NCBI RefSeq assembly: GCF_004193775.1
Contig: NC_041011.1
Location: forward strand, 41,299,167-41,363,166
Source: Glycine soja
Lineage: Eukaryota > Streptophyta > Magnoliopsida > Fabales > Fabaceae
DNA: 64,000 nucleotides
Direction: 5' to 3'
The position numbers and the translations under genes are program-made. Below are positions 1 through 64,000 of this stretch, in pieces. Numbering within the stretch: the stretch's first letter is position 1; every line of letters starts with the position of its first letter. Under the pieces are notes generated by a model. That model searched no databases. It saw nothing but the letters and a program-made list of their open reading frames with translations, and was not told the DNA's origin.

Positions 1-1035
1 ATTTCAGCGTAAACACATTTGTAACCCAAAGTAACTGAAATTTGTAAAAATATTTGGAAGGTTATACTAAAAAGCTAAAAGCACTCATTACAATGCACTA
101 AAAAATGTATGTTTAGTGGTGGCCATCATAAACCGCCAGAAAATGCTGTTTTAGGGCTACTTCTTTATTTTTGTTTTTTCACTTAACCTTATAAACTCCG
201 TTATGTAGCATTTGAGACTTCGCATGTGCCAAAATTTCAAAGCTTTTGGAGTATTTCTCACACTCTTTACTTAGGACATCATTTGAAAAGAAAAATTGTC
301 TCAACTTTCAAAAGCAAATTAGAAACCCTTGACATATCATTAAAATCGATATTCTTTTTCTTCTCTCTCTCCTATTCTTCTTCTCTTTGCGTCGTCGCCA
401 TCACTGATTTCAGTCACCATTGGCCTTGTTTTCTCAATCTAAATGTATAGAATCCCTCATCTAGTTGATCTATATCAAAGTCCCAATTAAGAAAATTTCC
501 TACAACCGAAGCTTTGATCAAACTCTAGCTATGACCATTAAATCCATCTCTGGCTATCACTGTAAGCTTCTTAGAAATCTACTCTGATTAAAGCTTTCTT
601 CTTATCAACCGCAACAAGACTTCACTAGGTAAACCCAATTTGAACTGTAGCCCGAGCTTTTGCTTGTGCCTGAGAAGCTACTCCTTCACTTGCAGTTCTT
701 CTCCTTCAATTTGATTCTATTTACATTGCATTACCTTTATTTATTTATTTATTTTTTAAATACGTCTAAGGACGCATTTTGTCGTTACGTCTTTGCTATT
801 GAGTTAAATTAAGAAAATGTCTTGTGGCACGTAGAAGAGTTTGAGAAAAGCACTTGGAGCACATCCAATCTTGTGTAAGCATTGCTTTTTATTTGATTAT
901 GGAAGGAATAGGGAGAGCGTTGAAAGGAAGGGATTGACTCATTCCATTCAAAGTCCAGTTAGAGCTTAATTTCCTCTCATTTATTGAATTCTCTTAGTTG
1001 GAATTTGTTTTAAACTCATGGATTTCCCTGTTAAT
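1..1035. other. Intergenic, no gene seen
   Basis: AT-rich DNA with stop codons in all frames and only short chance ORFs. A phrase near 113-140 about GGCCATCATAAACCGCC resembles wording often met in plant DNA transposons, but no inverted repeats or target duplication were found. No recognisable coding sequence. Confidence 0.5.
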
Positions 1036-1345
1036 TTGATAACGACTAAATATGAGTTATTTTATAATAAAAATATATTAAAAATATCTTTGAAAATATT
1101 TATTTAATAGTTATTTTTTTGTCTAAATGATAAGAATTGATACTTTTATTATTTATGACTTGCAGATGTGAAAAGATAAGATTACAAGATTTAAAAGATA
1201 TTGATAACAGCTAAATATGAGCTAATTTGAAAATATCTTTAAAAATATTTATTTAGTAGTTATTTCCGACTTAAAAGATATGAATTGATATTTTTCTTAT
1301 CTATGACTTGTAGATATAAGAAAGATAAGATTTTCAAAAGATATC
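1036..1345 (+). repeat. About 165-bp direct repeat, two copies
   Basis: Copy 1 starts at 1036 (TTGATAACGACTAAATATGA) and copy 2 at 1201 (TTGATAACAGCTAAATATGA). Both run through matching ATCTTTGAAAATATTTATTTA-like blocks and end near a GACTTG(C/T)AGAT phrase. Copy 2 is shorter because of small deletions. The repeat is internal to the LTR-like remnant. Confidence 0.7.
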
Positions 1346-2170
1346 AAAAAGATAGATAAGGAAAATTTTTTGAATCAAGCCAAAGTCTATTTCATCAGCT
1401 ATAAATGTAGAGTCAGGCAGGAGAAAAGACACCAAGTCTCAGAGTACTCTGACTACTACTTAAAGCCTGAGAATTCTTACTCTCTTCTCTCTTTTTATAA
1501 TCTTTCTTCCACCCTCTTCCAGTGTAAGCCCTCAATGGTCATGAGTGGCTAAACTCTTAGTTAGAGCCTGGTAGGCCTAAAAAACCAAAGAGATGTATGA
1601 TGTACTTTATATTTATCAAAGATTATTTTTCAGATTTTTCTATTCTATTATCTTTTATGTCTTTATCTTGCATTATTCATCTTTACATCCTTTTAGGGGT
1701 TAGACACTCAAAAGAGGGTAACTTCTAATAGTACAAAAAGAAAAGGATTTCATAAGAAAGTAATTGCTAGGAATAGAATGATAATTTTATGCCCATGCAT
1801 TCTTGCAAACATCTAGAATGAATAAAATAGGTTTGTCATCGTGAGAAATCAGTAGCAAGTAAATGAACAGATGTGTGTAGAATAGAATCACCTAAATTGA
1901 TAAAGAAAAATCATAAAGACATACATCTTAGGCAAATAAGGCATGCTAGGTCCTAACATTAGCATTCCATTAAATTCTCTCTTTAATTATTCTGTTTTTT
2001 ATTTACTATTATTGTCTTCTATTCTGTCTTCTACTCTTTCTTTTATTTTCTTATAAATTGAAAAGTATCCAAGATAAGTACAATACAAAATCCCTGTGGA
2101 TTCGACACTCGGATTTCCGAGTACTTTATTACTTGTGACAAATTTGGTATACTTGCCAACAAGTTAACAT
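1036..2170 (+). mobile_element. LTR-retrotransposon remnant (Tat/Ogre-like Gypsy)
   Basis: The 3' end (about 2090-2170) reads CCCTGTGGATTCGACACTCG, then ACTTTATTACTTGTG, then a TTGGTATACTTGCCAAC block. This order is characteristic of the LTR end and primer-binding-site area of Tat/Ogre-type Gypsy elements in legumes. The upstream part contains a direct repeat of about 165 bp (copies beginning at 1036 and 1201). No gag, protease, reverse transcriptase or integrase coding sequence is present, so this is a solo-LTR-like or truncated remnant. The 5' border is uncertain and no target-site duplication was identified. The call is from pattern recognition; a repeat-library search would confirm the family. 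Confidence 0.5.
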
Positions 2171-2192
2171 AATTCGTAGTCTTCCCTCACTT

Positions 2193-2475
2193 CATTTTGG
2201 TATTAAGCATTCAGATTTGACACTAAGGGTGGTTTTGTGTTCCTGTTATCTCCCACACCAGAATTGTCGACCTGGTATTGAATCACAAGACTCAAATTCT
2301 CTATATTGCAGATATTATCTTTGTTATCATGTACTTGGAGATTGTTCCTGGTTGTTTGGTTCTTGAATCTGGAGCTAGAAGTGGATCTTTGACTACTTCA
2401 CTTGCAAGGGCATTTTCTCTTTCAGGCCATGTTTATACGTTTGATTTCCATGAACAAAGGGCTTCATCAGCTAGG
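2193..2475 (+). pseudogene. Fragment of TRM61 (tRNA adenine-58-N1 methyltransferase catalytic subunit)
   Basis: Conceptual translation gives GGFVFLLSPTPEL (from about 2229), then after a frame change NHKTQILYIADIIFVIMYLE and IVPGCLVLESGARSGSLTTS, then HVYTFDFHEQRASSAR. These match the N-terminal and SAM-binding region of TRM61/GCD14, which with TRM6 makes m1A58 in tRNA. A missing base around 2268-2272 shifts the frame at the expected ELWTLVL, and a W codon appears as TCG. The expected GTGSGS SAM motif reads GARSGS. A splice donor (AG|GTAATAA) follows at 2475, so this is a genomic fragment and not a processed copy. No further exons were found, and upstream it abuts the retroelement remnant. 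It is non-functional as it stands. Confidence 0.75.
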
Positions 2476-4500
2476 TAATAAATAAGAAAGAAATAGTGTG
2501 ATTTTTCCTATAAAAATTGACATTGTAATTGACATAATAGGATGTTTACTTTTATGGATTTAATTTCCATTATAGTAGTTTTTGTTTTTTACTACTTGAT
2601 ATAACAATACTCTGCTATGTTCTTAGATCATGTAAGGATTCCTCTCCAATCTCCATATGATTTAACTTTCTAGGATGTCTGGGGAAAAATGGATCTAGAA
2701 ATCAGTTTATAATTTTGCCCTGTACAATTAACGTATGCTGACCTCCAAAATTGACAATTACATGATACTGTAAACTCTAAAGGCTTAGACTCTCCTTCTC
2801 TGCTTCCAAAATTTGGTGCGTGATAGTCCTTCTTCCAAAATTTGGTGTGTGATAGTCCTTGTTGGTTTCTACTTGTAGGTGTATGCAGATAATACTTTAA
2901 GGTCATTCTCTCAAAAACTGCTATTTGTTGTGTGTGTGTGTTATGCTCCTCCACGCAAATAAAGCAGACCAACATATGTCTGCAAAGGATCGCAAGTGAT
3001 TTGTCAAAAGCAAGCCAGCAAAATGAGCTTTGTATGTAATGGACCGGAAGTGGGCTTCAAAAACATTATTGTTCCATTGAAACTTTGGGCTGAACGAAAC
3101 CAATACACTTTCATCCGCTGGTGAGTGCTTTTGAGTAGCATTTTTTCTAAAATAGATACAATTTTGAAAAGCAAATTTTTCCTCTGCTTCACCAAGTGGT
3201 GACACCTGTATTTTTTTGCTAATTAATGCAATTTATGGGTTCTCAAATGTTATTATTATGGATTACTTTATTTTTTATTCTTTATTCTCTTATTCTTTGT
3301 GGGCCGCATTGAGCTGCCACTGAACCCAATTATTAAGCATGATGCCCTTTTGTGGCCCATGCATGACTAAGAGGGTTAAGTAGACTCTAAAGGCTAGAAT
3401 AGCTATTTGCTCCAGGAGGGGTTAAGTTTCTTAAAAAAAGTAATTTTCTTGATTCTTAAACTAGAAGTCTTTTAATGAAGGTTAGCAATACTTACTTCTA
3501 AATAACAATTTCTTTCTTCAACAAAAAAAAAATACTAGTTTAAAAAAAACGAACTCATACTTTGTCTTTATATGTCACTGTAAACCAGCTGTGTCTTGTA
3601 AAATAAAATAAAACGTTTATGAGCTACAAGTTTAGAAGAAGGCCAAAAGGAGGCCTGCTTTAGATACCTTAATACAGTCGAGTATTTTCAGATATGGCAA
3701 ACAAAATCCAAGCTCTTGTATTTGGTTAAGTGACCCCCTACACATATCTGAACAAGACATCATTGCCTTGGGTTTGTGTCAAATCTTTTATTCATTTTAA
3801 AGACAAAAAGAGCCCATGTAATTTGCTGCTAACTCTAATTTATTTTTGTCTCTGTCTGAACCATTTGTCCAATGTCAATCCATTGAGAATTGCTTCATGC
3901 TTTAGAAGGTAGTAAATATAAAGTACAAAAAGTGGAACCAGTCAATCGCAGATAGGATTAATGCAGAAACATTGTCCAAGCCCCATGTGCGTGCGTGATT
4001 GCGAAATTTAATTAAGGGACAAAATACACGGGCATTGACAGGCAAATCTTGTGTGCATGCAATAATATGTAGTATTGAATTGAGCTTTATAAATCATATC
4101 TTTTTTATTACAGGCCGGAAATTCAAAGTAAATAAACTTCTTATGGTGACCGTCATCAATCAGTTTCTTCCACATAATTTTCAACGAAGATCTTTGATTC
4201 AGAATGGTTTCACAAGTATTTAATCAACAAATAGAGCATTTTCCTAATAGATTAATGCTTTATAAATTATAATTACACATATGCATGTTAACAATTTTCC
4301 TTTCAGCTAAGATGATAACTAATTACGGATGCATTCAACAAATCATTTTTAATTAGTTTATATTTTATTATCATGCATGCAATTAAGATGTCAGGCATGA
4401 ATTGTGTTAAAGACTATGCAATGCGTATTGTAAATTTGCAATGTAATTCCAATGCTATACGAGGAAACAAAATTAGTTTGCATAAGCTTTGATTTTTACT
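2476..4500. other. Intergenic
   Basis: This region follows the TRM61 fragment and precedes the PR-4 promoter. Both strands hold only short ORFs without recognisable domains. No RNA gene was seen. Confidence 0.5.
2803..2860 (+). repeat. 29-bp tandem duplication
   Basis: CTTCCAAAATTTGGTG followed by (C/T)GTGATAGTCCTT occurs at 2803 and again at 2832 with one clear difference. Two copies, no coding context. Confidence 0.8.
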
Positions 4501-4534
4501 ATCATCATTCATGGGTGCCGGCCCCAATGAAGCC

Positions 4535-4541
4535 TATAAAT
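4535..4541 (+). promoter_or_regulatory. TATA box of the PR-4/barwin gene
   Basis: CTATAAAT lies about 75 bp before the ATG at 4611, a normal plant distance for a short leader. The context AGCCTATAAATGCAAGC is a good TATA match. Confidence 0.6.
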
Positions 4542-4610
4542 GCAAGCACACATCTAAACCAACAGCAAGGCAAAGTGTCAAAGTAATCAAGCTTAACAAA
4601 AATACTAACA

Positions 4611-6532
4611 ATGATGGCAAAGTTTATCCTATTCGTGTTGTCATTAGTGTCTCTATAATAATGATTAGTTATGAGTATATTTTATAGTTAAATTATATAG
4701 ATTTTTTTAATTTTTTTAATTATTTTTTTAGTAAATAATTGTTAAATTAACATTATTTTTAAGTTTTTTATGTGAAATATTAAAAGTGGTGAATTTATGA
4801 TATTTAATGAGTAAAATAAAGTAAAAAAAAAGGATAATTATGGAAAACATGATAATTAAGGAAAACAAGCTAATTAAGAAATATAGAATAATTAAAAAAA
4901 TAGGCTAATTCAGGAAAGTAAAGGTGGACTTAACGCGAGAAGTACGCTTAGCACTAAGCTAATCTGCAACTGTAAAAGAAGAGGAAAAAAGGAAAAAACA
5001 CATCGAAATTTCAAGAGAATACAATTCCTTATAGAAAGCAAAGGTTAGAAAAAGGTTCCTTCCCTCTTCCTTTACTAAATATTTCTATTTTGTAATTGTA
5101 AAGCCTCTACGACAATGAGAGACTAAACCCCCTTTGTTGGGAACTTGACAGTCAACTACTCTTAATGTAATTTCTCTTCCTATCTATTTATGAATCTATT
5201 TATGAATGTTACATTTGCATTATTTTTTCTTGTGCTTAATATTATTATTTGTGGTTTGATCACCCATTTGAAGGGTAAATTTTAGGGATAGCGTTAGTGT
5301 ATGTTATTTTTCAATAGAATTGGGAAATTGTATATAAATAAAGTCTAGGGATAAGTTAAATTTTTTTAGCCTGTTATACATCTTTATTATTAATGCAATT
5401 TATTATTTTAGCTCTACAAAAGGATTTGAGAGAGGAAAAATAAATAAATTAGGTTCTTTCATACGGGGACCAAAGTTAGAGTATATTAGTAGATGCATGT
5501 TTAAATTAAAATAATTATAAATAGAGAAAAATTATTAATATTACATCGAGAAGTAGTTCTGGTAGGCTAAGCTCCCAACATTCTCATCTTTTAAATTTAA
5601 CTTCTATAATAATTGACTTTTTTTCCTTTATATTTTTTAATTAATTAATTTAAATTCTTATTTAATTTCTCCTTTTGTTTGATTTAATTTTTTATCAATT
5701 TAAATTATTATTTTTTCATAATCTTTTCAAATTAATTTTCTTTAATCTCTTTTATTAATAAAATATTTATCTACCTAAATACAAATAAAATCTCAATATT
5801 CTATTTAACTTTATTATTTTGGACAAATTGATGCACTTACCGATTCATCGCCAGTGTAATTGCTTTGGCCACTGCGCAAAGTAGCATTGTGCAGTCTACT
5901 TATCATTTGTACCAACCTGAGCAGCATAATTGGGACTTGCTTGCTGTGAGTGCATATTGTGCCACTTGGGATGCAGACCAACCCTTCTCATGGCGAAGCA
6001 AATATGGTTGGACAGCATTTTGTGGACCTGTTGGGCCTCAAGGCCCACCTTCTTGTGGCAAGTGCTTGATGGTACGTATATATATATTGCCCCACTCCAT
6101 GCATATCTTACTAAACAAACTAGGCAATCTCCTCTTCTCCCCAATAGTGTACATGTGTATCAGGATTTAATTCAATTGATTGAATCAAGTGTGTGAGTGT
6201 TGTAAATCCCATAATATCATATTTAATTTTTATTCCTAACTTCAATTTACTTAAAAATGTCATAAGTAATTATTATTTTCTTCTTTTTTATTTATTTACC
6301 TTTTGCTTTTGAATAATCAAGAAAGCATAATAATTTATATATTGTTGATGGGGGGTTGTAGGTGACAAACACTCGAACAGGAGATCAACAAATAGCTAGA
6401 ATTGTAGATCAATGCACAAATGGAGGTTTTAACTTGGACGTTAGTGTGTTCCAAAGACTTGACTCTGACGGAAATGGAAATGCTCAAGGCCATCTTATTG
6501 TTCACTATGAGTTTGTGGACTGTGCTGACTAA
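4611..6532 (+). CDS. PR4: PR-4 / barwin-domain protein, signal-peptide region split by an insertion
   Basis: Barwin proteins are secreted, pathogen- or wound-induced, cysteine-rich proteins that bind chitin oligomers and often have RNase or antifungal activity. The mature domain is complete. The exon from about 5853 to 6071 encodes [15 protein letters not shown] through [12 protein letters not shown] and CGKCLM. The exon at 6362-6532 encodes [10 protein letters not shown] through [13 protein letters not shown] to VDCAD and stop. All six barwin cysteines are present, and the intron after GKCLM has GTACGT and TAG borders at the usual family position. The ATG at 4611 with [15 protein letters not shown] is a good signal-peptide start, but it runs into TAA codons. 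The rest of the signal peptide (SVIALATAQ) reappears only at about 5853, after 1.2 kb of retroelement-like DNA. The gene may be disrupted. Alternatively, splicing from the GT at 4637 to the AG ending at 5856 would restore the frame as a short leader ([17 protein letters not shown]). Confidence 0.7.
4660..5852 (+). mobile_element. Probable LTR-type insertion inside the PR-4 gene
   Basis: The two halves of the PR-4 signal peptide are separated by AT-rich DNA. It contains a phrase near 5105-5165 (GAGAGACTAAACCCCCTTTG, then GTTGGGAACTTGACAG) and ends with GACAAATTGATGCACTTACC. Both resemble the LTR and primer-binding-site regions of Tat/Ogre-like elements, as in the remnant at 1036-2170. The word AGTGT occurs on both sides (about 4645 and 5855) and could be a 5-bp target duplication. 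Joining at that word does not restore the reading frame exactly, so the borders are uncertain. No internal coding domains were seen. Confidence 0.45.
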
Positions 6533-6863
6533 ACATGTCGTTGTTAATTGAGCTCATATTGCAACGACTAGCTAGCAAGTCCAGGAAAATTGATTCCCGT
6601 GGATTGTTTATTTTTACTTGATTTAGCAAAAGTATGAGCATAATAAAGTTATTTTAGGTAGTTACCAAACCAATTGCATGAAATTGTAAGTAAGAATGTT
6701 GTCGTTTGTTGTTTTATTTCATTTCATGCATTTTTCATAATAAAAGTCTAAAGTGGATTTCTCTAAAGCGTTTCCTTTTATTTCTCTTTTCGAGCTTGAA
6801 ATCAAAGTTGCAATATATCGGGTGCATATATAAAGTGTATATTTTGGTTATAATAAATAAATA

Positions 6864-6904
<41 letters not shown>

Positions 6905-9250
6905 TTTAAATTTATAATGAATAATTAAAATTTTGATATAATCCTTTTAACTATTAACAATTTTTTTAAAAGAAAAAGAGGTGGTTATAAGAACATCAAG
7001 CATATATGAATATGAATACCGTACATGCATAAGTCTTACATCACCCATCCAACACAGACAAAATTGTGTTGAGGCGGTGAGGCCATGAAGGTGGGCTCAT
7101 AATATTTGTCATTTGGACTTGCTGGAGCTGGGCTTGTAATTTCATTGGATGAACTCGACTATTTCTTTTGTCTTAATATAGACATGTCAATGATGCATGA
7201 TAACTCTGATCTATGTTGTAGCCGTATGTATGATTGTGATCTGATCATTCAAGATGCTTTCTTTGTTCTGTTGTAATCAGTTGCCACAAACGATTTTTAG
7301 TAAAGAATATATATAACATCATATTAGAAACAGACAAGCGAGGAATTTGGCCTTTTTCCTGTTTGTTTCTCTTTTTTATTTGTCCCCCCCTCAGCCATTC
7401 TGCTCTCCAAAACAACTTAATGATAAGGTCACGTTCTGCACAAAGTTTAATTGGATAAAACAAGACTAAATTGATAAGTTTATGAGTGAAATAGCAAGGG
7501 ATGTTGTTTCACATATGCTTATTTCCAAGTTGTTAGCTGGCAAGGAGTAAAGGTCCATTTTGCATATATGGTCATAATTATACGTATAGATAGATATATT
7601 GCATGTGATTAGTTACCTTAGCTTCACCATGAATGGTGACAGCATTAATTGATTGCAGAAATACTTAACGACCACATCTTGCATATTGTGTATGTATCTT
7701 TTAATACCAAACAATCTTCTTACAATTACTCAGTGGGGTTCAGAACCAAAGAACACACAGATGCAAGGAAAGGTTAAACAATAATTCATCTGATACATTT
7801 TAATAACTAAAGTAAAAGAAGATGGTTTCAAATAAAACAAAATTGCCCTTCATAGGGCATATAATAAAGCCAGAAGTAAACCAAATGCGTCAAGTAACCA
7901 CCCTGACTTGAAATGTATAATGAGACAAGTCTAATAGTAATTGATATTATTAAAATACAAAATTAATCAATTCTAATTTCTATTATTAAATTATTTGACA
8001 TTATCATTTTGATTAAGTATACCAAATTTTACTTAATTTATACATTTTATTATATATTATTTAGTAACAGACAGATATTTATATCTCAAATAACATACTA
8101 TTCATTAAAATAAAAGTGTAACGAAGCACAATTAATTAGTTTTTTATTAACATAAAGTTTTATAAATTTTATCTATTTTATAAAAAAATTAAATTTAATA
8201 ATTAAATTGGTTAATTTTGTATTATAAAAAATCTTGTAAGGTAATGCAAGTGCAAAAATTTAACATTTGGCGTCAATTAATTTTGTTCCATATATAATTA
8301 TATAAATCTAATGCAATAAAGGGTGATTTTTTTTCCTCTCATGAAAGAACTTAGCCTAATAAGCAGTAGCATTACCGGTTTTGTAATATATTTCTGCCAT
8401 ATCTACGTTTTGTTTTTATTTTATTTTTTATGAAGTACTGATTAATACGATAATAAATAAATAAATGTTTTTTTTATAGAGGAGTATAAATGAATTTTTA
8501 TTGTACTTTGGATTCCTTAAATTTTGATTGTATATGATTTTGATCTCCTAAATCTTTCCAGTTAAGTTTATCTAAGCTCCCCTGCTTTTAAAATTGGACA
8601 ATTTAGTCTTACCAATATATTTTCTCCTTAAAATTCACAAATTATTTTTTTTACTGAAAATTTGCACAAAATGACTGGATTAAATTATTTTAAATATTAA
8701 TATACTTAAAACTTACCAACTAAAATATGAAATTTCACAAAAAAAAAATCTTCAAATTATATTCTCACATCTTATAAAATCCTTCAGGTTTTATCAAATT
8801 TCATAAGTTTTAAAATTAATTCATATTCCAAATTTACCACAAACCCTCAAAATAGAGATATTTAATATGTTAAAAATGTTCTGAAAGATGAAAATCAAAA
8901 TAATTGAAATTAAAGAAACTAAAAATATAATTAAGTAAATGAATAAATAAATAAATCCGTTAGCTTAGTTGAGTACCTTATTAGTGGGGTAAGAGAAAAG
9001 CTAATTAGCGTCTACTAACTACGACCACATATATAAATAACTATTCTACGTGATGCATAGATAGGATCTAGCCTTCATATGTCAACTGCTCTGTTAGAGA
9101 TTCTTAGACCATTTCTATCAATATTTTGAACCCAAATTTGCATGTTCTTGATCCACCTATCTAACACTCCTGTTTGTATCCATCAAGTAATATGTTACAC
9201 CGTATTAGCCCCAAACATCCCAACGACAACTCATTTACTTGCATCCAGTT
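6533..9250. other. Intergenic, AT-rich
   Basis: PR-4 3' UTR followed by gene-free DNA. A (TA)n run lies at about 6868-6900. Around 8500-8900, phrases such as CAATTTAGTCTTACC and GATCTCCTAAATC look like the diverged TE wording also seen at 60470-60780. No domain-bearing ORF. Confidence 0.5.
6868..6900. repeat. (TA)n microsatellite
   Basis: An uninterrupted run of alternating T and A of about 30 bp, downstream of the PR-4 gene. Confidence 0.85.
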
Positions 9251-9886
9251 TTACAAGAACTATCCATAAGTAAAAAAAGTAAAAACTGATAATGAATCAA
9301 AATAATGCTAATAGTCTAATACTAATAATGAATAGTATTTCATATTTATTTATTTTTACGCAATTTATTATCACAAGAAAAGTCAATGTCAGAACTTGGG
9401 AAAACAAAAAGATTTCTATGTTTTTCAGACATGTAGGTCACAGAATTTTTTGCTATCTTGGGGTGAACTTTGTAACTACAAAGTAAATAAATAGAAGAGA
9501 AGAGAGACAAGAAGAGAGTTGAAAATATGAGAGAAGTGTTGGGTTTGTTAGTAGTGTATGTATGGCGTGTGTATTGCTTCGCTTCTCTTTCTCTAAGTCT
9601 TTGTTCACGCTCTCTTCTTTTCTTTGTCTTGGTCTAACATCCAACAACACCCAAACCCAACAACAACATTGAAGGGTGTCGGCTTCATTTTAAGTAATTT
9701 TTGTGGCAACAATCAAACCCCATCTGACGATTTCGCCCCCCAAACCCAGTGAGTTGAATTCCCTCCCCAGATCCACATCGGTACGTAGAATCCTGCTGTG
9801 GTGAGGTGCGGTGTATTCATTGGACAAGATTGGAATGCAAAGGTTGATTGATTAATACTAACAAATAATCATCTTAGCCACAAGAG
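9251..9886 (+). promoter_or_regulatory. Promoter and 5' UTR region of the DRIP-like gene
   Basis: The interval before the ATG at 9887 changes from AT-rich to purine-rich (AGAAGAGAAGAGAGACAAG near 9492) and then to CT- and C-rich leader-like sequence (9580-9780). This is usual for plant 5' UTRs. No clear TATA box was picked. The transcription start is not determined. Confidence 0.4.
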
Positions 9887-12800
9887 ATGGTGTCAAGTCA
9901 GCTGGTGAAAGTGAAAAGAGATACGCTACGACCATGCATGACATGCCCTCTCTGCCATAACTTCTTCAAAGATGCCACCACCATCTCTACGTGCCTTCAC
10001 ACCTGTTCGTCTCTCTCTCACTCGATTTCGATGCTGCTTCTGATTTTTTTTTTTATTCTCTCTCTTTTGGATTTTGACGTTGCTCTTGTTTATCCACCCC
10101 CGCTAATTGCAACGCATTGTTCTTTGTTTGACCCCCCATCTGCGTTCTTGCTTCTCGTTGTTCTTGTTCTTTAATTTATATTCAATTGCCTGGATTTTCT
10201 TGATTTGGGTTTTCAATGCGGTTCCTTAATAGTTTGTTATTGGTGATTTCAATGATCTGGTTTCCTATCATTGCTACTGCGTGAAGAGAAGGTCAAACAA
10301 TTCTTTTGTTACTGTGGTAGAGCAATACGATTGACATGATAGCTGAGCTTACATGTTTTACTTTTCTGTGGGGTTTCTGTGATTTGACGCGTAAGGAATG
10401 GAATCATCTTAATTGTGTCTTGAGGTGGTGTACTGTTATGAAGTTTCTTGAGGATGCAGTGGACTTTCAAACATGTTTGTTGTCTGATTCGAGCAGTGCG
10501 TGATATTTGTGACATTCCTGAATCACACACTTGCACCTTCTTGCTTGCTCATGTTTTGAGTTCATTTGTTGACACTTTCAAGGATCTTCTGTGCAATGCA
10601 CTGAACTATGAACCCTACACCAGTTTGCAGGAAATGCATATATGAGAAACTCTCGGATGAGGAGATGGATTGCTGTCCTGTGTGCAATATTGACTTAGGC
10701 TGCCTTCCGGTGGAGAAACTCAGGTCGGTTGCCAACTTAATATTGCAATTTGTGCGATTTATAACTTCTTTGAACTGGACTGAACAAACATGCAGCTGCA
10801 ATTTCTGGTTGGAGATAAATTAATATTTGTTACTTTGTTTATTCTGTTCTGTCTTCTCCTTCCTTCTCATTAGTATTTGTTGTTTGCTTGTATGAGAGGA
10901 CATGCTGGTAAATGTTTACCAATGCTCATGATCAATCTCTACCTTTTTCTTTCTTGTTATAAAACATATTTATCTAGTATGAGCAAATGAAAGTTGAGGC
11001 CATCAGTGTTAAATGGCGTGGCGGTTTTTTTGCCAACCGCCATAGGCAATTTGTGAAGGGAGGCCCACTATTGTGGCACTAGAGGCCGCAATTGTATGTT
11101 TATATGGCAGAATTTTTGCCTTCCACTGTGTTATGACATCTGCCATTGATAACATTGCCTTAAATATCTTTCCCAATGTATCGCTGAAGTACTTCGCCAA
11201 ACTCATTCTATTTCTTTCAGTAAGATTTCTACTTTTGTTTTCCCTACTTTCAGAAATTTTAATCACAAAGTATTATTTGTTGCATCCGTCTTAATTTGTT
11301 TCACAGATAATTGTTTAACTGTTGACCTTTCAGAATGCAGACACAAAATTTTGTTTAGTAAAAATAGTATCTATTATATTTTAGAGGGCATCTTCCTAAG
11401 CCTAAAAGACTGCCAATAGCTTAGCATTTTCAATTAGATTGTGTCTTAAATGTGAATTTCATCTACAGCTTGTGATTTTTGGTGAACACTAATATTTTTA
11501 TATAATGGATCTTCATTATGAAAACCCCAATCAGAGTGATGTCGTCCCCATATTCAAGCATGTGAGATTTGAATGAGTTATTCTTAGAGGTTGCATGCAT
11601 AAATTGTTTTGTAGATTTTTAAAAACCAGCAGTGTCATAAATCTGTAGGAAGATCTTTGCAAAACAATCAACGGTTCCTATTAATTATATGCAGGCCAGA
11701 CCATAATTTGCATGACATAAGGGCAAAAATATTCCCTTTTAAAAGAAAAAAGATCAAGGCCCAAGAAGTTTTGTCTTCAATATCATTGCCTGCAAAAAGG
11801 AAGGAAAGATCACTTTCATCATTGGTAGTCAGTGCTCCCAAAGTTTCAATGCAACCTGGCTTTACAGGAAAGAGAACAAAAAACAGTACAAGAAAGGCTG
11901 CCGCTTTACGTGGATGCAGTTTCCTTCTTGACGAATCCATAAAGAAGGAACAAGCAAATGGTGACGATAATATGGTATGCTCAATTTTACCTGATTCATC
12001 AAATATGACTTCTGAAAATGAAAGTCAGGTGTGGGCTATGGGGACAACAGGACTTGGTGTTACTTTTCTATTTGTGTTTTGACTTTTGCCGGTTTCTATG
12101 TGACATTAATTAAGCCTCTGTTTCATATAATGGTCATGTATAAGTGGATAATGGTTATGTATAATCATTGGTTCACTATATTGTAGGATTCTTCCATGCC
12201 TGAACCTTCTAAGAAGCATAAGCCCCATGAAGATACAGAGAACAATGTGGAACATACAGAAGGGAAGGTTGATCTCTGGACACCACTGAACTGTCTTGTT
12301 GAAGCTGCCAACAGAACAAAGTCCTCCAGGTCAAATTCACAAGCAACTCCTCTTGCCAAATTAGAGTCCCCAACTACTCCTCATGGTGGACAAGATACAT
12401 CTGAAACTACAACCAAAACAGACCTACCTGCTTCTGCCAAGAGTGAATTAAACATTCCAAAATCCAAAAATAAGGATACTGGACATAAAACAATATTTGG
12501 AGATGACAAGGATGCAAACAGCTTGCCTTCAGGACCAGGGAAGCGAAGAAGGTTGCGTCCTGCTGGTCAGAAAAGAGTTGCTGCATCTGAGATGTCTGCC
12601 TCTTCCCCAGCCCCACTAGATACAACAGGGGGCAAGTGCAACAGGAAAAACAGTCCTATTTGGTTTTCATTAGTTGCTTCAGAGGACCAGTAAGTTTTTT
12701 ATATATACAACAACTGTACTAATTATAAAATGTTGAGCTTCTGCAGTTATTAAAGAAATTGATGTTATTATTCAGGAAAGGAGATGTTCCCTTGCCACAG

Positions 12801-14643
12801 ATCTCAGCATGTTACTTAAGAATAAAGTAATTCTTCTGACTCTCATTGCCATTCTGTTCATCTATTTTTGTTTTTAGTTTTTCTTGATTTTTATGTTAAG
12901 TTACTATGACTTTGGCCTGTGAATTGAATAGAATATAACTTTTCTAATTTTGGTGTCAAAATTAAGCTAATAAGCAATAATAAGACAAAAAAAAAGTGTT
13001 ACTGCATTTAAATATATGGCTGACGGATGTTCAAACAAACACTTTCATGCTGCATTCTAAGAAAGTATATTCACCATGTTTTCCAGGAAGCAAATAGTGA
13101 AATTTAATCTTCCATATTTTGTAACTTAGTTTTGGACTGACTAATTTCCTTAGAACAACCATAGATTCAAAAATCCACAGATTAGATCGTTGTCTTCCAG
13201 CCTGTTTGGTTCTGGGTTTCATAGGCTACAGCACACATAAGAGACTCAGAAACCAATGCTAATCTATATAGCTTCTCCCTTTAAGTGGGAATTAAACATG
13301 AGTCTTTTGTGACATGAAGCCAAACAGGCTATACGTCATATGTTGATTTGATTTTGCTGTGTTATTCTAGATGGCAGTTGCATGCATTGGTGATTATTGT
13401 CTGAATCACAGTTTTATTAAAGGGAAACTTAGCTTCTAGATTGACTCATTTGAAATGTGTTGGATTTTTCTGGCTTCTTTCGTTCTATTGTTGCTTTACT
13501 TCCTTGTCCTCTTTCTTTTCTCTTTTAATTTTCTTCAATATATTCCCTTATAAGAATTTATAGGTGATAATTGTGTAATTCTTTGTTTCTTACCTCATCA
13601 CAGGGATGGTGCGGTGCCTGTCTCATTTATTCAGAAGTACCTTGTGAAGAAACTTAATCTTGCCTGTGAAGCAGAGGTGAGTAAATTATAATCACTACCT
13701 TCTAAGAAATAAGAATGGTTGGCACTTTCTCTCTCCTGCTTTCTGTTTTCTTGTTTTCTCTTACTTTGGTTTTAAGGATGTAGTTGTAGTAAGAATTTGT
13801 TGTCCTTGGATCATTTTGCTGTATAAGGTGTGTCTAGTGTGTCTATAGTTGTTTGTGAGAACTGATAAATTGCTCCAGGAAGCCAAGCAACATAGTGCAA
13901 GCCTTGTGGACATTGTCTGAGGCTATCTTAAGAAATTACTACAACTATGAAAGCTAGAATTTATGGGCTGCCTGAGAATTTTTTCTAAACTTTGTATGCT
14001 TCTACATAATAGAAAACAGCAAATATTACAAATGCACAACTACGAACAACTGACTAGAAGAGAAATAGAGTCTCCACTGACACGATCCCTTGCACCCATC
14101 CGATTTGCTATGTATTGAAAATGAAAATATTGGAAACAAATTTATTGTGTTGAAGTTTTAACACCAAGTCACCAAGTAGGCACTCGGTACTGAATGAACA
14201 TTGAAGGTACTGAAATAATGACTCCTTGGTCCTTTCACCTTGGGTCCAAGCTTTACCAGGTGAAAACAACACCTGAATTTCCCATTAATTGGTCGGAAAT
14301 TTTGTCATCTCCAATGCAACCCTTTTCCTAATATCACACGGATCTATGTGAACTTTTCTATTTTGACAAAAATTATGAAATCAACACATTTTCTTTCCAA
14401 ATCAAAAATATAGTAATTCAAGTTATTGGATGGTGCTGTAGATTGATGCTGTTTTGTAATTTTGCGCAGGTGGAAATAATGTGCCGGGGTCAGCCAGTGC
14501 TCCCATCTTTACAACTGCATAATTTAGTAGATCTATGGTTCCGGACAGCATCAACCTCAAAAAAGATACCAGCATCAGTGGGGTCCTCAGCCAAAGATTT
14601 TGTGATGGTTTTATCATATTGTCGAAAGGCCTTGCCTCCTTGA
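9887..14643 (+). CDS. DRIP: DRIP-type RING E3 ubiquitin ligase (DREB2A-interacting protein family)
   Basis: Seven exons: 9887-10004, 10624-10723, 11695-12028, 12187-12689, 12776-12826, 13604-13676, 14470-14643. Together they give 450 residues with GT-AG borders and consistent phases. The N-terminus holds a C3HC4 RING: CPLCHNFF, then STCLHTFCRKC across the first intron, then CCPVCNIDLG. The middle is Ser/Lys-rich and disordered-looking, with basic stretches. The C-terminal about 90 residues (KGDVPLPQISACYLRIKDG, SFIQKYLVKKLNL, LQLHNLVDLWFR, GSSAKDFVMVLSYCRK) match the RAWUL/ubiquitin-like domain of DRIP and Polycomb-RING proteins. In Arabidopsis, DRIP1/2 ubiquitinate DREB2A and dampen drought responses in the nucleus. 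The length is close to the family's usual 420-430. The first ATG fits the family start MVxxxLVKVKRDTL. An unrelated BMI1-type RING protein is less likely. Confidence 0.93.
10995..11165. mobile_element. Possible DNA-transposon remnant inside DRIP intron 2
   Basis: Inside the intron, the stretch TGGCGTGGCGG (about 11013), then GCCAACCGCCATAGGC, and later GGAGGCCCACTATTGTGGC and CATCTGCCATTG, has the repeated GGCGG/CCGCCAT wording of hAT-type elements in legumes. No transposase ORF, clear inverted repeats or target duplication could be assigned. Confidence 0.3.
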
Positions 14644-16490
14644 GAAAGTTCCCTATTCTATCTATTTTACATACACAATCAACTGTTTTGACAGCAGTCT
14701 CACCGATATTACTGCTTAGAGATTTGTTCATTTAGTACCATGCGAGGAATCTATATGATTTTGTTTTGCTCATGACTGAATATGTACAGCCAGCTATTTT
14801 CAATTTTCTTACTTCTGCTTCATTTGCTGTTATTCTTTGGATCATGATACACTTGTCATTTCCTTTTGATCAAAATGAGTGGCTATAAATCAGGGAAAAA
14901 AAAACTCAACTTTGTTCACACTGTCACATTTTTATGATATTCTGTGAGTTTCTTTAAGCTTATTTTTTCGAGTTTTATGTTTTTCTAATGTGTTTATCTA
15001 AACTATTTTTATTTAAAATAAGTAGTTTTTTCTTATTTCAAGAAACAAATCCGCTTATTAAAAAAATACTTTTTTCAACAACACTTATTTTAAAGTTATT
15101 ATTTTTAAATTTAAATAAATTCACTCATTATGTTATCTCAACAGATTTCACATAGTGCTCTCTTGAAGACGCTTTTCCTCTTTGAATTGTGGATGTTTCC
15201 AATGTTTACCACTAGTACTCTACCAAAATTTCTCTAATCCAAGATGCAAACATTCTTAATATTAAATAGTTAATAGTATAATTTATTTTTATTTGAATAC
15301 AATCAAATCTTGAGGTTATTTTGAAATGAGAATTGTGATGTTTCGGATAAAAAATGTATATTTTGATGAAAAAAGAATTGAACCATCATGATTTTCTACT
15401 CGAGTAATGCGTTTGTTTGATAATTAGCATGCTTACGCCAGAAATGGGAAAGGAACTTCAGGATTTAGGACAAGAGGAAAATGAAAAGGGAAGAACTGTT
15501 AGTAATTAAAAAATGAAATAAGTAAGTAAAAATAGAAAATTTCAAACGCTACATTTGTGTTAATATCATTACAGAATTGAATAATGATGTAAAATTTTAA
15601 TAATATATCAAATTTTAAATTCTTAATGAAGGGCCTTATGAGCCCAATTTCTCCAGATTTATAAAGTGATTGATTCTTAAAAAAATTATTAAAAATTGTG
15701 CTTAATTAGGTTGGAAAAGTATCATCAAAATAAATTATTCTTCAATTTAAAAGGGATTTGTCCCTACTGACTACTTATTATGTAAGAAAAATAACGTTTG
15801 GTTTTATAATTTTCTAACAAAGTGATCATTCTTCCTTGTTCAATACCATTCAAAATAATAATTTAAAAACTCATGTTCCAAACAAAAAGATCTCTTGACG
15901 CTGGTGCTTATAAATCCGTTTTTTTTTTTGTACTGATAAATCAGATTTAAAAATATGTAAGGTGAAATAAAAAAGTGTATTATGATTATTTTTTTTAAAA
16001 AAATTAATATACTTTCAATTCTCTTAAAAATATATTGGACCATTATGATATTGATATAAAACATATATTAATTTTATTATGACTAATTTTTATCAATGAC
16101 TAATCATTTTTAATAGGATATTTTCTTTTTTCTATAAGACTCAAACCAATGACAAATTAATTAAAAAAAAAATCTATTTTATTGATTTAAAGTATGTGAG
16201 TTCAAGTTTATAAAGATAAATGAAAAAATACCTTAAATTAATAATAAATATACTTTTATTTTTTATTTTATTGATTTATTTTATAAAAAAATAAAAACAA
16301 AAAAACTTTTTACTTTTTTTATGCAAGTATTTAAAAAATAAAAAATAAAAAATAAATGGAAAAACAAAACGTTTTTGTACACCTCTTCATTGTAAAAATC
16401 CACGAAATCCTATAAACGCTAGGGGCCATTATTAGTCAACCTGGTAGTGGTACTGGTACTGTTGTCGGATCGAAAACCCTAAATTGAATT
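14644..16490. other. DRIP 3' UTR and intergenic DNA
   Basis: 3' UTR-like sequence to about 14880, then strongly AT-rich DNA with A/T homopolymer runs. No coding domains on either strand. Confidence 0.5.
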
Positions 16491-16502
16491 CGAATACACA
16501 AC

Positions 16503-17713
16503 ATGCAGCAGGTATTGAAAAACCCTAATAATTCTTGAGATCGCACTTTGTTATTTCGACGGATTCATGTGAAAGCTGATCTCTTTTCTTTTTCTTTTTT
16601 TGTGATCCGAAAAGGGGGGAGGATCTGAGACGGAAGTAACATGGGAAGACCAGCAGAACATCAACAAATTCGGAAGGTTGAATAATCGCTTTCACGAGCT
16701 TGAGGATGAGATCAAAATCGCAAAGGTATTCTATTCAACCCTTTCATTCCACTCGTGTTTAGTGTATTATGCACACAGAACATTAGGGCATGCACAAATG
16801 ATATTTACTTCTTGTTTAGTTATATATTACTCCTAAGTCACTGTATGCTTAAGATTAAGAACTTAGGACAAGCTCCAAGACTTAAACTTCTCTGTGTCCT
16901 GATTTTATTTATTTTGCTGCTTTTCATTGGTCAAACATAATATACATGGCTACGTGCCTTTTGTAGAGACTGGAACATTTGGTGTGAGTTGTATCTGGAA
17001 TTAATCATATCATTCGCCAAAAAAGAAAAAAATCATCTTGCCTACACTCTTTTAGCAGTGGACTAAAAAGAACTTTTATGCAATGTGTGAAGTTAAGAAA
17101 AAGATTGAGTCCCAATTCATCACTAAATTAGAGGGAAAAGGGAGGACAGGAAAAATAGAAGACGATTACATCATTATATTCTCCCAAATTAATTCTAAGT
17201 TTGCTTGAGTAAGCTACTCAAGTCCTTCCTTTAAACACAAACATAAGGTTTAGAGTTTTTTAATTCATCCGTTCTGCTCTCTGGTTCTGTGTTTGGTTTA
17301 ATGAGATTTAGTTGTTGAAGTATCTGCTCTGCATTTCCTGTTGTTTTAATTTTGCTGCTATCCAGGCTTTGCTATGGCAAGATCCATTGTAGGCTTCTTT
17401 TTCCACATTATGATGCAAATACAGCAAGGTTTTATTTTTTCAATCTTTGTAGGAAACAAATGATAATTTGGAGGATGCAAGCAACGAGTTGATTCTCACA
17501 GATGAAGAGGTCATTCGGTTTCAAATAGGAGAGGTTTTTGCTCATGTGCCAAAGGATGAAGTTGAGAACAGGATAGAACAGATAAAAGAGGTGACAAGCC
17601 AGAAATTAGCAAAACTTGAAGAGGAGAAAGAATCTATTCTTGCTCAGATGGCTGAACTCAAGAAAATTTTGTATGCGAAGTTCAATGACTCGATCAATCT
17701 TGAGGAGGATTAG
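16503..17713 (+). CDS. PFD4: Prefoldin subunit 4
   Basis: Three exons, 16503-16511, 16615-16725 and 17453-17713, give 126 residues. The first exon is only nine bases (MQQ). The protein reads [31 protein letters not shown], then [39 protein letters not shown] and a C-terminal coiled coil ending INLEED. This is the beta-type prefoldin layout: two coiled-coil helices with a beta-hairpin ([18 protein letters not shown]) between them. Prefoldin is a hexameric cytosolic and nuclear co-chaperone that delivers unfolded tubulin and actin to CCT/TRiC. The length matches the family (about 125-130). All introns have GT-AG borders. The short first exon depends on manual splicing (CAG|GTATTG to AAAAG|GGGGGAGG), but the frame and the [15 protein letters not shown] context support it. 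Confidence 0.95.
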
Positions 17714-20535
17714 TAACTTTCTTCTTGTTGATAGATTTCTAGTTGTTGTTTTCTTGTTAATATGACCTAATGGACATTTGGCATTTTTGAGTCATATTGT
17801 CTCTTATCATTTGATTTTAGGATGTATGTTATCTTGCTTGAACCTCTTTCACTCCTTGGCCTCTGTTTCTGCTTTCTTTGGCTTCTTGTGTGAATTTCAT
17901 TTTCCCTTTATTGTGTCCTGAAAGGGGGGAAATTGCCTTTCTGGTTTGAGAATATCAAGATGTTTGACTTCTATTAAAGTGCACAATGGATGAAAACAGA
18001 TATTTTGCTGCCCAAGTGATAACTAACTAATACTAACTATCAAGAGAAAACAGCATACCATAGTAGAGCGTGTTCTATCTAAACAAAAAGCATAGTAGAG
18101 CGTGTTGGGTGTATAAATTTTTTGTTTAAACTATAACAGTTTTATATTGTTTTGGGTACAGATAATAGTTTTATATAATTTTTAGTTGTTTGTTTATATA
18201 GCAATTTTCTTTATTAGAAAATCTTTACAATCACCTCAGAAACTTAATAAAAGAAGAATGATTATCTCGAGGATAAAATATACTCTATTGAGTATTAACA
18301 TAAAATGTGATTTTCAAACGATTCTTTTACTAGTTACCATTTGAGTACACATTAAAAAAAAAAAGTTACCTTTTGAGTAAATTCTTATATTAGTCATTGA
18401 GATTATATAGTTCAGGGGTTTTAAACTAGTGCCGGAAATTTTAAAAATCTTGTTAATTTCTGTCTTTGCAATAAATTATTTGTAATTTTTAGTTTATTTC
18501 TATGTAGTTTTTCATAAAAAAGTATCAAGGTAAATGTCTAAATGACACTTTACAATGACAAATACAAATGACAGTTTTTTTAAAAATCTCAGTAATTAAA
18601 ATACCCAGCCCATACAAATTAAATTTAAAATATTTGTTACCATTTCAATTAAGTTGTACAAACACGTGGATCAATGCAAGATCATTCTAATTTATTTAAT
18701 TAATAATCTCAAGTTCTAATTGTAAATAAGAAAATTGTGTCAAAATTTTGTTATTTATAATAGTTTTATCCTATTCAAATAGGATTACATCTCAGAAAAT
18801 ACCTGCAAATTAAGCTAAAAAAATTATTTTGAAGTTATAAAATGTGCAATACTAGAAACTAAACATTTCGGCATCATTGTTAAAATTTAAGATATATTCA
18901 TAGAATAAAATTATACATAATATCCCTTTCCTTCTATTTCAAATTCTCTATTCTCAATGACTCCCGACCTTATTCCACAAGCACTGCATCACCTAGTCAC
19001 CATTTTAAAAAAAAATTAATCCATGCAGGAATAGATTTATCATTGAAAGCAATCCTCCACAATTGAGAAAGTTCACAGCAAGTGCAAATAGACCATTGAT
19101 ACGACAGCATGAAATATAGGTTCAAGTTGTGCATTTTTCAAACACATTTCTATCGTGTCCATACCTCAAATCAATGGCTCAGTTTCCACACTTAATACGT
19201 TAATCACCATCTACAAAGACGTAAATAAGCCAAAAAGCCAATACTATTCTTCCTTAATTTACCAAGGTTACCATAGCATACCAAGAGCACAATCAGGGGC
19301 CAAATAGATGTATACATCAAGCATTCATCATAAACTGGGAAACTTAAAATGGACAGCCCAATATCTACTACAGTGGGACAGGACCTCAAGCATGTTATCC
19401 GAGAGTACGCATACACTTCAGAGCTGTGCATCTTGACTCGCAGCCCAGCACCCTCCAAAACAACCCAACATCAAGTATAAAATTAGTCTCATTCCAATAT
19501 TTCACAGTAGCATAAAAATCAATAATCACATCTAAAGATCACCAACAAAAAAAAACTGAAGGCAGAAAATGATATTCTCACACCACCGTTCATGATTGCA
19601 TTGATCTTCTTTCCTCACATAAACATTAATAAACCCAGAGGTAGCAAAGCTGATTTCCAATTCTAGGGTGACATGTGCTACTCATCAGTCATCATTGCAT
19701 CGACACATACTAATCCGCATATAATAATCATCCACCCATCTTTTACTACGCTTCATTATAATATTCTTATAGCTTTCATCCCAAAATCCTCTTTTACCCC
19801 ATACTGTGTGCTCTTTCCCTCATTCCCATCAACATTCAACGGTCAACAATGATGAGCAAGACTTTCACTTTCTCTTACTTTTAGCTTAAAGAAGCAAGAT
19901 GAGGAGCGTGACGGCGGCGTAGTTGAAGTTGAGAAAATTGTTACAGAAAATTGACATATAAATAGCTATGCAATCAACAGAGGGCAAGCCAGCTTAAGCC
20001 ACACGCTAGGGCCGCTGTAACAGATTTGAGAAAATGAACATTTACAAAACTACAAGTGTAAAATACAATCAGCATTTCACAATGAATTCCATCCATCCAA
20101 GGTCGAGCAAATTATCAAAATTACCACGGGCAACACAGCAGCCAACAAAAACAGAATCATCAGTGAGATACATTAACTACACTACAGATTAGCAATAGAA
20201 AAAAATGAGATTATGCAGCGAGACTCAAACTTATTAACTGAAAAACAACACTATGAACAAGCAAAAAAGTTCCATTGTGAGTCACTAATTTGACGAATTC
20301 AGTTCCTCAGAAAATCCCCGTGTCTCTCTGACATAAGTTGATAAAACACACCTAATTCCACTTTCAAATTCAATTTTGGCCAATGCATCACCACAAACAC
20401 AATTACAACACCGCCTCATTAAGTGACTAGCCTTCAAAACAAGTGACCCAGCTTCGAAAGTTAAACTCTCCCTTCTCAAATTAGGGGTAAAAACTCAAAA
20501 ACTCGATGATGGTTGCGGAACCGAACATAATATAA
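17714..20535. other. PFD4 3' UTR, intergenic DNA and probable PRA1 3' UTR
   Basis: 17714-17960 looks like PFD4 3' UTR. From 18100 to 19100 the DNA is AT-rich and featureless. 19200-20535 is less AT-rich and contains a 31-bp near-copy of the adjacent PRA1 coding region at 19898. No open reading frame with a recognisable domain was found. Confidence 0.5.
19898..19928. repeat. 31-bp near-copy of PRA1 coding sequence
   Basis: GATGAGGAGCGTGA(C)GGCGGCG then TAGTTGAAG matches 20878-20908 inside the PRA1 gene in the same orientation with a single mismatch. The match stops sharply on both sides, which suggests short filler-type duplication. Confidence 0.75.
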
Positions 20536-21108
20536 TCAAATGGGGGTATAATTTGTTCTGAGAGGCTGAGTTCCCACAACGGAAAGCAACGAACTTTCCT
20601 CGTCAAGAAACAAATCCTCGGTAACCCTAAATGCGGCGTGCAAGCCAACAAGAACCACGGCGACGATCAGCGAGAGCAAGACGTTGAGGCCGACGTGAGT
20701 GGAGACGAGCGCAACGACAGTGAGCAAACCCAAAACGCAGAGCACGGTTCTGTCGTCGAGGGTTTGGTTGAAAACGACGAGGAGGCCGTCGCGAGAGAAG
20801 TAGAGGTAGTACCAGGCGACGAGGACGAGGAGGAAGACGATCATGGAGACGGGGTGCCAGAGGAGGCTGAGGAAGACGATGAGGAGCGTGATGGCGGCGT
20901 AGTTGAAGCGGAAGTGGCTCAGGTTTCTTCGGACCCGGATCATGGCGTCGTCGTAGGAGTAGGGGCAGGAGAGGGCTGAGAGGTCTAGAAACTCGCGCCA
21001 TGGACGGGGAGTCACCAAGGAGGTAGTGGTGGTGGTGGTGGTGGTGGTGGTTCCAGTGGGAGTGGCGCCGGCGAGGGTGCCGTAGCCGGCGGTGGGAATG
21101 TGGGACAT
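20536..21108 (-). CDS. PRA1E: PRA1 family protein, E-type (prenylated Rab acceptor)
   Basis: Intronless; 190 residues from the ATG at 21108 ([14 protein letters not shown]). The frame stays open upstream, but only with a non-ATG start. After a Ser/Thr-rich head with ten consecutive Thr come [20 protein letters not shown], then [17 protein letters not shown], two long hydrophobic hairpins (about residues 75-115 and 125-160), [16 protein letters not shown] and a C-terminal SxYTPI-like end (TNYTPI). The [13 protein letters not shown] block and the YTPI tail are typical of PRA1.E in plants. PRA1 proteins are small four-segment membrane proteins of the ER/Golgi/endosomes that bind prenylated Rab GTPases and help vesicle traffic. 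The coding region is unusually GC-rich for the window. The Thr tract comes from a (GGT)n repeat on the plus strand and may vary in length. Confidence 0.95.
21023..21051. repeat. (GGT)n trinucleotide repeat in PRA1 coding sequence
   Basis: A run of GGT on the plus strand encodes ten consecutive Thr in the N-terminal cytosolic tail of the PRA1.E-like protein. In-frame length variation is expected. Confidence 0.85.
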
Positions 21109-22450
<1,342 letters not shown>

Positions 22451-22553
22451 ATAGAAATGCATATATATACTTGATTCAACAACTCATTTTTAAAGAAAGT
22501 TATTTGATAGAAAAAATATCTACATTTCATAATTTAATTGAATAACTTAATGA

Positions 22554-23123
22554 TACTACAAGAAAAATATTTATTTCTGACCGAATTTTTCTCACAAAAA
22601 AGATTCTGTCGGAAATTTTAAATTTTCTCACGAAATTTATAGACGGAAAAATTTCCGTCGAAAAAGTTCATATTTCTGACGGAGTATAGCAAAGGAATGA
22701 TGATCCGTTGGAAACTAAAGACGACTACCCTAGCCGTATGTGAAACACTTGGTATTTTCCTCTTTCTTCTCTCCCTCCTCCCCCATTTGTGCCGTCGACG
22801 GACGAAAACTTTATGTGATTATTCAAATTCTTCCGGTGTCGTTCACAGCTTGTAGATGTAGGTGCTGCCCAGCATTTCCTTCATAACTTGATGAAAAATG
22901 AGGGGACGCTATGGTATGACACTGGGCCAGTTTGTTTATCATGCCATTCCAAATCCAATTGAAGGTTAGTTATGAAATTATTTACCATTTTTTTATAACT
23001 TTTTGTGAATCTACGAACATTTTTTCGATGGATTTTTATCCATCGAAAATGTTCAATTACCAACGAATTTTTAACATTTTTTATGGATTTTGGCCATTGG
23101 AAATATGTTTTTTATTTGTAGTG
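22554..23123. mobile_element. Non-autonomous CACTA-type element (about 570 bp)
   Basis: The left end reads TACTACAAGAAAAATATTT and the right end, read on the other strand, CACTACAAATAAAAAACAT. These match the CACTACAAGAAAA inverted terminus of legume CACTA transposons, with the first left base changed C to T. Internally there are repeated CCGTCG / GACGGA / TCCGT motifs near both ends (22575-22690 and 23015-23060), as in CACTA subterminal repeats. No transposase is encoded. The 3-bp target duplication is not convincing (TGA versus ATA), so the copy is probably old. Confidence 0.7.
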
Positions 23124-25057
23124 ATAAAAATATATATATATAATGGTTAATATATATTATCTTTATTTTATTTTTTTACTTACGACATTAATGTGAAATA
23201 TCAATTTTATTAACGGCTAATGTTTAATATTAGGTGGAGATCTAACTATATAAATTTAATGAAATTTCTTATTTCAATTACATTTTGTTTACGTTCATAA
23301 TATTTGAACTTTATGACTTGAATCAACGGTTTGTTTAAGTATATATTCAGTAAATTCTTATCAAATAAAAATAAATTTGATCATAAAACTTATTAAAATA
23401 AATTAAAAAAATTACGTATTATAAACTATTTTCTATAAATTTAAATAAGTTTGATAAAAAGAAATCTCTTTTAAAATTCATGTGCTGTCATACATCAACT
23501 TTAATCTTTTCTTTTACGAATATATTAACTTTAATCACTCTCTCAAAAACTGAAAGAAAAAATATTTGATAAAAATAAGTGTGATGCGTATATGTCATAG
23601 ACTTTAACAAGAGGCATTGATATAATTTGATGGTGATGAAAGAAAAGTGCAAACAAGAAAAGTAAAAGATTTTTTTCCAATTACTGAAAACTGAAATATT
23701 TAATTGAAGAAACAAAATGTTTATTATTTTGATTTGCAACATTATTCGGATAAACATTAAAAAGTAGTAAAAAAAATATATCTCAAAGATGACATAACAT
23801 GTGGGGTTTTCCATATTCTGATAATATGTTCATCGCTATAGGTTTATGTTAGTTTGTATTGTATGTGGGGTTTTAGTATTTTGTTCTACTGGATTGGTTT
23901 TGTTTTATAAGGTTTTCTGTTTACTGTGTCATCCTCTCTGTTTGTTTGTTAGGGTGGTCATATATCACATCTTTTGAATTATCTTTCAGCCTCCTTTTCA
24001 TTTTATTAATAAAATTAATAAAACTCATCTTTACCTTATATATTTTTATTGAAATTCATACTTAAAAATCTGAATAGTATTATCACACTGATAATTGATG
24101 GATTTGATGATATTATTATATGAACTTTAGCCAAATTCATATTAGAAATTTGGGATGATATATTTTGAGAATTGATAATTATGGTATGAATTTTTATTCA
24201 AATTTATACTATAAAAAATCGATACATATGCTTTGAGAATTGACCGTCTTGATATTGCAAAGCAAATGCTTTTTTTTTTTTTACAATAGCAAATAGTGTC
24301 CTAGAATGTCAATAGTTATTTTTTTCATCAAAAATTAAAATTACTTATTTGTGTTTACTCTAGTGAAACCAAATCAAAGTGACTATATATAAAATAAAAT
24401 GCTCAAGAGTGGATTGAAACAATTTTACGTAGAGTTTGTTTTATTTTAAAAAAAAAAATATGTAAGGACTAAATTGAAAATAAATGTGAATAAAAATCAA
24501 GAGTTTAACTCAACTACCAATTCATTTTTCTTATCAAGAAGAAAATTTTCTTTTTACCACCAATTCTAAAGAATCCCAAAAAACAAAAATAAGGATAATG
24601 AGATAGGGATGGGGAAAGAGAGAGAATTAGAGTGAAACAATCAGCCATTACATTTTGCAAGTTTTACAGTCAAGTCACGACAAGTCAAATGATGTCCTAA
24701 GCTAAAGATGGGTAGAACTCATCTAAACAATATATACTCATGATTGATGTGACGTCTCTTGTTGATTATCTTGACAATACATGTTAAGGAGAGGCCATAT
24801 CCTAACCCCCCCGACCCGAATGCAATTATATTTTACCCTGTGACCCAAAAATTAATTACTATACGACGAATACACCCTGCGAGAGACAGACAGCTTGAGA
24901 TTAAAACAACACCAAGAGAAAAAATGTGAAGAAAAATGAGGTGCTTAATTAGCTATAGTATAGACCATTGTCCAGGAATAATCGGAGACCCTTTTTTTTT
25001 TCTGGTTTTTCTCCATCCCTCTCTGTACAAAACAAACAAACATCCCACACTTTTTTC
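23124..25057. other. AT-rich intergenic and DUF1685 3' region
   Basis: Very AT-rich DNA with no domain-bearing ORF. The last about 100 bases before 25058 probably belong to the 3' UTR of the minus-strand DUF1685 gene. Confidence 0.5.
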
Positions 25058-25953
25058 TCAAGAAGACTGCATCACAGAACAAGCAACGGCTTGAGCCCAA
25101 TGCCTTAACTTGGTCTTCACATGTTCAGGATCATCCCCTGCATCACACACATACACACAAACACATTAACCAAATAACAAAAAATATAGTTACTTATAAT
25201 ATACTTTTGGTAAGTTGTTCTCGGATCAGAATTGAAGTTTTAAGATTAGGCCGATTTTACATCAACATGAAACACTAATTTTAAGATTGTCGTGATAAAA
25301 CACAACATCGTATCTTATATATATAATCATTGATTGAATTAGGCCTTAGTTGAACCTTAAAATCTGGGTTTTTCTCGAGATCCAACTCATCTAAATTTTA
25401 TGTTAAAAAAAAACCATCATTGATTGAACAACATATATAACAAACCTGGGCTACAAATTTTCCAGGAGTCAGCGTCGCTTCTAGGGCTTCCAAACGACGA
25501 AGAACGGCATCCGAGGGAAGAGGCACGGCTCTGAGGGGTGGAGACAGGACTAGGCGACAACCTGCGGTTAACAGCGAAATAAAGGTCAAGTGCGGGCAAG
25601 GTGTTACAGAGTCTCTGACCATCTTCCTCGTTGAATCCGAACCCAAGTTCTATACACCCTTTAAGCTCATGCAGGTCCTCATCCGTGAGATCATTATCGC
25701 ACACGGTCGAACTCCTTCTCTGCTCTTGCATGCGCTTTCTCTCCCATGCAATGTCCCGAGGCATCTCGCACATCGACAACTGCTTCGACAACCTTTTCTT
25801 GTTCTTCCACAACGGCGGCGCCAACAGCATGTGCTGCAGCTCCTCCTCCGACTCGCCCGGCGAGGAAGAAGAAGAAGAGGAAGAAAAATAAGTAGTAGTA
25901 GAAGAAGAAGAAGAAGACACGGTGTCATGATGTTGATGCTTTTCCTCGCTCAT
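25058..25953 (-). CDS. DUF1685 family protein, function unknown
   Basis: Two exons on the minus strand, 25953-25446 and 25137-25058, give 195 residues. The start is the ATG at 25953 (MSEEKHQHHD). The frame is open further upstream only from a GTG. The N-terminus is a low-complexity Ser/Thr tract. Then come LLAPPLWKNKKRLSKQLSMC, ARDIAWERKR-like PRDIAWERKRM, and the family hallmark LTDEDLHELKGCIELGFGFN with LCNTLPALDLYFAVN. The second exon closes with GDDPEHVKTKLRHWAQAVAC and a short tail. This is the plant-specific DUF1685 pattern, whose biochemical role is not established. The conserved parts look acidic/helical and non-membrane, with no signal peptide. The Ser tract is encoded by repeated TCT/TCC codons and may vary between lines. 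Confidence 0.92.
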
Positions 25954-28282
25954 AGCTAACAAAGGGGCGTCAATGAATAATAATATTCTTTGAAATGATG
26001 AGTAGGTGACGGCGGAAGCAGAGCAAGGGGGACCCACCTTGCGTTGCCTCGCCGTGAAGGAATGATGGGGTTAGGGTGGATAATTAATGAAATAATGGAG
26101 GGAAAGTGTGGAACATGCATGGAAAAGGGAGGGGATAGTGTGTTCTAATATTTGGGGGGTTTGAGTTGTGACTTTGAGATTCCACCGTCCATTTGTAACT
26201 GTCAGCAACGACATTGTAGGAAGAAGGTGTGCAATATTTAGTAGGCTATGTTGTGTGTCGTTGTGCTTCATTATTGAAGGGTACAGCTACATTCGGGTGA
26301 AAATCTTTGGGATGTACTAACAATAATTAATTAATAGGGTTTCCGTTATTCCACTCGTGCCTAATGGTGCTTCGACTGATTTAGTGTTGTTATCGCTTAA
26401 GCACAAGATGTCTCTAACTATGTCTACACGTGCATGATGATGCAATAGAAATTGCATGCACGTAGGGAAATATATACCCGTCGAACAATAAAGGAAGGAA
26501 ACATACCCCATTTGGCGCATGGAATCATTGTAGCAAGCACTTTTGATTTCTCTTTTTTAGATCAAAAGGAGTCCACAAGGCCAGGCTTGAACATGTCAAA
26601 TTCTATGGAATTGGACCTTAATATTTTCGCAAATTCCATGTTCAGCACATGGCATGTAAAATTAGAAAGAAAAAAAAAAACAGAACATGTCATTCGATTC
26701 TCTGTTCATGCAATCAGATCCAATTGTTAGTTCTATACATTAAAGATTAAGCTTAAATTCTATCTTCAATCTTTTATTTATACTTTTCATGAAAATAATT
26801 AAGTTCAAATGATTTACCTAAAATTATAATTAAATTACTTTTAACTCTCTATCACTACCAATTACCATACATTTTTTTGGATTCAAAACCATACATAGTT
26901 TATATCGTCCGAAAAGTCAATTATTATAGTATGAAATTAAAACCCCTATTCTCTAATGTTGTTTAATTCAATTTTTTTAAAAAAATTATGATGGAAAAAA
27001 AATAATTGTGGGTTGCCAAATATATAGTTTATCCCTTTAAGTCTTATTTTTCTATAGCTTTCCCTCTCGGAATTTAGTTTCTTATTATATCCATTTTCAC
27101 ACATACACACACAAAAAAGAAAAAAAACAGTGTCACAGTATTATATCGTAAATTATGTTTATAGGAAAAAAAAAGTGTCACATTCTATAATAACTTATAT
27201 ACTTATTTATTTTGTAATGTTCTTTCAGCTAGCTATCAATTTTAAAATAAGTCTATATATGTTACAGTAATTATGCATAAACATCTCTTTTTTATACAAA
27301 CATTTTATTTCATATTAGTTCTTCTCTCTATATTTTTTTAATTGTCACATTATATATCCTATATTTTTTCATTTTTTTCCGTTTCTTTAGACATTGATAT
27401 TACTGTACTTTATATTTAAGCTCATCATTAGGTAATTTGTTAATAGCTACTCCTGTTATACTGGATCAAGCATTTTCAAAACTGCATAGTACTGTTGAAG
27501 CTTAGGTATGTTATTTTGTTTCTTTCATATTCAATGTGAGGTAAAGATTAAGGTCTTTTCCGGTGACATATTTCGTTGGATAAGATTTTAACCAATGAAA
27601 TCATTTAGTTTATTTTATAAAAAAAATGCTATAAAATAATGTCCACAAATAATAAATGAATTGAAGTATATATTCGATTGATACTATAGCGTTGAATCTC
27701 ATCAATGAAGAGAATCCCAATCCTAGCGGGAAATGATAGATTGTCACTCCTTCCCCCATATTATATGGAAATGGAATGCTAAATATGGCTCAGGCTCGCC
27801 AGTTTTGGATTCAAAGAATATCGCAAATTGTAACAAATCATTTACAACCATTTACTATTCTCACTCCCTGTCGTAACTCTCATCCATGAACGTTATCGTT
27901 ACTCGTCACAGGGGGCAAAACAAAAAAAAACTTCCAAAATCCGAATTCAGAACAAAAGAGAAAACCATAGTAACTCCTCGTAGTACCAAAAAGATAAAAA
28001 TAATTAAAATCATAAAACTCAACCCTTTTTTTCCTCTTGCCTGGTTTGGTTCGTTCCCACCAATCCAGGTAGGTTGTTTCACACCTGCGTGAACGATCGA
28101 TGCTTCTGATTTCAACCATAGCTTGTTGTTAATTGCCGGCGTACAGGAAAACGGAAAGGAAAAACCCCTTTTTTTAATTCATTCATTCTCGTCTCGTAAC
28201 TCGTCACATCACACCCATAATCTTTTCCTGTACGCCCCATCGTGTGTGATCTTCTTTTACACTTTTCCATTCATTTTCAACC
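25954..28282. other. Intergenic between divergent DUF1685 and receptor-kinase genes
   Basis: The region between two divergently transcribed genes contains both promoters. 26040-26260 is the probable leader/promoter side of DUF1685. 27850-28282 is less AT-rich and looks like the receptor-kinase leader, with pyrimidine runs. No other gene was recognised. Confidence 0.5.
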
Positions 28283-30871
28283 ATGTACATCCACGTGTGT
28301 CTTTGGTTGGTGTTATGTTTCCCTGTTTTCTTAAACGCCGTACCCCCCGACAAAGGTGGCGGCGATTCCTTGATGTTGGGGTGTGGATTAGGCGAAGGTG
28401 GAGGCAAAGATAGCGACGGAAGACAATGGACGCCCGACAACAAATACCTCTCTGGTGGCAATTCCGTCACTTCCAAAGCCTCTTTCCAAGACCCTTCGCT
28501 TTTGTCCGAGGTTCCGTACATGACATCTCGTGTTTTCACCTCCGAAGCAACCTACAAGTTCCCCGTTAAACTCGACAAACGTTACTGGCTCAGGCTCCAT
28601 TTCTACCCTGCAGTTTACAACACCTTCGACCCCGTCAATTCATATTTCTCCGTCACAGCAAACAGCGTTACGCTTCTTTCCAATTTCAGCGCCTCCATCA
28701 CATGCCAAGCTCTCTCCCAAGCCTACCTCGACAGAGAGTATTCCCTCGCGCCTTTGGATTCGGACACTCTCTCCCTTACCTTCAAACCCTCTGGGAAACA
28801 GAATGGTGCTTTCGCTTTTGTTAATGGGATTCAACTTATTGAAATGCCGGAGTTGTTTGATTCGGCTCCTATGGTGGGGTACTCCGACCAAACCATGGAT
28901 ACAAAAAGTTTTCATTTTCAGACAATGTTCAGATTAAATGTTGGTGGACAATTTATATCTCCGAAACAAGATTCTGGTCTAAGCAGAATGTGGTACGATG
29001 ATACACCTTATTTATACGGTGCTGCCACTGGTGTCACCAACCACGCTACCAAGGATGTCAAAATTGACTACAAAACCATGCCACAGAACATTGCTCCTCC
29101 TATTGTGTACTCTACTTCAAGATCCATGGGGAACAATAAGGACGTCAACATGGGGTTCAATCTCACGTGGATCTTCCATGTTGATCCGGGTTCGATGTAC
29201 CTTACACGATTGCATTTTTGTGACTATTACTATTCCAAGGTGAATGAAATTGTTTTCAAAATCTTCATCAACAATCAAACAGCGGAGGCTGAAGCTGATG
29301 TGATTGGGTGGACAGGAGGTAAAGGAGTGGCAACTTATAAAGATTATGTGATATATGTGAAAGATGAGGCAGGTGATGATCAACTCTGGCTTGCTTTGCA
29401 CCCTGCACCTGAAACGGAGCCAGAATTTTATGATTCGTTACTTAATGGGGTGGAGGTGTTCAAGCTCAATGACACGGATTTATCTGGTCCCAATCCTCAA
29501 CCTTCGGAGATGTTGATTGAACATGAGGAGCATGCAAAGACTTTCCAAAACAAACATGGTAGTAATAAGACTTTTGTTATTGGCAGTGCTGCAGGGGGTG
29601 CTGCAGGTTTTGCCTTAATGGCTGCAATAATTGTTGTTGTTCAACACCAAAAGAAAAAGAGAGCTCCGGGATCGTACAGCACATCAAGCTGGCTACCTAT
29701 TTATGGGAATACGCACACCGCAGGCACCAAAACCACAGGGTCAGGGAAGAGTGTTGGCAGTGCCAACATATCAGCCATGGCTCAAGGATTGTGTCGCTAT
29801 TTCTCCTTGCAAGAGATGAAGGAAGCGACCAAGAATTTCGACGAGTCCAATGTGATAGGGGTAGGAGGGTTTGGAAAGGTTTACAAGGGTGTTATTGATA
29901 ATGGGTTCAAAGTGGCAATCAAAAGATCGAACCCGCAATCAGAACAAGGAGTGAACGAGTTCCAGACTGAGATTGAGATGTTGTCCAAGTTGAGACACAA
30001 GCATCTGGTGTCCTTGATAGGTTTTTGCGAGGAGGATGATGAGATGTGTTTGGTTTATGACTACATGGCACTTGGCACCATGAGGGAACACCTTTACAAG
30101 GGAAACAAGCCATTAGACACACTATCTTGGAAGCAAAGGTTGGAGATTTGCATTGGAGCTGCAAGAGGCCTTCACTACCTTCACACGGGTGCAAAGTACA
30201 CCATCATTCATAGAGATGTCAAAACAACCAACATTCTCCTTGATGAAAATTGGGTTGCCAAGGTTTCAGATTTTGGACTTTCCAAAACGGGTCCAAACAT
30301 GAACCAAGGTCATGTTAGTACTGTGGTGAAGGGTAGCTTTGGATACTTGGATCCTGAATATTTTAGGAGGCAACAGTTGACTGAGAAATCGGATGTGTAC
30401 TCATTTGGGGTTGTTTTGTTTGAGGCACTTTGTTCAAGGCCTGCTCTCAATCCTAGCCTTGCAAAGGAACAGGTAAGCCTTGCGGAATGGGCATTGTACA
30501 ACAAAAGAAGAGGAACACTTGAGGACATCATTGACCCCAACATCAAAGGACAGATCAACCCTGAAAGCTTGAAAAAGTTTGCTGATGCAGCTGAGAAGTG
30601 TGTGTCTGATCTTGGTTTCGAACGCCCCTCCATGAATGATCTCTTGTGGAATCTCGAATTTGCTCTCAATGTGCAACAAAACCCCGATGGTAAAACTCAC
30701 GAACCGCGTCTTGATGAAAGTGAGTTTGAAGAAGTAAACTTGGAAAACAATGACATGGCAGCTCACTACAAAAACCTTAGCCTTGGAAGTGAGCATGACC
30801 TTAGCCACGAGTCCAGTAGTGATAACCATGCTTCCATCTTCTCGCAAATTGCCAATCCAAAAGGACGATGA
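28283..30871 (+). CDS. CrRLK1L receptor-like kinase, ANXUR/FERONIA clade
   Basis: Intronless, 862 residues, as usual for this family. It has a signal peptide (about 1-19), tandem malectin-like extracellular domains (about 30-400), a transmembrane segment at about 431-453 followed by KKKR, and a Ser/Thr kinase at about 520-800. Kinase motifs seen: glycine loop VGGFGKV (527-533), VAIK with Lys547, HRDVKTTNILL with Asp645, DFG at 663, and GSFGYLDPEYFRRQQL in the activation segment. The tail ends FSQIANPKGR, a signature shared with ANXUR1/2. The kinase section is closest by eye to ANXUR1/2. Those act with FERONIA-like partners as RALF-peptide receptors that keep pollen tubes intact. Family members bind cell-wall components through the malectin-like domains. 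All catalytic residues are intact. The exact orthologue (ANX1, ANX2 or another clade member) cannot be fixed without a tree. Confidence 0.95.
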   Translation: MYIHVCLWLVLCFPVFLNAVPPDKGGGDSLMLGCGLGEGGGKDSDGRQWTPDNKYLSGGNSVTSKASFQDPSLLSEVPYMTSRVFTSEATYKFPVKLDKRYWLRLHFYPAVYNTFDPVNSYFSVTANSVTLLSNFSASITCQALSQAYLDREYSLAPLDSDTLSLTFKPSGKQNGAFAFVNGIQLIEMPELFDSAPMVGYSDQTMDTKSFHFQTMFRLNVGGQFISPKQDSGLSRMWYDDTPYLYGAATGVTNHATKDVKIDYKTMPQNIAPPIVYSTSRSMGNNKDVNMGFNLTWIFHVDPGSMYLTRLHFCDYYYSKVNEIVFKIFINNQTAEAEADVIGWTGGKGVATYKDYVIYVKDEAGDDQLWLALHPAPETEPEFYDSLLNGVEVFKLNDTDLSGPNPQPSEMLIEHEEHAKTFQNKHGSNKTFVIGSAAGGAAGFALMAAIIVVVQHQKKKRAPGSYSTSSWLPIYGNTHTAGTKTTGSGKSVGSANISAMAQGLCRYFSLQEMKEATKNFDESNVIGVGGFGKVYKGVIDNGFKVAIKRSNPQSEQGVNEFQTEIEMLSKLRHKHLVSLIGFCEEDDEMCLVYDYMALGTMREHLYKGNKPLDTLSWKQRLEICIGAARGLHYLHTGAKYTIIHRDVKTTNILLDENWVAKVSDFGLSKTGPNMNQGHVSTVVKGSFGYLDPEYFRRQQLTEKSDVYSFGVVLFEALCSRPALNPSLAKEQVSLAEWALYNKRRGTLEDIIDPNIKGQINPESLKKFADAAEKCVSDLGFERPSMNDLLWNLEFALNVQQNPDGKTHEPRLDESEFEEVNLENNDMAAHYKNLSLGSEHDLSHESSSDNHASIFSQIANPKGR

Positions 30872-32763
30872 AGATAAATCACAAATGCTCCAAATGATCG
30901 CTTTGCTATAACAAAAAGCTCCATGCTTTAAGGAAGCCAGGGAATTCAAGATTACAAAGAGTATACAGAGTTTTATTGCTCTTTCCATTTATTGCCTCTT
31001 CTTCTTCTTCTTCTTCTTCTTCTTTGTTTTTCCCCCTTGTTATCACGTTAAATAGCTTATTAAGTCTGGTTGTGTATAACATAATAGCAACCTGTTGTAT
31101 AAAAAGGCAGAAAAATCAAGCTCACCCTGCTTGTTATGTACAATATAGCTGATATATATAATATCATTTACAGTTTATCAGAATCAGTATTGTTTCTGCA
31201 AAATCAGCACTGTCAGGATTTAGATTATGTATATGTGAACTGTAATAATGGAAAGAACTTGGGAATTCGGATTCCTTCTTAATCTATATCACTCCATCAA
31301 GTAAATTGTGGTAGAATTGTAGGTAACGCTACTTTTTCATTTCTTGTATTTTGCTTGCCTAAGTTCAACTTGAAATGTGAAAAAAATATAAACAACTTGA
31401 AATTGTGTTAGTTGTGCTAGGAACTAGGAAAAAAAGTTAGAGAGAGAGAAAACAAAAATGTAATAAGTAATAATGGAATAGAAAAAAATATATAAGAAAA
31501 CAATTACATAAAAGTAAGATGAAGGATAGACAGAGTTAAAACCTATACTTTCATATCATATTTGTGGGTGGATTGGATGAAAGGAATAGAAAAATAAAAG
31601 AAAAGAAAAAGTAATATATATGATATATGATATTATTTTTTCTTCTTTAAAAAAAAACAAATATATGAGGGTAATGTTTTGGTCCTAATAATAAGAAGAG
31701 TGTAGATCTTCTAAAGTATAATGGTGCAGTATTTGCTAAAGTAACAACATTATTGACTCATACAATAGTCAGTCCGCTCTCCGCATAAAATACATTAGGT
31801 TACACTAATAATACAAATAATTTTGACGCCTGTAAATCAATGATCATTTATAAGCAATACTTAAGAACACTAAAAGGCAAAGGTGCCTGAAGTTACCTTT
31901 TACAGTCTAATCAATTTGATAGAGGTGCATGAAGATGAAATTATATGGATGACATATCCCTTCTTTGGAAGCACCTTGGTACTACATGCCTCAGGTGCAG
32001 GTCGAGATGCAGCACACAATTGTCAATTTGTGGACCTACTTTGGTCATGCTTGGAGGCAGGTTGCCAGCTCTACCAAAACCACAAACTAGATCGTCCATC
32101 TGCCTCAAGAACTGATAAGTGAAATCTTGTGGGTTTCAGTGAAGTTGCTTATTCATTGCAAATGTGTTTGTAATTCATGGATATCTCACATCTTTGATGC
32201 TCACTGATAATGAAGAATATAAATGAAATAATGAGAATGATGAATTTATGCAAGAAATTAGCAAGTCGTGTAGCAGAGGCAGCATTAGAGTGCTCTTCCA
32301 ATATTCTTCGAGATGTCCTTTTCATGCTTATTTTTTGTGGAGCATTCCTGTTACACACTTGGGAAAAAAAACGTGAGTTTTTCCAAAAGATAGTAAAACA
32401 TTTTCAGTGCCAAAACTCACATTTCATTGCGTACAAAATACTGTTTACCATTAGGAACACCCATTGCAAGATGGTCGATAAATAGTGGGATAGGTAAGGA
32501 TTATAATAAACCATCAGGGGACGTGCCCATATATTTTAGTCGTTGACAAATGTCACAAGATCTCACAAACACCATGATAGTCTTCTTCATTCCTACCCAA
32601 TATAAATTTGCAATTAATCTTCAATAAGTTCAAAGATATCCATAATGTAAAATTTGCTAGTATCCAGAGAAAAATTTGCGACTTGATGTCTTCCAACGTA
32701 AATTTCCGTATGATATCTCCAACGTTGCATGTTCAGTGAAAATTTGTGAATCTTAACATAAAG
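30872..32763. other. Receptor-kinase 3' UTR and intergenic DNA
   Basis: 3' UTR to roughly 31200, then AT-rich DNA. The stretch 31960-32500 is less AT-rich and holds short ORFs on both strands, but no domain was recognised. Confidence 0.45.
30998..31024. repeat. (CTT)n microsatellite in receptor-kinase 3' UTR
   Basis: A run of about eight or nine CTT units some 130 bases after the stop codon. Confidence 0.9.
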
Positions 32764-33530
32764 TCTAGGGTGGAAATGAGTCAAGTCAAACCAAGCTTTA
32801 CTAGACTTGAGCTCGACTTGAGTTAAATACACAAAGTTTGAGTTTGACTCATTACCTGTTATAGGCTATTTTTAAAGGCTCGATTTGGCTGGTTTGGCCT
32901 ACGAGCCTATTTAAAAGTCTGTTTAAAGACATATTTAATCAATTAATTGTTTTAAAACCTAGTAAAATACTAACTAAAAAAAGAAACTTATAAAATTCTG
33001 CATAAGTAATGTACAAATCCAAAAATAATTTATAAACAAAATCATATTGAATTCAAGTTATTTAAACACAAAGTATATCAAAAGAAAATGAAAAAAAAGA
33101 GCATAATATTAAAAAATATGTGGATTAGAGATCATTTATACTAATATAGCCAAATAAAAATATTTAAATTGTCTAAAAATGTCTTTACAAAACATTCTTT
33201 TCTTTAGAAGTATTAATCTGATTGCATTATCCTTTTAACTTGAACTTTTTTTCTTTTTGAAAATTGTCCACATGTAAGTGAACTCTCTAAGCACTTTATG
33301 TCACTTCATCCTTGTCATTCATAATGCCATAAGAATGATATAGATAATAGTTATTATTATTATTATTATTATTTAAACAAGTCGGTTTGTCAAGCTTAAC
33401 AAGTTTTTTTTTATAATTTGACTTTGACATTTTTATCTAAAAAAACTTTTTAAAAAATTTGAGTTTCGCCTTTATAGCAAACAAGGCAAACCGAGTCGAG
33501 CCTTAAATAGACCGAACCATATACCCCTAA
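32764..33530. mobile_element. Possible non-autonomous hAT-like element
   Basis: The left side TAGGGTGGAAATGAGTCAAG, with GAGCTCGACTTGAGTT after it, mirrors the right side CGAGTCGAGCCTTAAATAG and ACCATATACCCCTA. The ends are therefore rough inverted repeats beginning TAGGG(G)T. The wording (TCGAGC, GAGTCGAG, AAGGCTCGA) is typical of dispersed hAT-like MITEs of plants. An 8-bp target duplication could not be matched, and no ORF is present. Confidence 0.4.
33354..33373. repeat. (TTA)n microsatellite
   Basis: A short uninterrupted ATT/TTA trinucleotide run inside the possible hAT-like element. Confidence 0.85.
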
Positions 33531-34330
33531 CAAGCAGCTCATGGATACTCAAACACTATTCAATCAATACTAAATCAAGGCATTTAGTTTCTATTTTTAG
33601 CCCATTTTTATTTTACATTAAGTTTCACTAAAGCCGCACTTAAGTTTGCTTAACTTGCAAGTCGGAGCAAAATTCCTACAATTTAAATGAGTTAAAAAAA
33701 ATCACGGCCATATACTGTGCAAATTTCAGGTTACTCATGTTGTTCACAAGCCCAAATCCAAATGTCTAGCTCTAGATACAATTTTGGTTCCCTAATTTGG
33801 CTCAATCTATAATTTTGATAAAAATAGAGACTACTTAATCATTTTATTTTTAAAAAATCCTTATTTTCGTCCAATATTCAAATTTGTCCAAAATGTTTTG
33901 TGTTTGACCAGAAAAACATGTGGAAACACATCCTACACTTTTTAATTTTTTGTTTGTTTGTATATTTTAAATTTGAAATAAATCATAAATTAAATTATAA
34001 ATTACATTTTAATTAAAACGATATATATAACCATTATATATAATTTACTAAAAATTAAAAACTTGTATTTAAGAATTAAGTTATATTTTTAGTTAACTGT
34101 ATAATTTTAATTTTTTATTTAATTATTATTACAATATTGAAATGATTAATTTAGATTTTTAATAATTATAAAAAAGTATGAAATTAATTATATATAATAT
34201 ATATAATAATATTATTGTAGTGAATGTATAGCTCGGGAGTATGGAGGCATGGACAAAGGATCAAGTATCCGAACCCGTCCCTTATTAAAGTAGGTTATTT
34301 TTTCCGTTAAAGTTTGGAATGGATTTAACG
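33531..34330. other. AT-rich flank of the MULE
   Basis: No coding features. The last 110 bases (GTATCCGAACCCGTCCC near 34265) look like TE-derived DNA into which the MULE inserted. Confidence 0.4.
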
Positions 34331-34340
34331 TGTATATGCA
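34331..34340 (+). repeat. Left target-site duplication of the MULE
   Basis: TGTATATGCA directly precedes the left terminal inverted repeat. The same ten bases directly follow the right one at 44369-44378. Confidence 0.93.
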
Positions 34341-34434
34341 GGTAAATTTCCCAGACTAGGGTTCATTTAGAAATTATTTCCCAGACTAGGGTTCTTTTTA
34401 AACAAATACCAGAGGGGTGCTGTTTTTTACGTAG
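34341..34434 (+). repeat. Left terminal inverted repeat of the MULE
   Basis: The 94 bp pair with 44275-44368 inverted. Differences are few and clustered around 34371-34393. The repeat itself contains TTTCCCAGACTAGGGTTC twice (34347 and 34379), so the terminal motif is doubled. Similarity continues patchily for another 150-200 bp, as in the shared CACGTGGC and GCTGGTTTGACCAGC blocks. Confidence 0.93.
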
Positions 34435-34443
34435 CAGCAGTGC

Positions 34444-34705
34444 ATGGCGCCAGTGGAGATGGCGCCTTCAACAGGGAAGAGCCACGTGGCATGTCGCCAC
34501 TGTGACTGGCGACAAAGGACTGCATATCGCAGGTCCTATTGGCGCATCCAGAGGTGCATGGAAGCGCTGGTTTGACCAGCGACTTCAGCACCTGCACTTC
34601 TGCAAACGTAGGCTGCAGCAGCTGCAGCTCTGCGGTCGTAGCTGGAAGGCGCCACTCGAGGTGGCGATTTGGGTGAGAGGGAGGCGCCAGTGATGTTGGC
34701 GTTTT
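34444..34705. promoter_or_regulatory. Left subterminal region dense in TGGCG/CGCCA motifs
   Basis: Ten copies of TGGCG or its complement CGCCA lie in about 260 bp, together with the palindrome GCGCTGGTTTGACCAGCG at about 34563. The region is markedly GC-richer than the rest of the element. In MULEs and other DNA transposons, subterminal repeats are usual binding sites for element-encoded proteins. That role here is inference. Confidence 0.6.
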
Positions 34706-34904
34706 CAGCTTCAGTGGGATTTAAAAGAAGGTGGTTGAAAGGGAGGCTCCAGTTCACGGTTGATTGTAAAATTTGTGTGTTGAAGGTGAAAAAGAAGGTG
34801 GTTGCTGTTGAGAGAGAGGTAGCTGGTGGTTGCTTGAGTGTTGAGAGTGGTGCTGATCAGTTTGTTGTCTTCTTCCATTTTATAAAAGCTTGTAAGTTAT
34901 ATAT

Positions 34905-35050
34905 TCAATATATTTTATATGTTTTATTTATGTACATGTTTATATTTTGATAAATGAATAATTTTAGGTAGTATAAGTCAATATATTTTATATGTTTTAT
35001 TTATGTACATGTTTATATTTTGATAAATGAATAATTTTAGGTAGTATAAG
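34905..35050 (+). repeat. 73-bp tandem duplication in the MULE leader
   Basis: Two copies (34905-34977 and 34978-35050) appear identical. Each begins TCAATATATTTTATATG and ends TTTTAGGTAGTATAAG. A degenerate third partial copy (GATAAATAAATAGTTTTAGG) follows near 35110. Confidence 0.95.
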
Positions 35051-35976
35051 ATAATAATTTTGTATAGGGCTCTTTGTATTGTTAATGTTATATATGCTAG
35101 ATTATATTTTGATAAATAAATAGTTTTAGGTAGTATAAGATTATAGTTTGAATTGTTAATGTTATATGGTAGATTAGATTTAGGTTTATATGATAAATTA
35201 GGAATACTTTTACATACTCTAAGTTATTAATTTTATATGGTAGATTAGGAATATTTTTAATTTTGATATGGTAGATTAGGAATATTTTTAATTTTGATAT
35301 GATAGATTAAGTTTAGTTGAAATTTTCCTTAAAATAGATTAGAAATAATTATAGATTAGCTTTAGTTTAAATGTTGTATATGGTAGATTACATTTAATTT
35401 AAATATTTAATATCATAGATTAAGAAAAATTGTATGTACGGGAAATTATTAATTTTAAATTAGGTTAGAATGAAATATTTTATATTACGTTAGTTTTAGT
35501 AATTATTAGACAAAATATGTTATGTTTAAATTATAGTAGTTTTACGTATTTAAAATTATTGATTTTGTATATTAAATTATATTACTCGTAATTATTTAAA
35601 GTCATTAATTTTGTATATGGTAAATTATTCATAGATTAAGAATAATTTTATGTAGTATAAATTATTAATTTTAAATTAGGTTAGAATTTAATTTTTTATA
35701 TTACGTTAGTTTTAGTTATTAATTTTTAGTTTTTTATATTACGTTAGTTAATAGTCGAAAATTTAATTATTAATTTTGTATATATATTATTTTAATTTTT
35801 AGTCGAAAATATAAATATTATATTATATATTGAAATTTATATTTGTATGTAATTTAATTTATTTATAGAATATATATGAATTAGGTTATTTGTATAATAT
35901 ATTTTGTTATTGAAATTAAAAAAATATAATTTATTAATTATGTAAAATTGTCTTTGGATGTAATTTAATTTATTTT

Positions 35977-36052
35977 GTATAATACATTTAAATTTTCGTG
36001 ATTGTATAATACATTTAAATTTCCGTGATTGTATAATACATTTAAATTTTCC
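35977..36052 (+). repeat. 27-bp tandem repeat, three copies
   Basis: GTATAATACATTTAAATTTT with CGTGATT following starts at 35977, 36004 and 36031. The last copy is partial, and the second has one C for T change. Confidence 0.9.
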
Positions 36053-36158
36053 TTATTTTAATTAAGTTTTTTTGTAAATATACTTAATTTGTGTATGTAT
36101 AATTAATGTATAAATTTTATCGTTAATGAATTGTTTTATATTTTATTTTGTAGGATCA

Positions 36159-38424
36159 ATGGCATCTTCGTCGTCATGCTCATCGAGCATACAAACTAGG
36201 TCTGGTCCAGTTGATGGTGACGTCTTGTGGATGCAACCCAAGCATGTTTCAGAACATGTTTGGAATGGGGAACCAGATAGAAAATTACACATTAGACGAG
36301 CAGTGCCGACATATCAAGGTGAAGAACAAATACCAGAGGAAATTGTTCCTCTACTTCGGCAATGTGGGTTTTATTGGATCATGAAGATGGGATACCTAAA
36401 GATAAATGCGGCCTTAATTAGTGCGTTCATTGAAAGATGGAGGCCCGAAACCCACACGTTTCACCTGAGATGCGGAGAGGCTACCATTACTCTCCAAGAT
36501 GTGTCAATTTTATTAGGTCTGCGTACTGACGGGGCACCATTAATTGGTTCGACAAATCTTGATTGGGCCAATTTGTGTGAAGAATTATTAGGAGTCAGAC
36601 CACAGGAAGGCGAAATTGAAGGCAGTGTGGTCAAATTAAGTTGGCTGGCTCACCATTTTTCTCACATAAATATTGATGAGGGTAACGTTGAACAATTACA
36701 AAGGTTTACCCGTGCGTGGATTCTTCGATTCATAGGAGGTGTCCTCTTTGTTAACAAAAGTAGTAGCAGAGTTTCCTTAAGGTACCTACAATTTTTACGT
36801 GACTTTGAACAGTGCAGCACGTATGCGTGGGGACCTGCCGTGCTTGCGTATTTATATAGAGAGATGTACAGCGCCACCGATTACAAAGTTAAATCAATCG
36901 GAGGTATGTGCATCTTAATCCAAATGTGGGCATGGGAACGATGCACCACTTTAGCTCCAAAGAGGACACCTCCCGTCATAGAAAACAAACCACTTGGACA
37001 CAGGTTTGTCGTTAAAAAAATTACATTTGAATTGAAAATATTTAATGATGGAACATGTTGATAATGATGATTTCATTTTTATTGTAGGTGGCTACGACGT
37101 GGAAATCAGCATATCGGCAATGATGATCTTAGAGTTTTCCGTCGCAAATTGGATCTGATGAAACGACATGAGGTAAGAAGATTGTAATGTAATGGTTAAA
37201 TTATATTTTAATATGTTATGTTTGACTGAAAATTGACAAGTTTGTTGTTATATGCAGTTTGTCTGGGAGCCATACACACCAACTGTGATGGCAGCGCTGC
37301 CTCAAATTTGTGTGGTTGGAAGTGTAGTCTGGTTCGCGGTGGTGCCACTGATTTGTTTTCATGTTGTTGAGTGGCACCAACCCGATAGGGTTTTACGACA
37401 ATATGGATTGCAACAACCTATTCCCGGGTGTCCTTCGCAACCGCAGAATCTCCATGGCATAACGCTCAAAGGCAAACAAGATGAGAATTGGTTCCACCTG
37501 TTGGCCCCAATCATTAGTCAGTGGAACAATGCAGCGCAGTTTAGGGTCGACGTTTATCCTCGACAGCAGGGCTTACTAGGTTTTAACTCGGACTATATGG
37601 TGTGGTATAGGCGTAAAACAAAGATGTTTGTCGACCCAAACAATGCAAACACAGCTGCATTGGTATTTATTTGTTTTTCAATGTTTAACTTCTAATAATT
37701 TTCTTAAGCGTGAGCATTAATTTGTTGACGCTAATAATTGTAGGGTGAAGTTGTGGAGACTTTACAGTATATGGTGTCACCACAAGGGAGGAACACATGG
37801 ACAGTTGATGATCTCGTGCCTTACGTGGATAAGTTGGCGATTATATCAGAAGAGCAAGAGAGAGTCACTGAGCCAGTGTCACATGGTCCAGCATCAGAGC
37901 GTGAATTCCCAGCACCAGAGTTTCACATTCTTCAGTCAAGTGTTGAAACTCGGGGGTTAGGCAGACGAAGGGAGCCTGTTGAAGCGGAGCAATATTCGCA
38001 ACAAATGATGGAGCGTGGTCATGGAATGTATTACACGCCAGCAACATTTTCCGAATATCCTTCACAGATGTATCAGTATCCCTTTGAAGGTCATCACACT
38101 GATACTTCTGCGAGCGAACATTCGTTCGGTGGTGTTGCGGAAACACAAGCTCATTTTTCATGGCCCACTATGACTCCTTCGCAGCAGCACGATGCCCCCA
38201 TGGCAACACCTAACGCCCCATTTGCTCCGCAATGGAATGTACCCGGAGTAATACCTGATATGGGCGACTTATTAGGTGTTGATTTGCGTCAGGAGTTTTC
38301 TGCTGAGGCTGAGCAAGCAGAAGCGGGGAGACAACGCGGCAGAAGAAATCCTGATCGTCAAGCACGAAGATGGGATCGACCGTGTGGCACATCCTCACGA
38401 CATCGCGGACACCATAATGACTGA
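36159..38424 (+). CDS. Plant mobile domain (PMD/MAIN-like) protein carried by the MULE
   Basis: Four exons, 36159-37003, 37088-37172, 37258-37662 and 37744-38424, give an uninterrupted 671 residues with GT-AG borders. The ATG at 36159 follows an acceptor-like TTTTGTAG. Residues about 60-390 match the plant mobile domain: VPLLRQCGFYWIMKMGYLKI, FIERWRPETHTFHLRCGEAT, ITLQDVSILLGLRTDGAPL, LSWLAHHF, and later WEPYTPTVMAALPQIC and LICFHVVEWHQPDRVLRQYG. PMD proteins include Arabidopsis MAIN and MAIL1, which act with the phosphatase-like PP7L in transposon silencing and meristem maintenance. The domain is also widespread in transposons. The C-terminal 200 residues are low-complexity and end in a basic RGRRNPDRQARRWDR-type tail. 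Its place opposite the transposase suggests it is a standard gene of this element family and not a random capture. Confidence 0.9.
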
Positions 38425-38617
38425 TTTTTATGTCTCTGTGTAAATTTTTTGTTGTTTGTAAGACATTTGATTTTGACAATTAATCAATCGCATGTCATTT
38501 ATTATGCCTTACTAATGTATAGAGTTTATGTGGCGCATAAAAGTATAATAATAAACAAAGTATAAAAATAAAAGTAAAGTACACAAACGAAAAAGTAAGT
38601 AGTTTTACTAATGTATA

Positions 38618-39850
38618 GGACTTAGGGGATTGGATTAGGGGTTACGGTTTAAGGGTTACTGTTTTGGATTAGGGTTTTGGGGTAAGGTTAGGGTAAGGAC
38701 TTAGGGGTTTTCATTAGGTGTTATGGTTAAGGGTGAAAGGGTTTTTAACCAGTTAGGACAAAAATATCAATCCTTAAACTAAAGTAGAATTGAATGCACT
38801 CAAATTTAACTATATATGAATTGACTTAGATTTGTAAATAATTAAAACAAAAAAATGTAAATGCAATCAGATTATTTTTGTATATCATTTTATTCTTAAA
38901 TATACTCAACTAAAAAGGGTGTGTTATGAAATGTTTGGATTTAGGGTTGAGGGTAAACTAATTTTTAACAAGAGTGTTAAGATTTTGATTACATGATACA
39001 AAACAAATAATATTGAAGTACACTTTCATTTTAACCTCGAATGATTTTAGAATCATTTTTTTTTAGGGATAAGAAACATCAATTTTTGATTATGGGTTAG
39101 TGTTAGTGTTAGGGTTAGTTGTTAGGGTTTAGGGTTAGTGTTTTGGGTTTTGGGGTAGGGTTAAGACTTAGGATTGGATTATGGGTTAGGGATGGAGTTA
39201 GGGTTTTTGGTCTATTGTTTGGATTAGGGGTTAGGGTTGGGGCTAAGCCTTAGGGGTTGAAGGGTTACTGTTTTGGAGTAGGGGTTATTGATTTGGGGTG
39301 GGTTAGGGTTTTGGGTTAGGGCTTAGGGGTTTAAGGGTTAGTGTTATGAGTTAGGGTTAGTGTTAAGGGTTAGGGTGAGTGTTATGAGTTACGGTGAGTG
39401 TTATGAGTTAGGGTTAGTGTTATGAGTTACAGTGAGTGTTATGAGTTAGGGTTAGTGTTATGGGTTAAATTTAGGGTTTATTAGTTAGGGTTAGGGGTTA
39501 GGGGTTAGTGTTATGAGTTACGGTGAGTGTTATGAGTTAGGGTTAGTGTTATGGGTTAAATTTAGGGTTTATTAGTTAGGGTTAGGGGTTAGGGGTTAGT
39601 GTTATGAGTTAGGGTTAGTGTTATGGGTTAAGTTTAGGGTTTATTAGTTAGGGTTATGGGTTAGGGGTTAGTGTTATGGGTTAATTTTAGGGTTTATTAG
39701 TTAGGGGTAGGGGTTATGGGTTAGTGTTATGAGTTAGGGTTAGTGTTATGAGTTAGGGTGAGTGTTATGGGTTAAATTTAGGGTTTATTAGTTAGGGTTA
39801 GGGGTTAGGGGTTAGTGTTATGAGTTAGGGTTAGTGTTATGGGTTAGTGG
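38618..39850 (+). repeat. Telomere-like degenerate repeat array between the two MULE genes
   Basis: Variants of TTAGGG / GGGTTAG are found throughout, sparse at 38618-38740 and dense at 39095-39850. In the dense part they form higher-order units built from GTTATGAGTTAGGGTTAGTG, TTATGGGTTAAATTTAGGG and TTTATTAGTTAGGGTTAGG, with period roughly 70-95 bp. G-richness is all on the plus strand. The array is not a simple (TTTAGGG)n telomere. It lies between the stop codons of the convergent PMD and transposase genes. Confidence 0.9.
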
Positions 39851-39939
39851 CTTAAAGTACCGAATTCATTGAACCCCAAAAATTCAATACATTGAACATA
39901 ACGTAAACAAATACAAGTCACTCGACTAACATACATAAA

Positions 39940-42717
39940 TCAATGATTTGAACAACTCCCATGCTCAGATTGCATTGGACAGCGACGCCTGTTATAGCCT
40001 TCGGCTCCACATCTACTGCATTTTGTTCGGTGCTCAGATGGTTCGACCCAATCCATCTCATTTCTTATCCTTGTTGATTTTGGCCGACCTTTCGCACGAA
40101 CTGTAGTTGGGTCAGGGATAAGTGTCCATGCGTCATCAGAAGGAGGAATAGCCGCTTCATTCCCAAGAGGCCACCATTGTGCGGAGTAAGCTTTTAAGAT
40201 GTGCTCGTTTGTATAAACAACATCTATATATTGGTAGTAGTTCATGCTCACGTAACCACAAGCTGCAATAATGTGTGAACATGGATAGTGAAGCGCAGAA
40301 TACCTTCCGCATTGACAATGACGACCATTCAAGTTTACTGCCCACTTTTGTCCGCCACGTTGCGTTATAGGGTTGAAGCTCTCCTCTACTTCAAATCGTG
40401 TGGAGTGGATATCATACACGCGAACGATGTGCGTACAAGCTTGTTCTTGATTTTTCCTTAGTTCTTTAACAAGCTTTGAACAATATACTTGGCCTTCATT
40501 TAACTGTCTTTGCGCTTGGCGGCCACGCTCAACAAAGTATTTTCGACACCTACTGTACGTTGATTTGACCAATGCTGTTATGGGAATGTTTCGACAATCC
40601 TTCAAAACCTTATTGATACATTCTGAAAGGTTGGTTGTCATGTGGCCATATCGACGTCCTTCTCTATCATAAGCCATCGTCCATTTTTCCTTTGAAATTC
40701 GATCAACCCATGTGGCTATGGCTGGACTCAGTTCACGAAATTTTTGTAAATTCTGATAAAAAATGTGCTTGCAAGGAGTGTAGGCTGCATAAAAATAGTT
40801 ATGAATAACAATTTTAAGTATATAGGAAACTTAAATAAACGTCACCATCAAATAGGAAATCTTACCCAATTTTTTCAACATTTCTTTTTGTTTGGCATTA
40901 TTGAATTTCCGATTGAAGTTGCTTGCTATGTGTCGCACGCAGTAGACATGATAACCGTGGGGAGGTTGCCAACCAAGGGCTTCGTTAGCGACAGCGGACT
41001 TTATACTCGCGTGTCGATCAGATATCAGACAAATACCATTTTGATCTGTGACGTGTTCACGCAAGTGTGCCAAAAACCATGACCACGCTGTCAACGTCTC
41101 ACCTTCAACCACCGCGAATGCTAGAGGAAGGACACCACCATTTCCATCTTGTGATGTGGCCATTAAGAGGGTCCCACGGTATTTGCCGTACAAATGTGTG
41201 CCATCAACTTGTATGATTGGCTTACAGTACTTGAAAGCTTCTTTACATTGCCCAAAAGTCCAAAAAACTCTATGAAACTGACGGTGTTCGCGACTAACCG
41301 TATTCCCAACGATAAAATCATCATGTAGTACTTGAAAATATGATCCAGGAGAATGATTTTGCATGTGTCTTAGCCACGACGAAAGTTTCGCATATGACTC
41401 ATCCCAATCGCCATATTCAATTGCAATGGCTTTCTGTTTCGCCAACCACGCTTTTTTGTACGACACCTTGTACGCAAATTCACTGTTAATCCTCTCTTGA
41501 ATCAAAGAAATTTTTATTGATGGGTCTTCTCTGATCATGCCTGTGAATAACATTACAAAATTTAAATGACAATTAACAATAAATGAACATAATATGAACA
41601 TAAAATACGTACCTACTACACAAGTGACAATTAAATCTGAATCAAGTTTCTCGTGATCTTGTGTCATGCTCATATTCAGACATGTGTGTGGTCCACCCCA
41701 TTGTGTGACTTTCCACGTATCTGTTTTTTTAGATAAAATTGCCCTCATATAGAAAGGGCAAGGACACTCTGCATTCTTATTCAAGCAACAAACCACATAC
41801 TTGTTCGATTTGCTTTCAACAACTTTGAAACTTTGATGCACCTTCATAACATATTGTTTGACTGCATTTTTGACCGCATCTTTACTATCAAATTCCATGC
41901 CAACATATAATTCTTGGCCAACATTAAAGGTCGACGGCATCTCCAAACCGCAAATGTCCTCCTCATCAGGATAACTCCAGTTGATATTGTTATAATGAAA
42001 AGCATCATTCCAAAATGGATTTTCAATTCGTTGTGCACCTAACAGTTCAAAATAAAAAATCAAATCATACTTATTTACCATTAAATACAATTGTCATCAA
42101 ATAATAAATGTATTGTCAAATTTTTTTATACAGCAAATTATACCTTCTGCTGGGTGAACAATTCTTACTGGTTGAGGAATGTCGGTGACTTCATCGTCTG
42201 TTTCAGATATACCGTCAACACTGTCATCTTCGTCTACAGACTCTTCAACGTATGAGTTAGACACAAGATAATCATCATCATCATCATCGTCTTCGTCAAT
42301 ATGTAAATTGCTCATATTTGTTGCCGGTTGTGTCTCATCATTAGATAAATAATTTCCACATGATGTAAGCGAATTTGCAGAATGAAACATTGAACCACCA
42401 ACAACATCCTTTTCTATGTACAATTCCAAAACTGACATTTGGTCTTGTTGTTTAAAACTTTCTAACATCGTTTCAACGTCTTCGTCATCACAAATTTGCA
42501 AGGCAATATATTTTCCTGACACTAAAAATCTACAGCTGATAGCTGAAATAATTTCATTATTTTGTAACTTTACCTTATCTCCAATTTTTTTCTTCAAGGC
42601 ATTGAAACTAATTCCACGTTTAATCTGAATCGCTTTTTTACTTCCTTCAAATATTACACCATCATTATCTTCATATACACTTCCATTGAAATACAACACT
42701 GTTATAACCGAATTCAT
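39940..42717 (-). CDS. MULE transposase (MURA/MuDR family)
   Basis: Four exons on the minus strand, 42717-42144, 42038-41613, 41540-40866 and 40784-39940, give an open frame of 839 residues. The N-terminal about 110 residues look like the PB1-like head of plant MULE transposases (ISFNALKKKIGDKV, CDDEDVETMLESFKQ). A Glu/Asp-rich linker with DEDDDDDDD follows, and then the MuDR DNA-binding region (VGMEFDSKDAVKNAVKQYVM, CPCPFYMRA). The catalytic core shows IIQVDGTHLYGKYRGTLLMA (D446) and LISDRHASIKSA (D508), with E576 in FRELSPAIATW as the likely third acidic residue and the conserved CVRHIASNF between. The SWIM finger is CQCGRYSALHYPCSH (C715, C717, C727, H729). The C-terminal knuckle is CSRCGAEGYNRRRC, with Tyr822 where His is expected. 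Exon borders are hand-placed but every phase fits. Confidence 0.93.
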
Positions 42718-42724
42718 CCTGTAC

Positions 42725-43712
42725 CTACAAAAAAAATATTTTAACACGTCAAATAAATTACAAGATAGTCATTTTTAACACGAAAACACTAGATTTCTCT
42801 TTTAAAGTGTAATCCCAAAATATCTCTTTATTGGAACTTTACATTCAATTTCTCTTTTAAAATTTTTTAATTAACTTCAAATTACTTTCATGAGACACAC
42901 TTAAAAAAATGAACAATTTCAAGATACTCATTTTTAACACAAAATTAAATAATTCATGAACGAAGTTAGTATTATAAATAATTAATCTTAACATTAATAG
43001 CTTTAACATGGAAAAAACTAATTACAAAATTGCTAAAAATATAATAAAATATTTAACACTTTCAAGTTGAACGCTTATAAATTTTTAACACACCAAAAAC
43101 CAACTTAATCTAATTAAAAAATACTACAACTTCATCTTAAAAAAAATCATACTCAAAATATTTACTTTAAATAAATATAATCTACAAATTTTTTTTATTC
43201 AAAGTTCAAACATTCATCAATTTTTAACATACTAACAAATTTTGAATCTAGAACACATTTATATGACATATCCGATGGGACGATGCAAGAATTTAGTTAT
43301 GGATCAAATAATTCATGTACACGTTTAATCAACATCTATGATTATTTTGGAAAAAAAAAGTTATAACCAAATAAATTTATTAACAAAGATGTAAATAAAT
43401 TTATTTCACGAAAATTGTTCACGGAAGAAAAAATAGAAGCAATTAAACGCGATTTCTGTACAAATTATCAACACCAACCTAATCTAATTAAAAAATTATT
43501 ACAAATTTCATATTCAAAATATTTTTATTTTCACTCAAAAAATTATCTTCAAATTAATATTGTTACACAATTTTTCTTTTATTTTTGACATTTAAACACA
43601 CATTTAAACAAGCATATCAAATATAAACGTTAATTTAATTTTAAAATAAATAAATACTATATACAAAAATTAAGTTACAACCTAACAAAATAACTTAAAA
43701 AAAATTTCATAC
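42725..43712 (-). other. Putative 5'-UTR intron of the MULE transposase gene
   Basis: On the minus strand a donor (TGTG|GTATGAAA at 43712) and a pyrimidine-rich acceptor (TTTTTTTTGTAG at 42725) bracket about 990 bp of very AT-rich, ORF-free DNA just before the transposase ATG. This mirrors the leader of the PMD gene and would place the transcription start near the right TIR. Inferred from splice consensus only. Confidence 0.45.
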
Positions 43713-43775
43713 CACACAGTTTTTTGAACAGCTAAATCCACCAAAACAAAACAGAAACAATCTCAAAGGCACGAC

Positions 43776-43985
43776 TAATAGCTTTAAAATGAAACCTTGG
43801 CAGTTGCAAGAAAAGGAAAATGAAGCAGTTTGCAAGAAAAATGAAATGAAGCAGTTGCAAGAATAAGCACAAAACACGGATAATAGCTTTAAAATGAAAC
43901 CTCTGGCAATTGCAAGAAAAGGAAAATGAAGTAGTTTGCAAGAAAAATGAAATGAACCAGTTGCAGGAATAAGCACAAAACGAAA
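43776..43985 (-). repeat. 105-bp tandem duplication near the right end of the MULE
   Basis: Copies start at 43776 and 43881 with TAATAGCTTTAAAATGAAAC. They run through GCAAGAAAAGGAAAATGAAG to GAATAAGCACAAAAC and differ at a handful of bases. They would fall in the transposase 5' UTR upstream of the putative intron. Confidence 0.93.
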
Positions 43986-44010
43986 TATTTGAAGACCCTA
44001 AATCGCCAAG

Positions 44011-44235
44011 GCAGCTGGCGTTTTCACCCTAAATCGCCAAAGGCCCTGGCGTTTTCCCTGCTGCACTGCACCTTCACTAGACCTGCAAAAGCTGCACCTG
44101 CTACGCATAGGGAAGCGCTGGTTTGACCAGCGACTCTACCCTGCATGGCCAAAGCGCCATTGCAGGTGGCGACATCACTGTTGTCGCCAGTGGCAGAGGC
44201 GACACAGCCACGTGTCGCGTGCCTGAGTGTGGCGC
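44011..44235. promoter_or_regulatory. Right subterminal region dense in TGGCG/CGCCA motifs
   Basis: Eight copies of the same pentamer lie in about 225 bp. The same palindrome GCGCTGGTTTGACCAGCG (about 44114) and a CCACGTGTCGCG block are also present. This mirrors the left side but is only patchily alignable with it. Confidence 0.6.
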
Positions 44236-44274
44236 TGTTCATGCTAGCGATTTGCATGAATAATCCCACTGTTC

Positions 44275-44368
44275 CTACGTAAAAAACAGCACCCCTCTGG
44301 TATTTGTTTAAAAAGAGCCCTAGTCTGAAAAATATTTTCTAAATGAACCCTAGTCTGGGAAATTTGCC
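44275..44368 (-). repeat. Right terminal inverted repeat of the MULE
   Basis: Read on the minus strand it starts GGCAAATTTCCCAGACTAGG and runs to GTGCTGTTTTTTACGTAG, matching the left end. Confidence 0.93.
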
Positions 44369-44378
44369 TGTATATGCA
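44369..44378 (+). repeat. Right target-site duplication of the MULE
   Basis: TGTATATGCA, identical to 34331-34340. Confidence 0.93.
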
Positions 44379-46606
44379 TGTTGGATTCTTATTGTCATCC
44401 CTGTTTAAAGGGATTAGGAACGCACAATGTTATTCTTCTAAGTGTGATTGTAACTTATTTGATTTTATGACAACTTAAAATGACTATGTTATAAGAGCTA
44501 AAATTTATATCAATTACTAATACTGGTTGAAAAAATTCACTTACTAATTATTATCGTGGGTATAAAATTATCAAATCTTTATAAGAAAAACATTTAAATA
44601 AATTAATAATTAAATAATATACAAAATTATGTAATAATCTGTGCAAATGCACAGATACCGTGCTAGTACTCCTATAAAAGATCATTAATTGAACTTGATA
44701 CCACCAAAGCAATTTGACATAAAGCTTGCTTGCTTATGCTAATCTATACATTTTTTTAATGATTTTTACGAAAATAAAGTGAGTGGGATTTGTGCAAGCC
44801 AAGTACAAATAGACTAAGAAATAATATACATTATCAACAAAAACAATATATATGAGTAAATATTTGACGAGTTTACAATATGACGTAAGAAACTCAAACA
44901 ATAGATATATCACAGAGAAATTTATAATTTCACTCAACCACTTACAATATATTCAATGTACTTGTAATAATTTTATAATCTAAACTTACATTCGTATCAC
45001 ACCATACATGTTGATTCAAAATCATTAAAGTCGACTTCATGGAAACTTTATCAATAAGATTATATAATTACAGTAACATGTTAATTCACATTACTGAACA
45101 CATCTTAACTGGTAAAAAAAACAATACATCTTACGTTGCAAAAAAATCATTTCTTGCAATTGATATCGAAAATTAAGATGAAGAAAGAAATATTTGAAGG
45201 TAGTTCGATGACAGTTTTTTTTTTCTTTTCTAAAGTCTACTCTATGAGAAAATGAATAGGAAATGAAGTTTAGATGTGTTTGGAATAATTAAATGATACT
45301 TATGGTTTAAATAAAAAAATATTCACCATGGTTCAACATCAAATCATTTTCTTAAAATATATAATATATTAGCATTGAAAATGCAAGTAATATATATTTT
45401 TTTGTGTTTCGATATTATTATGTTACCTATCAATTATCATACCCCAATGAGATTACGAAGAAAAGACTTATTTGGATAATCTTATAAATAGATAAGAGAA
45501 TGGTGTACATCTTTCTAAAGTCAGATCCTTGAACTTGGTTAAGAAATTCATTTTGGATAATCACAAGTACCAATATGACCATAAAAAACCTTTTGCTTCT
45601 CAACAAAAAAGTATGTTTAAATCAAGAATCAAGAATACGAGACAATCAAAACAACATCTCTATTATTATTAAAGAACGCTTAGCGATCTGATATTTTGTT
45701 TGACGATAAAGAATACTTATTCCTTAATAACATAAAAATTTAAATCATAAACAATTATTTTTATCCTTTTACTCTCATTTGGATATTTAATCTGCATTAA
45801 TTGTCACCAAAAAATTTGTGATCTGTTCAATTCATAAACTAATTACAAGTGTTTTGATACGTTCTATTCATGAAAATGGGTCATGTTGAGGTGAACTGTA
45901 AAACAGACACACAGTAAATCATATCTAAGAGTTGAATACAATTTCGAGGTTTCAATGTTTAATTCAAATTTTTTTTAATATAACTTAACATCACGTGAAA
46001 GAGCCACAAAGAACAAATAAAAAAACCATGGCAGCAACCGTATACTTTTTGTGAAACTAAGTGGCTAGGATCAGTTGTGAACAAAATCCAGAAGTTTGAT
46101 AGGGGGGGAATTCATAGAACCAATTGACGTTCAATCTTAGAAACATGCGAATGTGCATAATTTGAATGGGTTGCAAAATAGAAAAATAGATCAAAATCAC
46201 ATTGATTTGTATTAAGGAATTAAATCAAGAATTACAATCCACTCTCACAGAAAACCTAATGTTCGAAACACGAGTAATTGCAGGGAAAATTTTTCCCAAT
46301 TTGTTAAAGCAGATAGGGCAAACAGATAACAATTAAAAAGCTAAGATGCAACGCTAGGAGAACATAAAAAATGTTGTTAAAATCCATGGGCTAAATCTCA
46401 TGTTATTAGGCAATGAAAATCAGAGGAAAACACACCCATAACCCCAAAACCTAAAAGCAAAGCAACTGGAGCGAGGTTAACCGAGTTAACGCTATGAATC
46501 CATGTGCCACCGCTGACTAAGATTCTCGACCGTAGATAAGACTTAATCAAACGGCCCACATTTAAAATTGGCGAAACGTTCCCGATCCGTGTAACCCCGA
46601 TTTGCA
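44379..46606. other. AT-rich intergenic DNA
   Basis: Between the MULE and the histone H1 promoter. No ORF with a recognisable domain and no RNA gene seen. Confidence 0.5.
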
Positions 46607-46650
46607 CCAATCAGCGCTCGCCATTTCCCTCTCATCCTTTTCTATATAAA
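46607..46650 (+). promoter_or_regulatory. Histone H1 core promoter: CCAAT and TATA boxes
   Basis: CACCAATCAGCG at 46605 holds a CCAAT box, and TATATAAA at 46643-46650 is a strong TATA box about 125 bp before the ATG. A GATCCGTG at about 46584 differs by one base from the reverse complement of the plant histone octamer CGCGGATC. A CT-rich leader (CCTCTCTCTCTCTCTC near 46681) follows. Confidence 0.65.
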
Positions 46651-46775
46651 CGCCTCGCACCTCAATCCCCCTCATCCACACCTCTCTCTCTCTCTCAGAA
46701 TTTCTATCTATCTCTTGTTTCAATTTCAACAACGGTTTCTCCTTTTTCGTTTTGAGTTTCAATCAAGCCATCATC

Positions 46776-47432
46776 ATGTCTACCGCAGCGCAACCCAAGG
46801 CCAAGAAAACGGCGTCGTCCAAGAAGCCCCTCTCCCACCCTCCCTTCGCCGTGGTACTTTCCCAAAATGCTCTCCTTCAAAATCAATTCTCTTAGTTTAT
46901 TTCTTTTCCAATTGTATTTAATGTGATTATTCTGTAGATGATAGCAGAGGCGATTGCGAGTCTGAAAGAGAGAACCGGTTCGAGCCAATACGCGATAACC
47001 AAATACATCGAAGGGAAGCACAAGGAGTTGCCTGCAACCTACAAGAAGCTTGTCCTCGTTCATCTCAAGAAATCTGTTGCTGCTGGCAAGCTTGTTAAGG
47101 TGAAAAACTCCTTTAAGCTCGCACCGACTAAGCCTGCTCCGGTTAAGGCCGCTGCTCCCAAAAAGCCAACCAAAGCTGCCACTAAGCCCGCTTCCAAGCC
47201 CAAAGCTGCTACTCCTAAGAAAAAGGCTGTTGCCAAGCCCAAGTCCAAAGCTGCGGCCACCACTGCCAAGCCCAAGTCTAAGCCCGCTAAGGTCGCGGCC
47301 AAGAAGGTCGCTGCTAAGCCAGCTAAGAAGAAGACACCCGTAAAGGCCGTGAAGAAGCCCAAGAGTGTCGTGAAGAAACCTAAGAGCGTGAAATCACCAG
47401 CGAAGAAGACTAAGGCTAAGACTAAGAAGTGA
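46776..47432 (+). CDS. Linker histone H1
   Basis: Two exons, 46776-46853 and 46938-47432, give 190 residues. The intron falls inside the globular domain after SHPPFAV, as in other plant H1 genes. The globular winged-helix domain (about residues 20-88) reads MIAEAIASLKERTGSSQYAI, TKYIEGKHKELPATYKKLVL and HLKKSVAAGKLVKVKNSFKL. The tail is Lys/Ala/Pro-rich with KPKS, TPKKK and KSPAKK motifs. H1 binds linker DNA at the nucleosome exit and compacts chromatin in the nucleus. The N-terminal tail is short (about 18 residues), so the protein is smaller than Arabidopsis H1.1/H1.2 and nearer in size to short or inducible H1 forms. Which subtype it is cannot be decided here. It is convergent with the WVD2-like gene downstream. 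Confidence 0.96.
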
Positions 47433-49080
47433 TGAATTGGATTGGGGTTTGGTTTTGGTTTGGCGTTATAGTGTTATGCATTTCGGGTTCATTCGTAGTA
47501 GTATAGGTGAATATATTTTTAGAAGAGTATTGATGTAAATTCCTTTTTCTAGAAATTCAACAAGTGTTCTTGTTTGCATTGAATACAATTTCGTTTTCTT
47601 TACGTCCAAGTTGTATGAAGGCTTATCTATGATTTACCCAATTGATCCTTTGTTGCATTTTAGTAGCGGTGTGCGGCGATTTACAATTGTTCGCAATAAT
47701 GCCCCGATAAACATGATGGTTTTTTCGATAAATTGAAGTTATGATTATTTTTTAAACTATAAAAAATACAGTCAAATGTTATTTATTCGTTATGTGCTTT
47801 ATGCAGTCAGGTGGCATAAGCAGGAATTAATTAATCTTGCAATAGATATAGCGTTCGCAACAGAAATTCAGAAAAGTTAGCGTAAAAGCAAGATGTGTAC
47901 AATTTCTCTCAAAGGTTAGCGGTGATGACAAGGAATATTTGGCTTAAATATCGCAGCGTTTGGTAACTAGTGGAACATTGTTGCCCAACCTGTTTGCTGT
48001 ATTTTTTTAGTTTGTAGCCCGTTTACTTTTTTGTTAATAATATTCCCAGTAAAAAAATGTAGATTTTAATATTATACTATGAATAGAATAGAGTACATGA
48101 CCAACTGGTGAATACTATTTCGGTTATCAATTGTTTTGAATATTTATCCTAGAAATAATTAAATCTTAAAATTTGCTTATCAATTACTATAAAATATTTT
48201 CTTTATTTCACTTATTATTATCATAAACGTCCATCTCTTTTAATTCATCTACAATTTCTAATTTTAAATAAAACAATTTTTTAAAATTGTTATCACGATT
48301 TTGTTTAAAATGCCACCAGAAATCTTATTAAAACCACCTCATAGCACAAGTTGTGCAACAATTTAAAATATAAATTATTTATTGAACAATACATATTGTG
48401 AATTTAATTATACGAAAAAAAAATATTTATCCTATATAATAATAAACTAAAATTCTAATTTATATTACTATAAATACATTTTATTTTTTAATGACATTTA
48501 ATAATTTTGAGATTAAATTTTAAACCGTGCAAAAACTTATTTAAGATCAATTAAAAACCATCATTTGTCATTAATCTTGGTATCGGCGGGGTCCCATCCC
48601 AAGCTCCAGTGCATATGCATAGTTTTATGTGCCAGTGTGTGTTCATTCTTCATAAGTCCGTGATATTCTTTTAATAGCAATACTAATCTAAGATTCGAAC
48701 ACGTAATCTCATTTAATTTTTCTTGTGAATCCTAGTCTCTGTTCGAAAATACAAAACTAAAACCGTAGAACATAAAAACAAGAAAATGTCCAATTGTGGA
48801 AAAACAAAGGTGCATATCATAATCACATGATAAGAACACGCAAAACACACCCAATTTTAGCACCATAGAAAAATCCGTATAATAAGAACCCTAATGCTCC
48901 TGCAGAAAGCAGCTACTTTATGGGACTAGTCTGGGAAACATCATAATCATCATCATATTACATCAATAACTCTCATTATATAATAGGAAGAGATACCGTG
49001 TAGCAATATTATAAGTTACAAAACATATACACCATTGCAAGTCACAAAAGTCAGTCCCCATGAAAATGAAGTGATGAAGG
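47433..49080. other. Convergent 3' region between H1 and the WVD2-like gene
   Basis: H1 3' UTR to about 47620 and WVD2-like 3' UTR from about 48900. The middle is AT-rich with no gene. A phrase at 48690-48710 (AGATTCGAACACGTAATCTC) resembles TE or tRNA T-arm wording but has no cloverleaf around it. Confidence 0.5.
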
Positions 49081-51319
49081 CTATTTCGGTCTCAACGGAC
49101 ATGATTGAACTGGAATGTCTGCATTTGCGTGGTCGGTGATCTTAGGAGGAGCCGTTTTTGTTTCCTTATCCTCTTTTGTTCGTTCTTTAGGTTTGCAAAC
49201 GCCATTGCTGTTGCGTCGAATGTTGTTTTTGTGAGGGAAAGAGGCATTTGAACCACCCTTGGTGTGACCTACAGCTCCAGTGCTGTGACGCCCTCGACTA
49301 CAAACTTCAGGAGATGGGTTCAGAGCATCCCCAAGGCTCCTTCTCCGACTTAGCTTTGGTGATTTTGGCCGAGTCAGTGGCAGCTGTCACTCACCACGCC
49401 AAACTCAATGAATCATTTAAATCAAAAAACTCTTCACATTGGAATGAACCCAAAATGAATGTTATGCATGACAACAAATGCATACCTTCTTTAGTTCAGT
49501 CTTAGGGGGAGGCGCTTCATAGTAGAAACTTGGTACTGGATTTGCTTTAATTACCAAGTTCTTTCTCAACTGCTTGATGGCTGCCTCTTGTTCTTCCTAT
49601 CATTGTTAATTACGAAATATAACAGTAAACAAGTTGTTTGATCAATTCAACAAAAGGTAACATGGGAGGATAAACATAAAACAAGTATGCGTCCTGCAAT
49701 TACAAGAGAAAGACCACTGCACCTTAAACCTCGCCTCATACTGGTTTTTCTCTTCTCGAAGAGCTCGGTGTTTCTCCTCCAACTTCAGATAAAACTGGAA
49801 AGATACATCAGACATGGATCAATAATCTGTCTTAAAAGAATATAGAAATGAGTTAACTTGTCAGTAAATTTTATACCTCCCTACGTTTCTCTGCACGTTC
49901 GGAGCATCTAAATGTAGGGGCTGAACCATGAGTTACCTTAGATCTAGCTGTGCGCATAGACATAGCACTAATATTTGTGGTTAAGGAACACATAATGATG
50001 GAATAACAGTTGTATTATACTATGTGTAGGTAATGTCTTGACTACATTTGGATGGTTTCATAATCCAAATTTTCCATTAAAACTCATAAATAAGTGCTAA
50101 ATGTTTGAGATTTTAGAAGCGTCACTATATCAAAGATGGTTCTAATGCACGTAAAACTTGCTTTGTTAACAATAAGCCATCAAAATGTCCAAATTTAGGA
50201 TACGAGGAGGCGACAGACCAATTATCTTCATCATCATAGTTCTTCTTGTCATGTTGCAAAGTCTTTCTTGATGAAAAAGGAGAGTTTGGCTGAAAAAATG
50301 GAATTTTTATTTTGTCAGTAATCTCATAAAAAAAAAAAAAAAAATAGCCACAACGGCAACTTGCATGACACCATGGCAAACATCAAAACATATAAATAGG
50401 TAAATCTGTTAACATAAACCTTAACAAATTAGCAATATTTACAAATAAAACCATTTATGTATTTGTTTGGCCTGGTATTTTGAGCTTCTTAATGCATGCC
50501 TCAAATTTTAATGAATGGCCTATAAATTATCTTCATTTTGTGCTTAAAAAAATTCTTTTAGCATGCTTACTTGTTTAAATGACAACAGGTGGAGAAACTA
50601 ATCCTCTGTCTAATACACATATCACACACAAAAAGGAAGATCCTAGTTCTGTATTTCGCCAACAACTTTACCTTCTCATTCCAAAAGTAAAACTAGAAAC
50701 AACCTATTAATAACTTAAACGCACAACATGTGCTAGGTTCATTAAGCATCCATGGCTCTGTCAAAAAGAGTACTTATGAATTGAAGTGATTCATGCTTCA
50801 AGATCAACATGTGATGGCATGACAACAAGCAGGACCATCAATTACCTGTGAATTCTTTGATGAGATAGGTGAGAGCATGTTGTTAGTGTTTGGTGATAAG
50901 TTCAGACCAGTTGCATCAGCTTCAGCATCAACAATCTGTGTGTGGGATCCATGCTTTTCAGTAACCAAATCAGATGGATGTGTAACAAGGTGACTAGTAT
51001 GCTCTTTTCTTGCAGCAGGCGAGCTTAACTTTTTACTGTCACCCATTTTCTGCACTTCAGATATCTCAATCTCCTCCTCAGGCAAGTCAGTATTACAGTT
51101 TGTTGCTTTGGCACTCAAACCATCCATCTTCTCTTGGCTTTTTTCAACAAAAGAGTTAGCTTTGGTACATTCATTTACCTCGTGATCCTTCGCCTGAACC
51201 TTAGCTGCTGTCCTTTTAGGAGAAATGCACACTTTATCATTAGAACTACCATTTGAAGCTGGTATTACGCCATTTGGCTTCTTGTCCACAACTTGCATTC
51301 CTGTAACTTCTCTCCCCAT
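49081..51319 (-). CDS. WAVE-DAMPENED2-like (TPX2 family) microtubule-binding protein, frameshifted
   Basis: Six coding exons on the minus strand: 51319-50846, 50289-50204, 49967-49877, 49794-49723, 49598-49486 and 49383-49081. The start [18 protein letters not shown] is typical of the family. The TPX2 domain is [51 protein letters not shown], followed by the expected [20 protein letters not shown]. In exon 5 the codons after LRK read AAG AAA ACT TGG TAA where AAG AAC TTG GTA ATT is expected. A 2-bp insertion near 49560 thus puts a stop inside the domain. Exon 6, in the original frame, is fully open ([19 protein letters not shown] to the stop). WDL proteins bundle cortical microtubules and control cell-expansion direction. 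Without the insertion the product would be about 378 residues. It is either a truncated allele, a very recent pseudogene or a sequence error. Confidence 0.88.
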
Positions 51320-52620
51320 GATCCTGCATGATATAATTTACAGGGTGAGTAACACAAGACTCAGACAAAGATTATTGTAGAAGTGTTCTACTTGTAAAGG
51401 AATAGGTTTCTTCTATCAGCACTAAAAGTTCAAGAAATACTACACAATTAAAACAGAAGACTATATATACACGCCCTGCCAGAAACCAAACAAAAAGCTA
51501 CTTCATATGTTTATGGTCAGCTTAGTACACCGCCCTTAAAGCGAAGGTGAAAGATTCAGGAATGAACTGAATATCTTTATAGAGATTAAAAAATTAAAAG
51601 GCAGATAGAAGTTACTGCTTCTGAATAAGTTATAAACAGATCCAGGAATGAACCCGGTTCAATAAGAAAAAGTTGTTCATATGAATATATTTCACTATTA
51701 TTAGTGATTTAGATAATTTTATCAACCGCCCTATAACCTTCAAATGTTGAGCTAATTTTTTCCATTCCTTTTTACAAAAACTCCTCATCTTAAATGAGCT
51801 TTGACGTGGAACAAGAGTAAACGGCAAGAGGAGACATTATAAGGCATAATTCTACGAAATAACTGCATAACAATTCAGAAGAACGCAATTAAATTTCATG
51901 TTAAGAGCCAAAAAGAAAATTAAGAAGCTACTCCAACATGATCTTCAAATGAAAGGAAAAAGAAAACACATGTTTACATTGTAGAGTAATCAAGTGAATG
52001 GAAAATGAAAAAAAAAAATAAAACCGTTTCCCTTTGGTCGGAAGAACAGAAAGGGAGACGCAAAAGGACTAATTCGATAAACTGAATTCAACATTTACAT
52101 GTTTTGATAACTCGAGTTAGAAAATAAACCTGAAAATCAAAGCTTTTTAAGAGAAATGAAACAACATGAACCCAACAAATGAAGAAATCAACCGAAGAAA
52201 TAACAATAGGTGAAAAAATAAAAACATAGAAAAGCAAAAAGGAAATCGAATTCCACTTTTGACCCAATACGCGTATCCCCATTTTGAAAAGGAAAAGGCC
52301 ACACTTTGGCGGTGAAAGAAGATGAGGTTCTCGGGAGCTGCAAGTACTGGTGAGTGTCAAAAACAACGAATCAGAAGAAAGATCAAAGAAAGGAAACACG
52401 CTGAGAAAAAACCCACATCGAAAAAATCACAGAAACAAGCGCAGGAGAGTGGAAATGGCAGATAAATCTGTCCACAGTAGCGCGAAGCAGAGTTAAGTGC
52501 AACAGAGATCGACACCCACATTGTAAAGCAGAATAAAACCAAAGAGAAAACGGTAACAGAATAAGTTAAGAATGTGAGAAATGTAGCTTACAGTTGCGAC
52601 CTGATCTCTCAAGATCTCCT
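51320..52620 (-). other. 5' UTR intron and leader exon region of the WVD2-like gene
   Basis: Between the ATG at 51319 and a CT-rich leader near 52600-52665 there is about 1.2 kb of intron-like DNA with an AG just upstream of the first coding exon. Plant WDL genes often have a noncoding first exon. The exact border is not fixed. Confidence 0.4.
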
Positions 52621-53040
52621 CCTTCTTCTTCCTCTGCTTCCTTCTTCTTCTCTCTCTCTCTCTCTCTATATGCGTGTGTGTGTCTCTGGTTGTGTGCTTG
52701 TTTTGTTTTATTTCGTTGTGGGGTGGGTGCCAAATGCAAAGAAAGTCCAAAATTTATGTTTCAATAATATTCTTTTGCTTTATCAAAACCCTTCTTTTTC
52801 TTTCTTTTTTATTCTCACTCTCCCCCGTCCGTTTGTGTTTTTGTTCCTTCGTTGGTTTAAGGTTATTTATAGATGGTTTTTTAACGGCGATTTTTCACCG
52901 AGGCACTTTTCTCCGTTGTTGGTTGTCGGAACCGAGGAGTTGACGGCGTTAAATGACAGTGTCACAGTGGGGGTGAACTTTCACCAGAGTGAGGTTAAAG
53001 TCAAATGAAAATTAAAATGTAGAGTAAAAGGGAAACGAAT
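52621..53040 (-). promoter_or_regulatory. Promoter region of the WVD2-like gene with (CT)n run
   Basis: An (TC)n stretch at about 52648-52668 and pyrimidine-rich blocks around it are consistent with a plant leader/promoter for the minus-strand gene. A 144-residue ORF on the plus strand here is low-complexity and has no domain. Confidence 0.35.
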
Positions 53041-56000
53041 GATACAGTCATCAAACAGATAAGGTATCTAACTATCTATGCTCAAGTCTTATAGATATAC
53101 CTAGATATAGCCAAACAATTATAGACTAGTAGACCATTATCTGCACAAAAATAATGCACTATCCTTTCTTCCAATTTCTTTTACATTTTTCCACACTTAA
53201 TAATGGTTACCTCGATCAACTTATTTTTTTAAAAAAAATTAGTTATATGTTCAATATTTAGTTAAATTAAAATATTGGTACCAAAGAAGTCTAGTTAGTT
53301 AAATAATATGCACAAATTATTATATTTTTTCTAATGCCTAAGTTTCATTCCCATAGATAAAAATAATAAACTAAAATATTAGTTTTTTTATTGAAAAATA
53401 TTAGTTTTATATATGCTCATTTTGTTGTAAAGCAATGAAATACCATTTTTTAGTAGGTAGAAACATTAGGTGAGTTAAGACTGAGGAACTCATTAAGAAT
53501 AAGATATTCATACTTATAAAGATATTTTGTATACCATTTATCAACAAAGATCTCATATTTCTTAAAAAAACAAAGTTGTCACATTAATAACAAAAATAAA
53601 AAATTATGAAATGCCATGTGACATTTGAGTCTATAGTTAAAAGATTTTTATATTTATGATTAAATATTCAAAATGTATTAATAATGTAAATATTTTTTGC
53701 TATTATTAGTTAAGATTGACATATATAATAAATTTATTAATTTTTATAACAACTTCTTAAAATGTCATGCTTACACTTATTTGGTTGAGAGTGTAGATTT
53801 CTTTACATAATTAAATTGTTTTTTTTAGACAATTAAATCTGTTTATTAGAGAGGAAAGTACAAAATCATAATTTTACATTAAAAAATACCGAATCTTACG
53901 GGACTGACATTTTATATTTATGTAAAATTAGATTTTTCGATATAGATAATGTGTATTTTTTTATTGAAAACAATTCTATTCAAATAATGAGTTAGGTTAA
54001 AATAAATTTATATTAGTTAATGCCCATGTTAGGTGGTTTTATAATGTGATTTGCTTTTTTTTTTCTTTCTTAATTATATATCCCTATTTGATTATTCAAT
54101 AATACAATCAGCTCATCTGAAAGAAAAAAGCGATATATCCCAATTTAAATGTTATGTTATATTTTCATATTTTACTCGGCATTCAAATTAATGTCGTATC
54201 AACATCATAACATAAAGTATAAGACCGTGATTACAGGATATCAATTGTGAGCAAAGAAAAAGGTAGTTGAAAAGGAGAAATGAATTTTCTGTTATGAAGC
54301 CGTTGAATAACTAATCTTAAATATAATTTTTTAAAAACAAACATTTATACTATACTAATATATGAAAGAATTATTTATTTTTCATTAGAATTATGTATTT
54401 CATTTACATAAACTTCAATTCAGTTTTATATCATATATAGTATATCATTCATTAAAATGTGAAGTTACTTTTAAATAGTTTTGACAATAATCTAATCATT
54501 ATATGAAACTTGAATAAACATCCAATTATGGTTTATTAATTAATTCTTTTTTAATTTTTCTTTTATATTCATTTTTTCTTAGATCATATACCACTGTCCT
54601 AAAAGAATTTTGTATATGATGAAAAAATTAAACACAAGTAATGCTCTGGTTAAATAAATCATTGTTAGATGAACAGGTCCTTATACGTCAATCCTTCAGT
54701 TTTCTAGATATATATTGTTTTGATATTATTTTATAACATTAAAGAACAAAAGAAAATAGATATTTCTTTTAACTTGAAGGAAGTGGATTTCTTGTTTGGG
54801 TATTCTACCTCCTTGTTTCTTGAAAGTAAAGCGAATTGATAGGACGATCATAATGATTAAAAGTCATCATATTCAGGGACAGGTTTAAGCAACAATCTCT
54901 CAGTCTGTCTAAGATAAGTATGTTTCGGAAGGGATAAAAAATGGTAGCTGGTGGCCACAGTAACAGCAAATCAACCTTCTTTTTACTTTTCCCTTCTTTT
55001 TTGTGGGGTGTTTGTTTGTTTGTTCTACTTCCCCCTCTCTTCTCTCTTTCTGTTTAATAACTGTCCTGCCATTTGACCAAACATTAAAATAAAAAAAAAA
55101 AGGTTACGTTAGGCACCCAATTACTACTAACTAAGAATGATGCATACTCATCAACTCAACCGCTACAACCATTTTCACGCAATTCAGACCCAATAATTTG
55201 TACTGGATGCTACCGTGGAACAACATTGTAAAATCACGTGACAGATTAAATGTAACTTTCATTTCTAACTCGTGAGTATTGTTATTATGGACCTGAAATC
55301 TGTTCCTATGTTTTCCCTCTAATGTGTCTCTCTGGGTGTGGACAAGGTTGAGGCTTGATAAATTTGCGTGACACTTACTAGCTACTTAAGCATCATGCTC
55401 AATAAACGACCCTGCCACTAAACTGAAGATTCGATGTCATTAACATGGTCATTCAAGTGATATCAATTGAAAGATGCGTGCGTTCCAGCCTTAGAAGATA
55501 TGTATAGAAATGTGACACAAAAATATGACAGTAGTTCTGTTTGCCATAGAAAAGTGCACGTTAACCTTCATTCCATGTATATATATGATTGATGGTTGAT
55601 TCATAGTCCTCTTGATCTCTTAAAAAATCCCAAGCTTCTTTCTTAAGATAAAAAGTAACGTCTTGAAAATGTAATGTTTAATGTTAGTTAGGTATATAAT
55701 CAATCAATGAAAAATACACACCATTTTGTTTTCTTCCGGATGAGTATACGTTGAAAGATATTTGCCAAATTAATGTAAACAAAAGTTAACATTTTCTTCT
55801 CTGCGATAATTGTTAACAAAGCATCATCAAGGTGAATGTTACTTCTCAAGAGTTTTGATTTTAATACACTATCAGTCTACAATACTTTTGCTGTTAATTA
55901 CATTATTTCTTAATACCGGTACGTGTTGCAATTAATTTGACTAAAATATATAACAATTATACATAAGTTAACATATTCAATTATTTGACGCAGTTATATA

Positions 56001-59000
56001 CTTAAAGACTCAAACTTAAAATTATTAAGTTAAAATAATCTTACCAATTAATTCACACACTTAATAATATGCGAAACTATTTTAACACATCAATTCTAGA
56101 AATTAATCTTATACTTCACTATAAAAACACAATTTTAACACTGGAAATTTACTTTGGTTCCTTGAAAAAGTAATATAGTATGAGAAACAATGATGCTTTT
56201 GTAAAAAGAAAATTTGAAATGAACATTCTACATCATTGCCTTAAAATCACAGGACAAAAATGCCAACAAAGCAGTTTATATCGCAAGGTATGTTCAATTT
56301 TTGAATATGAGCTAGCTCAATTGGTAACTTCTGCGCTTTTTCATTATAACTTGCTCCCACACCTTCTTATATAGTTGCAGCACAGAAGCAAGGACACTTT
56401 TTCTCTTTTTTCTCGTTTTGCTCATCTTCTAAACCGCCTTTCTCCTTTTGAATTTGAAGGTGCAAAGGAGGTAACTGTATCTATCTGATACTGATACTCG
56501 TCCATTTCAAATTCCCCTATTAAAAACTTTGTGGATTTTAGTTAGTGGGAACTATTAATAATAATTTCATTATCAATTTATTGATCATATTATTTAGTAA
56601 CCATACTGCGGCACTTGTAGGTAGATAGGAAAGCCTTAAAAAAGGAGGTTCCTTATTGGCAGCAGAGTATGAGTCGAATCCCACGTATTAATTGTTTGTT
56701 TAATAATAGCATAATGTTGGTAATATTGTTATTTAATGTGGATCTTCAAAAACTTCAATCGACCCGATGGTAGAAAATTGTATCAATCATGGATAACATC
56801 TTGCACTGGCTTAAATTAATTGACCAAATTATTCATTACCTATATTCTAAGAGCTTTTACTTCATGCCTTGCATACATTGTTATATACCATCATAAAGTT
56901 TGAAACCAATATCAACCTCCGGCTGCTATATGTATATCATCTTTGAACTAGAGAGGGTCAAAATTACTGATCAAAGACCGAATATATAACTTTCTGTCAG
57001 AATGGTTGTAATAAGAGGCAATGAGACACTCTTCGCAGTCACTTGTCTCTAGACATTCTTTATTGATCTATGATATGGTTTTGTATTAGTACCTCATCTC
57101 TACATATGGTTGTGGTTTGTGAACATTTATAGAGACTTGTGTCTTATTGTTTAATGTCTATCTATTACGGGAATCTATTCTCTTCGTAACTAGTTCCTAG
57201 CTTAGGAACAATGTAGAACCTTTGAACTTTGAACATGAAGTATGCTACTATACTATGATTTGCCAAGATTTGCTTTACCGTGCTGCTTATTCTTTGGTTT
57301 TGCACCGACGAGGAAAAGGAAGACTTGGAAAAGATGCTTTGTCCTATTACTTTTTTATTTCCTCGCATATGGTACTCATTATTTTAATGTTTGATACTAT
57401 TACATTTTAATCGTTTAATTTCGTAAAAAAATTCCTTTCTCAACATATATTAATAGTATAAAGTAATGCATATTATAAATAAGTTTACAAGTATTGACCA
57501 AATTTAATTAACCTTTATTTTCAAACACGAGCCTACTTTTTGGCCCTCACTTTATAATAGTCCAATTTTTTTCTCCTTTCATGATTTCCACAAAGTAAAA
57601 AAAAGTTGAACCATTCGTTTGTATTTAATAGACGTTTCCACTTAATTATCCTTAATCTATTCAAACTACATGACTTATTGGCTAATTGCTGAGTGATGTA
57701 CAGCAGTTTAGACGGTGTGAAAATAATTGAAGAAAATTCCGAAGTGTAAGTTGTCATGGGGAATTAATTATAGGTTATAGGATGGCTCCCTTTACTTAAA
57801 TTCCCATCTTATGGAACCTCCTCTGTCTCTACAAGCTAATTGATTCAATTATTCATGTACGATCTCTTTGAACTACTTTATTTTTTTCTGCACCCAAAAC
57901 TAATGGCATAAACAACGAGTCTATGTTAGCAATAGAATGGATGACTGAAAGGGGTTGGAAGATCAACCAGAAGTAGGCAGGGGTTTCGATTGCTATTAAG
58001 TATTAACTTCTAAAATTCTAATACGTTTTAAATTATTTGATATATAAACTTAAGCCTCACGATCCATGGCATGTACATACTATGTTATTTGTTATGTCCG
58101 AGGTACAATGATTAATTTTGATTGAATTGTGTAATTGTTTTAATCGAGGTACGTCCTTCAGTGATTAAGATGTGAAGTGTACATACGAAAATTCTAATAT
58201 CCAAAGCGTGTGAGATATGATATGGCATTGTGGCAAAGATTAAAGTACTTGCAAAAGTATTCCAACACTAAATTATAATAATTTTTATTAGACTGATCGT
58301 GTATAGTAATTAGATACCTAACATTGTTGATATTTGTTGTATTTATAATGAGAGAAGGTTGAAATGAGTTGAATTTCCTAACCCAGAACTCAACGATTCT
58401 AAAGAGAAATATTATTCTATTTTGGTGTAGTGGAAATGTAACTTCACTCCAAACCAATATATACTTTTTTTTTTGTTTCAAGGTTTATTGTAGCATTTTT
58501 GTGCCCAAGTAAGAGTGTTGAGCGAGGTCAGTATTTAGCAAATTGGATCCCAAGCAAAGTTTACGATAATAGTATGAGATCATATAGTTGAGCCTTTGGC
58601 ATCTCTACAAGCATGGTGAATCTTCAAGTTGATTTGATGGTGTTGAGTTTTAAAGGAGATTAATCAGATTATGTACGTAAGTATCTGTAAATACGGAAAC
58701 ACAGTCTGCTTGACAACACTGGATGTACTTTATTTATAAAGTATAGCGCTCAAATACAAGCAAACTAGCTAAATATGACATTCAAGCACATATCTAATTT
58801 ACTTGATAAAGAAAATGTTAAATATTTTCTAATGATATTAAATACATTTTTTATTTAAAACTTTATTATAATAATAGTACTTAAAGATTAATAAAAAGGT
58901 GTTGTAGGAGAATATAATATTATTTTTTAATTAATTGTTCTCGCATAAATACTTTTCTATATAGAAAAATATATGTACACATTTTCTTATACATACTTTT

Positions 59001-62000
59001 TATATAAAAAGTAATAGATAATTTTATTGTATTTTTAAGTAACTCAAATTAAATATAATTTTTTTTTCATTTTATATATAACTTATAAATAGTTGGTCTA
59101 AATATTACTTAATTTTATTCTCTAAGATTTTAAATTTAAATTTTGTAAGTGAAAAAAATGTGAATAAGAAAAAAAAATACACCAAAAGTGATGCGTCAGA
59201 ATTTTTTATGTAAATTCTATCAAAATCTATCACTAAAATCACTAAATGCTCTGTATTAAAAAAAAGTTCAGTATATAATAGTATAGAAAACCAACAACAA
59301 CTAGCTTTCCAAATGAATTTCCTAAGCAACCGACACTTCCTTTTTCTATTTTGAGTATAATTAATTAGTGCATACTAACGCATCATTATTCGTTAATAAT
59401 TACATGGAACGCGTGGGTTTTAATTGTATATACTACTTTAATATTTTATGGACAAATAAGTGTCACCCAACACATGTTATTTTCAATCAATTTTCTATGC
59501 CTTGAGATCTTAGGAGGCTAGCTAGTGCAGTAACTTAATTAACCCCTCACCCTATGATAGTTTCAGATTAGGGACAGGTTTTATCATAGAATAATTATTT
59601 CAATTAATCTGTGCACAGTTGGGTTTCTCTTTATACGGAGTATTATGTAGTTAAATTCTTATTGTATATATAAAAAAGCCTGATTTTATATATGTAGATT
59701 ACCTTTATGCTGTTGTTACTGTAAATAAAAAAAAAACCTTTTATGCTGTGGTTGACCTGCATGTTCCAAGCAAACAAACAAAAATATTGTATGATAATAT
59801 GCATTATTTTGGAGGATCATCATATCAATCGTCGTCATAACACGTTTTTAAATCTCGAATTAGTCTTATACTATGATACATGTACTATAGTACTCCATAT
59901 ATGCCCGTAAACATGCGTATTTAATATTTATATGTAAATTAGAAAATCATGAGGACGAGACATGAAAGCTTAACCGATGAATGATTATACAGTTGTGGAA
60001 AATGATATAAAATTTTACATATGCCAAACCTATAAGATGGAACCATTGCCAATCAATTTTCCTGCAATTAATTTGTCAAGTTAATTTCATCAACAAGGTA
60101 TCCCACGCTGATGTCTTAGCCGATCAACCGTCTCTATCGCTCAACTGAAAAGATGTAATTCTCAAGAGAATCATGGACAATAATTATTTTCTAATTAACT
60201 TGCGAAAGTTTTTCACTTGAGATAAATATCCGATTCTTAATTATAGACACTTATAGAAAAAGTTAAATAAATATTACGTGTAGTTAAATAATAAAATGGT
60301 AAGGAAGGGTTTTAGCCACCTCAAATTTCTTTTAATATATTTGTATGTGTAAGTTCACAATAAAGAAATTATCTTTTAATTTTTTGCTTTTAAAGCATGA
60401 CCTCTCAAACAATACAATTTTTCCTTTGATTTCCGCTACTAATGTTAGACAAAAAAAATATAAATAGGTTAAATATAAGTTAATCTTAAATTTTTATAAT
60501 TTTATTTTATTCTTATAGATATTTTCCAAAATTATAAGAATGAATTGCCAATTTAGTTCTAAAAATTATAACAGTAGACCAAATTGGTTCCTAAAATTAA
60601 TAAAATAATCCCTAAAAATGTACATTAACCATCAATTTAGACTTTGAAATTATAATAAACACTCAAATTGATCCTTCAAATAAATAAAATGGTAAAATAA
60701 TATTAAAATTGTAATTTATCAATCAATTTAGTCCTTAAAATTTTAATGATCGATCAAACTTGTCCTTAAAATTAAAAAAAAAAAATAGCAGTTTTTTTTC
60801 TCACGTACAACTAATCAATCGCACGTACAATAAGAAAAAAGATATGAATTATCACACAATTAGGTGTTGATGTTAAAGGGAACTAATTAATATAGGAACA
60901 TTATTTGCAATCCGTATTAATCAGTTTGGTATAATATAAAAGATAAAGTACCAACCCATCTCTACACAAACAATACCTATAGTAAATATTAAAAAAAAAA
61001 CAAATAAACAATTACAAGAAAAATAGAAACTAATTTTATTAAAAAAAAACTAAGGAGTGTAATTACTAGGATGCAACAAAGATTTCGTTAGAAACTCTTA
61101 TATAGTCTAAGTACTATCACAAATAATCATTTTTAATTATGCTTAGGTGGGTTGACTGGGTTATCCATCAACAAACAAGCACGTTGAGAAGTTTAATTAA
61201 AAGGAAAAAACCCATGCTATATGATTAAGCTAGACATGATTAAGCTAACCCATATATCTAATGGCTTTAATTTATTTATGCATGATATGGGAGAGACAAA
61301 TCGTTTTGATATTACCAAATTTGACTTTTTCTGCTATATGTTGTTGTTGTGTTTAATTATATGGTGAAGGTAGCTGGTGGCGATGTTCATGCAGTAGTCA
61401 GCTTCGTTAGATAGAGGAATTGTCACAAAGAAAAGGACTAGTAGTAGTGCAAAAAGGCCTTTGCTTCCACGGAACTGAGCTTTACAATAATCCTATTTAT
61501 TTATTGATCGCACGTGTGGAAATAGATCCTCTCCCTCCCTACATTTGAACAATTTATGAATCTTCCTCTGCCGTCAAATCTTTTTGCTTACAAGTTACAA
61601 GTCATAGTTTTGATTTTTTTTTTTTCATATGTTTTAATAAGATTTCATTTTAATTATCTTCTGCATTAGTTTTTTTTTTATCAAAATATCTTGAATTGTC
61701 TCTCATTCTCTCCTATGGAGATTAAAGAAGATGAATGAAGTCACAATAATGTTAAGAACAAATCTTAAAAGTTATTATAAATACACACAAATTTAATACT
61801 TATTTTTCTACATTTTAAATATATTAGATGTATTTGATTTTCTATTAATTTGTTTTTATAAAATAAGATAAAATATTTTTTTATCCCTTTAAAAAAATTG
61901 AAGTTCAGTTTTAGTCTCTAAAAAGTTTTGAAAATAAGATAATTTCTATTTAATATATGTTTTTAATTTTTTTATTACATCAATAAATGATAAGAATTAC

Positions 62001-63600
62001 ATTAAAAAAGTTTATGCATATAAAAGTTTAATTATTTTTTGTAAATAGTAAATAAAAAACAAATATCAATTATGTGGATTAAAAATATTGTTCAACTATT
62101 TAAAACAACGCTACTCTTTTGTGATGGATATACTGCGAATAATTTTAGGTAGTCTGGACCACCATACCAATGTGGCAGCACGACCTACATGCATGTACAG
62201 TTGTCAAAAAGATTATAATAGGTTTTGCAAATTAAGAGTGAAATTAAATATGCACGTGTTTTCTACCAAAAAATGCACGTGTGCCTATTATTATGAAGAA
62301 GATGTCGCATTCACTCAAGTGAATTTAGATTTATTTTATTATTAAGAAATAAAGTTTTCTAATATCATCGTAATTATTATTTTTTAATTTAAACGTGTTT
62401 TGATCCTTAAAAACATGCCATTTATAAATTAATTTATATTTCTATTTTATTACTTTTAGTCTTTAGAAAATTCCAGTTCCTAATAAAGAATTTAAAAGGA
62501 GACATTTTTATCGAATATAAATATTAGAAAATAAAAATAAAAATTAAAATAATCATATTTTTAAACCAAAAAATAATCAATTTTTTTGTCGATAAAATTA
62601 TAATCAAATAGATGGCATCATTTAATTGATTAATATTCTTTTCACATTATCAATAAATAAAATAAAAAATTTACATGCAAGAAAAGAAAAGGATCTTAAT
62701 CATGTTACGCAACTAATATATCTATGTATAAAAATTGTTCAATTATTTGACTAATTAGACTCTCTTATAAAGAGGAAAACAATATTGAGGATATGAATGA
62801 TTTCTATTTTCAAAAATTCACTTAATTGAAAAAGAAAAAAAAAATAAACACTTATGTTAAGTCATGTCTCACCATACCTAATACAACTCTAATTTCCTTA
62901 TGACTCATATCGAGGTAGAATCACAAAATAAAACAAGAAAATGAAAAAAAATATCTTAGAATTGTTATTTAAAATAAGGAACGAACTAGAATCACATAAT
63001 AAAATGAGAAATGATTTAGTTGATTGTAACGACCTAAACTATTTTTACTTAAAATAAACTGTTATATTTTTTTAAAGAAACAAATCCTACTTGCTTTTTA
63101 AAAAAAACAATTTCATATTCTCCTATAATTAAAGTTATTTAATAATAATAACTCTTTCATCTTCACATAATTCTTCATCTTGGATCTGGTAAAAGATGAA
63201 GTATGTCCATAAATTATATTGATGGTCATTTAGGTGTAGCCATGCACACCATGCAAGACACGCATAATGACAGAAGGAAAAGAAAAAAAAAGATAAATTA
63301 GAAAACAAGTAATGGGTGTAATAAATTTCTGTATCAATCTATCAAATTGCAATATATGATGCCAAAATATATTTTCTTCAAAACAACATTGCGTGAATAA
63401 TGCTAATGTGACCAAAAAGATAATAGGGTGAGGTGGAACTGTGGAAGGGCTCCATCATGCTTGTGTGGTGAAGTAGGAGAAGGGAGCAGAAGAATCGGTC
63501 CACTGGGGTGAGGGGCATTTTCGGCAACCCAGACAAAGAAAATAACGACCATGCAGATTTTCGCGTCTCAATTGCTACCATTTAACCAAGGAACTAATTT
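53041..63600. other. Gene-poor 10.5-kb AT-rich region
   Basis: All ORFs on both strands are short and without recognisable domains. The region contains A/T runs, scattered small repeats and probable ancient TE debris (for example 60470-60780). 54840-55420 and 57000-57370 are slightly less AT-rich but give no coding evidence. No tRNA, rRNA or other structured RNA was recognised. Confidence 0.55.
60470..60780. repeat. Diverged dispersed repeat with internal near-repeats
   Basis: The phrases AATTTAGTTCTAAAAATTAT, CAATTTAGACTTTGAAATTA, CAATTTAGTCCTTAAAATTT and CTTGTCCTTAAAATT recur at irregular spacing with AATTGGTCC / AATTGATCC variants. This pattern is common in old plant non-autonomous repeats. 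The family is not identified. Confidence 0.5.
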
Positions 63601-63643
63601 TACAGTTTACTCTTACTCCGTCCACGCCCCCCTAATATGCCGC

Positions 63644-63672
63644 CACGTGTTGTGTCATCGTCACCTATATAA
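63644..63672 (+). promoter_or_regulatory. G-box and TATA box of the Alba gene
   Basis: CCACGTGT (CACGTG core at 63644-63649) is a good ABRE/G-box for bZIP or bHLH factors. TATATAA at 63666-63672 lies about 60 bp before the ATG, giving a short leader. Confidence 0.65.
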
Positions 63673-63729
63673 GTGAGTCTCTAACCCATTCCGCTACTTT
63701 ACCGTTTAGAAATACAAGTACAATTTACA

Positions 63730-64000
63730 ATGGCGACTGTAGCTGCTGTTCCTGCTTTAACTGCAAACGATTCCCACAAGAAGAACAGAATTCAGGTTTC
63801 CAACACTAAGAAACCTCTTTTCTTTTACGTCAATCTCGCCAAGGTAATCACTTTCTTATGTTTATCGAAATTTCATTTCTCTTTCTTTCATTTACGTACA
63901 TGAATTTAGAGTTATGAATTATGATCAATTTAATGGCTAGCTGAAATGATTTTTCTTTTTTTTTTTTTATGCAGAGGTACATACAGCAGCACAATGAGGT
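63730..64000 (+). CDS. Alba-domain DNA/RNA-binding protein (At2g34160-like), partial
   Basis: Exon 1 (63730-63843) encodes MATVAAVPALTANDSHKKN and RIQVSNTKKPLFFYVNLAK. Exon 2 begins at 63975 (RYIQQHNEV) and is cut by the window end. This is the start of a small plant Alba protein of the single-domain type, normally about 125-135 residues, with the RIQVSNTKKPLFFYVNLAKR signature. Alba proteins are dimeric nucleic-acid binders involved in RNA metabolism and R-loop or chromatin binding. The intron has GT-AG borders (AAG|GTAATC and ATGCAG|AGGTAC). Confidence 0.93.

Follow-up and report, generated by a model that had tools for sequence, protein, structure and literature searches.

A recently mobile two-gene MULE of Glycine with a selected plant mobile domain gene and arrays of a 17-bp dyad at its ends

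A complete MULE was found at positions 34341-44368 of the window, i.e., the whole 64-kb stretch of Glycine soja DNA analysed here, with target site duplications, TIRs, and two open genes all present. On balance, it probably represents a recently mobile copy of a large two-gene MULE family of Glycine, in which the plant mobile domain (PMD) gene is a selected and standing part, a protein dimer on arrays of a dyad marks the element ends, and the PMD protein counters silencing.

Results

The left and right target site duplications (TGTATATGCA, 34331-34340 and 44369-44378) are identical at 10 of 10 positions. They enclose a left TIR of 94 bp at 34341-34434 (plus strand), recognized in a repeat search, and a right TIR of 94 bp at 44275-44368 (minus strand), which is 94.7% identical when aligned with the left one. 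With the partly palindromic target duplication included, the repeat finder reported 116 nt of inverted repeat at 91%. A target duplication of 9-11 bp and TIRs, by which MULEs are defined, are thus both present, and the element is not a Pack-MULE (a captured fragment without transposase), as two whole open genes are coded in the window. The PMD gene on the plus strand and the MURA gene on the minus strand are convergent, with four coding exons each, internal stops in neither, and start codons about 1.8 kb and 1.65 kb, respectively, inside the element; exon borders of both genes were inferred from splice signals and frame. The start of each gene from a TIR, as given in the earlier note, needs correcting accordingly, although transcription may begin near the TIRs. 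The complete element and the convergent arrangement of MURA and PMD described in the earlier note were therefore both recovered. Between the 3' ends of the two genes there is a degenerate telomere-like GGGTTAG minisatellite (39094-39847). No Rfam families were identified within the element at gathering scores.

The MURA product is 839 aa long, and PF10551, PF03108, and PF04434 were identified in it by the Pfam scan. It is coded on the minus strand by exon 1 (42144-42717), exon 2 with DBD_Tnp_Mut (41613-42038), exon 3 with the MULE domain and the VDG and SDR motifs (40866-41540), and exon 4 with the LSE motif, SWIM, and a zinc knuckle with Tyr for His (39940-40784). The VDG, SDR, and LSE motifs and the SWIM finger C.C..C.H were all found; we take VDG and SDR to be catalytic, and LSE presumably holds the catalytic E. 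The element had been called intact, and this stands as far as the absence of stops in both genes is concerned, but the ligand of the MURA zinc knuckle is Tyr (GYN) in the window copy and His (GHN) in all 11 of the other copies that could be read. At this position, the fetched proteins with the motif have H in 59 cases, R in 1, and N in 1. The window copy may be impaired, because one zinc ligand of its MURA is changed.

The PMD product is 671 aa long and is coded on the plus strand by four exons (36159-37003, 37088-37172, 37258-37662, and 37744-38424, the last one ending with a basic tail) separated by GT-AG introns. A putative 5' UTR intron at 34892-36153 was predicted from GT/AG signals on the same strand. 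PF10536 spans profile positions 1-347 of 347 with E 1e-86 in the Pfam scan, which agrees with the previous labelling of the accessory gene as PMD/MAIN-like. The best 120 of 588 protein matches are all named Glycine, and relatives were found neither in viral contigs nor in prokaryote contigs, as expected for a plant. No solved structure related to PMD was recognized, two matches at E 0.77 on an enzyme being read as chance, and the AlphaFold model, based on an alignment of 20 rows, has a mean pLDDT of 30.

That the element is more than a chance pattern is seen from nine further TIR-to-TIR copies, which were fetched and in all of which the duplications are perfect, eight of them being 9-10 bp long and one lying in a poly-C run and uninformative. 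In its two genes, each of them open, the nearest sister is about 99.8% identical. With perfect duplications in ten elements (the poly-C one included) and a near-identical sister, the insertions are young. Both genes, in convergent orientation, are present in 27 of the 31 gene-bearing copies examined. As exceptions without PMD, two C17 copies with the right TIR only carry MURA, and in L054 PMD is absent from the 2.6 kb seen; L053 has PMD without MURA. The pairing of MURA and PMD is a family trait, not one-off. A consistent lack of PMD in other members had been named as an argument for one-off capture, but the copies examined show this high rate of pairing instead.

PMD is judged from its substitutions to be under purifying selection. 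Compared with copies C20b, C16, C19, and C1a, dN/dS is 0.24, 0.21, 0.17, and 0.20 for PMD, and 0.32, 0.26, 0.19, and 0.17 for MURA, respectively. These better-preserved diverged copies have 1-3 stops per gene in each, and C16 is without 30% of MURA; they were relied on because other high values were read as the result of exons forced across deletions. In this way were read the values near or above 0.5 in C9 and C1b (both genes), C1c PMD, C1d MURA, and C20a MURA, and the C9 PMD pair gives 0.07 when the aligned part only is used. Values in line with purifying selection were obtained for C11 (0.38 and 0.18), C5 (0.32 and 0.27), and C1d PMD (0.29). Poor fits to the pattern are C12 PMD (0.85-0.90 on about 26 changes) and MURA of C17a (1.38 on 6 changes), C2b (0.64 on 10 changes), and C2a (0.96 on 9 changes).

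The PMD and MURA distances are correlated, with r 0.93 in a set of 9 copies (equalled or exceeded in 3 of 5000 permutations) and r 0.82 in a set of 16 copies (equalled or exceeded in 1 of 5000). Synonymous divergence for C16, C19, and C1a is 0.48, 0.51, and 0.57 in PMD and exceeds that of MURA in the same pairs (0.18, 0.16, and 0.40), which does not fit a plain joint ageing of both genes as a block. Unrelated ages of PMD and transposase, also named in the earlier note as a sign of capture, are contradicted by the joint rise of the distances, but not by the larger synonymous divergence of PMD.

A 17-bp dyad, CGCCA-N7-TGGCG, is arrayed between each TIR and each gene. On the left, strict dyads are at 34448-34464, 34495-34511, 34650-34666, and 34685-34701, with a relaxed dyad CGCTG-N7-CAGCG at 34565-34581. 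On the right, strict dyads are at 44004-44020, 44035-44051, and 44155-44171, and relaxed ones at 44116-44132, 44185-44201, and 44233-44249. The strict dyads of the window (7 of 7) all lie in these two subterminal stretches, and 0 of 2000 shuffles of the stretches reach 7. In the ten TIR-to-TIR elements, 57 of 57 strict dyads are at most 405 bp from an end. Genome-wide, 4868 sites were counted for the N7 dyad vs. 177 for N6, 210 for N8, and 81 for the reversed form; among the first 50 genome sites in the list, 8 resemble a different repeat that has a single dyad of its own.

The dyad is retained in copies with diverged TIRs and is common to subfamilies whose TIRs align only at the first bases. 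At least one strict dyad was found at 17 of 19 diverged ends and none at 2 of 19, and at these ends a gap of 7 was counted 44 times and any other gap of 0-30 at most 7 times. In aligned young ends, half-sites are changed in 56 of 990 cells and spacers in 86 of 693, a comparison biased to half-sites by the choice of sites on the window copy, for which the diverged ends offer the better test. Among the gene-less copies, one of 2.7 kb, which was found through its TIRs, has dyads at both ends. The smaller gene-less copies L051 and L052, with perfect duplications, have dyads too, but both were chosen by their dyads, and retention in gene-less copies is thus read from the one 2.7-kb copy.

Discussion

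Judging by the domains of MURA and by the target duplications, this protein would cut and move the element. The convergent PMD gene is a standing, selected component, not a captured passenger, because of the pairing and the dN/dS values, and PMD most likely serves as a constant aid to expression or mobility. As the dyad has a fixed gap but a free spacer, it is probably bound by a dimer, and the protein is most likely one coded by the element itself, either MURA or PMD. Sitting on the arrays of the two ends, such a dimer would flag them for the transposase as DNA of the element; PMD, by itself or jointly with MURA, could hold the array-adjoining promoters open against silencing. CGCCA-N7-TGGCG is tentatively predicted to be the sequence that the PMD protein of this element recognizes, an assignment which we consider doubtful. 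If true, transposon-borne PMD proteins would be sequence-specific dimeric DNA-binding factors marking and opening the ends of their own element, a single soybean genome would contain several thousand of their sites, and the function of PMD could be tested directly.

The dyads could quite possibly be MURA binding sites required in cis for transposition, PMD having some other task without contact with them, such as acting against silencing at chromatin via host PMD/PP7L-type partners. A DNA-binding domain is present in MURA, the dyads outlast TIR similarity, and their half-sites are common to subfamilies, unlike VANC targets. The 2.7-kb gene-less copy with dyads at both ends fits here as well, but it shares its ends with a two-gene neighbour and may be too young for loss. 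Long MULE TIRs with transposase binding sites and promoters are reported in PMC3310237; the dyads here, however, are outside the TIR, between the TIR and the gene starts. It is rather unlikely that PMD counters silencing in the manner of VANC, by binding only the fast-evolving noncoding repeats of the element that codes for it. The superfamily, an accessory gene, and a noncoding site array are shared with VANC-coding elements, and relatives of PMD in Arabidopsis take part in silencing and in the activation of genes, but the second gene codes for PF10536 instead of DUF1985, and a palindromic dyad common to subfamilies differs from the same-orientation tandem motifs of VANC, which vary between related elements. 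Plain promoter elements bound by a host transcription factor are improbable: both arrays are indeed upstream of the two genes, but dyads also occur in gene-less copies, clustering is seen for 38 of the first 50 sites in the list for C1, and the N7 dyad is 23 times commoner genome-wide than half-sites one base wider and 27 times commoner than those one base closer. Although host sequence is known to be captured by MULEs, and two PMD-C captures by MULEs were argued in Ikeda et al. 2017 (PMC5418596), a one-off capture of a host gene (transduplication) in a single lineage is highly improbable and was rejected, being largely refuted for this MULE family by the pairing, PMD introns included, and by dN/dS consistent with purifying selection, while PMD, often antisense, is also recorded across MUDR and neighbouring groups. 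An ancient capture of PMD before the family radiation may have occurred.

PMD proteins were termed enigmatic in a 2021 review, and in a 2023 paper it was stated as not known whether the host PMD complex contacts chromatin. With a high-copy and recently mobile family having a selected PMD beside the transposase and a 17-bp end site, the PMD question becomes a binding test. The second gene and the site, kept jointly in many copies, are a handle on the role of the PMD protein. The 2020 statement that PMD-C of eudicots is mainly genic would need qualifying, if the PMD described here belongs to the PMD-C clade.

By anatomy, the family fits the MUDR clade. Maize MuDR has convergent mudrA and mudrB, a MURA transposase, and TIRs, and the same two-gene layout is present here, but the second gene is named mudrB in MuDR and is PMD (PF10536) here. 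In Dupeyron et al. 2019 (PMC6446971), PMD is recorded in antisense in most members of the MUDR group (group 50), soybean included, and also in several groups neighbouring MUDR. Group 50 resembles the element in its 9-10-bp duplication, TIR of 30-320 bp, SWIM transposase, and antisense PMD, but its table rows give no dyad array. An anti-silencing role for MULE-borne PMD was already proposed by Ikeda et al. 2017 (PMC5418596). The claim of an undescribed working unit has to be withdrawn in view of these two papers: the two-gene element type is already on record, and the dyad array CGCCA-N7-TGGCG is the part for which no earlier description was found in the papers searched. In the main text of the barley MULE paper PMC9168764, the terms PMD, plant mobile, palindrom-, subterminal, and second gene do not occur.

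In grasses and Amborella, PMD-C is likewise carried by MULEs, but it was described there as fusions with the transposase (PMC5418596), while here PMD has a convergent gene of its own, and the host is a eudicot. The PMD domain links the element to MAIN/MAIL1 with PP7L (Nicolau et al. 2020, PMC7156037; Life Sci Alliance 2023, PMC9899485), but these are host genes. The DOWN motif suggested for host PMD targets (CATGCAGTTT in MORC1) differs from the dyad; its 8-base core TGCAGTTT has one occurrence in the element, at the end of a PMD intron, and no array of the motif was found there. VANDAL TIRs are degenerate or missing (Hosaka et al. 2017, PMC5735166; Sasaki et al. 2023, PMC10398659), while those here are 94 bp long and 94.7% identical. 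According to the same papers, VANC contains DUF1985 and DUF287, and its motif YAGTATTAY has one orientation and varies between related elements; no DUF1985 was identified in either element protein by the Pfam scan at E 0.001. VANDAL21/VANC21 nevertheless has the same general composition as the element described here, i.e., a MULE in which an accessory gene is combined with a short noncoding site in repeated form.

Element anatomy and neighbourhood

The MULE at window positions 34341-44368 is flanked by a 10-bp target duplication with no mismatch and ends in TIRs of 94 bp each, which are 94.7% identical. After intron removal, both of its convergent genes translate without stops, and the element is thus confirmed as the earlier note described it. 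The plant mobile domain gene (PMD, + strand) codes for a product of 671 aa that matches the whole of PF10536, and the transposase gene (MURA, - strand) for one of 839 aa with domains PF03108, PF10551, and PF04434. A SWIM finger was found in MURA together with the motifs usual for MULE catalysis. In its C-terminal zinc knuckle there is a Tyr at the place held by His in 11 of 11 other readable copies; the element, previously called apparently intact, is therefore intact in its reading frames, but perhaps not in the MURA protein. Between the 3' ends of the genes lies a degenerate telomere-like GGGTTAG minisatellite (39094-39847; periods 19, 72, 91, and 216), and the presumed MURA 5' region holds two 93-bp direct repeats (88%; 43783-43981). 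Neighbouring coding sequences are a long open malectin-like receptor kinase frame (28250-30871), about 3.5 kb to the left, and a linker histone H1-type frame (46938-47432), about 2.6 kb to the right.

Dyad array

On each side, one G+C-rich stretch (58% and 55%) between TIR and gene holds the gapped palindrome CGCCA-N7-TGGCG, a 17-bp dyad. All seven strict dyads (exact half-sites) of the window are inside these two subterminal stretches, and all have gap 7, gaps of 4-10 having been permitted. Seven strict sites were reached in none of 2000 shufflings of the stretches (mean 0.011). The relaxed form is likewise confined to the element within the window (11/11). All 57 strict dyads of the ten TIR-to-TIR elements fall at most 405 bp from an end, and at least one is present in 17 of 19 further ends with TIR identity of 74-91%. 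When these 19 ends and those of the diverged copy C20b were counted together, GCCA-k-TGGC occurred 44 times at k = 7 and no more than seven times at any of the other gaps counted (0-30). The strict 17-mers came in 32 versions; half-sites and gap are thus conserved, and the spacer is free.

Genome-wide, 4868, 177, and 210 half-site pairs were counted at gaps 7, 6, and 8, with 81, 67, and 171 for reversed-pattern controls. The first 50 listed dyads, on contig C1, comprise 38 clustered and 12 single sites and group into 13 clusters. Since eight of the 12 single sites share a CATTGGG-type spacer, another repeat appears to add to the 4868. Single C1 dyads such as those at 6266233, 8255781, and 10410551, with spacer CATTGGG or its complement, seemingly belong to a different repeat with one dyad each. 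Gene-less copies of 2707, 1441, and 837 bp all have perfect duplications and dyads at either end (3/3); the latter two were found via dyads, and the 2707-bp copy is the only unbiased case.

Copies, gene pairing, and selection

A left-TIR search of the 1.01-Gb assembly gave 41 places. Nine more elements complete from TIR to TIR were fetched from these, as was an adjacent stretch of 12.5 kb on contig C17. All ten TIR-to-TIR elements, the window's included, are flanked by perfect duplications; nine of these measure 9-10 bp, and the tenth lies in a poly-C run and is uninformative. The convergent pair is present in the window element and the eight large ones (9/9), with both frames open in four of these nine; the remaining element, of 2.7 kb, is gene-less. 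In either gene, the window element and its nearest sister share about 99.8% identity. At C2:49363404-49375935, 28 bp separate a complete two-gene copy from a 2.7-kb gene-less one, and the ends of the two are the same. Two further copies in the C17 stretch have MURA and a right TIR, but neither a left TIR nor PMD. Both genes were found in three of three elements with diverged TIRs. Among five C1 stretches of 5-10 kb, picked for being bounded by dyad clusters, four have both genes and one has PMD without MURA; two revealed no TIR similarity at E 0.1, yet share the outermost bases GGCAAATTT. Twelve places were sampled from 40 listed MURA exon matches (586 candidates at first look); PMD is convergent at near-expected distance in 11, and in the other none was found within the 2.6 kb examined. 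Summed over these samples, 31 copies carry at least one of the genes, and 27 of them carry the two together. As predicted from the convergent layout, 22 of 240 fetched proteins are gene models fusing the sense sequence of one gene with the antisense sequence of the other. Glycine soja gene model P0235 joins another PMD type (named MAIN-LIKE 1) to MURA of this family, and may be either an artefact or a real fusion.

The best 120 of 588 PMD protein matches are all named Glycine max or G. soja; the best 120 of 338 for MURA include one from Cajanus cajan (63% identity), the rest being Glycine. Against the same four diverged, mostly complete copies, dN/dS is 0.17-0.24 for PMD and 0.17-0.32 for MURA. 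Distances of the two genes correlate over nine copies (r 0.93; 3/5000 permutations) and over 16 (r 0.82; 1/5000). To the diverged copies C16, C19, and C1a, PMD dS (0.48, 0.51, and 0.57) exceeds MURA dS (0.18, 0.16, and 0.40), which argues against a simple shared history and makes segment exchange between lineages, or unequal rates, likely.

Possible mechanism and relation to known elements

Anatomy, gene pairing, selection, and the dyad statistics are established by the results above. The dyad is probably bound by a dimer, most likely of a protein encoded by the element. Dyads adjoin the TIRs even in a gene-less copy, which would suit a role in mobility, and they stand beside either gene start, which would suit one in expression. 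Judging from host relatives and proposals of earlier authors, PMD may be an anti-silencing helper; Ikeda 2017 (PMC5418596) suggests anti-silencing for the MULE-PMD fusions that it reports from grasses and Amborella. The element had been put forward as a candidate for an undescribed unit, but the PMD-MULE layout is already published: according to Dupeyron 2019 (PMC6446971), PMD is present, sometimes or often antisense, in most elements of the MUDR, MUDRAVI2, MDR, and monocot groups, and half of VANDAL have PMD and/or a DUF. For the dyad array, no report was found among the open-access papers searched on MULEs, subscription papers and Repbase entries being outside this scope. With its layout on record, the element therefore belongs to an already known MULE type, and the dyad array is its new part.
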